Of a DNA stretch of 64,000 bases, positions 1-64,000 are shown piece after piece. The stretch comes from Tigriopus japonicus. Taxonomy: Eukaryota; Arthropoda; Copepoda; Harpacticoida; Harpacticidae. Position 1 is the stretch's first letter. Every line of letters starts with the position of its first letter. Under the pieces are notes generated by a model, which did no database searches, had not been told where the DNA came from, and was given only the letters and a program-made list of their open reading frames with translations. The stretch lies in assembly GCA_010645155.1 (NCBI GenBank), contig JAAGOF010000109.1:1563898-1627897 (forward strand). The letters run 5' to 3'. The translations under genes were made by a program, and so were the position numbers.

Positions 1-2922
1 GTCACATGCAGGATTCTGATTGGCATTCCAAATTGAGTTGAAGCCTGTGAACAATTTGGGAATGAACAGGTTCAAGTAGTCTGACTTCTTTTTGCACATG
101 ATGAGCGATAAAAGGAAGATCTGTCAATTAGAGGAGACAACCCTCGAAAAGAGTTCTGACGGCTCTTATCCATAGTTTCTGGAAGCCAGCGTGAGTTTCA
201 AAAAGTTATGAACTGACAACGAGATAATCTTGAGCTGGCACTTTCATTCTTGCAAGACAGAACTTAAGTGCATCACAGATCAACTTGAAATGTTTTGGGG
301 TTATAGCCCTTTAGTTGAGTTCCCTTTGGTCAAGGGAGGATATTTTATGGTAGAACAGACCAATGACTTGAAAACAATGGCTTCAGTGCCCAATTACTTT
401 GGCTCTTGAGAAGGTTTCAAAGTTATTTCTAACAAGAAAATGATTTGGATTACACACTTCCTTCTTGTTTGTAACAACTGCTATTAAAGAATGTGAACTA
501 GAAATATTGGTGAAAGAATTTCCCCCATATGTGGAGACAAACAAAAGGGAGGTAAAAACTCAAAGTCAATCACATTTTACAATTGTCATCATAAGTGTGC
601 AAAAGCATATGATTCTAACCAGTTCATTAGCTTTAAGTAAAGTTGCTTAACGTAACTGTCATTAGAGTTTTATATTCATTTATTTCTCGACTATGTTCAA
701 CAAACCACCCCACCACACACTCGCTTAACTTCTCATTTTGGCTACCCTGCTGTTCCTCTGCATTTCGGCCAAGCTGACCAGAACAGATATCAGGCTAAAA
801 GGGCTAGATTCCACTAGATTTGGAATTGTTCACATGATCTATTACTTGTCAGCATATTTTTCCCTAAGATACTATATGACCCACCGTGTACCAATCAATG
901 CAGATTCATCAAGCTCTTGTTTGACATTATAGAATAGAAATATCGAGAATTCGGTCATCCAGGAACTCTCAAGTCCCATAGCATCACGACAAACTCTTCG
1001 GATGGAAATTTGTTCAATCCCACGAATCTCCGGAGACTGTTCGGAAGTCAACCAAAACTTGACTTTTTGCTTCTTGTCGGTTCGTTGTTAGCTCGTCATG
1101 TCAGAGCTTGATTTATGAGGAATCCAAAGTTGAATTTCTTCTCGTCCGTCCAACCCTATTTGATTTGATTGTGAACATGATGGATGGAATAATATTGAGC
1201 AGTTACGTGGCAAAATTCACGGAAGCCTTGTTTAAAGTCATCGAGACCTGAGGCTTAAGATTGTCCTGGTGGTTTGCTGATCGAGGAACGCATCATGACC
1301 GATCGGATGATCAAAAAATAAAGAATCATTGTCTTTTTCCTGATCCAGTTTGTAATTATCTTCCTCCTAAGGTATCCGATCGCTTAGAGACCCCATGAAA
1401 AGAGACGATGAATCTATTCTTCATCTAGCCAATCTTCAAGTCAAATTAACACTGATAGTGGAGAGGCACACCCAAGAGCAAAATCCAATTTTCCCTCAGA
1501 ATTGCCCAAGGACTTCTTGAAAATACAAAGTCACGATGGAGCAGACATGAAAATCCGCCAACTATAATGAGTTTCCCACCTGAATCCACGAATGACAATC
1601 CATTTGGCCACAACGAATTAGTTTATTCAAAGAGTAGGCGGTATCTTGAGCAAGTTTTGAGTTCGTGGGGGGCTTTGATTAGAAATAGTTTCCCTCTCTT
1701 TGTATTGAGCCAACTTCCTTGCTGTTCATGAGACTTTGAACTCAGTTAATAAAACCTCGGTTTTGGACAGTTCTTTCATGTTATCATTCACAGCTTTTGA
1801 ATGTACGATTAAAGCTCGATTGCCTTCCGTAGCACCTGAATTTTAGCAGGGCAAAAATACGCATGTGTCTTTTATAACTTTGAAGGCTAATCAAACCTTG
1901 GCCCTTGCTAATCAAATGAATCTACTTCAACCATTCACAACTCTGCAAAAAATAAATACAAGTTCAATTTTTGGAGGCAATGTTTGCCCCCCCCCTTTCC
2001 AAGTTAGTTTAAAATTGTTAATATTGGTTTGAAATCCTCAACTCTTGGGACACCAAAATATTTCCTTTCTTACATAAATGTGTTAAAATCCCTAAATATT
2101 GAATCTAAATTTGAAGTGCCACGATGTTGTGATCTGTTTTTTCGCTAAGTAGATACTGTGTATCATGTTTCTTAGCAATGACCCTCTGTGTGATGAGGAA
2201 AGGTCATTTTTCGTTTCCAAGAAGTCCACTGAGTAATTTCTTTATCTATGAATGCCCCAAGATGTTCAATTTCCTGCCTCAAGCATGACTAGAGGGCTTG
2301 TAAGAACTGAATATTTGATGTGTTCTATTATCCTGCCAAATGAATAGCTCTTGTAGAATACGATCCAAACTGACTTTTGCTTAGGGAATTGCATCGCATC
2401 GACTAATATGAATCTACGGTTTATAAAAGAAACTCGGAGATTGATCTTTCAAACATCACTCATCTGTCAGCAAACAATGCGTTTCTTCGTCGGTTTCCAC
2501 GGATATTTCCTTTGGAAAACAAGGATCAGGCTTTCAGTTTAGGATTGCTAAAGAGCACTTTTTTGCAGTTTTAATGTTAATCAGGTTTCAGAACAATTCC
2601 CCAGATACTTCCACTTTGACTTTACACAGACATGAACGTTGCCCCATGATATCAATTGCCGTTTTGAATATTATCAAAATCTCATTTTTCAGCGATCCTT
2701 TTTCTAGCAAGAAGATTCAATTTGCTTGAACTCAATCTAACGTGTACCAAAAAACGTTCGTGTGAATTGTATTTACTATTACGTATTAATATGATTAGCT
2801 GGAAACTTAGTAGTTCTTTTTTACGATTACACTGATGATTATTTTCCAAGCTTTGCACTCTTCCAATGTAAATCCATTTATGTTTTTAGCACCAAAAGAC
2901 TTGAAGTTAATCGAAGGTAATC
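1..2922. other. Intergenic, no gene recognised
   Basis: I see no coding exon and no recognisable repeat with clear ends in this stretch. Open frames are short, lack family signatures and look like chance openings in AT-rich DNA. Exons of a gene lying mainly outside the window cannot be excluded. Confidence 0.5.
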
Positions 2923-3108
2923 CAGGGGTCGGCAACCGCTTTTGGGCCATATTTGATGTTTTTTTTCAGGGACCCACCTTGCAGAAGATAGTGATTACAA
3001 GGGTCAAAATTAGACATGATTTTCGAGCCGTATACTTCGGAATTTCCCCGTAGCCCTTGGGCCCTCCAAAATTCATAAAGGCCGCGGCCCACTGGCTGCC
3101 GACCTCTG
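2923..3108. mobile_element. Short hAT-like MITE (CAGGGGTCGGCA ends)
   Basis: The 186-bp element starts CAGGGGTCGGCAACC and ends GGCTGCCGACCTCTG, an imperfect terminal inverted repeat of the CAGRG type seen in hAT transposons. The flanking octamers AGGTAATC and ATCCAATC agree at 5 of 8 positions, so the target duplication is decayed. There is no transposase frame; it must have been mobilised in trans. Confidence 0.6.
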
Positions 3109-6100
3109 ATCCAATCGATCTGATTTTTAAAACCCAGGGCAAATTCTTGATTGATTACCGAAATGATTGTCCTGACAGTTAAAAACTGACAACCATCAAT
3201 AGCAAAGGTTAAAACCTGACTCTAAAGACCAAATTGAAGGTGGTTTTATTCATCGATCCCTTAAGATCAAATAGCTGATTTGAAAATGCCATTCTACCTA
3301 TTACGAAATCAATTCCCGTCAACCGTTATAACATATTGTAAATTCGTTTATTTGAAGAGTCTTTTTCTCAAAACTTTGCCCGTGAACTAGGCATCACTCT
3401 TTGAAAGAAGACAATGTCCGGACACTAAAATCTATTTGACCCTTGAAATAACGTTGTCCCATCACAAAGTTGCCAGACATTCAAAGGACCGAAATCTGGA
3501 AACAGTTCCCATGGGTCATTAAAGTGCCAGGACTGGAAAACTACCAGCTCTCAGTGCTCTTTTGGGGGATTTTGCAAAGTACAGCACTACATACGCACAA
3601 GCTCTTTCGGTGAGTTTGACTACGAACGATAGTCTTCCTCATGAATTCCCCCAACTTCCAAGTGTAGGAAACAAAAGCCGAGAGAGAAAGGATCCTAATG
3701 GATTCTATTCCACATGTTCCTTGAATACGAACAGGAGCATGAGATCCTCATTGCTTAGAACTGGAGGACCTTCCACATGAGATACTAGGTTTGCATACTC
3801 GATGTGTTGTCCACCATTTGTCTTTATTAGGGTCATTAGTAAACTACCATATTGTTCCCAGAGTTTTTCACATGTGTGCGTCTATGCCAAAAAACAGCCG
3901 TTAACCATATTTTTCTCCAGGCAATTGGCCGTTTCAGAATTGGATATTCACTCCATTTGAATCCTGCATTCGCATTACGGACACAATGTTGGAATGAGCC
4001 AACCTACAATTAATTTAAATAAGAAAACTCGGCCTTACATTTTCCATGCTACCCGTAAATCCTTTGTCTCATAAATATCAAAACGACATGCCGAATTGCA
4101 TTAAAGCAATGCCGCTTTTGGCTCTCAACTAAAGCATAAATAGGCAAAAAAGCGCCTTCAATGAGGTTTCCAACGAAAACCTACGTTTGGTTCCATTTTT
4201 GAAGAGAATTATTTGCCATGCTGACAAATTTACGAGCCTTGCTTACTCCGTTCCATTGAAAGAATCAAGGAAGTTTTTTCCTCAAATTCATTCACCACAT
4301 TTTGACTCATTCCAAGCTCAGTCAGACTCTAAAAAAGAACGTCCATACCTTCAGAAACATGAACAACCCAATTAAGTCCATTGGTAAAAGTCGTGACCAA
4401 GGTTCATGTGGCCTTTCGAAAGCATTGGTCTTGGATACATTGTACGCGTGTACGTGAGAAGCGATGACAAAGAATTCTTGGACGCAAACCCAATCTCTAA
4501 TACTACAGAGACCACGAGATGAAACACTCATCTTGAAACAGAATGACCTGAAGATGATTGTGCCCAACGACCTTTTAGCCTCATCAATGACAGCCCTCGA
4601 AAAGTGATTCTAGGGGTTTTAACAAAAACAAGGGGCTCTCTGGTATGGCACATGGCATAACTAATGAACTTGGAATCGAGCGAAAGGAACAACGGGGCCT
4701 GAAAATCAATGTACGTACGTACCACGGGAATTTTCCCCAGACCCTCTCGCTTGCCCCCTCTCTGTGACAGGGATTGATGCGAATTGGTGTCGAGAAATAA
4801 TCGACAACCTCCATTCACGTGGCTTCAACCGAGAAAGCTTTCAGGAATGGGGAAATAAGTCCGGAGTGACCTCGATCGTTAACCTCAGGGAAAAAAAGAC
4901 CACTGTGTCCAAGTCAGTTGTGGAGGCTTTTTTCAACTTTGTGCCTCAGAACCTCTGTGGACAATTGTGTCCCTCTTGGAACATGTGGAGCGTCGAGATG
5001 AAAACGTGGCATTTGAGTGCATTAGAAGTGGTAGGTAGAAGTTCAGTGCGTAGGTAGTACGTAGAGGTAGATGCTTGGTCCAATATTTGCCCAACAAATG
5101 GATTGAAAAGGCCAGTCAGTCAGAGGCCTTCAGGGCTTTTCTTCTTGTCGAAATAAGAACACGGAATTCCTCACGACGGAAGATGAGACATTCATCCCCT
5201 TGACTTAATTGCTGCGCAAATTCTATCACCTAACAAAGTGGTCCTAGCATCTTGAAAGTGGAACCAAAGTGTCACTAAAGTACTCCCTTCAGGCACAAAG
5301 TCGACATTGTTCCCAGGGATTTGAGAGAACGCTTTCAAGGAAAGAATATCGGCTTGAATTTGTCTTCACATCCCACATCCAACCAAGCCAGATAACATGG
5401 AAGAAGACATAGAAAGAGGGGGAGGATGAGGATGATTTCCTATGTACTGTAAGAAGCAGGACGCGAAGAAGGAGGATCTGGAACAGAGCAAGAAAAATTG
5501 GCCCCCATCCAACTTGGCCACACGAGGGATCCCAAGGTCTCTCTCTCTCTGTGGGCAGATATAAATCGACAGGATTCGGTGGATGAGGAACCCTGTCGTG
5601 GTGGAAACCAGCCTCTCACAATCCACAGCCTTATTAGAGGAGTGAAAATATGCCTAGGGCGATGGGATGCAAAGTGGTCCCCATAAACGGGTCCACAATC
5701 CCCTCGTTCCGTTCGTTTGGGCTTCGTCAAGCCCAAAAGCCAAGGAGAAACGAATTCAAAATTGGTTCCCATTCATCCAGAATGACCCCTCTGTCCCTTT
5801 GGACAATAACCACAATTTGTCGAAACGTCTGGCAGATTCTGAAACACGTGCCACGTCAGAGGCCTTGTTTTGATGTATCGGGCCTTCTTTGCGTGAGATT
5901 GGAGGCGATTTTTCTCATGGCGTGGTACATGAAAAGATCTCGAGAAGAAATGAGTCCCTGGATTCTCGAATAGATTGGAACTGGTTTGGAGCACTATCAT
6001 CCGAGTCGACTATTTGTGCCATATACTCGCACCATAGAAGAGGCTGAAATGTGTTGGCTTATCGATCTAGTGCTTGATTTGATTGGAACTCAGATGCGTG

Positions 6101-6582
6101 TCCTAAGGACGAAAGGGACATTGCGAGAAAATGAGTCTGGCACTCAATGTGTGTGTGAGACAAAAAAAAGAGGATGTGTTCATGCAAAAACATTTAGCAT
6201 TGAAGACGTGAGGGTTTTTTCTTCACTTGAGAGGCAACTGGAATTTGCAATTTTGGAGGATCTAGGGTGAAACAGAAATACCACGAGATCGATAAACTTG
6301 GCACTTCTACTTCAGCCAAATCCTAGAAGGCTGAAGTTTCTGGTTCTACAGAATTGTCTGTTCTACAAATTACTGATTTAATCATTAGCTTCCAATTCCA
6401 TCGGCTTAAATGTCTGAGACCCTTTACAACGTAAGTGAGGGTGATGAATTAAGAGAAACTAGATTCAATACCACAAGCCACCTTTTTGGTAAGATGTTGT
6501 TTGTTTACCCTTTGAAATGGAATTGCACAATTGTTCAATTTAGGATTATATCCGCAATCTTGGGCTTTTCAGACAAATTTGT
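3109..6582. other. Intergenic, no gene recognised
   Basis: Several 60-110 codon open frames overlap on both strands at 4.5-6.3 kb, where base composition is less AT-rich. None shows a recognisable domain. One plus-strand frame (about 4770-5057) follows a plausible 3' splice site (ctgtgacag), but with no family match I do not call it a gene. Confidence 0.4.
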
Positions 6583-6590
6583 GTCTAGAA

Positions 6591-6742
6591 CAGGGGTTCT
6601 TGAACTTTTTTGAGCCATGGCCCCTTAGAGCTTCTTGAGAAACAAAAGCTTGAAAAGTGTCTTGTGGTGTCGTATCAGTTAAGTTTTGACCGTTTTGGTG
6701 TTTTTCAAAAATTCTTCAGGGCCCCGAGTTTGAGAACCGCTG
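6591..6742. mobile_element. hAT-like MITE with perfect 8-bp TSD
   Basis: The 152-bp element begins CAGGGGTTCTTGAAC and ends GTTTGAGAACCGCTG, a terminal inverted repeat of the CAG-GGTTCTCAAAC type common in hAT elements. It is flanked on both sides by GTCTAGAA (6583-6590 and 6743-6750), an exact 8-bp target-site duplication as expected for hAT. It has no coding capacity. Confidence 0.85.
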
Positions 6743-6923
6743 GTCTAGAAGGTCGTTTAAATTTGATTATGATCAAAGCTAGAGCGTTATAATCAAAGCC
6801 CAAGTTTGAATAGCTATTTTAGTGAATGCTAATTAACAATTCTTTTGAAACTTTCTTAAAAAAGATAAAAACTTTAGTTTTTATCTAAAGCATTGTTGAA
6901 CTTAAACCAGAATTCATGCCTCA

Positions 6924-7510
6924 ATGGGACATACACAAAGGTTGCTCAAGTGAGTGTTTTGAATTAAACCGCTAGCATTGAGTTGCACGGCCCATTTTGA
7001 CAAACCCAAGTCGTTTCAATTTTAGCGTGTATTCAAAGAGCGTAGGGTCATGGAAATGATCGGTATTGCACGCTAAGATACATTGGCGGGAGTTAGTTGG
7101 ATCAAAACTTTGCAAAATTCACTTTCAGGGGGATTGAATAAAAAGCACTTAAGCAAGCCTTGTGCTACTGCAAAAATGGGAATTAGCAATGATCAAAACA
7201 ATAATGCACATTGCACACAACAACAATGCACATTTTTTCAGCTGATTCCATAGAATTGGATCAAAATTTCAAACTGTTTCCCATAAAGAGAATGGAAGTA
7301 GGTTTTACTCCTTCCTTGGAATGTATGATTTTCCTAGACTTAATTAAAAAAGATTAAAAATTAAATGACTTGATGTGCCAAAATGGGCTGAGTAACTTGC
7401 AAGTCATTTCAATTTTAGCTTTTATTAATTGAGCACAGCCAATATACCTGTTCTAACACTAGCGGTATGATTTAAAACGCTCACTTGAGCAACCTTTGAG
7501 CATTATCCAT
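6924..7510. mobile_element. Foldback element FB1, copy A
   Basis: Two inverted arms frame this element. The left arm has GGTTGCTCAAGTGAG near its start. The right arm (about 7370-7510) carries the reverse complement, CTCACTTGAGCAACC. Outer ends are ATGGGA and CCAT. The same arms occur in copy B at 33538-34193, and copy A is the more decayed. No transposase frame is present, and the target duplication is not clear. Confidence 0.7.
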
Positions 7511-8370
7511 TGGGATCAGGTATTTTAACTTGTCTGCCCTCTTGGCAGCTGAGACCTGAAAATGGGGAAATCGCCGCTCACACCCTGGAATGAAAATTGT
7601 TCTGCAATCACGATATGAACTTAAATATTACGGTAATGACAGTTACGGACAGTTTGGCACGATCAAACATCCAGCGTACCCCCAATAGTTTCTAGAACAT
7701 TTTTGGATTAGTTTCATCAGTGAGAAATTATTGCTGAAACAGCATGTGTCACTTTGATGTCCGGTGTTTTCTTCATGCAGGGTTCTATCTCGTCTTAGCC
7801 ATGTAAACAAGCAGTGAATGGCGGGAATCAAATTTTACACGGACCTAGAGAAAGGAGAATGGTTTGAGAACACCTAAAATCTAATAGAAATGTTAGTGTT
7901 CACAGTGATGCGTGAGCTCATAAAATCTCCAACGTCCATCATTATTTTTGGCAAAAGAAAGGCACCTTAAAAATGGACCAACTTTGTGCCCTCCATACTT
8001 TCCAATTTGGTCGATAGCATGCCAAATATCATTTCCAGGGATAGAGATACCAGTTACGGGTAGATTGGATGCTAAGCACTTCAAATCTATCCTTATATGA
8101 TGATTATATTTTGGCTCAAAATTACGACAAAACTTTCAGGTCAGGGTGTAAATATAACTTCACCCTTTGGAATGACCGCAAGTTCACTCATTTTCAGCTA
8201 TTTTTATTGTTATTGCCCGATCATCTGCAGTAAATAACCTCGAAATCGCACCCTAAAAGTCCACCTTTCTTCGATGCAAAAGAAAGATATTTGCTACTTC
8301 CGATTGGTTAAGTTCTTTCATCACATTTTTCCGCCTGTTTACAAGGTTTGTAAGTCAAGGACGACTCAAC
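7511..8370. other. Intergenic, no gene recognised
   Basis: AT-rich sequence with no coding signal or bounded repeat that I can support. Confidence 0.45.
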
Positions 8371-8797
8371 CTAGAGTATCGTCAAAAGTGTGCCATCTTG
8401 TGGATTTCATGCGGCAATAGCATGTTACACATATTTTTGAAGATTGCAATGGTCATTCATCAGTTTTGGACGAACTAAAGTGGCTAAAAAGTTGATGGCG
8501 AACCTCCAAATATAAGTTTAAGTGTTTTTCTGATGAGTTTTGGCATAGATCATGCCTGAATTACCTTTTCATTAGTCATATTTCCATGCCTATTTGAAAG
8601 GGATTTTACCAATAATTTCAACCAAAAACCACCACAGGTCCATTAACTTAACTCAGTCAACATTTTAGCCACTTTAGTTTGTCCAATACTGATGATTGAC
8701 CGTTTTAATCTTCAAAAATGTGTGTATCATTGGAACTGCGAGCTGTTGCCGCATGAAATCCACTAGATGGCGCACTCTATGATCGTACTCTTTTATT
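8371..8797. mobile_element. Foldback (inverted-repeat) element
   Basis: The left arm (about 8385-8508) and the right arm (about 8640-8797) are inverted copies. GGATTTCATGCGGCAA in the left arm matches the reverse complement of TTGCCGCATGAAATCC in the right, and ACTAAAGTGGCTAAAA matches TTTTAGCCACTTTAGT. The central spacer is about 130 bp. Outer ends and target duplication could not be fixed. Confidence 0.6.
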
Positions 8798-10003
8798 ACA
8801 GTGCTCTAACTCAACCAAGGAAATATTACAGCCTTGTTACAATAAGAGAAATTGAGCGAAAATTTAGTAGAATAACAGTATTCATGCAACATTTCCTCAG
8901 TCTTTCCTGATGAATTTTCTATGGCCGCGCATTTTTTTGGTTTCAACCTCCCTTCGTTGGGTTTGAGACCATATCGTTCAATTTTTTAACGATTTTAACT
9001 AAAGATGCACTGGGAAGTTCGGGCCATCATGAATTGGGAACACTAATCCAGTTCCAAATGGGTCAAGGAGAGATGCTCTTAAGAACAAGGCATTCAGAGT
9101 GCTTCTAAGTTGTCTTGCATTTGCATTTTGCATTCGAGAGATTTGGAAAATTCTTTGGAGCTAAGCTTGGCAACCCGTGGGAATGCAGAAACTGCAACAT
9201 GAAATATCACCCGTTCCAACCTTGATGACTGTATCTGTCTTTGAACCCAAAATGAAGGACCTTATTAATCTATAACTAGGCGTTTGAGAGAAAGCTCATA
9301 TTTTTGCGCGGATATTTCTCACAGTTTTAGAAAGGAAGGCGTTGGAGCAATTCAAAATGAATGAGGGACGAACTTGTGAAATCCCTCAGTTTATCTTCAG
9401 TCTATGACTTCCATTGAATGCATTTCCCCTAAAAACTTTGGAACACATGTTCTTGCTTGCAATTTTTCCAACGTCATTTGTCTTCTTGTATCTTGTTTTA
9501 TATTGACATTTTTCCCTCGGGGATTTGAAGTCGCACGAAATGACCTTTGCGTTTTACTGATGGTTCCGAGGTTGAAACAATGGGAAAGAAATGGTCTCCT
9601 GGCATGGAAAAAATATACATACAGTCTTGTGTGTGATGATTTTGGTTGTCCAAAAACATCAAGAAGAGGAAAATGCAAGATAAAGTGCAAAACATTTTTC
9701 AAAGAAATCCGCAACAGTGCTCTCAATTCAAGCAAGCCGTGGATCCAATTTCAAAAGCAATTCTACTTTTGATGTTTACGAAGTCTCTCATATTGATTTC
9801 TTTTTTAAGTAGCAGATCTCAACAAGTATTTTAGTATCTGAGGTTCGTGGGACCAATCGTATATTTCTGGAACCTAATCTAGATATACATTATGAGAGCA
9901 TGTAGGAGATACATATAACTATTGGAAATTACCGGGATACCCTGAATGTACGTCGGTGGTTCTTGAATTGTGTCTTCGGAGGACTTGACTGAACTGAGTC
10001 TAA
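8798..10003. other. Intergenic, no gene recognised
   Basis: A 122-codon ATG frame exists at 9404-9772 (plus strand), but it overlaps an open frame of similar length on the other strand and has no recognisable domain. I treat it as unsupported. Confidence 0.4.
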
Positions 10004-10011
10004 ATTAGCAC

Positions 10012-11289
10012 CAGGGCTGCCAGGTAATTGGAGACCAAAAACGCCAGATCGCCCTGTCAAAAACGCCAGATATCGAAATTCTCCGCCAGATTTTTTTCAA
10101 AAAACCGCCAGAATAACGCCTGATTCTAGTTCCTTCATTATGCATTTGTTCTAGAGGAGACATATCATGCACTAACCTTTCATCAATAAAGATAGCTGAG
10201 TTGAACTTATCAAGCATCCTTCGGGTTGATCCAGTTTAAAAAGACACATTTTTCGCACACATTTGCTCTCATTTAGATAAAAAGAGACTTTGAATTTGAG
10301 TTTATCAGTAAGACCAAATAAGACAAAAAATAAAGCAAACCACCATCATATTCAAGCTAATAATCATGAGTGTGAAACTTTCGAAAGGTTTTGTACCCTA
10401 AAAATGTGCTTTTGTAAGTAGTTGAAATATTTGGAAATATGGTGTATTATTTGTTTGGCCTTTTACCCATATATTTACAAAGTTTGAGTTTTTTTGGCAT
10501 TTCTTGCACTTCATTAGCCATGAATTAGCCAACAGAAATGCAAAACTGCATTTTTTACATTTTTTGTTTTTGCTCAAAAACTTTTCAATTTCTTTGACAG
10601 TTGAGTTTGTCACTGCAATAAATTGATTTGCCATTCCAATACACTTTGTTTACCATTCAAGCATTTATCTTTTCATCCCAACACACTTTCTTTACAATGC
10701 CAGCACATTTTTTTCCAATCTAGCGCATTTTGCTTGTCCCTTTTTCAGCTTGAAAAGCATCTTCTATTTGCTAAAATCTTCAAGCTTACCAATACTAGTT
10801 TCAACAGCCCAGCACTTTCTTATATTAATTATAAGATTTAAATATCAAGATGTATAAGTGATGATTATTATAAGCGCTACTTTTGGTTGTTTATCTGAAA
10901 TTGCTGGAAAGTCAACATAAAAAAGAGAAAAACGAAAGAGATGGCCCAAAAATGGTCACATTATTTTTTGTAACTAATGTAACTTTGAGCTCTAGCTCTG
11001 TTATGCTGAATTCTGCTAGAACATTGTGACACTATTGTGTTTCTACTAATCCTACAAATCAAAGAAAATACGCCAAATTTCACGATTTTCAGTTAAATAC
11101 CGCCAGAAACTTGTCAAAATGTTCTTCCCCGCCAAACGGAAATTTCCCAACGCCAGACTGTAACGTAAACCGCCAGAATACCGCCAGATTTTTCCGTCCC
11201 ACCAAATAAAAAATTTCGCCGCCAGACGTGGCCTCAAACCGCCAGAAACACCAAAATCTGGCGGGCCAAACCGCCATCTGGCAGCCCTG
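10012..11289. mobile_element. Non-autonomous hAT-like element, CGCCAGA subterminal repeats
   Basis: The 1278-bp element starts CAGGGCTGCCAG and ends CTGGCAGCCCTG, a perfect 12-bp terminal inverted repeat. ATTAGCAC lies on both sides (10004-10011 and 11290-11297), a perfect 8-bp target-site duplication diagnostic of hAT. Both subterminal zones carry many copies of CGCCAGA/TCTGGCG in both orientations, as expected for transposase-binding sites. The interior is AT-rich and has no recognisable transposase, so this is an internally deleted or substituted derivative. Confidence 0.9.
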
Positions 11290-11297
11290 ATTAGCAC

Positions 11298-11754
11298 CAG
11301 TTTGCACCAGTACATAACGGAAGCAGTTCGTCAATTGGGGGTTTGAGGTTGCGCTAGTGGAACTTGATCCATTGCGTGAAGGTTTCGATGTATTAGTTTC
11401 TACAAGATAGCAAATTATTACCTATCAAATTTAATCTCAGACTTGTTGTTGAGGACATTTGGAAGTATACCAGAAGCATAGTAATACGGTGAAAAAATAA
11501 CCGTGCACCAGTTAGTTTCCCTTCATAAGTTGCGTTTTTCAATCGCAAAAAGCAGCTTGTGCGCTATTCTCGAGCATATTTTATTCTACTGGTTCCTACT
11601 ATGCTTCTAATTTCCTTCCGTAAGTCCTCAATAACTGACCTATAGTATCCTCTTATTTCTGAAGAGTGAACTATCAAAGTTTGACACTTGAAATTAAACT
11701 TTTGTGTTGCCTTCTTACTGTTGAGTCTTTTCTGGGCAACAGTATCAAGCTACA
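11298..11754. other. Intergenic, no gene recognised
   Basis: AT-rich sequence. No coding signal or bounded repeat seen. Confidence 0.45.
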
Positions 11755-12262
11755 GTACACGGTAAATAGCTCACAAGGTAGAACGTTCAAAATAGATAGG
11801 TCACAGTAAAACGACACAGCAAAAAGGTTACGGTAATAAGGTCACAGGCCCGTGAGGCTCCGGAAGTAGCCAAGGGGGATCCCAGCGACCCTGATTTGTT
11901 CCATGGTTGAAGATTGTCCCAGGGGACCTCAAGATTGATTGGGTGGAACACATTTTTTTTTTCAAACAAAGGTCTCATTAGTATAGTCAACTTGAAGTCA
12001 TTTCTAACAAAATTCCTTTTTCAAATGGTCTCAAACCATCCCGGATCCGAAGGAGGGCGTTCCTTTCCCTTCTAGAGACAAAATTGTAATCCTTTTCAAG
12101 ATCTGCCCGTCAAGATCGGCTTCTAAAGTACTCCGGGTGGAACACAATCATGTCCATGGAAAAGTGATCTTTTTACAGCGACCGTTTTACCGTGTTACCC
12201 TTTTTGCCATGACCATTTTACCTTGTGACCTTTTTGCTCTGACCAATTTAGTTGTGATGGTT
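11755..12262. mobile_element. Inverted-repeat element with GGTCAC/GGTAAAA motifs
   Basis: The left flank (11755-11850) holds repeated motifs such as AGGTCACAGTAAAACG and AAAAGGTTACGGTAA. The right flank (12170-12262) holds their reverse complements, such as TTTTACCTTGTGACC and TTTTACCGTGTTACC. This matches a foldback or MITE with repetitive subterminal ends. Exact termini and a target duplication are not evident. Confidence 0.5.
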
Positions 12263-12757
12263 TTGTTTGAGATCTTTTAATTTGCAATCTCAACTACAAC
12301 ACCAAAAACCAGAATAAAATGCTAACATCAACAAAATGATGAAGAAGGTGAAAGGTACAAATTATGGACGAACAGAACCAACAAAGTTTAATTAAACCTA
12401 ATATTTGACGTAACAAATGCAATAATTTGATTTGGAAAAAATAGCCTCTTTCATAGAGTTAAGACCAGACTGACAGCTTGTATCAAGGATTATCAATTCT
12501 TCAAACGTCCTTCAAATAAACTTGTTGCCTCTTTGCTATTGAAGCATTGTTCTTTCTAATTCTTAAGGTCTTTCTACAGAAGCTCATGTGCTTCTTTAGA
12601 CGTCGATTCCAGAGGTTGATTGATATTCAAGCCAACATTCACGCTGTTTTTTATCAGAGCTGTCTTCTATGTAAAATATTTTTAAAAACGCAATTGTTTG
12701 AATTTGGTCAGTACTCTTGAGACTACAAAGTCACTCTAATATCAGTTATTTTGAACT

Positions 12758-13290
12758 TCATGTCAAACTTGACCTTTGATTAGATGATAAAAAATTTACT
12801 TTGTAAGAATGGAGAATACTGGAGAGCCTTCTTTTCACATTGCAACAATAGCTTACAAGCCAAAAAATGATATAAAACTCAATATATGGAAGACATTTGG
12901 TTTCAACGTCCCATAAAAATGTATTACAAAATGAAAGGTAAGGTTTAAATCCCTTTTCGGTGTTATTTAATGAATCTCCTTCTCGACATATGTTGGTCAC
13001 GTTGGAACTCCGCCATTGCTGTTCTTAACAGCTGTCGATGCCATCAGCGTCTTTTAGGCTTGCCGACTTAAAGACAAAAGGCCATTAAAAGTTCCAACAG
13101 CACAGCCACTTGTGTCCAATATATCCATTCGACGTTTGAGACCAAAAAACTTGTAGTTTTTTTTATCAAAAAATATTTTTTTTTTCAATTGGAATCAATT
13201 GCAGTAAGAATGGAGAATTGCGCACATTGCGGCAATAACTTGCAAACCAAAACATGATATAAAATTCAACATCTGGATATCTGTTTGACG
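12758..13290. repeat. Diverged direct duplication (two about 130-bp units)
   Basis: The segment around 12790-12905 (GTAAGAATGGAGAATACTGG onward, then CAATAGCTTACAAGCCAAAA) recurs at about 13205-13290 (GTAAGAATGGAGAATTGCGC, then CAATAACTTGCAAACCAAAA). The copies are in the same orientation and have diverged by point changes. This lies upstream of COX7C and no gene is seen in it. Confidence 0.5.
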
Positions 13291-13746
13291 TTTATTCTAC
13301 TTTGATTCTTTAACTATTACGAAAATTGTATTGTATTGTAAGTAAGCCTATGGCTTTTTTTGGAGTGCTTATACTTATGAATTTTAGTCAAAATATTAAC
13401 CATGTGGTGATCAAATAATTTCCCTCTATTAAATTATTATGTTCAACTTCTTGGATCATCCTGAATTTTGTTTCTTTAGGAGTGCACGTATAGCCACGGG
13501 GTTTCAAATACTTTTGCATTGTCTAGCCTTGACGGATGTCTACGCTTTTCCCAAAATAAATGTGCACAAGTCCCAAAATCCTCTTATCTGACCCAAAACC
13601 ATACTTATTTTTACACGACCAAACCGCATGACTGAAATTTACAAGACTTTCCGCAGAGGATTCCATTCGTTGTTTCGGTTGTGCAGGATCTCTTCTCACG
13701 TTCCATTCTCTTCGGATTTGACCTCCTCTTTCTCCTCATTGTCATC

Positions 13747-13839
13747 ATGTCTTTGGTGTTCCGACAAGTGAGCAATCTGAGACGATTCACCACCTCAGCC
13801 ATTCGACGTGGTCTGGATGGTCCTCAACCTCCCGGTGAC
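13747..13839 (+). CDS. COX7C: COX7C exon 1: cytochrome c oxidase subunit 7C, N-terminal part
   Basis: This exon encodes the first 31 codons of cytochrome c oxidase subunit 7C, a small single-span subunit of complex IV in the mitochondrial inner membrane. The peptide starts MSLVFRQVSNLRRFTTSAIR, an arginine- and serine-rich, acid-free presequence typical of mitochondrial import. It ends PQPPGD, where family members have a Gly/Pro-rich link to the mature chain. The donor GAC|GTAAGT at 13840 is strong and phase 0. The ATG is the first in a pyrimidine-rich leader (ctcctctttctcctcattgtc), which suggests a housekeeping or TOP-like promoter. Joining to 15313 gives a 68-residue protein, close to the usual precursor length. 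The same donor could also join to 13881, in front of HLCS. Confidence 0.9.
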
Positions 13840-13880
13840 GTAAGTGCTTCCTGCCTTAATTCGCCCTTCTTCCTTTCCAG
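13840..13880 (+). other. Candidate 41-nt alternative intron between COX7C exon 1 and HLCS exon
   Basis: GTAAGT at 13840-13845 faces a pyrimidine-rich tract ending ttcctttccag at 13880. Used together they remove 41 nt, short but credible for a compact arthropod intron. The product would read COX7C residues 1-31, then Ile-Thr-Leu, stop TAA (13890-13892), one codon, and the HLCS ATG (13896). The upstream frame and HLCS are in the same phase after this splice. The splice itself is inferred from site quality only. Confidence 0.55.
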
Positions 13881-13895
13881 ATCACACTCTAAATC

Positions 13896-15260
13896 ATGGT
13901 CAAACCGCCCAATATCCTGGTGTTCACGCCTCCCTCCCAACCTAGTCAGACTTTCCAACGGTTGAAAAATCTGCTACGATCCCTCTTGGAACCCGATGCT
14001 TATACGATTTATCCCCTGAAGGTCTCCACATGTCTTCAGAGTCCTTGGATGGATCACACCCAACTTTTGATCCATTTGGAGCCTGCATTCAGTGATCCGG
14101 AAGTTGGATCGCGATTCCGGAGCTATTTGCGATTACCTCAAGCCATGATGTTACATGTCAATCCGGATGGACGATTGGCCACTGATTTGCAATTGGTTCT
14201 ATTCTCGCATTTAAACCCAATATCGACACGTTTATGGGTTTCCAGGACTATAGAAGAGATGGAAGAGGATACTTGGAAAATCATATTAGGTCAGAACTTC
14301 GGATTGAAGCTTCAAACGGGTTTAAAGCTATCGGGGAAGGGATTAAATGGACCCGGTTATCTTTACGCCCAAAATCCGATAGAAATATTGGGGGATTTGA
14401 CCTTTCATGCCGAATCTAAGACGGATTTAGGAATGAAAGACATCTTACGATTGGAATCGCCGTTGTTGCATCAAACTACATTTCTTCAACATCTGCGAAC
14501 GCGATATTTAGGTCGAGTGTTGTTGTTTTACCCGGTGATTGGGTCTACCTTTGAGCCTTTAAATCAAACCCTTGGACACGGGGTCGTGGTTTTGGCGCAT
14601 CGACAATCGGCTGGACAAGGTCGAGGTGGCAATGAATGGTTGAGTCCTCCGGGATGTTTGATGTTTTCCCTACAATTAAAATTGGACCTCAAATCCGGAT
14701 TGGTTCAACGCGTTTCATTGATTCAGCATTTGATCGCTTTGGCTTTGGTTCACGCGGTTTCGAACTTGTCTAAGAGTTCGGAAGATCATATATTACGACT
14801 GAAATGGCCGAATGATATCTACTTTGGATCCGAAACCAAAATGGGTGGGGTTTTGGCCAAGTCTTCGTTTTGCGGCTCCGAAGTGGTTGTCAACATCGGA
14901 TTGGGTTTCAATCTAGACAACGCCTTGCCAACATTAAGCCTGAATAGCATTCTGAAACGTGATCTCTCAAGAGAAGTTATCTTGGCGGAAGTTTTGAATG
15001 TCTTGGAAGATCTCTTGGACCAATTAGAAGACGGCAAGATTGAGGCCTTACTTCAACTTTATCATCGTTATTGGCTTCATCAGGATCAATTGGTTCGCGT
15101 CAAACAAGAGCAATCCGATGACATTGAAGTCAAGATCAAATCCATCGACGAATTTGGCTTCTTAATAGCCGAACGTTTGGACACTAAAGCTAGTTTGACC
15201 CTTCATCCTGATGGCAACAGCTTCGACATGTTCCAAGGATTGATTTTCAGCAAGCAATAA
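13896..15260 (+). CDS. HLCS: Holocarboxylase synthetase (biotin protein ligase), intronless, nested in COX7C intron
   Basis: A 454-residue ligase that activates biotin to biotinyl-AMP and transfers it to a lysine of biotin-dependent carboxylases in cytosol and mitochondria. The biotin-binding loop GQGRGGNEW is at residues 240-248, KWPND at 303-307 and KMGGVL at 315-320. The C-terminal BPL_C region is about 395-445 and ends in HPDGNSFDM, a strong HLCS match. Residues 1-200 would be the shortened eukaryotic N-terminal region; the human enzyme is over 700 residues. The start is fixed by an in-frame TAA two codons upstream. There is no obvious mitochondrial presequence on this start. The CDS lies on the same strand and wholly inside the COX7C intron, 52 bp before its 3' exon. 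An ATTAAA at 15273 could end a separate transcript. It has no introns, unlike most animal HLCS genes. Confidence 0.95.
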   Translation: MVKPPNILVFTPPSQPSQTFQRLKNLLRSLLEPDAYTIYPLKVSTCLQSPWMDHTQLLIHLEPAFSDPEVGSRFRSYLRLPQAMMLHVNPDGRLATDLQLVLFSHLNPISTRLWVSRTIEEMEEDTWKIILGQNFGLKLQTGLKLSGKGLNGPGYLYAQNPIEILGDLTFHAESKTDLGMKDILRLESPLLHQTTFLQHLRTRYLGRVLLFYPVIGSTFEPLNQTLGHGVVVLAHRQSAGQGRGGNEWLSPPGCLMFSLQLKLDLKSGLVQRVSLIQHLIALALVHAVSNLSKSSEDHILRLKWPNDIYFGSETKMGGVLAKSSFCGSEVVVNIGLGFNLDNALPTLSLNSILKRDLSREVILAEVLNVLEDLLDQLEDGKIEALLQLYHRYWLHQDQLVRVKQEQSDDIEVKIKSIDEFGFLIAERLDTKASLTLHPDGNSFDMFQGLIFSKQ

Positions 15261-15272
15261 CCACAAAATACC

Positions 15273-15278
15273 ATTAAA
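15273..15278 (+). terminator. Possible HLCS poly(A) signal ATTAAA
   Basis: ATTAAA, a common variant signal, lies 13 nt after the HLCS stop codon and 34 nt before the COX7C exon 2 acceptor AG (15311-15312). Its use would make the HLCS exon an alternative last exon of the COX7C unit. Confidence 0.35.
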
Positions 15279-15312
15279 AATGTTTCTATAAAACAAACTC
15301 TCCTCCTTCCAG

Positions 15313-15426
15313 AATTTGCCCTTCAGCATCGAAAATCGATTCGCTCTTACTGCAAAGATGATCGTGTTTTTCGGGTCAGCCTTTGGCTTGCCCTTTTTCT
15401 TGGTCAGACATCATTTGACCAAGTAA
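15313..15426 (+). CDS. COX7C: COX7C exon 2: cytochrome c oxidase subunit 7C, C-terminal part
   Basis: After the acceptor ctccttccag (ends 15312) the frame reads NLPFSIENRF, then AKMIVFFGSAFGLPFFLVRH and LTK before TAA. NLPFS-EN, the single transmembrane segment with FGSAF-PF, and the terminal VRH-L-K are hallmarks of COX7C. Phase 0 joins exactly to exon 1 (PPGD|NLPF). The coding intron is 1473 nt, and nearly all of it is the HLCS ORF. AATAAA signals follow at 15568-15573 and 15617-15622. There is no internal exon, so the protein is complete at 68 residues. Confidence 0.93.
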   Translation, partial: NLPFSIENRFALTAKMIVFFGSAFGLPFFLVRHHLTK

Positions 15427-15567
15427 AGGCTTAATCAATTCATCTGTGCAAATTTTAGTCTCTGGTAAGAACGTCTCTTGACCTTATCAGAATGGAGAGC
15501 TACCTTAACCTTGTATGTTTATTCTTTCAGGGTACTAAAGATGAAACTCTCATTCAGTTGCTTCAAT

Positions 15568-15622
15568 AATAAAACATATAGAAGGTCGGCTGCCAGTTGT
15601 GAATCCTTCTTGGAGAAATAAA
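15568..15622 (+). terminator. COX7C poly(A) signals (two AATAAA)
   Basis: Canonical AATAAA hexamers occur at 15568-15573 and 15617-15622, about 140 and 190 nt after the COX7C stop. They are the likely 3' ends of COX7C mRNA and of any read-through HLCS transcript. Confidence 0.5.
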
Positions 15623-15626
15623 TGAC

Positions 15627-18206
15627 ACCAATCATCTTCATTGATCTCTTTTGTTGAAGATTTCAATTACTTATTAATAAACTCCTTAGAATGAGACATA
15701 GTTAACGTAGACTTTTGATATCATGGAGAGTAAAATTTTATTGGGACAATGCGAGCATGGTGAAATAATGATCACGTTGGGAGATGGAAACTTTGTTTCA
15801 AATTAATTAGGAACTGAAAAGTCTGGTTTTTCAAGAATGACCAAGAGTTGTTCTTTAAGAATAACCAAGAGTTTGTTCTTTAACAATAACCAAGAGTTGT
15901 TCTTTGAAAGCCAATTGGTGTTCTACTTTAATTTGAATATCCCTTTGAAAGGTACCTGATAACGATACTCTGCGGAAAATATTTTCGTGTTGATGCTATA
16001 ACGAAAAGGGTTTAAAAAGTTTTAAAATATATAATAGCGGTGAAGGGTGGCTTTAACTGAACCAAATCTTAGCATTTGGTTAATAGGCTCCAGCTTATGT
16101 TTACTGTTTCACAAAAGTACCAAACGTTTTTTGTTTGACACCAAAGTTCTTAACTCAGATCACTGCTTATGATATGACACGGGCGAAAAATGTTGCCTTG
16201 CTTGAATATTGATGAGCCGGTTTCAGCAATAAGACCCTAAAAGTATGACCTGAAGGGTCTTCAAACAGGCCAATCTAATATTGCTCGCGTGAAACTGGAT
16301 TGTCGGTAAAATACTCAGAGGTTTATGTAACCAAGCCAAGAAACCGGAGACTTGTAGATGAACCCGTTTATCAAGTATATAGGGACATAGGGTCGTTCTG
16401 GACAACGTAAGCCCCCAAGTGTTGTCCTCATTTATTTATTTCTTCTCTGCCTGGATCCTCGCAAGACTTTCAACTCGATTGAGGGTACGTTTGGTCCCGT
16501 AGGAACAATATGTTTGTCGAAATATACGATTTTTAAAGTTATAATATACCAAAAGTAAACGGATGAGGTAAGTACTTATGCCTCGTGGAGTTTTGTTCGA
16601 TCCCTGAAGACTGCTTTCCTCCAAAACGAGTTTTTTTAATCAAAAATACATACTTCAAAGGTTAAATCTAAATAAAAAAGAATAAAAATAGAGAGACGAG
16701 AATGAAATTCGATGTGATAAACTCCAACTCCAATTCAAAATTGTTCCCTGACACGTGGAAAGGAACCAAAGGGCCTCAAATTTTGATAAGTCGTTAATGA
16801 TGGCCGTGATGAGAGCAGTGCGCTTTAGGAATTGCACTTTCGTGGACACCTCTTTAAATAGAATGTGTTGCCAGCCCGAGGCAGAAAGCCCATTCATTTT
16901 TCACTCGTCAGATTTCAGCTGCACAAAGTTTACACAAAGGCAACTTTTTCTTGCATTAAATTCCTAGCCCTTGTTATTAGCTCTAAAGTTTTGTGCAATG
17001 TTGGATAAGCCCCTAAACACGTCTTGTACGTTGGCATGTGGACAACAAAAAATTGCATCAGCGTACCAAAACGTACATAAGAAATGGGTCAAGACGGTTC
17101 AATATTCTAGTTTGTTGTCAAGCGTTGGATGCAATCATAAAAACCCAGAAACTGGCTGATCATTATGGATGGAAAGACCCACATGCTACGTTGATGAATC
17201 GAATTGTTGCCTTGATGATGAGTTCTCAGACACATTTTATAGCTCACTGGCTTGCTACTTTTTTTCACATGGCCGGTTATCTGCGAAACCCCATCGACAC
17301 TTTTTAGGCTCGTTAAAGCAATTTTTCAAACGGCCATGACTAACCATTTTTTACGTCTTTACGTCTTTTTACGGCTCTAGTTTCATCCACTTCCATATCA
17401 ATATATTGCTAACCTAATGCAATCATAACCTAACGACACCAAAAAACAACTAAAGAAAATTGCCTCCGAGTATTTATCTAGATATATTCATTTCTTTGTA
17501 AATAGGTTTCGACACCCTGCAGGGTTAACCTGGAATTTCCCAATTTGCTCCCTGGAGAGCAAAACAAGATATGTTTGTCTTCTATGGTTCAAGAGAAAGG
17601 ATGACTATAAAGTTTTAAAGGAGTAATCATGTTGGGTGCAATCATTAAAGTGTGTTCCAAAATTCAAAAAATAAAATGTGATTGTGACAAAATATGATTC
17701 TTAATCATATTTTAAAACAAGTCACTTTTGACCCTTTCATTTAGTGATGAAAATTCGTGGTGATTAGAGCATTATGTTTACCAGAGTATGCGCATGAGAT
17801 TGACTGGTCTAACGTGAGAGCTCTTTCTTCTTTGGGCTCGAGAAGAAAAAGAAAAGCGATAGAAAACGTGCAATCATTAGCAAAAAATGCAAGATAATAC
17901 CAAGTTTATTTCTAGAAAATGTACAAAATTTTTCACTGGAACGATTTTGTCGAAAATACACTAATGAAGAAAATGATGCACTTTTATTTCGCTTTCCTTT
18001 TACTTCTTGAGCTTATGGAAACATTGAGCCTTAGCCAATATGGCCATAACTTTAGACAATTATATCTAGCGGGGCTACACTACCTATCAGGGGTCTTTTC
18101 AAATCCCCTCCCGAAAAAAATAAAAAATAAAAATGTTCTGAGCTACGCACCATTCTTCATAATCTTCATAATCTAAAATCTGCTGATGTGACATGTTGGT
18201 TTTCCG
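15627..18206. other. Intergenic, mostly featureless
   Basis: No coding exon recognised. One small tandem array (15835-15907) is listed separately. Open frames at 16.7-17.3 kb are under 90 codons, overlap other frames and show no domain. Confidence 0.45.
15835..15907. repeat. Tandem repeat, 24-25 bp x 3
   Basis: Three consecutive units of the form AATAACCAAGAGTTGTTCTT, 24, 25 and 24 bp long, with few mismatches. Confidence 0.8.
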
Positions 18207-18400
18207 CAGTGTCAGAAGTTACTTGACCAGGCAGGGGTGGAGGTTACTTGACCAGGCAGGGGTGAAGGTTACTTGACCAGGCAGGGGTGGAGGTTACTTG
18301 ACCAGGCAGGGGTGGAGGTTACTTGACCATACAGGGGTGGAGGTTACTTGACCAGGCAGGGGTGGAGGCAAGCAACAGTGGAGGTTACTTGACCAATGTC
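18207..18400. repeat. 25-bp minisatellite, about 7 copies
   Basis: The unit AGGTTACTTGACCAGGCAGG plus GGTGG is repeated head to tail about seven times with near-perfect identity, ending in a variant AAGCAACAGTGGAGGTTACT. A related variant (AAGCAACAGTGAAGGTTGAT, then TGACCAGGCGGCGACGG) recurs in the same orientation near 19378-19412. The palindrome and 24-bp array between them may therefore have been inserted in, or copied within, one minisatellite locus. Confidence 0.9.
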
Positions 18401-18402
18401 AA

Positions 18403-19010
18403 GTCATGATGGAAGATCACAGACCAAATCCCCTTGACTCTTCAGTTCTAGCATAGATAAATTAATTAAAGATATCTCAATTTTGCCCAAAAGCACCCTC
18501 TGGAAGGGAATACCTAGAGTTATTCTTAAAAGCGGTGCTTCATGATGAAGCTCATAGAATGCGTTGCATAGTGTGTAACCCAAATATCCGTCATGAAGTT
18601 TGCATCTCAGAGTCAATACAGAAAATACAGCCTAAGTCATCTTGAGGTCACGGATCAAACTACCGTCGCCGTAGTCTGCCTGTTTAGCAAGAACTGAGAA
18701 GTCTGGGGCTTGGTCTGTGGTTCTAGCTAATCAGGTAGACGACGGCGACAGTAATTTGATCAGTGACCTTTAGATGATTTAGGTTGTATTTTCTGGATTG
18801 ACCCCTGAAAATCAAACTTCAAGAAGGATATGTGTGTTACAAATAAGGTAGTGCACTCTTGTATGTTTTTTCCGAAACAATCATTTTTTAGAATGTTGTT
18901 AGGTAATCCCTCACAGAGCGCGTTTTTGGTGACGTCAGAATTGATACATTTGTATTTTAAGTAATCTATGTGGAAGATTGATGTTGACTCTCTTTTAATT
19001 GAAGGAAAGG
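18403..19010. mobile_element. Large diverged palindrome with protein-level similarity between arms
   Basis: The core stem is clear. CCTAAGTCATCTTGAGGTCA (from 18631) pairs with the complement of the segment ending 18783, around a roughly 36-nt loop. The pairing continues outward with increasing divergence: GTCAATACAGAAAATACA from 18612 against the region ending 18802, then the segment to about 18403 against that to about 19010. Read from the loop outward, the arms translate to similar peptides (NFMTDIWVTHYATHS and NFKKDMCVTNKVVHS). They may be two inverted copies of a once-coding repeat. I cannot name the family. Confidence 0.55.
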
Positions 19011-19124
19011 AAGGCTTATTAAGAAGTGTATGAATTACTGCGGGTAGAGAATGGGGGAAATGGAGAGCACGAGCATGGGACTGTACATCTCCCTTCCGGG
19101 GCAGAGTTAGGGTTGGGAGTGGTT

Positions 19125-19330
19125 GGTCAAAGGCCGGCGAAAGGCCACTGATGAGGGTTGTAAAAGGCCACTGATGAAGGGTTGTAAAAGGCCACTGATG
19201 AAGGGTTGTAAAAGGCCACTGATGAAGGGTTGTAAAAGGCCACTGATGAAGGGTTGTAAAAGGCCACTGATGAAGGGTTGTAAAAGGCCACTGATGAAGG
19301 GTGGTGAAAGGCCATTGATGAAGGGGGGCA
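19125..19330. repeat. 24-bp minisatellite, about 8 copies, open in several frames
   Basis: The unit GGGTTGTAAAAGGCCACTGA plus TGAA is repeated about eight times. Because 24 is a multiple of three, both strands stay open and give spurious repeat proteins (for example KGCKRPLM repeated on the plus strand). I read it as a minisatellite and not as a gene. Confidence 0.9.
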
Positions 19331-19419
19331 AAAGGTTGGCCACAGAACTGTGGAGAGTGGTGGAAGTTTCTTGAACAAGCAACAGTGAAGGTTGATTGAC
19401 CAGGCGGCGACGGAAATTC

Positions 19420-19900
19420 GGCCTGGATCGGGTGGTAGTGCATGTTCCCGATCTGCTGTCCTCGTATGTCCACGAGTCACTATCACCAATTTCATGAACA
19501 GAGGGCAGCAGGTCGGACTGTGCTATGTTTCATGGCCGAGTGTTGGTGAATGACTAGATGTTAATTATCATTATTTGATGTTAGTATCAAATGCATTGGT
19601 TGTATTGATATTAATTATGGGGGAATAGATGGATGGTTGGGAGTATTAATGTTGGGAGCAATGAACAACAATCAATGAGTTTATTCTGCGGTTGAGGTTT
19701 GGTGGCAAAATAAAACTAATGATAAACAGATATTTTAGACTGAATCAACCCTGATTAGATCTAATGTGATGGTGAGGCATGAGGCACCTTAGCATTTATG
19801 ACTTTTTTTGTAATGCGCAACACTTGAAAAACCATAAATGTAATGTAAATACATCTTGCTAAAACGGTAGATTTCCATATGGTATGGAGATTTACCAAAA
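19420..19900. other. Intergenic, no gene recognised
   Basis: No coding signal. Sequence between the minisatellite locus and the nested MITE/hAT block. Confidence 0.4.
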
Positions 19901-19909
19901 TTGGGAAGA

Positions 19910-20801
19910 TTTGGAGGGTTAATCTCGTCCCTGGCGCATCCTTAACCATTTTGGCCCCAAAAATCCCCAGCGGAATTCGTTTGATTACCAGGGCCACCAG
20001 ATACATGTAAATTACATTTTACAAATTAATTACCAAAATCTGCGATTTTTGTCCAAAATTACATAAATGAGGAAAAAATTAAATAAATGTGCAAAAATTG
20101 CCTGTTTTGATGGATATGATATGGAAAATTGTTTGATTTCACGTCAAAGTCAATATAAAGAAGCAAAAAGACAGCGTTTTTTATTTTTAACTGGTATATT
20201 TAGTTAATCCACAGGCCCGCTGGGTTGTTATGAATGGTATTTTACATTGTAGTCACAAACAATGTGCATTTTTTGTCGAAAAATACAAAAATTGGGAAAA
20301 TTTCGAAAGAATGTAGAAAAATGCCTCTTCCGTTGAGAGTGATCAACAAAAAGGATGTCAAAAATCAAAATATGAATAGAAGGTGTTATATTTGCAACAA
20401 TTGTGAGAAAATATGGTCATTTTAGCATCTTTTCCTACCCATGAAATAAAATTTAGATGATGCAAGTACATAAAAGGGCAGTTTTTAGGCGATATAGTGA
20501 GAAAAGTATTTTTAATAATACCAAAAAAATCCAATTTTGTTACGTTATTTCTCAAAAAAACATCAAAAATAATACGTTTCGGCAAAATATTTTGCATAAA
20601 TTTGGTGGCCCTGATTGTAACACACTGGTTTTATGTAAACAATGAGAAAAGGCTTTAAAAACAAACTTACCAAACAACCAAAAAAACTACCAAAAAATCC
20701 GATTTCATTACATTATTTCCAAGAAAAACTACCAAAAAAAAATACATTTTTTGGCAATTTTTTTTACCAAAATTTGGTGGCCCTGTTGATTACACCCATC
20801 C
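19910..20801. mobile_element. MITE-2 (GGATGAGTG type), copy split by a hAT element
   Basis: The segment 19930-19988 (with CATTTTGGCCCCAAAAATCC and GAATTCGTTTGATTAC) matches the reverse complement of the left end of the MITE at 27528-27780. After the hAT insertion the sequence resumes as TTGATTACACCCATCC (20786-20801). This rebuilds the MITE end, whose intact counterpart reads GATTACACTCATCC. The other end of this copy is not recognisable and is probably truncated. Confidence 0.65.
19989..20785. mobile_element. Non-autonomous hAT-like element inserted in a MITE
   Basis: The 797-bp element begins CAGGGCCACCA and ends TGGTGGCCCTG (perfect 11-bp inverted ends). It is flanked by TTGATTAC at 19981-19988 and 20786-20793, a perfect 8-bp target duplication. 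The 3' end is internally duplicated: a second terminus-like segment ending ATTTGGTGGCCCTG lies at 20598-20613, and the preceding roughly 100 bp is also repeated. It is AT-rich and encodes no transposase. Confidence 0.9.
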
Positions 20802-21906
20802 ATTCAGACCTTATTGTTAAACAACTAAACATATTTTGCCGAAAATAAAACAATTAAAATTTGAACCCCCATTTTTCATTTTTTTCTTCTCTTTCTTATT
20901 ACCTTTACTCTATTTTCCTCAATCCTGATGTTTAAGGGGTCCAAATAATAAACAATAAACAACAACTTAATATAATGACTGGCACAATTTTGGGCAGTTT
21001 TGATTTGTTTTCGTCGATTACTTTTGTGATTGGAATATTAGATTGGAACATTGTGATGGTAAGATAGCAATTTAGATGTTTGTTAGTTGATGCTGTTTAT
21101 CCGTCACAAAAGGTTGTTGTTTCATGGGCTGTCTGACATTAAGTGATTGTGGAAATTTTCTTCAAATCTCTAGCCAAAGAAGAACTTATTCTCAAGGCGA
21201 GATTTCAAGGAGCGGTGGTGTTTCGTTATTAGGAAAACTTTTTGTATTGAATGGCGGTGGCAAGGGGGATCCACCGTTTGAACCAGAATATAAACCTTCA
21301 GGCTTGCTAGGTTACTACACTTAAGGATTACTCATCCATGTTTGATGACGACGACTCGCTAACACGAGATTTGAGTGTGGGTTTAGTATTTGCCAAGCTA
21401 ATACGTACAATACGTACGTGCAAGACTACAATCCTAATCGAAACGAATAACGAAAAATTTGGGTTTGGCATAGCATTAGAAAAACTATGTGAGATCGAAC
21501 TAATGGTTTTGATTTCATAATGTCTTAAGCGAAACCTGTCACATTAGGATGCGGAACAGGTTAACAAATCCGTATGATTTTGAAGTCACATTAAAAATTG
21601 GTGGGATTTCCAGATACGCTCGTTAATGGCTGATGATCATGAGTGGTTTACATTTACACAAGTAAATTCAATTGCTTTAGAATCAAGATTGTTTCCATTT
21701 TTGCTATTTATTGTAAAAATTCATACCCACACTCGCATTGGTTTATGGTTTTAATTAAGATATTACATTAAGATAGAACAAATAATCGTACTTTGACCAA
21801 TAATTGCGACTTTTATGAACCAAAAAAGGAACGAATTCGAATTTCGAAGTTCGCAATTCAAGCCAAGAGACATATAAGAAGTAAAAGTAGTCTGACTTAG
21901 CCAATA
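20802..21906. other. Intergenic, no gene recognised
   Basis: AT-rich. A short motif GGTGGTGTTTCGTTATT at about 21214 recurs near 26121, but no bounded repeat can be drawn from it. No coding evidence. Confidence 0.4.
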
Positions 21907-21963
21907 GGTCGGTTGTTGAGCTAGTATGGAATGGTAGTTTCCAAACTACCTCAACAACCGACC
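21907..21963. other. Perfect two-tier hairpin
   Basis: GGTCGGTTGTTGAG (21907-21920) pairs perfectly with CTCAACAACCGACC (21950-21963). Inside it, GGTAGTTT (21933-21940) pairs with AAACTACC (21943-21950) across a 2-nt loop, so one base is shared between stems. It could form a short RNA or DNA cruciform. No target duplication marks it as a transposon, and its function is unknown. Confidence 0.6.
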
Positions 21964-22084
21964 CAATATCAATCTATTGAATATAGAAATCTCAAATATC
22001 ACTCTCAAGTAGTGACTTGGTGAAGTCAGCAAGACGTTTAACGGATAAAAAAGATTAACCCCAAAGCATGATTCAATGGCAAAA

Positions 22085-22760
22085 CATATTTATATATATC
22101 ATTGAGCAAGGAAATCGTAAGACATAGAAGCCTTCGCTCAGGCGTTCTTTTTTGGGAATTCTTTATTACCGCTACAATGAATGCGATGCCCTGTAAAATG
22201 AAGGATTTCTCTCGACTGCTTCGATTCGATCCCCAACAGGATTCGAACCTACGCCGTCTGGGGAAGCACTTAGACTCGGCTCTTATGAGAACGCATTATC
22301 CACTCTGGCTTCCTTTAAGCGTTCAGCTGTGGATCTTTTACAAATCGAATTCCATTTAAGTAAATGAATTTGTTTTGATAAGAATGATTAAACAATTATA
22401 TAAGGATGTTGTTTGCTGAATTTCAGCTTGGTACATTACTCCATCCCCGAGAAACAACGTTTCCAAATGTGCTACAGTCGCAATACATACTGTACGCGCG
22501 GAAAGGAGAGAAAAATTGACCCTACAACCGTCCTTTTGGACGATTGTAGGCGCAAATGTTCGGTCGAGCATTGCTCTATGCTTCAAATTACTCATACTGA
22601 CACAAAGTTCAGTCGATTAACTTGAAATTAAGCATGTGAGCTTTGCATTACCAATTAAACACTTGGTTTGATAAGATTTTTCTCCGTCTAACACAGAATT
22701 TAAAAAATTGATGTTGCCGGTAGCCGAGGCATCCAGGTGTTCAGTGATCCTTGCACTGAT
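22085..22760 (+). repeat. Dispersed repeat R1, copy 1 (carries a SINE)
   Basis: The segments CGTTCAGCTGTGGAT, AATCGAATTCCAT, TGAAATTAAGCAT and CGAGGCATCCAGGTG occur in the same order and orientation as in 36865-37145 (CGTTCAGCTGTGGAT, AATCGAATTCCAT, TGAAATTAAGCAT, TGAGGCATCCAAGTC). Copy 1 has extra sequence near 22430-22560 and the SINE at 22148-22313. Class unknown. Confidence 0.6.
22148..22313 (-). mobile_element. tRNA-derived SINE (Leu-tRNA-like head)
   Basis: Read on the minus strand it starts with a tRNA-like head, GGAAGCCAGAGTGGATAATG. It continues through a long variable arm typical of Leu/Ser tRNA, then a B-box GGTTCGAATCC, an unrelated body of about 80 bp, and an A6 tail (TTTTTT at 22148-22153 on the plus strand). 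The related empty site at 36890 reads CTCACGCGTTCAGCTG. Here GCGTTC flanks both sides (22142-22147 and 22319-22324), as expected for a short target duplication. Confidence 0.75.
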
Positions 22761-23874
22761 CAATCATGGTCTCATTATGTTGATAAGCTTTTATAATCTC
22801 AGATTTTTTGTCACACTCAAAATTGCAACTTTTGCCTCTACTTCCACACGGTTATTTAAACTATAATATTTTTTTCTCCAAATATCTTTCTTGGTGGCCC
22901 CAATAACTAATATGTAAAACCGGTTGTTGAGGGCAACATAATCATAATGAAAAAAGGAAATAAATGTACAATACTTATACGCCTCCCAAGACGCAGGTTA
23001 TAGGTCATTTGTTGAGGCAGTTGATGCAAAGTAAGCTCAGATGTTAAGTGCACGAAATCAAATGGCTTGAGTAAAGTTAAGCAAAGTATAGTATGAATAC
23101 CCATCCTCAAGTGTGGTCTTTATACATTTGAACACCGCATATGTACACTTAGTGTTTTGTCACTGAGATAGAACTGCTTGTGCTTAAGCTGTAGGGCTTG
23201 GAGTGCCATCTCTTGCCCTCAAAATGATCGACTTGCCGCCTTTTCTGAAGGCAAGTTTGGATTCAATGAGCTGAAGCAACAATCCATTAACGCCATCTGG
23301 CGGTAAAAACAATATTGAGTGCTTAATGATCTGAATGAGTGTGAGGGATTTTTTGAATCTGGCAACAAGATCAAGACGAGTCCAACTCTAATATCCGGAG
23401 GCATTTACCCTTGTTTGCCTCCACCTAGGGACGGATTTTCAAGCTTTCATAAAAATCCTTCTAAACCATTGGAAATGGTGCCTAACATCCAAGCTAAAGT
23501 TGAAGCATAACGGAAGCAAAGAAAGACAAGTAGCAATAGCCATATTAGAGTATAGCCTTTCAACATATGTAGGGCTTTTGCGATTGATAAACAGAGCTTT
23601 TGTAGTTGTGCCTGAGCATGGCTATTTCTGTTTTGTCCTTCAATGTTTCCACTATGCACAAAGTATACTTCCAAATCCTCTTAACAACTGACCTTTGGCT
23701 TTGAGACTATGTTTGAGATTGGTTATTTGTACCACATCATTTTTGATCTCATCATATTTATGGTGATCTAAACAACTCACCTCAACTATTAATCAGCTCT
23801 TAAATGTTCTCTTTCTAAGGTTCATATTAAATATCCAGAACATTACTTTTTGGAAATTTAGCCAAAAAACAGAA
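22761..23874. other. Intergenic, no gene recognised
   Basis: No coding exon or bounded repeat supported. Confidence 0.4.
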
Positions 23875-23882
23875 CTAACATT

Positions 23883-24664
23883 CAGGGTTGGGGAGTAATT
23901 GTAATTGCAATTACAATTACGTAATTTCAATTACAATTACATGTAATTGTAATTAATTACATTTTTCGACAAAGTAATTGTAATTGTAATTAATTACATT
24001 TTTGGCCATGCAATTAACGAATTTTCAATTACAAATCACCAATTAGTTTTCAAACGCTTACTTCTTCAAATTAACCATAATATCAATTAATAAGTTTTCA
24101 CTTGCAAAACAATTATTTTGTTATCAATTTGCGGTCAATGTGATGCCACTAACAGGTAGCTTTTGTTACAATACACACCCAAGCTATGATGTTAAAATAC
24201 TTTTAAACTAAAATGGCTTTTGAGCATGATTTTTGTGTCAGGAGGTAGGACTTTTGACAACTAAGGGCAGACAAATGAGGTTGAAAAATAAAGTTATAAA
24301 ACATCGTCATACTTGATATATGTGTATAAAGTTCGTGTTTTCTGAAACAGAAAAATATTCCTTGTGATTGATGGTATAATATTTTTGATATTTAAGCGGT
24401 TCATAAGCTTTTGGTTTTTGTAAATCACTCTTTCATAATAACCTTTTAGGCATTATAAGTTGCCAGTTGGTGCATCGCCATTTAAAAATGGAAGATCTGT
24501 TTATTTTTCATCGTTTTGAAAAGGCAAAAGGGTAAAAGAGACGGAAGGATTGTAATTGAAGTCAATTACATTTTTGGATAATGTAATTGTAATTGTAATT
24601 AATTACATTTTTCGAGAAAGTAATTGTAATTAATTACTTTTTTCAAGTAATTGACCCAACTCTG
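23883..24664. mobile_element. hAT-like element with TAATTG arrays, intact copy
   Basis: The 782-bp element begins CAGGGTTGGGGAGTAATTG and ends CAAGTAATTGACCCAACTCTG, so the inverted ends are CAGGGTTGGG and CAGAGTTGGG. CTAACATT flanks it exactly on both sides (23875-23882 and 24665-24672), an 8-bp target duplication. Both subterminal zones are built of TAATTG/CAATTA repeats that can fold on themselves. No transposase. An older inverted copy lies at about 32975-34226. Confidence 0.92.
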
Positions 24665-24672
24665 CTAACATT

Positions 24673-24943
24673 TCAATTAGAAAGCTTTTTCCAATTCCAA
24701 GCAATGAGTACAGATCCTTCTATACTTTGTGTTTCTTTCTTTTGACTTTAAACCTTTCAGCGTGAATCGCTAAGTAATGATTTGGAAAACTCCCGAAATT
24801 GTGATGTCCAATAATTGAAAATATAATTATTCCAATTGACCATCGATCTCAAGCATTTAGCATTACTAAACTGTAAATAAGCAAAAAGCCAGCCTCGGTT
24901 TATTTGCTGTCATTTATTTTTCATTTTTCACGTGTTAATATTT
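24673..24943. other. Spacer beyond the 3' end of the ETS gene
   Basis: AT-rich spacer between the hAT element and the ETS gene 3' region. No gene seen. Confidence 0.4.
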
Positions 24944-24949
24944 TTTATT
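24944..24949 (-). terminator. Poly(A) signal of the ETS gene
   Basis: TTTATT on the plus strand is AATAAA on the minus strand, about 175 nt downstream of the ETS stop codon. It is the first canonical signal I see after that stop. Confidence 0.5.
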
Positions 24950-25123
24950 TAGTTTGTTCTTCAAAACAATATATGATATATTCAGTAACCATCTGACGGA
25001 TTTTTAAGTCGATCGTGGTGGATTTACTTAAAAGGTACTTGGGAATTGAGGGGAGGCTAGAATGTTGCAGTATTGCTTTTGACTTGATCAATAGATACCA
25101 AAGGACCCATGATTGCATCATTC

Positions 25124-25286
25124 TCATCCTCGATGAGCCTGCCTATTTCGATGATGAGATGAGGAGGGAGAGTTGGGAGATTTGGTATTGAGTTTGAACA
25201 TTGGGGATCGAGGACCGAATTTGTACACGAGCTTCCTTCGCACAATCACCAGCTCTTTCCTTTTGTAATAATACCGCATGGCCCGA
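25124..25286 (-). CDS. ETS-domain factor, exon 2 (second half of the DNA-binding domain)
   Basis: The acceptor ttttttag is followed by codons completing Ser, then RAMRYYYKRKELVIVRRKLV and YKFGPRSP. This is helix 3 and the final strand of an ETS domain; the R-MRYYY recognition helix contacts GGAA cores. A short Ser/His-rich tail ends at TGA (25124). The phase-2 junction with exon 1 restores MTYDKFSRAMRYYY. The 72-nt intron (25287-25358) lies within the domain. Confidence 0.93.
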
Positions 25287-25358
25287 CTAAAAAATACAGA
25301 AAAAATCAATAAGTAAAAAATTCATTTTCAAAGAGATTAAGTGTTTCTAAAGTCTCAC

Positions 25359-25930
25359 CTGAATTTGTCATACGTCATGCTTTGATTGTTTTTGACCTCG
25401 CCCCAAAGTCGAGCGAGCTCAGTTTGGTCCACAATGCGGAAGAGACCCTCTTCCTTGTTCTCCCATTTGATCACTCGAGGGTTATAATATGGGTTGTTAA
25501 TCAGTCGATCCAACCAAACTGTGATCTTGGCCTTCTCCGTACTTGTTGTATCAGGGTTTGATTCAATCTCTTCGTCATCATCTCCGTCCTCTTCAGAGTT
25601 CCATTCCATCTCAGGTGTGCTTTGAAGGTTGGTGTGATCCATTGGAGTTGGCAGCATTGGCCTGGCTTCAAGCGTGGTTTCATGGCTAACTGGAGGTTCA
25701 TTTAGGATATTCATGATGAAGTCAACATCTGGATCATACTCAGTCGTGTGAGTTTGGCTACACGTGTTCATGGGCATAACTTCAGGTTCCAAAGGGGCCA
25801 AGGTTTGGTCGACAAAGTCCCGGAGATCTTGCCAAGACTGACTACATGGATCTTGGGCTTCGTTTTCGAGGGTCTGAACTTCTTTGAGGCAAGCCTGAAA
25901 GAGCTCAAAATCATTGCCACTGGACACCAT
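25359..25930 (-). CDS. ETS-domain transcription factor, exon 1
   Basis: This exon encodes an acidic N-terminal region (NSEEDGDDDEE at about residues 111-121) and the first half of an ETS DNA-binding domain (about residues 136-192). Visible pieces are ITVWLDRLINNPYYNPRVIK, WENKEEGLFRI, LARLWGEVKNN and SMTYDKF. With exon 2 the protein is about 244 residues and nuclear by inference. The Tyr/Lys pattern of the recognition helix is close to the ESE/ELF/EHF group, but I cannot fix the subfamily and no Pointed domain is seen. I chose the ATG at 25930 (context GAACATGG); the frame stays open upstream through a TTG to a stop. The acidic stretch suggests an activation region. The donor AG|GTGAGA is at 25358. 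Confidence 0.93.
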
Positions 25931-27527
25931 GTTCGAGAAGTGCGTCAAGCAATTTGTGAGTTTTGAACAAAGTCCACAAAAGTGAAATCAAAAGAGGTCC
26001 TCGCATGAATGAGCACCTCTTGGATCGATTGGCTTGAACTGACTGCAGTCTGGACGCTATCCTATTGACTCTTCAATGTTATTCCTGGCCTGTTCACATG
26101 GTGGGACCCCAAAGAACGGTGGTGTTTCGTTATTCGAAAAAAGCTCAAGTCGATGTGATAGAAGGGGGGCCCTTCATTACGACGAGAAGCTATGCCTTCA
26201 GGTCCGAAGCTTGCCAAGCTGAATAGAGTAACTGGCTTATGTTGAGATAGGTATGTGCGGATTTTGTAAATTATTACATACACTTATCTACCGGGTCATT
26301 TTTCAATTGCAATTATTCAAATGGCTCAAGCATAAAAATATAAGGTCAGATTAACATTACAAAACTGTCGCCCATAATTTCTTAAGTACTAATATTTCCT
26401 ACTTTGTAAATGGATAGAGAAATGTGGTCTTTTTGTAGTATTTGTTCAGGGATTAAGGATCGAGATTTTTTTTCAAGGTTTACTCCACGGAACGATTTCA
26501 TCATTGTTTTCTAAGAACAAAAAAAAAGAAAATTGCATTATCCGCAGGCTGGAGTCTTTTGAGTTTTGTTACAAAATGGAAAGTAGGAGAGTATTGAAGA
26601 AATATGTATGGTATATCTGCCCCCCCCCCGAAAGTATTTGATAAAGTTGATAAAGCTTCATTTAGTATCCCATGGCTATTCCTTTATTTAACTGTTCTAG
26701 TGGTCCTTCTGAAAGGCTTCTTCTCGATTACCAATTTTTATTCAACGAAAACGAGACGGATAAGTTTAACAATGGGTAGGAAATAATTGTTTGCTTTAAA
26801 TTATAATATGCTACAATTTCCTTACAAAAAGCATGAAGCGTTACAAACCTATAAAAGTTTTCCAAAATAAATCAGTTATGAAGTATATTAGAAAATCAGG
26901 TTGACTTTTGTCAATCTCATCAAATTTTTCAAATTTTACCCGACCGAGTAAACAAAAAAACAACGTTTCTTTCAACTCGCATAGGCTTATTAAAACGTTC
27001 CTATGGAGTTTAAGGGCACTCTGTACAAAAGGAGATCCCTGTATTACGAAGCCCCACTGTCAAATCGGTGACATGATGGCCTACTCGTACCTGATCGAAT
27101 TGGCCAGTCAACCTAGTGTAAGACAAGTCTACCGTAATATTTTCGTCCATGCCCACATTCTACACATGTACTCGCATCAAATGCGCCCTGATCGAAAACA
27201 CGATTGGCGTCCTCACACTTGCATCTACTTACTGTATGACATACAGTAAGTATGTACACACTACAGCACAGTCTCTAGCTACAACAGTCATAGTTAAAAA
27301 CAGGTTCTAAAAGGATGACTTAAGCTGTCGGTGGGATGGCCTAAAGTCCTCATAACACCTAAACACCAACAAGAAAAGTTGAATATTTACAACTTGGTAC
27401 TTCTAGAACACTTCCTCTCAGGATTGAGGACATAGATTAGGTTGATCCTTTGGTCATGAATTGTTCTTTATGCATATACATAGTACGTGTATACGTACGT
27501 GATAATCTTTTCATTTTGTTCAAGAGT
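25931..27527. other. Upstream of ETS gene, no further gene recognised
   Basis: This should contain the ETS promoter and 5' leader, but no motif can be assigned. A 113-codon frame at 26908-27249 has no recognisable domain. A dispersed motif (GGTGGTGTTTCGTTATT) lies near 26121. Confidence 0.4.
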
Positions 27528-27780
27528 GGATGAGTGTAATCGGACGAATTCAGCTGGCGATTCTGGGGCCAAAATGGCTAGGGATGCGCCAGAGTCGATA
27601 CAAACCCTTCAAAAACTTTCTCGAACTTAATTTGCATTTTTGGTTTTGACAACCAATCGAACAGAAATTTAACCTCACGTAACAAACTTAAACTATGAAA
27701 CGCTAAAGCCTAGTTTTGATCCATCCCTAGCTAGTTTGGCCCCCAAACCCCCAGCTGAATTTGTCCGACTCCACTCATCC
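27528..27780. mobile_element. MITE-2 (GGATGAGTG type), complete copy
   Basis: The 253-bp element has about 65-bp inverted arms. The left arm is GGATGAGTGTAATCGGACGA, AATTCAGCTGG and GGGGCCAAAATGGCTAGGGA. The right arm has TCCCTAGCTAGTTTGGCCCC, CCAGCTGAATT, then TCCGACTCCACTCATCC. No clear target duplication. The left arm matches the copy at 19910-20801 better than the right arm does. Confidence 0.75.
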
Positions 27781-28649
27781 GTTGATGTCCATGGTGTTCA
27801 ATTGAATTTGGGAATCTTGAACTCAACACATCCGTAAGGAAGGCTGAACACAAACGCATAATTGACCAATGAACTGCAAGAAACAACCCATTCGTTATTA
27901 TATTATGCAAACGCAAGTCTGAACGAGAAGTATTATTCCCATGCACTAATATAAAAAGATCTTATTTGGTGCTTGCCTCTTCTTGTTTTTTTTTCTTTTT
28001 GTTAAGATGTTAATCCTAAAATCCAAAACATTTATAGCACCAAGAAAAACAAATCAAGCAAATAATAAGTATGACCTGCAGCTCTTTTGGTCAAATTGGA
28101 TCATCCAAACTAAAGTACTGTAACTCAACAATTGGTACACATGGTTTCATTTGATTTTTTTTGGTTTGGATACAAACTAACTTTAATTCTAAATGCAACT
28201 GCCAATGACTAGCTGAGTGAAAATTAAATATTGCTTTTATTTACCTATTTCTAAAAATTCAAAAGGTTGTTTAGATATAAAATTTGAAGTTAACTTGGCA
28301 TTGTGGCAATTTTCAATGTAAATATATAATTTTGGTGGATCAGAATTTTTGAAACTTTTTTCAATCTTAAAAGCGGTTTCTGGGTCCGGATCGGCCATGA
28401 GTCAGCTCGGTATCGGATGAGATGGGATAGGTTCAGAAATCGGCTCGTTGTGATTCGAATCCAAAAGCCGAGGACCCAATCTTGCGTCGGAACAAACGTA
28501 GGAGGAGCTGTCTCATAAAATTTGGAAAGAATGTTACTTAAAGGATCAAACTCTTCATTTATCTGCCCACTTTTTCTTTCAAAAATCCTAATGATCTGGA
28601 AAAAGACATTGTAAAAAGGGTCACTGAAAAAGACAACCGCGATATCAAC
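27781..28649. other. Intergenic, no gene recognised
   Basis: AT-rich, no gene. A GGGTCCGGATCGG-rich patch near 28382 resembles inverted sequence near 29930, but it cannot be bounded. Confidence 0.4.
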
Positions 28650-29021
28650 CAGGGTTGGTCGGGGGATTGTCCCCTGGATCCCGGGATGGGATTCTGTACC
28701 TCTAAAACGGGATACTTGAACTGATTTCTTATGGGATCACGGGACGGGATATTTTTAATTGGAAACGGGTTTTTCTAAATCATTTACACTTTGAAGGTTT
28801 GAAAAAGTTAAAATGGCAAAAATAAAAGTAAAATTTCGTCAAGGATATTGCAAATTTAACAAAACATTTCTTTTCAAACAGTGGACAAAGTTTTTAGAAC
28901 GCAAATTAATTTTTCGTATTTTTACCATGATCTAAACAAGTGGAAATGCCATATCTCGAAAATCCAGGTAAATCCCGGAAAATCCAGTTTTTTTTAGCGG
29001 TACAAGATTCAACACACCCTG
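28650..29021. mobile_element. Decayed hAT-like element with GGGAT repeats
   Basis: Starts CAGGGTTGGTCGGG and ends ACACACCCTG. The left flank is ATATCAAC (28642-28649). The right flank, read across the later insertion, is ATAACAAT, which matches at 6 of 8 positions. The interior is full of GGGAT/ATCCC motifs (GGATCCCGGGATGGGAT, GGGATCACGGGACGGGAT). The next hAT element landed within its right flank. Confidence 0.55.
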
Positions 29022-29026
29022 ATAAC

Positions 29027-29863
29027 TAGGGACAGGAAGTTTAGACGAATAAAACTGTCAGAATAGACGAAAAAAGACGAATAAAAGTAGCTGATTAGAC
29101 GAATAAAGACGAATAAAATTAGCTGATTAGACGAATAAAGACGAATAAAATTGCCCGATTAGACGAAAAAAGACGAATAAAAGTAGCTGATTAGACGAAT
29201 AAAGACGAATAAAATTGCCCGATTAGACGAAAAAAGACAAATAAAAGGCTTCATTAGACGAAAAAAGACAAATAAAAGGCTTCATTAGACGAAAAAGGCA
29301 AATAAAAGGCTTCATTAGACGAAAAAAGACAAATAAAAGGCTTCATTAGACGAAAAAAGGCGAAAAAACTGACAAATACGACAAAAAAGACGAAAAAAAG
29401 AGGAGGATAAAGAGAGAATTCCCAATAAAGGATTTTAAACCAAGCATGAAAAATTCGCCAATAGATGACGGGGAGGTTGGGTAAGTAAAGAGAAAAGACT
29501 TGTAAGCTTAGTGCTTAGTACTTGGCCCCTCTTTAACGCCATCTATTGGCGAATTTTTCAAGCTTGGTTTAGACGTGCAATAGCGCAACTGATAATCAAA
29601 CTATTACTTTGGCCCAAGTTTTTTGTAATTGAACTTTTTAAAAAGTGTCTATTTGCTTTAAATTTTGAGAAAAAAAAAACCAAAAAAATCATATTTTTGA
29701 TTAATCAGACGAAAAAAGTTGAGTGAAATTGCCGGATTAGACGAAAAAAGACGAATAAAATCCAAATTAGACGAATAAATTTATCGCGACGAATAAGAGT
29801 AAAAAAGCCGAATAAAGACGAAAAAAGACGAACAAGTTTATTCGTCTAAAGTTCCTGTCCCTA
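29027..29863. mobile_element. hAT-like element (TAGGGACAGGAA ends) with GACGAATAAA array
   Basis: The 837-bp element starts TAGGGACAGGAAGTTTAGAC and ends CTAAAGTTCCTGTCCCTA. CTGATAAC flanks both sides (29019-29026 and 29864-29871), a perfect 8-bp target duplication. Much of it consists of degenerate tandem units of GACGAATAAA and GACGAAAAAA (29040-29400 and 29705-29835), with the mirror-image motif at the right end. A 134-bp MITE is nested inside. No transposase. Confidence 0.9.
29437..29570 (+). mobile_element. MITE-3 (TTCGCCAATAGATG type), copy 1, nested
   Basis: The roughly 31-bp inverted arms are AAACCAAGCATGAAAAATTC then GCCAATAGATG on the left, and CATCTATTGGCGAATTTTTC then AAGCTTGGTTT on the right. 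It is inserted inside the TAGGG hAT element. A second copy along its full length, in the other orientation, is at 57903-58038. Confidence 0.8.
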
Positions 29864-29874
29864 CTGATAACAAT

Positions 29875-31189
29875 TGCACTGCTGTTAGAAAATGTTTCCA
29901 AAAGACCCATTTTAGCTGGGTCCGATCCAATCCAGATTCGAGCCGATCCGAATCCGACCTGGATCCAAAAATTATGATTTCGTTTCAGAGCCAAACCGAT
30001 CTGGAAAGTCGCCGAACCAACCCAGATCCGGAACCAACAAATCTTGCCCTGAACCATCCCTGTTTTTATATCCGTGGAGAACAAAGTTCCTTTAATGAAT
30101 TTTATAGCGGTTATGACTTCTTCACCAATGTTGTCATGAACTTTGACTTGACCAGGATGATTGTTAAGCAATCTACAATAATTTATTTTGAAACATACAC
30201 AGTTGTTTTAAACTTGAGTGCCCAAAACTTTGCCGGTGAATTATCATAAATCGATACGATGAAGTTAATTTTGTCTGAATAACTTTCATGGCATCGTTGT
30301 ACACCAATCCATTTGTTTTTTTCCTCTGTAAAGAATGACTGTAAAATTAACCTTTCTAGTGTGGGGTCAAAGTAGGGATGTTTTTCGCAAATAAAATAGT
30401 TTGCCTGAAGATACCTGAAATTGTTTTCTAGAAGTAATATTTTTACAAAATAATCATTGGCGTAATGATTTAAAAAATGTGTCAAGAGCAATTCTTGATT
30501 CGGATTGGGACTCTAGTGCGTGACATCCTTGTAGATCAGAGTATTCAAATGTCGGAGAGGGCAAAAAATAAGCTAGAGTTCAGAATTTAAGCTATAATGA
30601 AACGTAACGTTAAAGGTTGTCTAAAATGCTTCAAAGTTTGTTTCTTCAAAGATATGTTTAAGACCTCGGTGATAGTCAAAGAGCGCGACCAAGTTACAAC
30701 TGATTAATCTAATTCTAAAGTCATGCCCAGCTTTGAATTCAAGTCCTCTTTCACCGTCCGGCCATTTACAATGGATTTAAGATTTGAATTGGACCTTAGA
30801 TTTGTTCGAGATCACAGACCAAATAATGGTCATTATTTGATCTGTGTTCGAGATCTGTTCTTTTGGAGATTTGGGATTAATTATCAAGTCAAGCCAAATC
30901 TTGGGCTAATCGAATCTTCAGAAACCTTTGGTCCTGCAATATGGATTGATCAGAAACGTTGTGACTATCATAATGAATAGTGATGGACCGAAAGGGCTCT
31001 GAACCGAAGCCGAAACCAAAACCCAAAGCAGCTGACTAAAAATTTTATATATGCAAAAATAAATCTAAATTAATCGTAGGGACGACGTTGGGCAATTCCA
31101 ACTTCTAAAAAATCCAAAAAAAATGAGTTTTAAAGGTTTTCAGACAAACATATTTCTTATGTTTGTCTTGTCTGCTTTCGGTTTCAGTA
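29875..31189. other. Intergenic, no gene recognised
   Basis: No coding exon seen. A short perfect hairpin (CAGACAAACATA and TATGTTTGTCTG) lies near 31140-31166. Confidence 0.4.
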
Positions 31190-31197
31190 GGCATAAC

Positions 31198-31881
31198 TAA
31201 AGTCTTTATATACAAAGAATCGCAAAGGTCTGGAATCGAAGGTCTTCTCTGATTAGAGGGTTCCTCAGGACCCAAGTTCTGATTGGTCAATCAACCCCTT
31301 GCGGCAGCGGGACTAGATGCGACTTGTCTTGGAAGCTTTCAGGCCTCAAAAAATCACCAATTCATGCCTTCTAAATCAAGATTAACATATTGAATGTTTT
31401 ACGCGACTAAAAAAAGAGACCAAAATAAATTATGAAGTTTTAGACATGAGATTGTATGAAAAAGTGGAAAGAGTCAACCCCTTTCTTTTTTTGGACACCC
31501 TGGTGATCTCTACTCCACATGAGATTGGGAGGGCAAGGAGAAGACAGGGGATCTCAGTTGCTGAACAAAGGGTGGCACTTTACATGTCATTTCCAAATTG
31601 GTGTTTCTGGACTTTTTGTGAGGATAAGAAAAAAATGCTAAAGAATGTTGAAATTTCTTTATGCAGTAACATTCCAATTTGTAACTGCAACATGTATCTA
31701 TTGGATTGAAAGCCATTTAATTGCAATTTTCCTGGGACAAAAGCTTTCAAGACATGCCGCATCTAGTCACACTGCCGGAAGGTATTGATTGACCAATCAG
31801 AACTTGGGTCCCGAGGAACCCTCTAATCAGAGAAGACCTTCGATTCTAGACCTTTGCGATTCTTTGTATATAAAGCCTTTA
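31198..31881. mobile_element. hAT-like element A (TAAAG ends), long inverted arms
   Basis: The 684-bp element starts TAAAGTCTTTATATACAAAG and ends CTTTGTATATAAAGCCTTTA. Arms of about 110 bp are nearly identical in inverse orientation (AGAATCGCAAAGGTCT, GAAGGTCTTCTCTGATTAGA, TTCTGATTGGTCAATCAA). GGCATAAC is on both sides (31190-31197 and 31882-31889), a perfect 8-bp duplication. The terminal TAAAG fits the hAT terminal consensus (Y-A-R-N-G). No transposase. Confidence 0.8.
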
Positions 31882-31889
31882 GGCATAAC

Positions 31890-32355
31890 TAGAGACGCTC
31901 TAGTGAGAGACGGGCGAGGTTGGGACCGGCGTCAATGACGTCATTCAATTTGCATCATATGATTGGCTGATTCCCTTTTGGGCGCCGTTTTCAACATTTC
32001 CAAACAGACGGAACCCTCAGCAAGCCCTCGCTCAATCCAGTGACAACACATCTTACTTTTAAGCAGAACGTTTGCGTCTTTCTAGAGCCCAACCTAATGT
32101 GTTGTAAAATGGGTTGATGCTTCCTACTTGTATTTTTCTGTTCCAAAACCATTTTGAAAGTTTGCAATTTAAGACTCTGAACATTGGGCAAGGTCACTTG
32201 TAAAGGTTTCAGTGAACATTCTATTTGACAATTTTTTATGTCCAAAGCATGGAGAGTCTGTTTATTTGGAAATGTTTCAAGTTCAAAAATTCGTTTAATT
32301 TTTTTCCATGGCGCTTCAGTCAAAACCTCGCCCGTCTCTCACTAGAGCGTCTCTA
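31890..32355. mobile_element. hAT-like element B (TAGAG ends), adjacent to element A
   Basis: The 466-bp element starts TAGAGACGCTCTAGTGAGAG and ends CTCTCACTAGAGCGTCTCTA, with at least 32 bp of perfect inverted repeat (through CGGGCGAGGTT). The left flank GGCATAAC is the same octamer that ends element A; the right flank is GGCCTAAC (32356-32363, one mismatch). Elements A and B therefore lie back to back, separated only by the shared octamer. Confidence 0.82.
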
Positions 32356-32363
32356 GGCCTAAC

Positions 32364-32974
32364 GCCAGCAAGTGATGTATTGATTGATCACATTTACTTC
32401 TTGACCTTGATCACGTTCAAGATCACCTGATGGCTCTATTTTGGTGGCCTTCTCAGACACACAGCATCGTGATCATGCATCATTTAGCCTTTTTGAACTG
32501 TTTTTTTTCTGGCTCCTGACAAATGCTTACTTTTTTGTAACTCAACGGTTGGGTCTAGCAATCGATATTGTGAGGGAAAATACACTGCAAAAGCCAAAGA
32601 CATTAGATTTTTACCCCCAAAACTACATTTCTGGCACAAAAAGTAAAGCCGTTTTTTCCACAATTTTTTGCATTTGTACAGTGGTGTGGTATTACATTTC
32701 GTAAACTGTTAAGAAATGATAGGAATTCTAATTTTGTGCAATGTATTGTGGATATCTAGAATTCACTGGATTGGGCACTTCTACCCTTTCGATACCTTAA
32801 GAGGCCTGAAATCACGGGTTGGCCACCCAGCTACAAGCTTACAAGATTTTTACACAAGAGTATAGGATAACACAGGTCCAGAAGAAAAAAGAAATATCCT
32901 CGATTAAATTATTGAAACGTGAAATCTATTGAATAAGTTTGGTCCAGCGCATTTGAATGGAAAACATCTACAAA
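32364..32974. other. Intergenic, no gene recognised
   Basis: No gene or bounded repeat supported. Confidence 0.4.
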
Positions 32975-34226
32975 TGAAAGTGCAACAACTGGCAACTTAT
33001 AATGGCTCAAAGCTTACTATGAAAGAGTGATTTACAAAAACCAAAAGCTTATGAACCGCTTAAATATCAAAAATATTATACCATCAATCACAAGGCAAAT
33101 TTTTCTGTTTCAGAAAACACGAACTTTGTACACATATATCAAGTATGACGATGTTTTATAACTTTAATTTTCAACCTCATTTGTCTGCCCTTAGTTGTGA
33201 AAAGCCCTAAATCCTGACACTAAAATCATGGTCAAAAGCTCTTGCAGTTTAAAAGTATTTAAAAATCAAAGCTTGGGTGTGTATTGTAACAAAAGCTACC
33301 TGCTTGTGGCAACAATTGACCGCAAATTGATGACAAAATAATTGTTTTGCAAGTAAAAACTGATGAATTGGTTTTATTGTTAATTTGAGGAAGTAAGATT
33401 TTTTAAAAGTAATTGGTAATTTGTAATTGAAAATTCGTCAATTACATGGCTAAAATTGTAATTAATTACAATTACAATTACTTGGCCCAAAAATGTAATT
33501 AATTACAATTACATGTAATTGTAATTGAAATTACTTAATGGGGAATACTTAAGGTTGCTTCAAGTGAGCGTTTTAAATCTTACCGCTAGCGGTAAAACAG
33601 GGCCGTTGGCTGTGCTGAGTTGGCCAGCCCATTTTGGCGAATCCAAGTTTTTCGCATTTAAGCGTCCATTTGATGATTCTAGGTCCCTGGAGACGATTGA
33701 TACTTCACATAAAGATGCCCAGGCAGGATTTGGGTCAATAATACGCAAAATTTATTTTTAGGGTAATTGAATTAAAAGCAATTAAGCAAGCCTAGCGTTG
33801 TTGCAAAAAGTGGACTTGACATTGATCCAGATAAAAATTCAAAGATGCTAAATTGTTCAGTGGATTCCAAAGGATAAAATTTATTTCTTTGATATGTTGC
33901 CCATACAAAGAAATGAAATAGTTTTTTATGTTTCTTTTTGGTAATTATGATTTTTTATATTTCATTTTCTAGCAAATAATTTTTGCGTATTGTTGACCCA
34001 AATCCAGCCTAGGCATCTTCACGTGAAATATCCATCGTCTCCAGAGACCTAGAATCATCAAATGGACGCTTAAATGCGAAAAACTTGGATTCGCCAAAAT
34101 GGGCTGGCCAACTCAGCACAGCCAACGGCCCTGTTTTACCGCTAGCGGTAAGATTTAAAACGCTCACTTGAAGCAACCTTAAGTATTCCCCATTGTAATT
34201 GCAATTACAATTACTCCCCATCCCTG
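32975..34226 (-). mobile_element. hAT-like element with TAATTG arrays, inverted copy split by FB1
   Basis: Reverse complement of much of 23883-24664. CCAAAAGCTTATGAACCGCT and AAATATCAAAAATATTATAC are shared in inverse orientation. It ends at 34226 with ACTCCCCATCCCTG, the inverse of the CAGGGTTGGGGAGT start. Foldback element FB1 copy B sits inside its TAATTG array. The other terminus (left side here) is missing or too decayed to place, so no target duplication can be shown. Confidence 0.75.
33538..34193. mobile_element. Foldback element FB1, copy B, nested in hAT
   Basis: Arms of about 200 bp (33538-33765 and 33970-34193) are inverted copies at over 90 percent identity by eye. Both contain TACCGCTAGCGGTAA, ACAGGGCCGTTGGCTG and CCAGCCCATTTTGGCG. 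Outer ends are ATGGGGAATACTTAAGG and CCTTAAGTATTCCCCAT. The open frames read from each arm are mirror copies of each other and not genes. The flanks suggest at most a 2-bp duplication. Confidence 0.85.
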
Positions 34227-36864
34227 CATACAATCTTGAAAGTTGAAAAATGAATGGCTTTATCTAATTTATCTCCAATATGTATTTGGGATGCATTAGT
34301 GGACAAATGAGGGCAAATAATAAAAGTGAAACGCAGCGCCTGGAAAGAGTGCAAAATCATGAAGCAATAAAGATTTGACTTCGTGATCTTCATGGTGGGA
34401 ATTTCATTTGTCGATTTTTTGTCGCATAGATCATGGTCATATTTTTAAAACTTGAGTTTTCCTTCTACTGCAAAAGATAAAGTTAACAACAATGTTTGTA
34501 GGAAAAACTTTAAACTGAATGGGTGGAACAGATTATTTGGTTTCATCAAGCATTTAAGACATGTGTTGCAGCAACCCAAATGGCCGATTGACCAAAATGT
34601 GGTGAGAATACACAAGCAACCTTCTAACATCCGTTAAAATCGTTTCAAAGTTACTAGTTGACACGAATAATATAAATACATTTGTTTATCGTACAATAAG
34701 TGACTTTTTCATGTCTATTCTTTTGAAATGAGTCAAAGTAAATGGGTTAATAAGTTCTCGAAATCGTGAAGTTGGAGAGGTCCTCCAACCTAGCCACATA
34801 AACAAATAACTTCAGCCAAACGTTTTCATAAAAGACTGCAAAGCATTTTTTTACAAAGCTCTTTTTGTGTCTCAATTTAAGCATGCTTCGTTGAGCACGA
34901 AAAATTTCATTCTAAATAAGTTTCTAAATACGTGTATATTTGCGATGTCTCAAACATCATTATGGTCACAATGAAAGTAAGGACCATGAAATGGTGAAGG
35001 TGTTCACCACATACAGTGCATATACAATTGTCGCTTGGTAAAATATTTCATACCACTACTTTAATGAATTTTTGACATATTTTTGACATCAATCAATCAC
35101 AGGGGTTATTTACCAAAAAATGACTGGAAAAGATCTCGGTTGAGTAATACCTATCACAAAGGTTAGAGACACTCTCAATTTAAAGTGAATCTTACAATTC
35201 TAGGATCTTGTAAGAGAGAGCCTTCATTTTTTTGGTTTCTCCGTTCATTCACTTGTGACAAATTCTCAAGTGTGTTATACCTCTTTGTCACGCACTTTTT
35301 ATTCTAACGAAGCCGCATACGTCATCTTCACCCAAAAACAAACACGTAAGAAATGTGCATAGCAGTTTTGCACAATCTTTGAAGCAGTAATTGACACTTT
35401 TCGTTTGATTCTTCGGATGGATGAGATGTGAACCTCACAGCTCGCTATGGATCTTCCAGTCTTATTTTTTTTATTTTCCTCACTACTTTGGAATATTTGC
35501 TTATCGATACACGTCTCTTTATATGTGAATAGATATTTATATCGGGACAAATCAATTTTTAACAAGTCTTTGGTTGATATCTTTCAATTAATTAAAGAAT
35601 TTAAACTTGCGTTTAATATTGTAACTAGTCCAATCTAGGTAAAAAACTGCACATAATTATTTCTTAACTTGTGACACACTCTTTTTGCACCATTGAGTAA
35701 TGCTTGAGTTGTCCAAACAATAAACAATAAATAATTCATAAATGTAGGAAAAACTGCATATTTTTTTGACAACCTTTCTTCAACATTTCACTGTATGGGT
35801 TATTGAAAAAGTCAAAATTGTAAAACAGGTTTCCAATTTTGCAGATATTTGGAGGTGAAAGTTTGAACAAAAACTCTAAAACTGTTTTGCTTATCCTTTT
35901 TTTGTTCAGTTCATTTTTTATGCTCCTATGGCTATAACCCATTCTTAAAGCTGTTGTTAACTCTTAGTCTTTCTGTAACAAGTCAATTTAAAAATATTCT
36001 ATTAAGGCTACAAAGGCTACAAAATATGTCAAGAATTAAGTTAAACACGTTCAAAAGGATAAGCAACACGTATTCAAAACTCAACATATTTGTTGCGGAT
36101 ACTTTACGTAATGAAACTTGTTTCGTTTTGTACTTCAATGATGAAGGTCAGTAATATGAGATATGCGGGGTAAAATATTGGCATGGAAAGCACATACTTA
36201 TGAACAACTTCAAGAGTGCCAGAAGAAGTAAGGCGCCACTGGCTCATCTGAACGTCTTTACATTTCATTGTCCTGTGTAGAGCCCTCTAGTCCTGTCTTC
36301 AGCTTTGCCCTAAAGCACCCAATACATGTTTTAAATAACCAAAAATCTAACCATTTCATTCGAAAGACGGTAAAGGTACAACTCATCTTTCAATACCTAT
36401 TGGTCAATCGGTCAAAGTAAAAACAAAAGAATAAATATATTTTCCATTGGGTGCAATATATCTCTTCGCCCTTGGCAAAATTCGTTGGATTTCTGTATGG
36501 GCTGGTGGGGAATCCTCTACGGTTCCAGAAGGCCCCAAATGGGTTGTGGAAACATGGGTAAATTATGGAAGCAAAAGTTAACCAAAAGAGGAGGGGAGGG
36601 GTGAAGAAGAAAAAGTAAATAAAAAATTTCAGTCGCGAGGAATCTTTTCTCAAATCTTTTCTTCATCAAATATTTATGTCATGGTTATAAGTAGAGACCG
36701 GATTTAAAATTGATGTCCTTAGAGTCAAAACTTTATTTTAATTGAAAAATTAAATATAATTATAAACCAAGTAAAGTCAATGCTATTAATTGCCTCAAAT
36801 ATGCACCCTTGCTAACCGAATAATCACATACTTTCTGAAACGTGTGATGGGAAATGTAAGGGAG
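34227..36864. other. Intergenic, no gene recognised
   Basis: AT-rich. Open frames under 90 codons with no domain. No bounded repeats seen. Confidence 0.4.
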
Positions 36865-37145
36865 GTTAAATCGTAAGATAAGCCTTTGCTCACGCGTTCA
36901 GCTGTGGATTTTTTTATTAATCGAATTCCATGTAAGTCAATGATCGCGTTTTGATAAGATTGCTTTATGCTTCAAATTGCATTCAACGCCAAAAAAGTTC
37001 AATCAAGTTGAAATTAAGCATATGAGCTTTAAAACACCAGCCGGAGGACTGGTTAAACTAGATTTTTTTTTCTGTTTGACACAGAATTCGAAAACTGCCT
37101 TTTGTCAGTACCTGAGGCATCCAAGTCCTTAGTGATTATTGGTTA
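36865..37145 (+). repeat. Dispersed repeat R1, copy 2 (no SINE)
   Basis: Collinear with 22130-22145 plus 22318-22755 but without the SINE, so it serves as an empty-site reference. It also lacks about 130 bp present in the middle of copy 1. Confidence 0.6.
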
Positions 37146-38080
37146 GGTAAAGTAAAAACGAGCTTAAACTTTGTAGAAAGTCCTCTAAAGTTATGCCAAT
37201 ATGGTTATCAAAGTTGCTGCACTGGTTGTTGCGTGAGGATTGAGCAAAAAATAATGCAATAACCTAAAGTAAAGCAGCCTGTGGGGAGCATTTATTGCAG
37301 TTTTTTTCGCAAAGTTGGCCCCAGATATACGGTGGGAGGAGATGTCTAGAAACAGGTACATAGCATCTCAAACCTGTTGTGCTTTTTCTTTGGGGCTTTT
37401 TAGTGCCCAACGACAAAAAGAATGAGGGAAGCTCAGTAAACATCAGCTGGGCCTGATTGTTTCCCCCGTAGCTCGGTCATGGCCTCTGGTGCCGCGTTGC
37501 TTCACTGAAATTTTACGATCGTATCTCATTCTCGCCCGTTTGTTGCGGAGCAACTGACCGTTCGAAATATTTGATCGAACGCAGAACAGGAAAGAACAGA
37601 CGCACCACAAAAGGGCAGCGCCACACTATGGAGCACAAAATCAACAACCTTTTGCTCACTGTGTTTATCTTATTAACGTGAAAATATTTTCTTTACTGCA
37701 TTGTCACTAGGGCTGAATATTTTAGGTTTTATCTAAAAGCTTAGGTTTTGACCAAAAACGCCTATTTTTGGCATTTTTTACCTTAACCTAAGTTTTCAAC
37801 CTAATATAAACTATTTTCTTGGCTTTTTTGGGCAATTTTTACCTAAAACTTAGGTTTCAAGCAAAAATTAACTTTTTTTCTTTTCCTAAAGTGATTTGAA
37901 CAATTAGGTTCCTTAACCACTGCCTTCAAGAAACAAAACGCAGGAACAAAGGAAGAAAAAAGAGGAGTGGGAGCCACAATGTTTTTCATCCCATCAACAT
38001 GCCGAATCAGCGTTACCAGCTGGTTTCAGGCCGACATTGCCAAAAGTTGAAATATTGCTAATTACAGGCGCTCACTGCCA
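37146..38080. other. Intergenic; AACCTAAG/CTTAGGTT-rich patch
   Basis: No gene. At 37715-37900 the motif CTTAGGTTT and its inverse AACCTAAG recur several times, after TAGGGCTGAATATTTTAGG. This may be the remains of an element with repetitive subterminal ends, but no matching far end was found. Confidence 0.35.
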
Positions 38081-38149
38081 TTTTTGAAGTCACATACCGC
38101 CACATTTTGCCTCCTTTCAGCGAAAATTTTCATGTTTTCAATCATTTTG

Positions 38150-38280
38150 TCTCGTTTCTCAGGGCGCACATTTTCGATCCTTTTTTTGGGTCGAAAAATT
38201 TTGATCTCGTTTTTTAAGTCAAAAATTTCCGAGCTCGTTTTTAGGTCAAAAATATCCGATCTCGTTTTTAACTCGTTAAG
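38150..38280. repeat. Tandem repeat, about 28 bp x 4
   Basis: Degenerate units of the form GGTCAAAAATATCCGATCTC plus GTTTTTA run head to tail. The array belongs to a longer segment (38300-38375) that recurs at 38461-38483 plus 39070-39120 (GGGCACGAAAATA, AGCGGATAGGGAC, AAAACGGAGAAGC). Confidence 0.65.
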
Positions 38281-38483
38281 GCAGATAAATGCACAAATTC
38301 TGGAACACTTCCCGGCATTGGCGGGCACGAAAATAGCAAAAGGAAAAGCGGATAGGGACAAGCAATAAAACGGAGAAGCTGTCAAAAGCACGAAAATATC
38401 AGCTGATAAGAACAAGTTCTTCTGTCAAGCTCATTAATGGACCAACTATCGACCGCTTCACCGCATTGAAGGGCACGAAAATA

Positions 38484-39069
38484 CGAGGGGTATCCAGACT
38501 ATAGGGTATACTAAGCCTATAACTCGTGAACAAGTGCGATTTTTAGATGCTAGATAAAAAATTGAAATCAAGATTTATCTCTTATGAGCAGATGTTATTT
38601 TACATGATTTATTGTAAGGCAATCTTGTTCGAACTTATGATTTAATTAGACAAGGTATGTTGGGCGACCCCTGTATACATAGAAAATAAGCCTCAAAAGC
38701 GAGCAACAAGTCAAAAATCAAGTACACTGTAAAGCCAAGACGTTTCACATCAAAAGTTACCACTTTTTTGTCTCAAATATTCATCAAATAGTGATATGGG
38801 TGGTTGAACAACGTCTTAACTTTCCAGCATAATGAATTTTAACGTATTTCTTGCTCTTGACATCGATGTTCAAAAACGTGTAGGGGTCGCCCAACGTACC
38901 TTTTCTTAATAAATCATCACTATGAACTGGATTACCTGAGGACAAATCATGTATAATATCATCCCCTCAAAAGAGATATATCTTGATTTTGATTGTTCAT
39001 CAAGCATCTAAAAATCGCACTTGTTCACGAGTTACAGGCCCAGTCTACATCTAGTCTGGATACCCCACG
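38484..39069. mobile_element. Foldback element with TA target duplication
   Basis: The 586-bp element has arms of about 200 bp in inverse orientation. The left starts CGAGGGGTATCCAGACTA and the right ends TAGTCTGGATACCCCACG. Inner matches include AAGTGCGATTTTTAGATGCT and GGGGTCGCCCAACGTACC. TA lies on both sides (38482-38483 and 39070-39071). The uninterrupted paralogue at about 38331-38341 reads AAAATAGCAAA, which shows that the insertion duplicated TA, as in Tc1/mariner-mobilised elements. Confidence 0.82.
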
Positions 39070-39071
39070 TA

Positions 39072-42000
39072 GCAAAGGGAAAAGCGGATAGGGACTAACG
39101 GCAAAACGGAGAAGCGGAAAATGGCACAAAAATTGCTGCTACTATCATTTCAGGTAATACGTATAAATATGTAATAAAATAATATAAAATAATAGGCATC
39201 TAATAAATAGGTTTTACTTGTGTTCTGAGAGCGCCTCCAAATCTCAAGGAATCCAGGTTAGTTCGATCAATGAAGTCCTCCTCTCTCCTTTATCGGGCTC
39301 CTTCTTTGTTCAATTGTTACCTATTTACCTTCGTCGGCAATATGTAGGAGCTGAGCCTCTAACACCTTTTAAAGCAAGGTTAGATATTTTTTAAATACTA
39401 TTCCTGGTCAACCCACTATTCAAGGGTTGTCCAGATCTACCAATTGAGACTTGTTGGTTGACCCAATTTCGTATAAATGCTGATTGCATGAATTATTTTT
39501 GATAAATTTGTTAATCGCATTCTCTGTAGTGATAAAAAAAAACGCCCCAAAAATTCATTTCTAAAAAGAGACTCTCCATCCTCTCGTTCATATATTGACA
39601 AATATGTGATTTGATTTACTTTTAGTAAATGTGTCCAGAAACCTATTTTTTGACATCCAACAAACAACCAGATTACACCACTTTGAACATAACTTTTTAG
39701 TTAAGACGTAAAATACAACAAAAAAAGTCACGCGAGCATTTTTTAAACCCTTTAAAATTTTCTATTACTACAGCTTACAATCTAAAATTTCCACCTCTGG
39801 GCCCACTGTGCATTGGTACTTCTCTTGATGGCATCTTACATGAAGAGTTCAGTGGTAGTGTTTGAACTTAAGAACGTTAGCGTTTAAGGTAACGTTCAGC
39901 TTGGATTAATCAAACTTCGTAGAGCCATCCTTGGATTAATATAATTTCAGGTTACCGGTCAGAGATCTCGAAATATTCTTTTGTCACACATTTGAAGATG
40001 ACTCCATTCATCTTATGGCTCAACTTAGGATTGCCGATTGCTTACGAAAGGTTCATTGGCTTTCTAACTGATTATCAATTCATTAATGATAATATTGTTT
40101 TCGTATTTGCTTCTAGCATTTCCGCAAGTTTGAAAGGCCATGACGCATTTCCCATCGATTTTCTCGGCAATGATCAAACAAACTTATGCCTAAAAATGGA
40201 CAGACAAACGCTACATGTGACTTTTTTGAGTGCTAAACAAACTTAGTTTTGAGCTCACCACAACCAAGTAAATCCCATGAACGGGTTCAGGTTGAATGCC
40301 TTGTCAGTCAAAGAATACTATGTTCAATCCTCCCAAGTTTTCATGGTTTTAGAATGGCTTAAAGTCAAAGCTAGAAAAAGTACTTTGAGTGCGAGAAAAC
40401 AGAATAACGTATGTTATAAGGTTGTTCACTTTAAACAAACGTAATTCAATAGCGTTTGACCTTAAAACTTGCAGATGGCAACCAAAAACGTAATGGGAAG
40501 CTCAACTTTAAATACAACCACGTCCAGTCAAACACGTATTTTCCCAAATAAGTGGATACATACCAGAAGTGCATATTTTAGCAATAATTGCTCGTGCCAC
40601 AATTGTTATTCCCGTTGATTTCATAACATACAAAATTGACGGTAAAGAACCGCGTGACTTCATTTCTGTCCATGACAGCATAGCATTCATGGCAAACACT
40701 TAAGCTCTTCAAGAACGAAACCCTACCGTTTCAAGTGAGACATTCCAAGCTACTCAATTCATCATGGAAAACGTCGTTCACTGAAGAGAATTTACTCATC
40801 TCCTCGCTGATTTAAGTCAATAAGACGATCAGCAAACAAGTCCCACAAGGTATTTTTTCGAAATTTGGTGGATGTCTTCACTGCACTTGAATTCAAAACC
40901 GGTTCATGGAAGGATTCATTTGTCTTGCTGAGTGTTGCTTTGAATTTTTTGCAATACCTAAAAAATTGAGAAACTACCCAGGTGGGCATTTATATAGAAA
41001 CACATCTCGAATAAATGGGCAATGCATGAGAGATACAACTCATGTCTGCTCTGCACATCTTGGAAGGTGATTTTTGAAGCTAAATACTAATTTTAGAACT
41101 AAGAGTTGGTAATGATCGGATACAAAGGATTTTGATGGATTGTAATTGGCGGATGACGTATGATGTAGAATCATAGGTTACTCATTGAAATCGATAGAAG
41201 GCAAAAGTGCGCTATGCAGGATTCACTTAATCATTCTAATACTGGTTTTTGCTGGTTTTTCCTCAAGTTACAATGCAAGTTGAAAAGTATGGAATATGTC
41301 ATTATTAATGACATATTCAAATTTAAATACTCATTAATCTACATGAATTCAAGTGCGGTTTGGATGCTCACTTAATGACAATAAACCTGCAAGTTCTTAA
41401 AAGAAGTGGTGGGACGACCAAGTACCAGATATTCAAATATTGGCAAATACACGTAAGTACATTAGTCTCATTAGTCTGCTTAGAATTTTTAAACTTTATA
41501 AAGTAAAGCACATACCAGACGGCAAAAAAATTGAAAACAAAGGTTGCAAATATCCTGACGAACAATTTGCGCGCCGTTCGCAAACGAAAATATTTGATCT
41601 CAACCACCTAAAAGCAATATTAAAGTCGTTTATCGAAAACAATAGAGATTCTGAAAATTCCCATGTTAGTTTAGCAACCTTAAAAGTACATAAGGTGAAT
41701 ACGAATAAGTGAACTTTTTCAATAACGCTAATGATAATCAAGTACATAAATCAGTCGAATCGTGTACATATTGATTCTCAATGACGTATTTTTCGGGTTC
41801 ACGAAAGGAAGGGAAAAAGTTTATAATTTATTTTGATTTTAGAACTTCTGTTGAAGAGCTATTTTATGCCTGAGCAAATACGGGACCTGAAATCAAGATT
41901 TTTTTTGGCCATGACTAGTGTAAAGGTAAATTAATTATTAAGTGTCCAGGCGGCAGAAAGTCGCTGACTAACAAATGAACCGGATGTTCCAAAAGAAATG

Positions 42001-42375
42001 GATCACGTGGCTTTGATTCACCAAACACTTGGCTGAAAACGTCAGCAAGAAAACACCTATTCAATATTTAGGCGCTGGCAATTTTTCTCGTGAAGGTCAA
42101 GCTTCCAAATCGGGCGTTTGTGCCCCGTACTCTTTTGTCCGCCAGAACTTTGTCTCTCCATGGAGAAAAAACCCGAATTTTGAAAAAAAAAAAAAACGTG
42201 TTAAAAGGATTACTTCCACTCGCATCTTATGAGATCACTAGGGACGGGCAGAAAGTGTAAATAATAGTTTCAATCATAACACTAGTTTCAATCAACCATC
42301 AAAAAGCTCTCGTAACTCAAGCCTTGTCACTGGGAGTGAACTTGTTTCTGGTCATAGTCAAATTGGACACACTCA
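39072..42375. other. Intergenic, no gene recognised
   Basis: Open frames of 60-90 codons only. No domain, no bounded repeat. Confidence 0.4.
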
Positions 42376-42759
42376 CAGGGTTGGTTCACTCCAGTCTGTG
42401 AAAAAAGGGTTGATCATTAAAAACCATTTGCAATTTGTCTAGACCTACCTCAAATCACATCAATGGATGATCACCTCTAATGTATTCTGTATTTGGACGT
42501 TTAGGTAGGTTTGTTTACTAGTACCTTTTGACAAAATTCGTGCTTAGTGTTGCATGGGATAGTTGAAACTTGTGTTCAGCAAGAGCAAAGGAAGAAGCAG
42601 TTCAGTTACTGTTGAGGTCAATCTGAGTTTACACCTAAAACCAGGCCAAATAACAAATGGAGGGCAACAAATTCAAATCAACATTTAAAAAAAATGCAAG
42701 CAACCTTATCTTAATATTTGGACAGAAGACACGACAGGGTGTCGCTTGAACCAACCCTG
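42376..42759. mobile_element. Possible hAT-like element (CAGGGTTGGTTCA ends)
   Basis: CAGGGTTGGTTCACTCC at the left and GCTTGAACCAACCCTG at the right form an inverted repeat. Flanking octamers (CACACTCA and CATAGTAT) agree poorly, so the target duplication is not supported. It lies downstream of the G-gamma gene. Confidence 0.5.
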
Positions 42760-44345
42760 CATAGTATATCACTGTTCCTCGGAAATTTTGGACTGATTCA
42801 TGCAACCATTTTTCAACTATTGACCAGCAAAACCCTGAGTATCTCGCACCTATACATATGTATGTTCGAGATTGATATATTTTAGTGAGCCCAACTATTT
42901 GTGAGTCAATGTCATGACTGTCAAGGGTACTAATGAAAAGAACTAAATGTATTTTGAGTTTGCAGTGTTGGGATATGTACGCAAAGTTTATTTCACTCGG
43001 CCCAATACCCTAAACAAGGGCCAACATGGCAACGCTTTCCTAAAAAAGCAACTCGGGACACATTATTCAAAAAAAAAAAAAAGATATTAGAAATTCTTAA
43101 ATGTTAGTTGAAACTTGAGTTCTAGTTAAAACGATCAAAAAAACCGTAGAGATCAGAGTTCCAACGTAAAATAATCGAATGAAAACATGAATAGCTTCCC
43201 AAACTTTACCTAATCCGGTCTGTCGACACGTATTCCGTGCTAAAATGTCCTTTTTGCAATGTTGATCAACAAATCGAAATGGCCCTTGAATCGCCCATGT
43301 TGATGTTCCGGCCTTGTTTGACCTTAAACGGTCCCTCAGATTACGAACCCTATTCATTTCCCAGGAAATCAATTACGATTAGAACGACAATGGATGAAAA
43401 CAACGGTTTTGGGCTTTTTGTCTGCATTCTTTTTTATTTCTCAATCACTTGATGGCATTTTCATTGATGAAGGAAAAAAAAACAGAAAGCTAGAAACTAG
43501 ATGGTAGTATTTTTAGTTAAAGTGGTGTTCAGATGAAATCCAAAAATAAATAAGGGGAGAAGAAGTGGGAAGGAACAAGGAACGAATCAAGAGGTAAGAT
43601 AGTCATTGTAATATCATGGTTTATGTTATTATTCTTGTCCATTATACATTTTGCTGACCGTTAAACATTTTAAAAGTTTTTGTTCTTAATTAAGAAATGG
43701 TGCTCGTCGAAATAAGTACGAGAGCCAAGCCATTTGAATTCAATAGAAGTAGTAGTAGCTATATTTGGTGAAGGCGGTTTCTTCAGAGAGAGACCTAAGA
43801 TATACGGAATCCTTAAAGTGTGTGAATGTTCTAAATACTAATGTAATGGTAATTGTAATGCAATAAGTAATCGTGGATACGAGACTAGATGAATCTACAT
43901 GTAAATGAAGAAATGACATGGCATATTCCCAAAAAATCCAAACATCATGACAAGCAAAAGCCCAAATATTAAGGGCAATTGCTTGTTGGCTTTTTACTAC
44001 GACAAAAGGTATTGTTTACCAGTTTAAAATGGCTCAATTCTCAAGGGTATTGTAAATTAATCATAGTGGGAGAAATGTGAGACTTAGCAAACCTAAGCTC
44101 CTAATTCTGATTCTTTTGCAGCATTCAATGCTAAGCTTTTAAGGTGGGAATGGGAATCAACGGATTTCGTTCTTGGCTTGTGTAGAACACAGTTTTGGCG
44201 CTATTTCAACCGAATAGTGATAATCAAAAGGGGAATAGTTGCGATTGAATGAGTTGGGCAAGGGAAACGATGTGACTCCAATCCTTGAACTGGCACCCCC
44301 TAGAAATCAACCAGTTTCCCTTGCCACACAGGGTGACCAGTTCCT
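42760..44345. other. 3' side of G-gamma gene; no other gene
   Basis: This probably includes the G-gamma 3' UTR (minus strand). No poly(A) signal could be chosen with confidence. Confidence 0.4.
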
Positions 44346-44451
44346 TTACATGAGGCTGCATTTCCCCTTTTCCATCCATGGGTTATTCTTCTTGTCGGGG
44401 GCATGAATGAGAGGATCCGTCTTCTCATGCTCCTCAATGTATTCCTTCATC
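44346..44451 (-). CDS. G-protein gamma subunit, shared C-terminal exon with CaaX box
   Basis: After the acceptor tttttccag the exon reads (G)[20 protein letters not shown], then [14 protein letters not shown] and stop. DPL-, the NPW motif and a terminal CSLM CaaX box define a G-protein gamma subunit. KNNPW-EKGKC is the signature of the arthropod Ggamma30A and vertebrate GNG13 type. Met at the X position predicts farnesylation. Either upstream exon joins in phase 2: exon 1b gives a 64-residue protein and exon 1a a 72-residue one. The product pairs with G-beta at the membrane in GPCR signalling; Ggamma30A is the photoreceptor gamma in flies. Confidence 0.95.
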
Positions 44452-45067
44452 CTGGAAAAAGAAAGAGGACCAAAATTCAGATCAAATCTAGCAAGATATA
44501 GGAAACTAGAGACACTACAGGAAACGTCCTTCTGATTATGTCTGTAGTCGGCACAATGAAGGCTTGTAACAGAAGGTAGAGAAAAACACTGGAGCTAAAA
44601 GGTGTATATTGTCTTAGTTTTTAGGAAAGAGTAGACGCTTGACCGCGGATAATTTCATGTTAGTAGAAAATAAGAGATTGCTGAGTCATCTTTGGTTCCT
44701 CCTACAAAATCCATTCCTTGATGAAACTTCTCAAAGTTTGGTCTACTTTCATTAATTTTATGGGCTTTCCAATACCAGGTTTTTTAAATGCTTCGCCCTA
44801 TAACGTTCAACGATTCTAATCTGTAAAAATAAAGTAACATGGTCCATTCCTTTTTCGACAAGATAAACATCACAAGACTTAAGCCTTGAACACCAAATCA
44901 GTCAAAATTGCGAGTCAAAAATCTTGACAGTCAATTTCAAGACCCTATAATTTTATCTTTTCTTTCTATCTGGTTTTAAGGTCCTTTAAATAAAATGTCC
45001 TATTTTCTAACGTTTCAGAAAATTGAATGTGAAATACGGTTTGGAAACAAGGTGATTGGTCTAAGGC

Positions 45068-45184
45068 CCAATTTTTTTCTGTGGAGCGGAAATTCCAGAC
45101 GTTTCAAGCCTGATTGTCAGCTATCAACTGACGCAACGCTGTGAAACGTCTGGGATTTGTGCTCCACAGAAAACTCAATTCTTT
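45068..45184. mobile_element. MITE-4 (TTTCTGTGGAGC type), copy 1
   Basis: The left arm GGCCCAATTTTTTTCTGTGG then AGCGGAAATTCCAGACGTTT is mirrored by AAACGTCTGGGATTTGTGCT then CCACAGAAAACTCAATTCTT and GGGCCC. A small palindrome (CAGCTATCAACTGA) lies in the middle. A decayed relative lies at 59586-59740. No firm target duplication. Confidence 0.65.
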
Positions 45185-47036
45185 TCCCGGGCCCTATTGA
45201 TTATAATTATGTCTGTGGTGTTACCAGAACATTACTTTTGAACTCCACAATTAAATCAAACAAATTTGGCAACACTAATGGCCATATTGTATTTAGTCAT
45301 ATCACTTATGCATATGGATAATCTGAATGATCCTAAATTTGTCAAGCGCCAAATAACATTTACGATAGAGAAACTTTACCAAATTAGGATCAAGTTTTTT
45401 GGAGCCAAACTCTAAGGCTTGTCCAATCACTGGTCATTTGGTCCCAAAAATATCCAGCTAAATTGTTTTGAGGTGGATCATACAGGTACAGTATATCTTT
45501 GAATCGACGAGTTGGCCTACAATTCCATTCCCTAGTGTCATTTTGTCATTAATTACCACCACTAAAGTGAGAGAACGCTAGTCACCTGCAACCTTGTACT
45601 AAATTGCCATTACTTTCTAATTTGAGTCTAGCAAACATTCTAGGCCTTCATTAATGATAGTGTGTTGTTGAAAGTCGCTCTTAATGTGCAAGATCCGTTT
45701 TTACAACATAAAGGAGGCACATACTTCAAGCAAAATACCCAAACAAGGTTTGCCTTCCAGATGATGGTTTCATTCAAATGAACATTGCAAGACAAGACAA
45801 ACTCAAGATACTTCAGGAAACCCAATAAGAAATCAAGGCAAAATGTGAACACCAAAATTACCGGCACAGCTTTATTAGTTTTTTGCCAGTGTAAGGCTGA
45901 AAAAAAGGCAAAGTTTCAGCGGTGCCAAAGAAGCCCTTTTCAGAAGGTTCCCAAAGCCAAACCCTCCATTTCTTTGAACATTGATATGCAGTTCGAGATG
46001 ATTTGTTTTGGGCAAGCTAAATGAGGACTTTTCGGGGTTTAATCCCTTATGCCTTTGGGTTAAGAATTAAAGTTGGCACTACTGGCACTAAAAAGAACTT
46101 GGCTGGAACAAGATGTCAAAATGTAATGCTCACAGAGCTCCACGATCCCCAGTACAATACTTTCAAAAGTATTTGTGTTTTACATTTATTTAACATCGAA
46201 CCGTTACTCTTGCTATGCGTAGTAATGACGAGGATCCCTTGTTTGGATCGATCAACAATGGTGGATCGAAGATCCAAATGTAACGAAGATATCCCGTAAA
46301 TAGAAAGCGATGTTATCTTTACGTGTTTTGTACCATTTTGGACGGGAGGGATCGTGGAACAAAGATGGAGGACAAGAAAAACATTGATTCAGCAATTCAT
46401 TGCTCCCAATAAGAAAGGCATCCTGATTGATTGCTCAGGTATGCCAGAATATCTTTCTTTTCGATATTGGGTTAATGCGAGAACCAAATGTACGTTTTTC
46501 CAGATGTGTTTTGGAATCGTCCCGAGAATCAAACTATTGGAAAAGGATTATCGATTCCCTAAGGCCAAACGAGATGGCGGATAAAGGCAAAATCCAATAA
46601 CTTGGTGCTTCTTGCATACAAGAAGATCGACTCAATCTACCACGGATCCATCCTCTTTTTGTATCTTTTCCTTGCGGCTTCCTCAATACTCATGCTCCAC
46701 TTTTTTTACTATCAATACCTCATTAACTCATTACTAATACTTTGAGAGATCAAGGTGTAAAACCGAGTCTCATCCAGAGATCATAATGAGCTGTCATTGG
46801 CAGCTAGTTCCAATGGTTTAAACGTGGTCACCGAACCGTAACTCCTCAACGCCATCTGAAGAAGGCTCAATTTTCCGCTACTTTCACGCAAGCCTTGTTC
46901 TTAGATGACAGCTGCCAAATAAGACAAAAAGCGAAAGGCTTCGGAATTCTGGCTCTAAACATTCAAGGGCCTGGCTTCACCATATTTTCCATTGCATTCA
47001 CTTAAGTTTGGATCGATAATATGAATGCCTTTTCAG

Positions 47037-47153
47037 CTGCCTTTGAGTTTGCTTTGCACATTGGACAAGACTCCTTGCGTTTCTGGCCTTTATGGGACAA
47101 GATGCATCCGGGCAAATGCACCCACCTTGAAAGAGATGGACAAGCCTGTCAGA
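47037..47153 (+). CDS. Candidate internal exon of an unknown gene
   Basis: The 117-nt stretch lies between a good acceptor (gccttttcag) and a good donor (A|GTAAGT). In one frame it reads AFEFALHIGQDSLRFWPLWD, then KMHPGKCTHLERDGQACQ, and would be a symmetric phase 1-1 exon with two cysteines, as in secreted modular proteins. A second frame is also fully open. I recognise no family and see no partner exons; chance is a real possibility. Confidence 0.25.
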
Positions 47154-48122
47154 GTAAGTTAGCTAATATGCCATGAATTGGATGGACTTGCAGGCCCAAC
47201 TTTCAATTGAGAAAGCAATTTTGTTGACTCTTAAGTTTGCGAATGGGTTGCATGGTCAAATAGAAAAGAAGTGGATTAGTAACTTGAAGAGAGGGTTAGT
47301 TTGGCCACCGCTGACATCGAATCCTTGAACATTTAATTAGCCCTGAAATAAGTTATAAAATATTTATCCTGTCAATTCAAACAACCTAAAATAATTCTTA
47401 TCCCAAAAATATGTTATGGTGTATATAAAAAGGGAAATCAGTTTTTTTCTTGGTGCTAAAGCATACAAGAAAGAATTCCTTGATCATAATGAGAAACTCA
47501 TATGCTCTAATTTTTATAGTTTAAGCAATGATGCTGTAGCACTAAATTGAAAGATATTGCTTTTTTATGAATGTCCATGCAAGCAATCAAGAAAAATAAT
47601 GCACATGCCAATCATAGCCAATACTCTTTATACACCTTTTGGATGTTTGAGTGGTCATAAATACAATACAAACATCAAATTGGTATTTGGGAATCTTTGA
47701 GGAAAAGGGGATTTCTCTTTAATGTTTAAGCAACCTATAAAATTTTCCTAAAACCTTCACAGTAACTTTTGAAAAACACACACTTTCACCAAGTCAAGCA
47801 CTACAAACCCAGCTTTTATTGCTCTTGATTTTGCTCTTGTGCTTCACGTGTTTCATTCCCAAGTTCAACTTTGTACACCTATACGTTTTCAAACATTAAA
47901 CTTACGTTTATGGATTGAAGCCAATTGGCATTTCAAAGTAAGCTCATTGATTGTTTTAACCGTGTCCAACAAGTATAATCCAATCATTTTCATATCGAAA
48001 TTGACCGTGATGTTCGTTAACATACACCAATGTTTGAAGAACTTCTAGGGTAGAGTCAGAATTCGGCACCGTTTGATTGCTTTCTCCACTCTGATACCTC
48101 TTGAATATGCCAACAAGACGAC

Positions 48123-48858
48123 TCTCACTTATAAACGACACAAAAATTAATTCAAGGTTGCGTGAGCAAAAAGGGCAAAGTTCGCTGTGAGGTGGGGAAG
48201 ACGTTGCCAGAATGTAAACATTGCTTCTCCAATGTTAAATTTGCTTCTCATTTAAGGTAGAGAAACCAACTTTCCCCAGAATGCCGTGTCACCTTTGATT
48301 CTACAGGGTATATCGCCTAAAATTCATCCTTTCAATCAAAGGCGTTGTCACATAACTACAATCCCAGATGCATTACCTAGGCAAACAAAAGTTCGATTTA
48401 CATAATGGCCACCTTTGGTCTTCACCACGGCCTTCAATATTCCCACAGGCTTGTACCTTAATCAGTTTGACCCAAAGCCTCTTCAGAATGGACTAGATGG
48501 AAATTTTCATCCAATTGAGGCCTGGAGATGAATGAGGACATTTATCCTTGTCTCAGAAATGAGAAAAGACAATAATTTTGAACAAGCTGTGTGGTATGTC
48601 AAGCAGCCCCATCTTGTTGAAGGAGCAGGGAAGTTCAGAGGCCATTTTTGCACATTTAAAATTGATTTACAAAAACTTTTGAAAACAAAATAGTTTGCCA
48701 AAAGAATACGCAAAACATTATGTTTAAACGAAAAGAGTGAAAGTAATATAAAGCCAACGCATTAAAGGTAGGAATCTTGTCTTCCCCACCTAACAACGGA
48801 ACTTTGCCCTTTTTTGCTCACGCAACCTTGAATTAATTTTTGTGTCGTTTATAAGTGA
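48123..48858. mobile_element. MULE-like element with 9-bp TSD
   Basis: The 736-bp element has about 80-bp terminal inverted repeats, roughly 95 percent identical. They start TCTCACTTATAAACGACACA, continue AAAATTAATTCAAGGTTGCG and TGAGCAAAAA, and end near GGTGGGGAAGAC. CAAGACGAC flanks both ends (48114-48122 and 48859-48867). A 9-bp target duplication and long inverted ends are typical of Mutator-like elements. No transposase frame is present. Confidence 0.85.
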
Positions 48859-50048
48859 GACAAGACGACGCATCCACATCAACGTCAGCTTCGATGGATG
48901 TTGCTGATCATTCTATTTTGATCTTGCATGTATGTAGCTTTGATTAGGGCACTGATTGAATAGCATTGAGGAATCTGGAAGTACCTTCATTATCCGTCGT
49001 TGGAATGAGACGGGCTCGGAGGCTATGAAAGGACTAGCATTTACAGATAGTTATATAGTTGCGTGACTTTTCCTGGCCAAAAATCACTCTTGCTCCTTCA
49101 CGTAATCAAGTTGAAAATAAGATATTTTTCGTACATCGCCTTTGACAGATGCTCCATTGAGCAGACAATTTGAGCCCAATATGTGTCTGAATAAAGGCCA
49201 GCAACTGTTCAGGTTCTAGGAAAGTTTCAACAGATGTTGGGAAGTGATGCATATCCGTAACTGGAAAAATGGTCAGAGCCTTCTCAGAAAGTGGGCCAAC
49301 CCCAAAATGTGATCTGAATTCAGAATGTTTTTCTGGGTCGAATGAGTCCTGTATGGGGCTGATTGGGCAAAGGGTTTAGGAGCACTAGACGACACTGTCC
49401 TTGTCTATGATCATACTAATGAGGACACGTTTTGTCCCTCCGGCATCTTTAGCATTCCTCGTTACCAGAAAATGAGGTTAAAGAGCTTTAGACAGTCTTG
49501 AGCCGTCCCTTCATGAAAGAGGACTAAAATCTTTGAGTTCAAGATATTTTGCAGAATCGTGGTCCTCCATGGAACCATCAAAAAACTGCTCTCGAGCTGT
49601 ATTCGGTATCAAAATAAATACGTCCGTACCGCACAATAATAATGCTTGCACTTATCTCAAGTTGCATTCAACCAGGGCCTAGGGATTAAAGCTAACTCTT
49701 ATCTAATCCATGAGTCTCCAATCCCCTACAAAAATAGGAATTGGGAATCATGGCACCGATGACGAGTGGAAAAAACGAGACCTTACGTATTGGCCTCCTA
49801 GTGTGAGGCTAAGAAACGAAAGTCTTTTCCTGAAGCTATTGAAGAAGCCTAGGTTCCTTTGGGAGACTGACTCTTGATCTCTTTGATGTAGAACACCCAT
49901 CAAAACCAGACGGCCTTTTTTGCTCTCAAAGTTGAGTACCATCAGGCAGAATGGAAGATCCTCTGGTTGCCCGCACCTTTCGCTCGCTTTAAAAGCTTTG
50001 AAAATTGCCAACAGAGCTTCAATCCAAACCAATCCCGGAACAACTTAC

Positions 50049-50137
50049 GCTTCGATGCTCTTTGAGAGTGGCCATCTCTCCATTTTAGCCTGGTAATTCA
50101 TGTTAGAGATCTGTTGTTTGAGTGATTCACGATCCAT
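50049..50137 (-). CDS. G-protein gamma subunit, alternative first coding exon 1b
   Basis: The ATG at 50137 starts MDRESLKQQISNMNYQAKME, then RWPLSKSIE and two bases of the next codon before the donor GC|GTAAGT (50048). With the shared exon the junction reads SIEAMKEYIEE in phase. This amphipathic N-terminal helix forms a coiled coil with G-beta. LKQQI-NM-YQA-MERWPLSKSI closely resembles Ggamma30A. Just upstream, tgtatag|TTTGAACAACATGG gives a possible acceptor (exon start 50147), so a 5' leader exon further upstream is likely. It cannot be spliced after exon 1a in frame: the joined sequence stops at once. Confidence 0.92.
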
Positions 50138-50147
50138 GTTGTTCAAA

Positions 50148-53100
50148 CTATACAGTAAGACACAATCTTCAACGGCGTCGTTCATTCACAACAATCCGAA
50201 TCTGATAATCTCAACGGCACACTCAGCCGGATCAAGGAGTTCCAGGCCTTGGGAGACCCTGGAATCGTTTTGGGCCGCTCAAAGAGAGACTCGGAACACG
50301 ACCGTTTCGGAGTGGCTCAAGCCCACTACCTCCACCACTTGGGGAAATGCAATCAGAGATCCGTTTCCAAACCCGATTTGCCCACGAATGTCCTCCTGCT
50401 AGATGTGAAATCGTTCTCAAAACTTGTTCTGTCTGCTAGAGCCCTCAGCGTCGCCCTCAGCGTCGACTTCAGCCCAATATCGCCATAGCCTCGATCCCTT
50501 TCTCGTCAGCCGTCGCTTCCAAAAGAGAACGGGTCTCCCCTTCCTTCTCCCTCTCTTTTTTTCTCTCTCTCTCGTCACTCCCGAACTCTCTTTCGGCTTC
50601 TTCTCCTTTCCAGTTTGAGGAGTCCTTATCGACTTCAATGTTCTTCTTGAGGCCACGGAACAACAATTGAAAGATCGGGCCGGGTTGGGCAAAGGAAAAC
50701 CCGGTCCTGTACGAGCCTTCTGTGGAACGTACCCTGAAAGGCAACTTTGGATTGAGACTCGGAAGGTGGGGAGAAGGCAGCTGTCTTTCTCCTCTCCTCT
50801 CTACTATCCAACTGAGTGCGCTTTAGTGTGCCACATGCTCCCAAGCCTCAATGGGGAGAAACGAAAGAAAAAATGGAGCTTGATCATAGATTCCCTTTGT
50901 TGAACTAGATGAGACGTTGGGTATACTAAATGAGGTCTAAATAACGAATATGCAACTCTTTTATGACAGATCAAACAAGTGACACCTGTTTCCATGATGA
51001 TTAGACGGAGAAGGAAGGGGGTTACGTGTTTATGGGAACAACGGCAGAGCTGATGAGTATTTTTGGCATGTTCCAAGGCCCTTGACTCCCTTTAATTCAT
51101 TTGAAGGGCTGGCCTTGCCTTCAAGTTCGTTCACACAATAGAAGTAAGCGAGAACCAAGGCACGAAGACCTAGTTCCCAAACCGGGAACATTGTACTCTA
51201 GTGTAACTAACGTGTGGGGGCCAAAGCAGAGATGGTTTTATTATGGAAGTTATTCCTCACTTGTCGTAAAACCAGTCGGTTCTCTCTCTCTCTCTGTTAG
51301 ACTTGAGGAAAGGCAGAGGGAATGAGTGGCCCAATTTTTGGATCCCTTCAAGTCCTAACCTCGACTTTACGGTTTCTCAAAGGGGAGAGTTCAAATCAAG
51401 CTGTTTTCTCTTGATATTTTTCCTAGCGTCTTGAGACTCGGAAAACTTTTGGATAAACAAGAGACACTACATCAGAGATCTTTTTTGGATCCAAGTCTAG
51501 AGGGGAAAATTAACGAAAAGCAGGTGCTCTTAAACTGAATTTCAACTCCACATTGAGATGTGAGCAGATGTTTCTAGAGGTATATTTGATGGCACATTAC
51601 TCTGGCCGGTACGCTAGACAATAGATTGCAGCACATGAAATTGTAGAGTTTCCAAGTCCAACACGCTTCCAAAAATTAGATCCCAGGAATTATGTATGGT
51701 CTTGTTTCATTTCGACCATAATTGTCAGGAACAGACACACCAGGAGGAATTTCCGACCAAATGTTTCTGAGAACCTTTACAAAGCCTTCCAGGCTCAAAT
51801 ACCCAGTTTTCAGGCTCATGGAAAATAAACTACTCGGACATGTCGTTGACAAATACAGCAACTATGAACAAAGTCATTGTGGAACGGTCGGTCAAGAAGA
51901 AAAGGTCCAACTCTAGAAGAAACAAGATTACCTCCTAACGATGGAACAAACCTTGGGACAAAGACCAAAAAAAGAAGAGGAAGGATATCAACATCACATG
52001 GAGCCATTTGTTTGTTAGTATCCAACAAATGGCCGAGGTCAAGTCTTTTAGGAAACCTCTGCCAACAAGTTAAAGAGGGGAACAGATCCAGGTCTATAAT
52101 TACTTTTATTACGTTGTTCCGTATTACAGAATTGGATCAATTCTTGTTTATCCTTAGGTAAATGAGGTAGCAAACTAGATTTAGAAAATCCACTTTGATC
52201 TTGATTCGCTTAGTGCACTTCTTGTGAAGTGTGTCAAGAAGTTTGAAGTGCTTCAAACCGCAAAATTTAGAAGTACAAAAAAATTGAAAGCTGCTTCGAT
52301 TTGATGGAATCTGCAGTATTTGCACCTACCTTAAAACCCAATCATTCTATAAATGCAATGCCATCAATCTACTAACGGAAGGCTTACGATCATGTAACTA
52401 TTCACGAATTTCCCATCAAACCTCTCCGATATTCATGCTCTTAAGGAGTCCATTTGTTTGGTAAGGCTTCGGTCTCCTTTTGGCGCATAAACGTGAGCTT
52501 TCTAAGCCAAACTTTTCATTTTCTTGAAAGACCCTAGGCATTATCAACCGCTAATTAGTTTGATTGCGACTCTATTGTGTCGGGGTGTCTAGAGGACCAT
52601 TAATGTTTACACTCTTGCCAATTGCCTCGCATCTGGAGGCTCGAGTTCTTGGATCATTTGACGACTCTGTCATTATTCAATGGTTTGTTCCCGTTGTATG
52701 AACTCAAAAGCTGTATGTTTACTGCCAAGTATTTCCTAATAACAAGCAACACTCACTCCCCTTATTATCTCGTTTATTGCTGAGAGCAAACAACTCATGG
52801 TAACAACAATCCCAAGACTTTTTCTTCCACGAATTACGAGAACTAAGAAGAGTCGTTTATCGATTAGCTGGAAAAAAGCAAATGATCTTTTGTCGTAAGA
52901 CAAATCGTCCCTAGCGACCATCTCCAGGAAATTTGGGCCCTTTCCCATTGCTTGGTTGGGAAGGTATACTGTATATATACCCAGTCTCTAGGGAGGGCAC
53001 AACAACCAGGCTATTGAGACGGAAATCGATTAATTTCTATAGAAACTCGTTCCTACAAAAGGCGATCTTTGACTTGAGTAAAAGGCCTTTCCAAATATTC

Positions 53101-56100
53101 TCCTTGATTCCTGAGAGAACCATAAACGAACCGCACAATAGGAAATTTTTCATGTCACGGTGAAGGAGAGCCAAATTTGCCGGATTTCTGGTCTTTCAAG
53201 GTTGACGCATTCTCCGTCCATTAATCATATTAGGATTTCATGGATTCATACTACGAAGAAAATCTCCCCCTTCTCCCATTTTGGGCCATTGTCTTTGCTT
53301 GGCACCATTTATCTCAGTTTCCACCACGGGATGCATCCAAGCTAATGGTGCGGTCCATGATTCCTCAAACGCTCTGGTCCAACCTACTTTGGTATGAGAA
53401 ATGGATCATTATGAATTTAGATCACGCACAACAAGCAACAGAATCATTGACCTACTCCAACTCTCTGCAACGCTATGGAACCATCAGGTCTCAAGGGCAT
53501 TTTATGTTCCGTAGTCTCAAGAATCATCATTGTTCGCCGCTCTAAGAAAAGTAATGGAACGCAACTGCAACTGAGCTTCTTTCTTGGTTCTTGAGGAAGT
53601 GCATGGATCGAAGGTTTTCGTGGTGTTCCCAAAAACATGTTCCATGCAGAAAACATTTTCAAGAGGCCTTTGCGTGTCACGGATGGTTTGATCAAACGAC
53701 TGGGCCAGGTCATGTCATGTCCCTGTTGCAAGACTCCGTGAAAGTGAGGAACGACATAAATCATGGGACCTCAAATGGACCATGGACCGACGATGGAAGA
53801 AGAACGTGGAGGCAACTTTTATTACCTGTATGTGGAGAACGAGTCGGCCCACTCAACAACTGATCAGACGTCCTATCCCCCTGGAGAGGGAAATATGAAC
53901 GAAGACTTTTCCGGGGCCTAAGCTGGCCTTTGTGCACCCGTGGGACACCCTTCGGGGTATAATGGAACTCTCCATAGCTACACAAAAAGGAGAAAAGGAC
54001 GTACTCGAGACTTTTGATCAGGACGTATCCTACAATCTGTCTCACTATGATTGAGACTCGAAGTTAATCACCATGACAGTTTATTTTGAAATTGCTGTCG
54101 GCGACCGAATGCATTTAGGCACTAGTCACTATACAGAATGAAGTTTGGAAAGATTTTTGATTTGGACCTTTGGGGAAGGTCCAAAATAGTGGACCCCAGA
54201 GTCATCCATAGTACTGAAGTGGTGGGCCCACATCGCTGTTATTGTTTATTTGTGGGCCCTTGTTTTGATCTTAAAGCATATCTACTTGTAACCCATCAGC
54301 TTCGGTTTGCTGGGTTGCTGGGGCCTTTAACAAACGGCATCAAATTTGGTGGACCTTGACCTTAAAGGTGTTGCCGAACCCTGATATATATAACACCAAA
54401 AAAAGTACCAAAAGTATTGACTCTTAAGAGAAAATCAATCAAATCAACCAAAGCAAACTCATTTGTCTCTACTTTACTGGGCCAGACTGTACCCCCAAGT
54501 TATGGGAATATTGCGACATTTAACTCATACTTATACATGAGTATACATCTTGACGATTGATTACTAAAGCACAAGAGGAAAAGACCTTGGCGCCACAAAC
54601 CACCGTCAGTCATCCTTTTCTGAGAATTCTGAACCAGCAATGGATTCACATTTCACTTGCACATGTTAGGCTGTTCTTTAGCCTTTGTGTCGAGTTAGAT
54701 TACGACAAAAATATGAGAACAAAGGCTCACAGAATGGAAGGATGTTCATTGCGTCCTTCTCACAGTACAACATTCATGTTAGTTAATCTCGTTACCTAGC
54801 GTGAAAGAATGCTTCAGCAAAGTTTGGGAGGAAAAGAGAAGGCAAATGCTTCCCCTAATTTAGTTTCATGCTTCGATCAAGAGACCTCCTACTAAAAGCC
54901 TTTCTTCATGTGGCATGAATATCAGCTCTATTCAGGGGCCCAAACGCTAACAAACCCAATTATGGTCCAAAATGAATCTCGTCTGCTCAGCTTTGTGAGG
55001 GTATACAATATACATCTGCCAGATGGACACAATGAATGATAGCTGATACATGGTATGAACATTAACAGACGTGAAAAAGCATAGATATGCACTGGCAACA
55101 TGATCTGTATGGAACAATTTTGGAACTTCCTTCAACGCCACGTGACATTCCCTTTGTAGCAATGTGTCCAGGAAAGTCCCCTTGTAAATGTTCCTAATGG
55201 TCGAGTGTGCCATAAACGGCCGACCCAAAAGAGTCAAAATTGGATAGGGAGCAGAGTCTGTGTGGAAACTGGAAACCCCCAAAGCTCCCATTAGAACATG
55301 ACGATGGTTCTATTATCCCATACCACATAAGTTGTGTCACAATAGAACGGACAAACCAGAAGAAACCGTGAGATCGGCCGTTTGTTTGAGCTCTTTGAGA
55401 GGTCGAAGAAAGATGAGATCCCAGTCAAGAACGAGTGTATTTGGACGTGATTGAGGCTGCGATGGAAGGACTTGGATCCATGGGATACTAATCTTCTCCT
55501 TGAGAACTACGGTTCCACTCGACAAAGAGACAAGATAGACAAATTATTTCACCATTTCATGTCAGGGCGCCTCGAAGGATTGCAGATCTTTCTAAGTGCT
55601 TTCTTTCTTTGCAGATGGACCCAAACTGGCAACTGGTTGGTATTGCCAGTTATCACGGTTCTTTCTGAAAACTTTGTCTCTCAAAGCATTGTCATATCGA
55701 GTAAGATCCTAATCAGAAAAGTTTCCCCTCTTTCTTTAGATGTTTCACTTCAGCTTTTGTCCATTTGGCGAGTAGTAATTTGGCGCTTGGATTTGTATTT
55801 CTATTCTTGGTTTCCAGGCCAAGAAATGGGATTTGGATTATGTCTGGATGAGACGCCCTGATAAGGCCCTTGGGATTGGCGAAAGCCCTTTTAGAAAACT
55901 AATCTTCTCACTGCTGTCTAGGTGCAATATGTCTTTTTCAATCTTGGAGGATATTTGCTTGAATCAAGACACTTTCGACTTTTGGTTGATGCTTGCGTTA
56001 TCTAAATGTGTTTACAACGATCAGAGCATTTTCATATGCTAAAATCAAAACTTTGGGCAGCCAGTGATTTGTTTTGTACCAGGAATATTGTAGTTTATCT

Positions 56101-57007
56101 ATAAGTAAAGTTTGATTTAATCAAGGATCATTTCAAAATACTGCTTGTCCAAAAGCGCAACAATAATTAATGCAACTAATATTGCTGAAATGAATACAAT
56201 AATCAATCCCTAACTTTACTTTTGGAAGTTATCCTGAAGATAGGGGGTTCATGTGGACAAGTTGTTATTGTCGAAGTCGTTTTCAGGGTGTTCCAAAATT
56301 AACGTCCCCTAGATTTTAGCACTAGTTTACTTCGTCTAAGCAATTCCGTTCCTTTTAGTCTTAGCAATATGCGGTCGAAGCTAAGGTGATTATTCAGAAT
56401 AGAGCGTGCCTACCCTGAGTGTGGGAGTCGTTCTTGAAAGTAAAAATCATAGTTTTATAACGAGTCGGCAAATTTCACCAAGACTTGCTAAAGATGTTTA
56501 CGTACTTTAACTCATATTTCTTCAGTATTAGTGTGCCATTACTGTGCTTCGAGAAGTTCAATGTTAGGGTTGGGACATTCAATACGGATGACCCTGTACA
56601 ACAGACTTCGCGATTTAATCTAAGGAGAGGGCTAGAAACTTTGAGCCTGAGGTTTAGTATTGGATTATGTGGGAGATGAATGAATGAATGAAAGTATTCT
56701 AAAAGTTTTAGGAGCCATTTTTTGAAATAGAAGTAATTCAAAACACGCTGAAGAACTTTTTTCTCTCTCCGTCGTAAATTACTCAATCTTTGGAACCGTG
56801 CACAGTCCAAAAAAATTCTAGATGTTCCTGACGGATCACAAAATTATCAGCACATAATTTTTACCCAACCATTATCAAACGCAATTGTAGTGAAATTTTT
56901 GCTTCTTGGGTGTGAACGCCTGCGCCCGCAAGAGGTCGCATCTCATGATTTCACTCTACACTTAAGAGCTCTAGCAAAAACTATCGTTTTTAAACGGAGT
57001 CGCTTAC
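50148..57007. other. Interval between G-gamma alternative exons
   Basis: Intronic for transcripts using exon 1a; it may contain the promoter of exon 1b. Region 50160-51330 is less AT-rich and has long pyrimidine and CT runs. A plus-strand frame at 50168-50487 is listed separately. Frames of 90-136 codons at 53.2-54.0 and 55.4-55.9 kb show no domain and overlap frames on the other strand. A transposon-like inverted pair (CAGGGTGTTCC at 56284, TACCCTG ending 56417) is too weak to call. Confidence 0.45.
50168..50487 (+). CDS. Candidate open frame of unknown function, opposite G-gamma exon 1b
   Basis: From just after a TAA at 50156 the plus strand is open for over 100 codons, with a coding-like composition (for example LSRIKEFQALGDPGIVLGRS, then SEHDRFGVAQAHYLHHLGKC). 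It has no ATG near its start. A possible acceptor (gcacactcag) at 50226 would begin an exon. No family is recognised. It may equally be G-gamma promoter sequence that is open by chance. Confidence 0.2.
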
Positions 57008-57120
57008 CCACGCACAGATTCTGAGATTGGGATCCTCGCCATGTTAATTTGAGCCTTCATCACTTCAAGTTGGAGTGGAAGAATGTCCTTTTCCATGTTG
57101 TTGATCCCCGCTTGATCCAT
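57008..57120 (-). CDS. G-protein gamma subunit, alternative first coding exon 1a
   Basis: The ATG at 57120 begins MDQAGINNMEKDILPLQLEV, then MKAQINMARIPISESVR and two bases (GG) before the donor GG|GTAAGC (57007). Joined to the shared exon at 44451 it reads ESVRGMKEYIEE in phase, giving 72 residues. LEV-K-Q-N-ARIPIS resembles the N-terminal helix of transducin-type gamma subunits (LKKEV-NTRIPIS). The acceptor ttgttccag (exon start 57127) implies an upstream 5' leader exon that I cannot locate. The resulting protein keeps the same CaaX tail as the 1b form but has a different G-beta-facing half. Transcript evidence is needed to confirm both are used. Confidence 0.88.
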
Positions 57121-57127
57121 GTTGATC

Positions 57128-57902
57128 CTGGAACAAAAGCCTTTCATTACGAAACCCAATAAAATGAGGTTTCGCGAACTTGAGGGGTAATTTACCGTTC
57201 AACAGAAACCTAATACAACGAAACTTGAGCTCTTCACCCGGATTTCAAAAGAAAATGAATGAAGTATTCGCTCGAAAGCCTTCTCACCTTTCTTCGTTCT
57301 TACCTTGATGTTGGGACCAACCTTCGTCACCGAAGCCAATGAAATCCAAAATGGAAATGCGAACATCGAGAAAGAAGTACAGCTCTTGTCAAAGAGATTC
57401 GAAGACCATATCGTCGTTCTCATATTTACACTCATGATCTGAATGGATCAAGTCAAGATGCACTTCCGATGCAATTGAGAGTGAAGAGGTAGGAAGTGAG
57501 AGGGAATTTTGAGCTTTTTTGAAATTCTGAAAGAAATTGGTCCATAATGGAGGTAACTAAAGATTCTGGCCTAAAGGAAAACATATTTGGGACAAATAGC
57601 ATGTGCCCAAGTATGGAAACCATACAAATGCCTTGTGCGACATTGGTTTAGCAACAAAGTCGAGGCAATGTTCGACTTCTTTCGTGTCTCGAGTTTCTAC
57701 AATAATTTTTGTATTTAAAAGTCTTCTGCTCCGTCATTATGTGACTAGAAATTGCTCAAGAACCGTTCTTGGAAAGTAATTAGCTTGCTTTTGAGTCGAC
57801 AATTTCGTGAACTAAGAGGAGAGTGACGGGCGATTGAAACAAAGAAACAAGCAAATGTGAAAAGTAGTCTTCAAAACGTTTCTAAGCGGGATGAAGGATT
57901 TT
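57128..57902. other. Upstream of G-gamma exon 1a
   Basis: Probably intron and 5' leader of the G-gamma gene; no further exon can be assigned. A 78-codon minus-strand frame at 57199-57435 shows no domain. Confidence 0.4.
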
Positions 57903-58038
57903 AACAAAAGATCAAAAAATTCGCTAATAGGTGGTGCTAAAAAGGGGGCCAGTACTTTTAGCTAAGCTGACAAGATTTTTCTTTTTACTTGCCTTCACCT
58001 CCTGCGCCATCTATAGGCCATTATTTTAAGCTTTGTTG
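57903..58038 (-). mobile_element. MITE-3 (TTCGCCAATAGATG type), copy 2
   Basis: Matches the reverse complement of 29437-29570 along its length: AAAAAATTCGCTAATAG, GGGGGCCAGTACTTTTAGCT, and GCGCCATCTATAGGCC near the right end. It is more decayed than copy 1. Confidence 0.75.
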
Positions 58039-59585
58039 ACAACTCTCTGTAAGCATAAGATGGGGTATCTCGCGAAAACAGATCACACCTTTGGCCAATT
58101 GTAATATTTAAATACTTTTGATGAAGTAGACTTTCAATTGAATTTTGAAATTCTTGTAATAAGCAAGTCAAATTGCATAAAACGAAAATTTCTAAATTTG
58201 AGGGTCGCGCCTTGTTCCTACTTAAAAGATTAGCAGAATAAATCTTTATGGAAATGTTTAAAATATAAAGTTCCACTTTAGTATTCCACTTCAAAGCTTT
58301 TGAGAATTCAAAACAATTCAAATACATACCTTCTTCACATCTGTTAAGTTGCTCTTTGGAATTCACTTTAAAATGTCTTGTTCTTGTCACGAATAATCTA
58401 GGAATGGCCTTGAACTTTTTTTTAAGGATGAAATAATTCGATGTCCCAATTCGGGTGATGGCCACTTTTGGCTAGTAATGGATCCAATCCAAATTGATCA
58501 TTGCCTCTTCCTAATCAAATGTTTGCATCCTGGATTTTGACACCTTTCATTGATCAAACGCTAAAATTTGGATCGCAGAGCATTTTAGTTATGGTGTAGC
58601 ATTTATGTTTGCATTTATCTCCTTTTGAAGAGTGTAATTTGAAAAGAATTCGAGAAGTGAGAAGAGGAAAGTGAGATCAAACAGTTTAACAATCAACATT
58701 TTCAACTTGTGTGACGTAGAGCTCTAGTGTGACGAACCATTAATTTCAACAAAATCTGCCTCGGTGTTAGGATTTTTCAATTGCCTCGAGAAGAACCCCT
58801 TCTATACGACAAATACGTGAGGATTTCTTAAAAGCTGCACTACGGGGTGAATTCCATTAAAAAAGAATGATACACAATAGTCATCGTGTTGATATTTACA
58901 TAATATTTCGCCAATCAACGAATTGGAGCTACCAGATCAAGGAAGCCACCGACTTTAGGGTTTCTCAGAAATAATATCCAATGAGACGTCTAGCTACAGT
59001 ATATTTTCTATTCTCTTAGAGGATCACCGCTCTTGTACTCCTAACGAAGTTTGAAATATAGCAAACTTAATAACTAGGAAAAAACTGAGAGAAAGGCTGG
59101 TTCCAGCTGATTTCGATTCCTTAAGATTTCGAGGTGCTGTCAGAGTGCAAGTTAAGTTTTTCCGATTACAACTATTGACCCAAAAATTTATTAGCGACAT
59201 AACCTGCAAATGCTGCAGAGATACCTTTCGTACCTTCTCCGAGACATTTGCAACCATAACGATCTTCCTTATGCCAAGATATCTTGAATCTATTTCATTC
59301 TCATAGCAAAACATCTTTGGGCTTGATCGACCTTTCGCAAACCCGCCAAACACGTTTGGGTCCAAACGGGTGAAGCATATTCAATAAATGTGAAATGCTA
59401 TTTAAGTAACGCCTTAAGTGATAAGCAAATCAAGAAACGAAATTTCATCCCGATAAAGCCCCGTCAACACAAGAAAAGGCTTCTAGCAGTTGGTAAAATT
59501 TAATGATTTTTGCCATTGAGCCGTCAACACTTGTTAATGGGCAGAATAATTCGATCTCGTTCGCATTCAATTACATATTAGTGAT
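58039..59585. other. Intergenic, no gene recognised
   Basis: A 150-codon minus-strand opening (57995-58465) begins at GTG, has no ATG near its start and partly overlaps MITE-3, so it is not called. No other coding evidence. Confidence 0.4.
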
Positions 59586-59740
59586 TGTGTTGCCCGGAGA
59601 AATTGCTCCTTTTCTGTCAATCAGAAATCACAGACTTTTACACCATAGGGTCAGCTGAAGGTTGACGAGCGTGATCGTCAGCTGACCTTACTCCATGAAA
59701 CGTCTACGATTTCTGCTCAACAATAAAACAGTATTTTTTC
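59586..59740. mobile_element. MITE-4 related palindrome, copy 2 (decayed)
   Basis: CAGAAATCACAGACTTTTAC on the left and ATGAAACGTCTACGATTTCT on the right form a degenerate inverted pair around CAGCTGA/TCAGCTG. The right side shares AAACGTCT-GATTT-TGCTC with the MITE at 45068-45184. Confidence 0.45.
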
Positions 59741-60239
59741 CTGACTATACATGCTAAAACATAACTGGGTGGTCAGTGCCCATTCAGGGGCTAGAAAAAA
59801 TGAGCTTTCCCAGAAAGAAAGGACATATGTTCGAGCGACTCAATCATCTGAAAAAGTAAGTAAACGTGCATGCACACAAACTCTTTGGATGTGGTCCATT
59901 ACCATGGTAACTCTCATGCTCTCATTCTGACCAACTTGAAGGAATAAATGGCCAAGAGCGTCTCTTCATCTGCATAATCAAGACGAGAATATCAATGTAG
60001 CCCATTTGAGGTTGCCCATCTTGAAAAGACTCCTTCGTGAACCTTTCCTTGGAATAAATGGAACCTTCGTTGCATCAACCAGTTGCTTTCATTTGCGTCA
60101 AACTTGTTTGTCAATTCAATAGCCCCGTTGATCAGCCAAACAATCAACTGTAAGTTTTGATAACTATGCTTTTTTTAATGGATCAATGAAATCTCTAAAC
60201 AAAATTGCAAGAACATCGGGAATTGTCAATGTAAGTTTG
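59741..60239. other. Intergenic, no gene recognised
   Basis: No gene or bounded repeat supported. Confidence 0.4.
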
Positions 60240-60359
60240 TACAGGGTTGGGCACACCTATTGTCAAAATTTTCAACGACAGTTTAGAGAGTGAAAACGAG
60301 GTTGTACAGTATTTTAAAGCATAGCACGTGAAAATTCAGACAAATTTACATTGGATTAT

Positions 60360-60634
60360 TCAATTGAAACGCCATTTGCAGCAACAACACGTTCTACACA
60401 ACCACGGAAAGATTGGCATGCCCTGGCAACCTCCGAGGGATCCATGTCGGCAGTGGCCCTGATGATGGAGCGCTTTGGGGACTTCGGGCTTTTGTGGTGG
60501 GTCTTGCAAGCCATGGTCTCCATCCTTCCCTATAAGTAGAAGTCACATGGGTTGAAGTCAGCGGAGTTTTGAGGCCATGTGTTGGGATCCAGAAGTGGCA
60601 GAGATTCTCAGTCATCCAGACAATGGTCCCCAAT
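60360..60634 (-). pseudogene. mariner-like transposase, C-terminal fragment (left arm)
   Basis: On the minus strand the frames read WMTENLCHFW, then after frame changes TADMDPSEVARACQSFRG and VERVVAANGVSIE before the stop. This is the C-terminal end of a Tc1/mariner-superfamily transposase. Only the end is present, with frame breaks and a premature stop; it is not functional. Confidence 0.75.
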
Positions 60635-60647
60635 TCTTAAGAGTCGG

Positions 60648-61033
60648 CCTGAAAGTGGGCCAGGAGGTCCACCACGAGGTTCTTGAAGATGTTGTGGTGC
60701 CGTGGATGGTGCCCAGCACTGGTGGAAAGCCTTATACCTTCCAGCAAGCACGAGGATTGCCCACAAGGCCAAGAAGACCATTGCCTGGATGACTGAGAAT
60801 CTCCACCACTTCTGGGATACTCCCCTGACTTGAACCCATTCGACTTCTACATGAAGGGGAGAATAGAGGCCATGGCTTGCAAGACCCACCACAACAGCCT
60901 AAAGTCTCTAATACCTAATATGCTCCATCACCTAGGTAACTGCCGACATGGATCCCTCGGAGGTTGCTAGGGCATGCCAATCTTTCCATGGTCGTGTTGA
61001 ACGTGTTGTTGCCGCCAATGGTGGTTCAATTGA
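60648..61033 (+). pseudogene. mariner-like transposase, partial catalytic domain and C-terminus (right arm)
   Basis: The plus strand reads GLKVGQEVHHEVLEDVVVPW, then GGKPYTFQQ with a frameshift into the AWMTENLHHFWD-like segment, and on to VERVVAANGGSIE. FQQ normally precedes the second catalytic Asp of the DD-D transposase, and the frameshift falls here. Two frame changes and no N-terminus make it a dead fragment. It is longer than the left-arm copy. Confidence 0.75.
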
Positions 61034-61153
61034 AATTTCCTATGTAAAATTGTCTGAATTTTCACGTACAATGCTTTAAAATATTGTACAACCTCGTTTT
61101 GACTCTCAAAACTGCTGTTGAAAATTTTGACAATGGAAGTGCCCAGCCCTGTA

Positions 61154-61785
61154 AAATACATGAAAAAGGCTGTATTTAAAGCAATTGATGGTGAAGATCT
61201 TGAGTAATGGCATTGAATGAGGGAAATCTGCAAATGTAATGGGTAAAATTTTGTTACCATTACATCCTTACCAATACTGTTCTAGAATTCGATCAAATAT
61301 TGACACAAAATGAATTTTATTGCGATTTCTCTTTACTAACTCTTTCAGGACGAAAGAACAAGAAACAAGCAACGCGTTTGGGTGTTATACCACCCAAATG
61401 TCCTGGCAGCGCTGACCAAACATGACTCTATCTAGCTATTCACAAATAAGCGCGCTGTAACAGAACTGTCATTCAAATTTATTCAATCGACAAGCTTGTA
61501 GCAATTCATTCTCCGTAACATTTTGCTCTAGAGTGAACCTTATCGCAAAGGATGACGCTTCTCTAAGATTCCATACGTCACGTTCAGAGAAAATTTTGCG
61601 CTACTTTGAATCGGCAAATTGGACTTCTTAGCAAAGCTTATGCATGCACTTTACAAATTGTCAGGTCCGAATGGAAAACACACAATATCAGTGAAAAGGA
61701 GCCACACACACCATCACGCATTTTTGAGTGAGTCCCCAATAATTAAGAAATTGATACTATAATGCAATCACGCTTTCCCAAAAGT
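61154..61785. other. Intergenic, no gene recognised
   Basis: No gene or bounded repeat supported. Confidence 0.4.
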
Positions 61786-62110
61786 AATTACTTTTTTAAT
61801 TTGTGTATTGTTATGTAATTATTTACTTTTTGTAATGTAATTTATTTTTTTGTAATTTAATTTATTTGTAAGGTAATGTAATTGATAACTTTTTCGAAAA
61901 TAATGGTAATTGTAACTGATCACTTTTTCGAACGTAATGGTAATTGTAATTGATTACTTTTTCGAAAGTAATAGTAATTTTAATTGATTACTTTTTCAAA
62001 AGTAATGCTAATTTTAATTGATTACTTTTTCAACAGTAATGGTAATTTTAATTGATTACTTTTTCGAAATTAGTGGTAAATGTTATTGGTTACATTTCCG
62101 AAAGTAATGA
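61786..62110. repeat. 34-bp tandem array with TAATTG motif
   Basis: About six units of TAATGGTAATTGTAATTGAT plus TACTTTTTCGAAAG (34 bp) run head to tail at about 61903-62110, preceded by degenerate TAATTT sequence. The motif is shared with the ends of the TAATTG hAT elements (ATTACATTTTTCGA), so the array is probably an amplified terminus. Confidence 0.75.
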
Positions 62111-63100
62111 ATGGCCGCACGTGCTAACGTGTTCGTGGGGGGGTAATGACTAATGCCTTGATGAAGACCCACTACGTTGATTGATTGTTACTAAGAACCT
62201 CTTTTTATTGTGCTAAATTCCTTTGATAGCCTTTTGAACGGCTTTTTTTATTATTTTTTATTTTTAAAACAAACGTCTTTTACTTTAGGAAGACCTCCAG
62301 GTTCGTATTTTATGAACCTGGAGTCTACGTATTTCGTCTCTAAAAAATTTCGTAGTATCAATGATCCTAATCATCCGGAAATATTCTTGACAACAAAAAC
62401 GTTTCCACTTACGAATTATACAACCCTTTTCACTTGTGAGAAACCTGGTTCCCTTCAAACCAATATGAAGCCTTTCTTTAGTGCCAAAAAGAAATGGCGT
62501 GACAAACAGTTGTGTTGGTGATTGTGCTTCGAACAAAATACACAATGTGAGCACTTTTCAATCCACTCAAAGGTCTCGTGAACCTTTCTGAAAGAGAGTT
62601 TAATCATAGAGTTCCAAAATTTTGAGGGCTGAATAAGAGTGTTTTTATGAACAAATATGTACCCTCCTTTCATTCAAGATATGCGTGCTTGCTTCAATTT
62701 GTTACTGAGTTAACTGATATCAGTACCTATAGATGTTGTGATGCCTTTAAAAAAATATTGGTTTTAGAGGAAGAATAATCGGTAAAGAAATAATAAGAAT
62801 TTGCAAATCTGCTGCTTGTGAAGCTCTTTCACAAAGATGTTGACACGCACAAGTTGCGCACAAGTGCGCAAGTTCTCTTCAAGGAAAGTGCCTTTCACAC
62901 ACAAAAATGGGTATGGGAATGTACAACCAAAACTTGTATAGCTTTCCCCTATTTAGTGTTTTGGTTATCTTTTCAGTCTTTATCAGTTTTGCCAAATCAT
63001 GTTCAATAACAAATCCATGACAATGCTAAGTGGAATTTACCAATTGCCTACTAAATTCTGAGCGATTAAGAGAAGCAACAGAAGTGCTTGAAAACAGGTG
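62111..63100. other. Intergenic, no gene recognised
   Basis: No gene. A 10-bp perfect hairpin (CTCCAGGTTC and GAACCTGGAG, 62295-62323) follows a pyrimidine-AG run. Short frames only. Confidence 0.4.
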
Positions 63101-63104
63101 TCAT

Positions 63105-63332
63105 TCAGGCTTTTGTACACGAGATTTGAGCCTCGCCTGGCCAGCAAAGCCAGCCATCACATCGTCCAAATTGTTCCGATAGGCAATCTCTTGTCCGATA
63201 TCAGATTGGTGCTCCGTCTGTGGGTGTGGAATAGCGTCTAAAAGTTTCCTTGAGAAAGGTCGGGGAGGAGAATCGAACCTGGGACCTCTTTCACTATAGG
63301 AAACTGCGCCAACCACGACACCACGTCTCCTC
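63105..63332 (-). mobile_element. Likely tRNA-derived SINE or tRNA-like repeat
   Basis: On the minus strand GGAGGAGACGTGGTGTCGTG, then GTTGGCGCAG, a possible anticodon arm TTTCCTATAGTGAAA, a B-box GGTTCGATTCT and the closing CTCCTCC fold as a tRNA-like cloverleaf. The A-box departs from consensus. The head continues into about 150 bp of unrelated body, as in SINEs. Tail and target duplication are unclear, so a tRNA pseudogene is the alternative. Confidence 0.5.
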
Positions 63333-64000
63333 CCTTTAGATTAGAGCATTGTCAAGAGCTATTGCAAAAAGCAGCGCACCTACGCTGAAAATGCTCAAAA
63401 ATGGTAGTATGGTTTCAATGATTCATCTTCAATGATGTTGATGGCCACTCTAAAGATTTCTAACTCTTTCCTAACACTATACACAGAACTTCAAAAGAGA
63501 AAGCAAAAGGGTTACCAGTATCACCCCGTCCATGTTTGCTCTGATTGGAATTGGTAAAGAGTGATTTATTTGTGTTCCTTTGCTAGAAAAAAACATTACC
63601 CGTATAATTTGGCCCCTTATTTCTGTAACGAAAAACAAGTGCAGAAACAGAAACGGCACGAACTGAATTGAAATGAAATTCAATTACTTTATGAAACTAA
63701 TTGTAATCATACCAACCCACTTTACAAGGGTTGTGTAACAGTAATTCAAAACAGAACAGTAATTCATTGGTAAATCAATTTTCATATAAACATTAATTAT
63801 AGAAACTATATTAATCATTAACTCTCTTTAAAGGGAATCCCATTCTTTGTAGCGGTATTAAAAAATCCGTCCCCCCGACACCCCCCGAAAAAAAGCTGAT
63901 AATTTCGTGGCTTCACTGCTTAACTGATTCTTCGAATGAACAACCTTATCAGGTTTCATGCCGATTGAAATCCCAAACACCAATAGGGTGGAGAATAGGA
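63333..64000. other. Intergenic, no gene recognised
   Basis: No gene. A single degenerate TAATTG-type end may lie at 63670-63710 (CAATTACTTTATGAAACTAA). The window ends without a recognisable feature. Confidence 0.4.

Follow-up and report, generated by a model that had tools for sequence, protein, structure and literature searches.

A holocarboxylase synthetase gene nested within the first intron of COX7C in the copepod Tigriopus japonicus: a possible common transcription unit

In Tigriopus japonicus, the complete reading frame of holocarboxylase synthetase (HLCS), an ORF unrelated to its host, lies wholly within intron 1 of the complex IV subunit gene COX7C and on the same strand. The locus was analyzed in a window of 64,000 nt (the whole stretch of DNA under study, to which all positions refer), and its sequence features lead us to lean towards reading the nested pair as one transcription unit with two splice outcomes, in which the leader of HLCS would come from the 5' part of the unit. 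Taken part by part, HLCS is very probably spliced, it probably shares a promoter with COX7C, and it perhaps uses COX7C exon 1. An initial annotation of this DNA had placed HLCS entirely inside the COX7C intron, which translation and Pfam matches bore out, and had joined the COX7C exons in phase 0 around a 1473-nt intron mostly filled by the HLCS ORF, with coordinates that translation showed to be correct. The features that make up the nest are as follows:

13747..13839, + strand: COX7C exon 1, coding part, 31 codons, including the mitochondrial presequence (translation; Pfam COX7C match on the joined protein)
13840..15312, + strand: COX7C intron 1, 1473 nt, GT...AG, phase 0 (the split PPGD/NLPFS also occurs in protein P0003)
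13896..15260, + strand: HLCS (biotin protein ligase), 454 aa plus stop, in a single uninterrupted frame (Pfam, NCBIfam and alignments; sole match in the genome)
15311..15312, + strand: 3' splice site of COX7C exon 2 (68th of 7121 AG sites in the window)
15313..15426, + strand: COX7C exon 2, coding part through the stop codon (translation; the genome's sole COX7C match above cut-off)
15465..15530, + strand: apparent 66-nt intron in the COX7C 3'UTR, 38 nt past the stop codon (sequence signals only)

The donor of COX7C exon 1 is GTAAGT at 13840, and acceptors end at 13880 and 15312. Joining the two coding exons gave a protein of 68 aa (MSLVFRQ...PPGD/NLPFS...HHLTK, then stop), which matched Pfam COX7C over residues 6-68 of 68 with 63.2 bits (cut-off 25); alignment of the COX7C chains in the PDB to this protein started at residue 10. 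The stop-to-stop frame of HLCS spans 455 codons, and the maximum across 100 first-order Markov windows was 235 codons, so the length of the open frame is far beyond chance. The ORF scored 76.3 bits against the Pfam family BPL_LplA_LipB (PF03099; cut-off 21) and 110.8 against the NCBIfam model birA_ligase (TIGR00121; cut-off 83.1), while the C-terminal domain of biotin protein ligases (PF02237) reached 20.4 bits against a cut-off of 21 bits. When nine chosen HLCS sequences were aligned, the ligase motif KWPND, the GG that follows it, and DGNSFDM were invariant, as was KPPN, and GRGGN was present in 8 of the 9. With its catalytic domain above both curated cut-offs, the frame is identified by its sequence as a holocarboxylase synthetase/biotin protein ligase. 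Neither Rfam (at the gathering threshold) nor a tRNA search had a match in the window, and a search of viral contigs returned one pattern match and no relative.

A protein search with HLCS yielded 161 matches from 7990 scored candidates, and the counts given below refer to the 120 proteins listed. Identity to the window protein was 98% for P0001 (assembled), 70% for P0002 from Tigriopus californicus, 44-48% for P0003, and 34-35% for P0014 from the sea louse Lepeophtheirus. P0003 (EukProt, SNAP model Tk11877), whose species we read from its label and annotation method as T. kingsejongensis, is a single gene model composed of COX7C exon 1 up to PPGD, then HLCS, then COX7C from NLPFS, and its split point is identical to that of COX7C in the window. 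It was alone among the 120 listed proteins in carrying COX7C motifs at both ends. The accessible text on the T. kingsejongensis genome states that MAKER and SNAP were used for its annotation (PMC5467011). Since P0003 is an ab initio SNAP prediction that merged the two genes, continuing beyond HLCS into COX7C exon 2, it shows gene order and not a transcript. Synteny in a related species had been proposed as a check on the nest, and the order of COX7C exon 1, HLCS and COX7C exon 2 does recur in this model. Considering that the nest is also found in the assembly behind P0003, whose HLCS is less than 50% identical, it appears to be old and no product of an assembly join, the possible refutation raised initially and now disfavored. 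Judged from these sequences, and with P0003 read as T. kingsejongensis, the HLCS/COX7C arrangement is conserved across two species.

HLCS is intronless here, whereas the HLCS of most animals has introns, and this is the one feature that would suit an assembly artefact or a dead retrocopy. Either is almost certainly not the case, since the same order appears in a gene model from another assembly, the 454-aa frame is open with its ligase motifs conserved, P0001 (98% identical) is present in another data set, and the genome holds no other HLCS match: the window copy was the only one in 194,852,151 bases on 158 contigs. COX7C likewise gave one match above cut-off genome-wide, namely exon 2 in the window. 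A candidate second COX7C gene (L003) was rejected; it scored 23.4 bits, below the cut-off, its sequence is not COX7C-like but resembles a segment of a membrane receptor, and we take the match as chance. As for stand-alone COX7C proteins of Tigriopus, a word query from the window (three shared words required) matched no protein, and no Tigriopus was named among the 120 listed of 192 alignment matches, some rows of which are unnamed.

The signals that bear on how HLCS would be expressed are concentrated at the 5' end of the intron:

13768..13769, + strand: alternative 5' splice site within COX7C exon 1, CAA/GTGAGC, giving a 113-nt intron to 13880 (top 1.0% of 6596 GT sites)
13859, + strand: branch-point-like A (TTAAT), lying 19 nt after the donor at 13840 and 21 nt before the AG (sequence)
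13879..13880, + strand: 3' splice site (TTCTTCCTTTCCAG), 16 nt 5' of the HLCS ATG (2nd best of 7121 AG sites in the window)
13890..13892, + strand: TAA stop, in frame with HLCS and, if spliced to 13880, with COX7C exon 1 (translation, frame enumeration)

COX7C exon 1 and the HLCS ATG are only 56 nt apart. The acceptor at 13880 lies within this gap, so that a single-exon ORF stands directly behind a 3' splice site, as read from sequence signals. When all 7121 AG sites on both strands of the window were ranked, using generic splice matrices that had no training on this genome, this acceptor came second, the acceptor of the 3'UTR intron (15530) came 31st, and that of COX7C exon 2 (15312) came 68th; the strong site claimed at 13880 and the site claimed at 15312 are thus both present. 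With the same matrices, the COX7C donor at 13840 fell in the top 1.9% of 6596 GT sites, below the donor at 13768. It had been suggested that HLCS shares exon 1 through a junction 13839-13881. The strong acceptor and the short gap speak for such sharing; however, this junction would require an intron of 41 nt. Nine short introns sampled from this genome measured 58-84 nt: 63 and 70 nt (L003), 72 nt (an ETS gene), 66 nt (COX7C 3'UTR), and 58, 66, 76, 82 and 84 nt (aldehyde dehydrogenase genes), in a small sample of short introns only, read from sequence signals. The aldehyde dehydrogenase introns were drawn from 9 of 16 loci (range of about 34-130 nt, donor and acceptor scores above set limits), and three distinct candidates (71, 100 and 122 nt) were dropped because the joined peptide, judged by eye, was unlike aldehyde dehydrogenase. 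Given these lengths, the junction 13839-13881 is less likely than 13767-13881, with its 113-nt intron and higher-scoring donor; a further point against the 41-nt intron is that its sole branch-point-like A (13859) lies just 19 nt from the donor at 13840. The suggestion of a shared exon 1 therefore keeps its acceptor, while the proposed donor is the weaker of two.

Since the gap of 56 nt already contains the second-ranked acceptor, an independent intronic promoter with a leader exon of its own does not fit, and a leader supplied in cis would have to originate at 13839 or upstream, on the promoter side of COX7C. It is quite unlikely that HLCS instead has its own transcription start within exon 1 or the gap and stays unspliced, with the acceptor at 13880 a by-product of pyrimidine-rich sequence. 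Such a start would suit the good context of the HLCS ATG (A at -3, G at +4; for COX7C, A at -3, T at +4), and by beginning downstream of 13749 it would drop the upstream ORF described below; but a second-best acceptor at precisely this place is hardly chance, and there is almost no space for a leader.

Exon 1 spliced to 13880 stays in frame and meets the TAA after three codons, giving an upstream ORF that reads MSLVFRQ...ITL-stop from the donor at 13840 or MSLVFRQITL-stop from the donor at 13768, and that ends 3 nt before the HLCS ATG. In an mRNA that carries the COX7C ATG, with its A at -3, such an ORF would normally be bad for translation of HLCS, and this counts against the sharing of exon 1. 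One arrangement that would spare HLCS the upstream ORF keeps the common promoter region but draws the HLCS leader from another, noncoding exon located farther 5', for example one ending at a donor at 12938 (AAG/GTAAGG, top 0.05% of 6596 GT sites), spliced to 13880 past the COX7C ATG; the same exon could be joined to COX7C through an acceptor at 13686, 5' of that ATG. However, the promoter and exon at 12938 are purely putative, a 55-nt repeat lies nearby (12836-12890 and 13223-13277), about 3 of the 6596 GT sites in the window score equally high, and the start of P0002 resembles COX7C exon 1, so we regard this arrangement as unlikely.

The resemblance in question is that HLCS of T. californicus (P0002) starts MSLGSR while COX7C exon 1 in the window starts MSLVFR; P0002 was alone among the 120 listed HLCS-search proteins in starting with MSL. 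This start fits an exon 1 spliced on near codon 6-7, which is where the donor at 13768 lies. The hint is ambiguous, as the P0002 leader could instead be unspliced intron sequence, in which an AGA spanning the acceptor's CAG could encode the R.

Spliced-leader trans-splicing, as found in copepods, would explain a strong acceptor beside an ATG without a well-spaced donor, and the donor at 13840 is indeed poorly spaced. In calanoid copepods, mRNAs receive a spliced leader of 46 nt, according to the accessible text of PMC4664967, and a leader of this kind at 13880 would excise HLCS from the COX7C pre-mRNA in an operon-like manner. Unlike the calanoid system, this genome lacks the two leader cores that were searched: the 31-nt core of CopepodSL (calanoid) and the 26-nt core of CopepodSL-like1a (sea-louse type) gave 0 matches in 194.9 Mb at up to 3 mismatches. 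For harpacticoid data, the accessible part of the same report gives no match to these leaders, and it leaves room there for an order-specific one (PMC4664967). We consider trans-splicing at 13880 very unlikely.

We therefore return to the reading that we prefer, a single unit with two splice outcomes. Transcription would begin upstream of COX7C exon 1. For COX7C, exon 1 would be spliced to 15313; for HLCS, a 5' piece of the common unit, most likely a short exon 1 ending at the donor at 13768, would be spliced to the strong acceptor at 13880. Behind the COX7C ATG, HLCS would be translated by leaky scanning, by reinitiation, or from 5' ends downstream of that ATG. For the 3' end of the HLCS mRNA there would be two options, the intronic ATTAAA and the poly(A) site of COX7C, with these candidate signals:

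15273..15278, + strand: ATTAAA, candidate HLCS poly(A) signal (motif)
15568..15622, + strand: AATAAA poly(A) signals of COX7C (15568, 15617), possibly common to HLCS (motif)

That the ATTAAA behind HLCS could end an alternative last exon had been put forward initially. The motif is there, but two more occur within the HLCS ORF (14342 and 14675), so the motif alone is a weak guide. A point from the literature counts against the preferred reading as a whole: for nested genes, interference is held to be likelier than coordinated expression in the accessible text of PMC2568002.

A further idea, which we hold to be doubtful, is that in Tigriopus the COX7C exon also serves as a targeting exon for HLCS, so that one presequence would direct both the complex IV subunit and the ligase to mitochondria while an inner Met would give rise to cytosolic ligase. 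A starting M and a KPPN-type motif occur together in 38 of the 120 HLCS-search proteins listed, with leaders of fewer than 12 residues in 8, 12-60 residues in 20, and more in 10; most leader-bearing proteins come from unnamed organisms. Among the 20 with leaders of 12-60 residues, 17 had no D or E in the first 20 leader residues, compared with 15% of random internal 20-mers from the same proteins (the P0002 leader has 14 residues, hence fewer chances of an acidic one), and 16 had an inner Met before KPPN, a count without a control. Basic, free of acidic residues and followed by an inner Met, these leaders resemble mitochondrial presequences backed by a second start codon, as would be seen in a dual-targeted protein. 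In P0003, the frame stays open from the COX7C presequence to an inner Met and KPPN, and the first 20 residues of that presequence include 0 acidic and 4 basic ones. HLCS in the window begins at KPPN and has no leader of its own; the phase would be right for a presequence-HLCS form, but the TAA at 13890 blocks the route through 13880. Enumeration of 9 GT and 5 AG sites excluded an in-frame fusion of COX7C exon 1 with complete HLCS in this species. Four GT/AG pairs keep the frame, each at the cost of the first 17 or 18 HLCS residues, through acceptors inside HLCS at 13945 or 13949. The latter was the more closely considered site:

13948..13949, + strand: possible acceptor inside HLCS; a 110-nt intron from 13840 would fuse the COX7C presequence to HLCS residue 19 (79th of 7121 AG sites, near 15312 at 68th; speculative)

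Since 18 HLCS residues would be lost, including the KPPN that is invariant in the nine aligned sequences, a fusion through 13840-13949 is unlikely.

In the open-access literature searched, we found no paper that treats COX7C and holocarboxylase synthetase together. One of the closest counterparts is the cholinergic locus, where the common first exon is noncoding; COX7C exon 1, in contrast, is coding and carries a mitochondrial presequence. As described in the accessible text of PMC3053374, ChAT carries VAChT in its first intron, the locus uses multiple promoters and alternative splicing, and the arrangement is conserved in nematode, Drosophila and mammals. COX7C/HLCS resembles it in having a single-exon ORF nested in the first intron of the host, with the promoter side in common; however, VAChT and ChAT both serve one cholinergic task, whereas the products of COX7C and HLCS have no known joint task. 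The layout also recalls human gene pairs that share a first exon, of which the accessible text of PMC2568002 counts 24 with different coding sequences, the exon of CPNE1/RBM12 being confirmed to zebrafish. Unlike COX7C exon 1, exon 1 of CPNE1/RBM12 is noncoding (in zebrafish, according to the same text), so it brings no upstream ORF and has no targeting peptide to lend. A layout with one promoter and two products is therefore already known from other loci, insofar as the accessible parts of these reports describe it (PMC3053374, PMC2568002). For the enzyme itself, the accessible text of PMC4263661 reports that sequence 5' of the annotated start of yeast BPL1 is scored as a leader for mitochondria, and argues that the ligase is needed there. 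That leader, unlike one drawn from COX7C, comes from the same gene and involves no nesting. In Arabidopsis, a small upstream ORF reportedly regulates the translation start and targeting of HCS1, a finding said to be that of Puyaubert et al. in 2008; to our knowledge, HCS1 is neither nested nor linked to a respiratory gene. Being the same enzyme, dual-targeted and preceded by an upstream ORF, it offers a likeness that serves as a lead and not as a test.

If the preferred reading is true, COX7C/HLCS would be unusual in that the common exon is coding and able to lend a targeting peptide, and if the coding exon does lend it, this would possibly be a new twist on the known nested-gene layout. A metabolic coupling or switch between complex IV and the biotin carboxylases, as suggested initially, is purely hypothetical. 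Tigriopus is a leading model of mito-nuclear incompatibility, in which nuclear-encoded complex IV subunits matter. Should splicing indeed link COX7C expression to the genome's sole HLCS gene, a change at this one locus would affect both respiration and all biotin-dependent carboxylases.

Upstream of COX7C, which encodes a subunit of respiratory complex IV, lies a 55-nt direct repeat (12836-12890 and 13223-13277; 84% identical), and the very strong donor-like site at 12938, a candidate 5' splice site for a possible noncoding leader exon, is located close to it. At the other end of the gene, the 3'UTR carries an apparent 66-nt intron (15465-15530). Since this intron begins only 38 nt past the stop codon, and introns this near a stop codon do not, as a rule, trigger nonsense-mediated decay, such decay would not be expected here.

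Farther downstream, the initial portion of a gene encoding a transcription factor with an ETS domain occupies 25355-25987 on the minus strand, where PF00178 was matched at 53.6 bits and the ETS domain is interrupted by a 72-nt intron. Long minus-strand open frames contain a tandem array at 19140-19325 (24-bp unit, 7.8 copies, 97% matches); these frames are probably not a gene. At 29767-30249, two open frames, 146 and 148 codons long and one on each strand, overlap each other, and a Pfam search with the minus-strand frame returned no match. The segment is possibly a repeat element.

HLCS (holocarboxylase synthetase) in the window starts at the motif KPPN, without a leader of its own. Among the proteins listed from the HLCS search, eight (P0005, P0007, P0008, P0015, P0022, P0023, P0027, and P0030) have a basic leader devoid of acidic residues and an inner Met ahead of KPPN. 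This arrangement suggests that these enzymes are dually targeted, to mitochondria and cytosol, via an alternative start.
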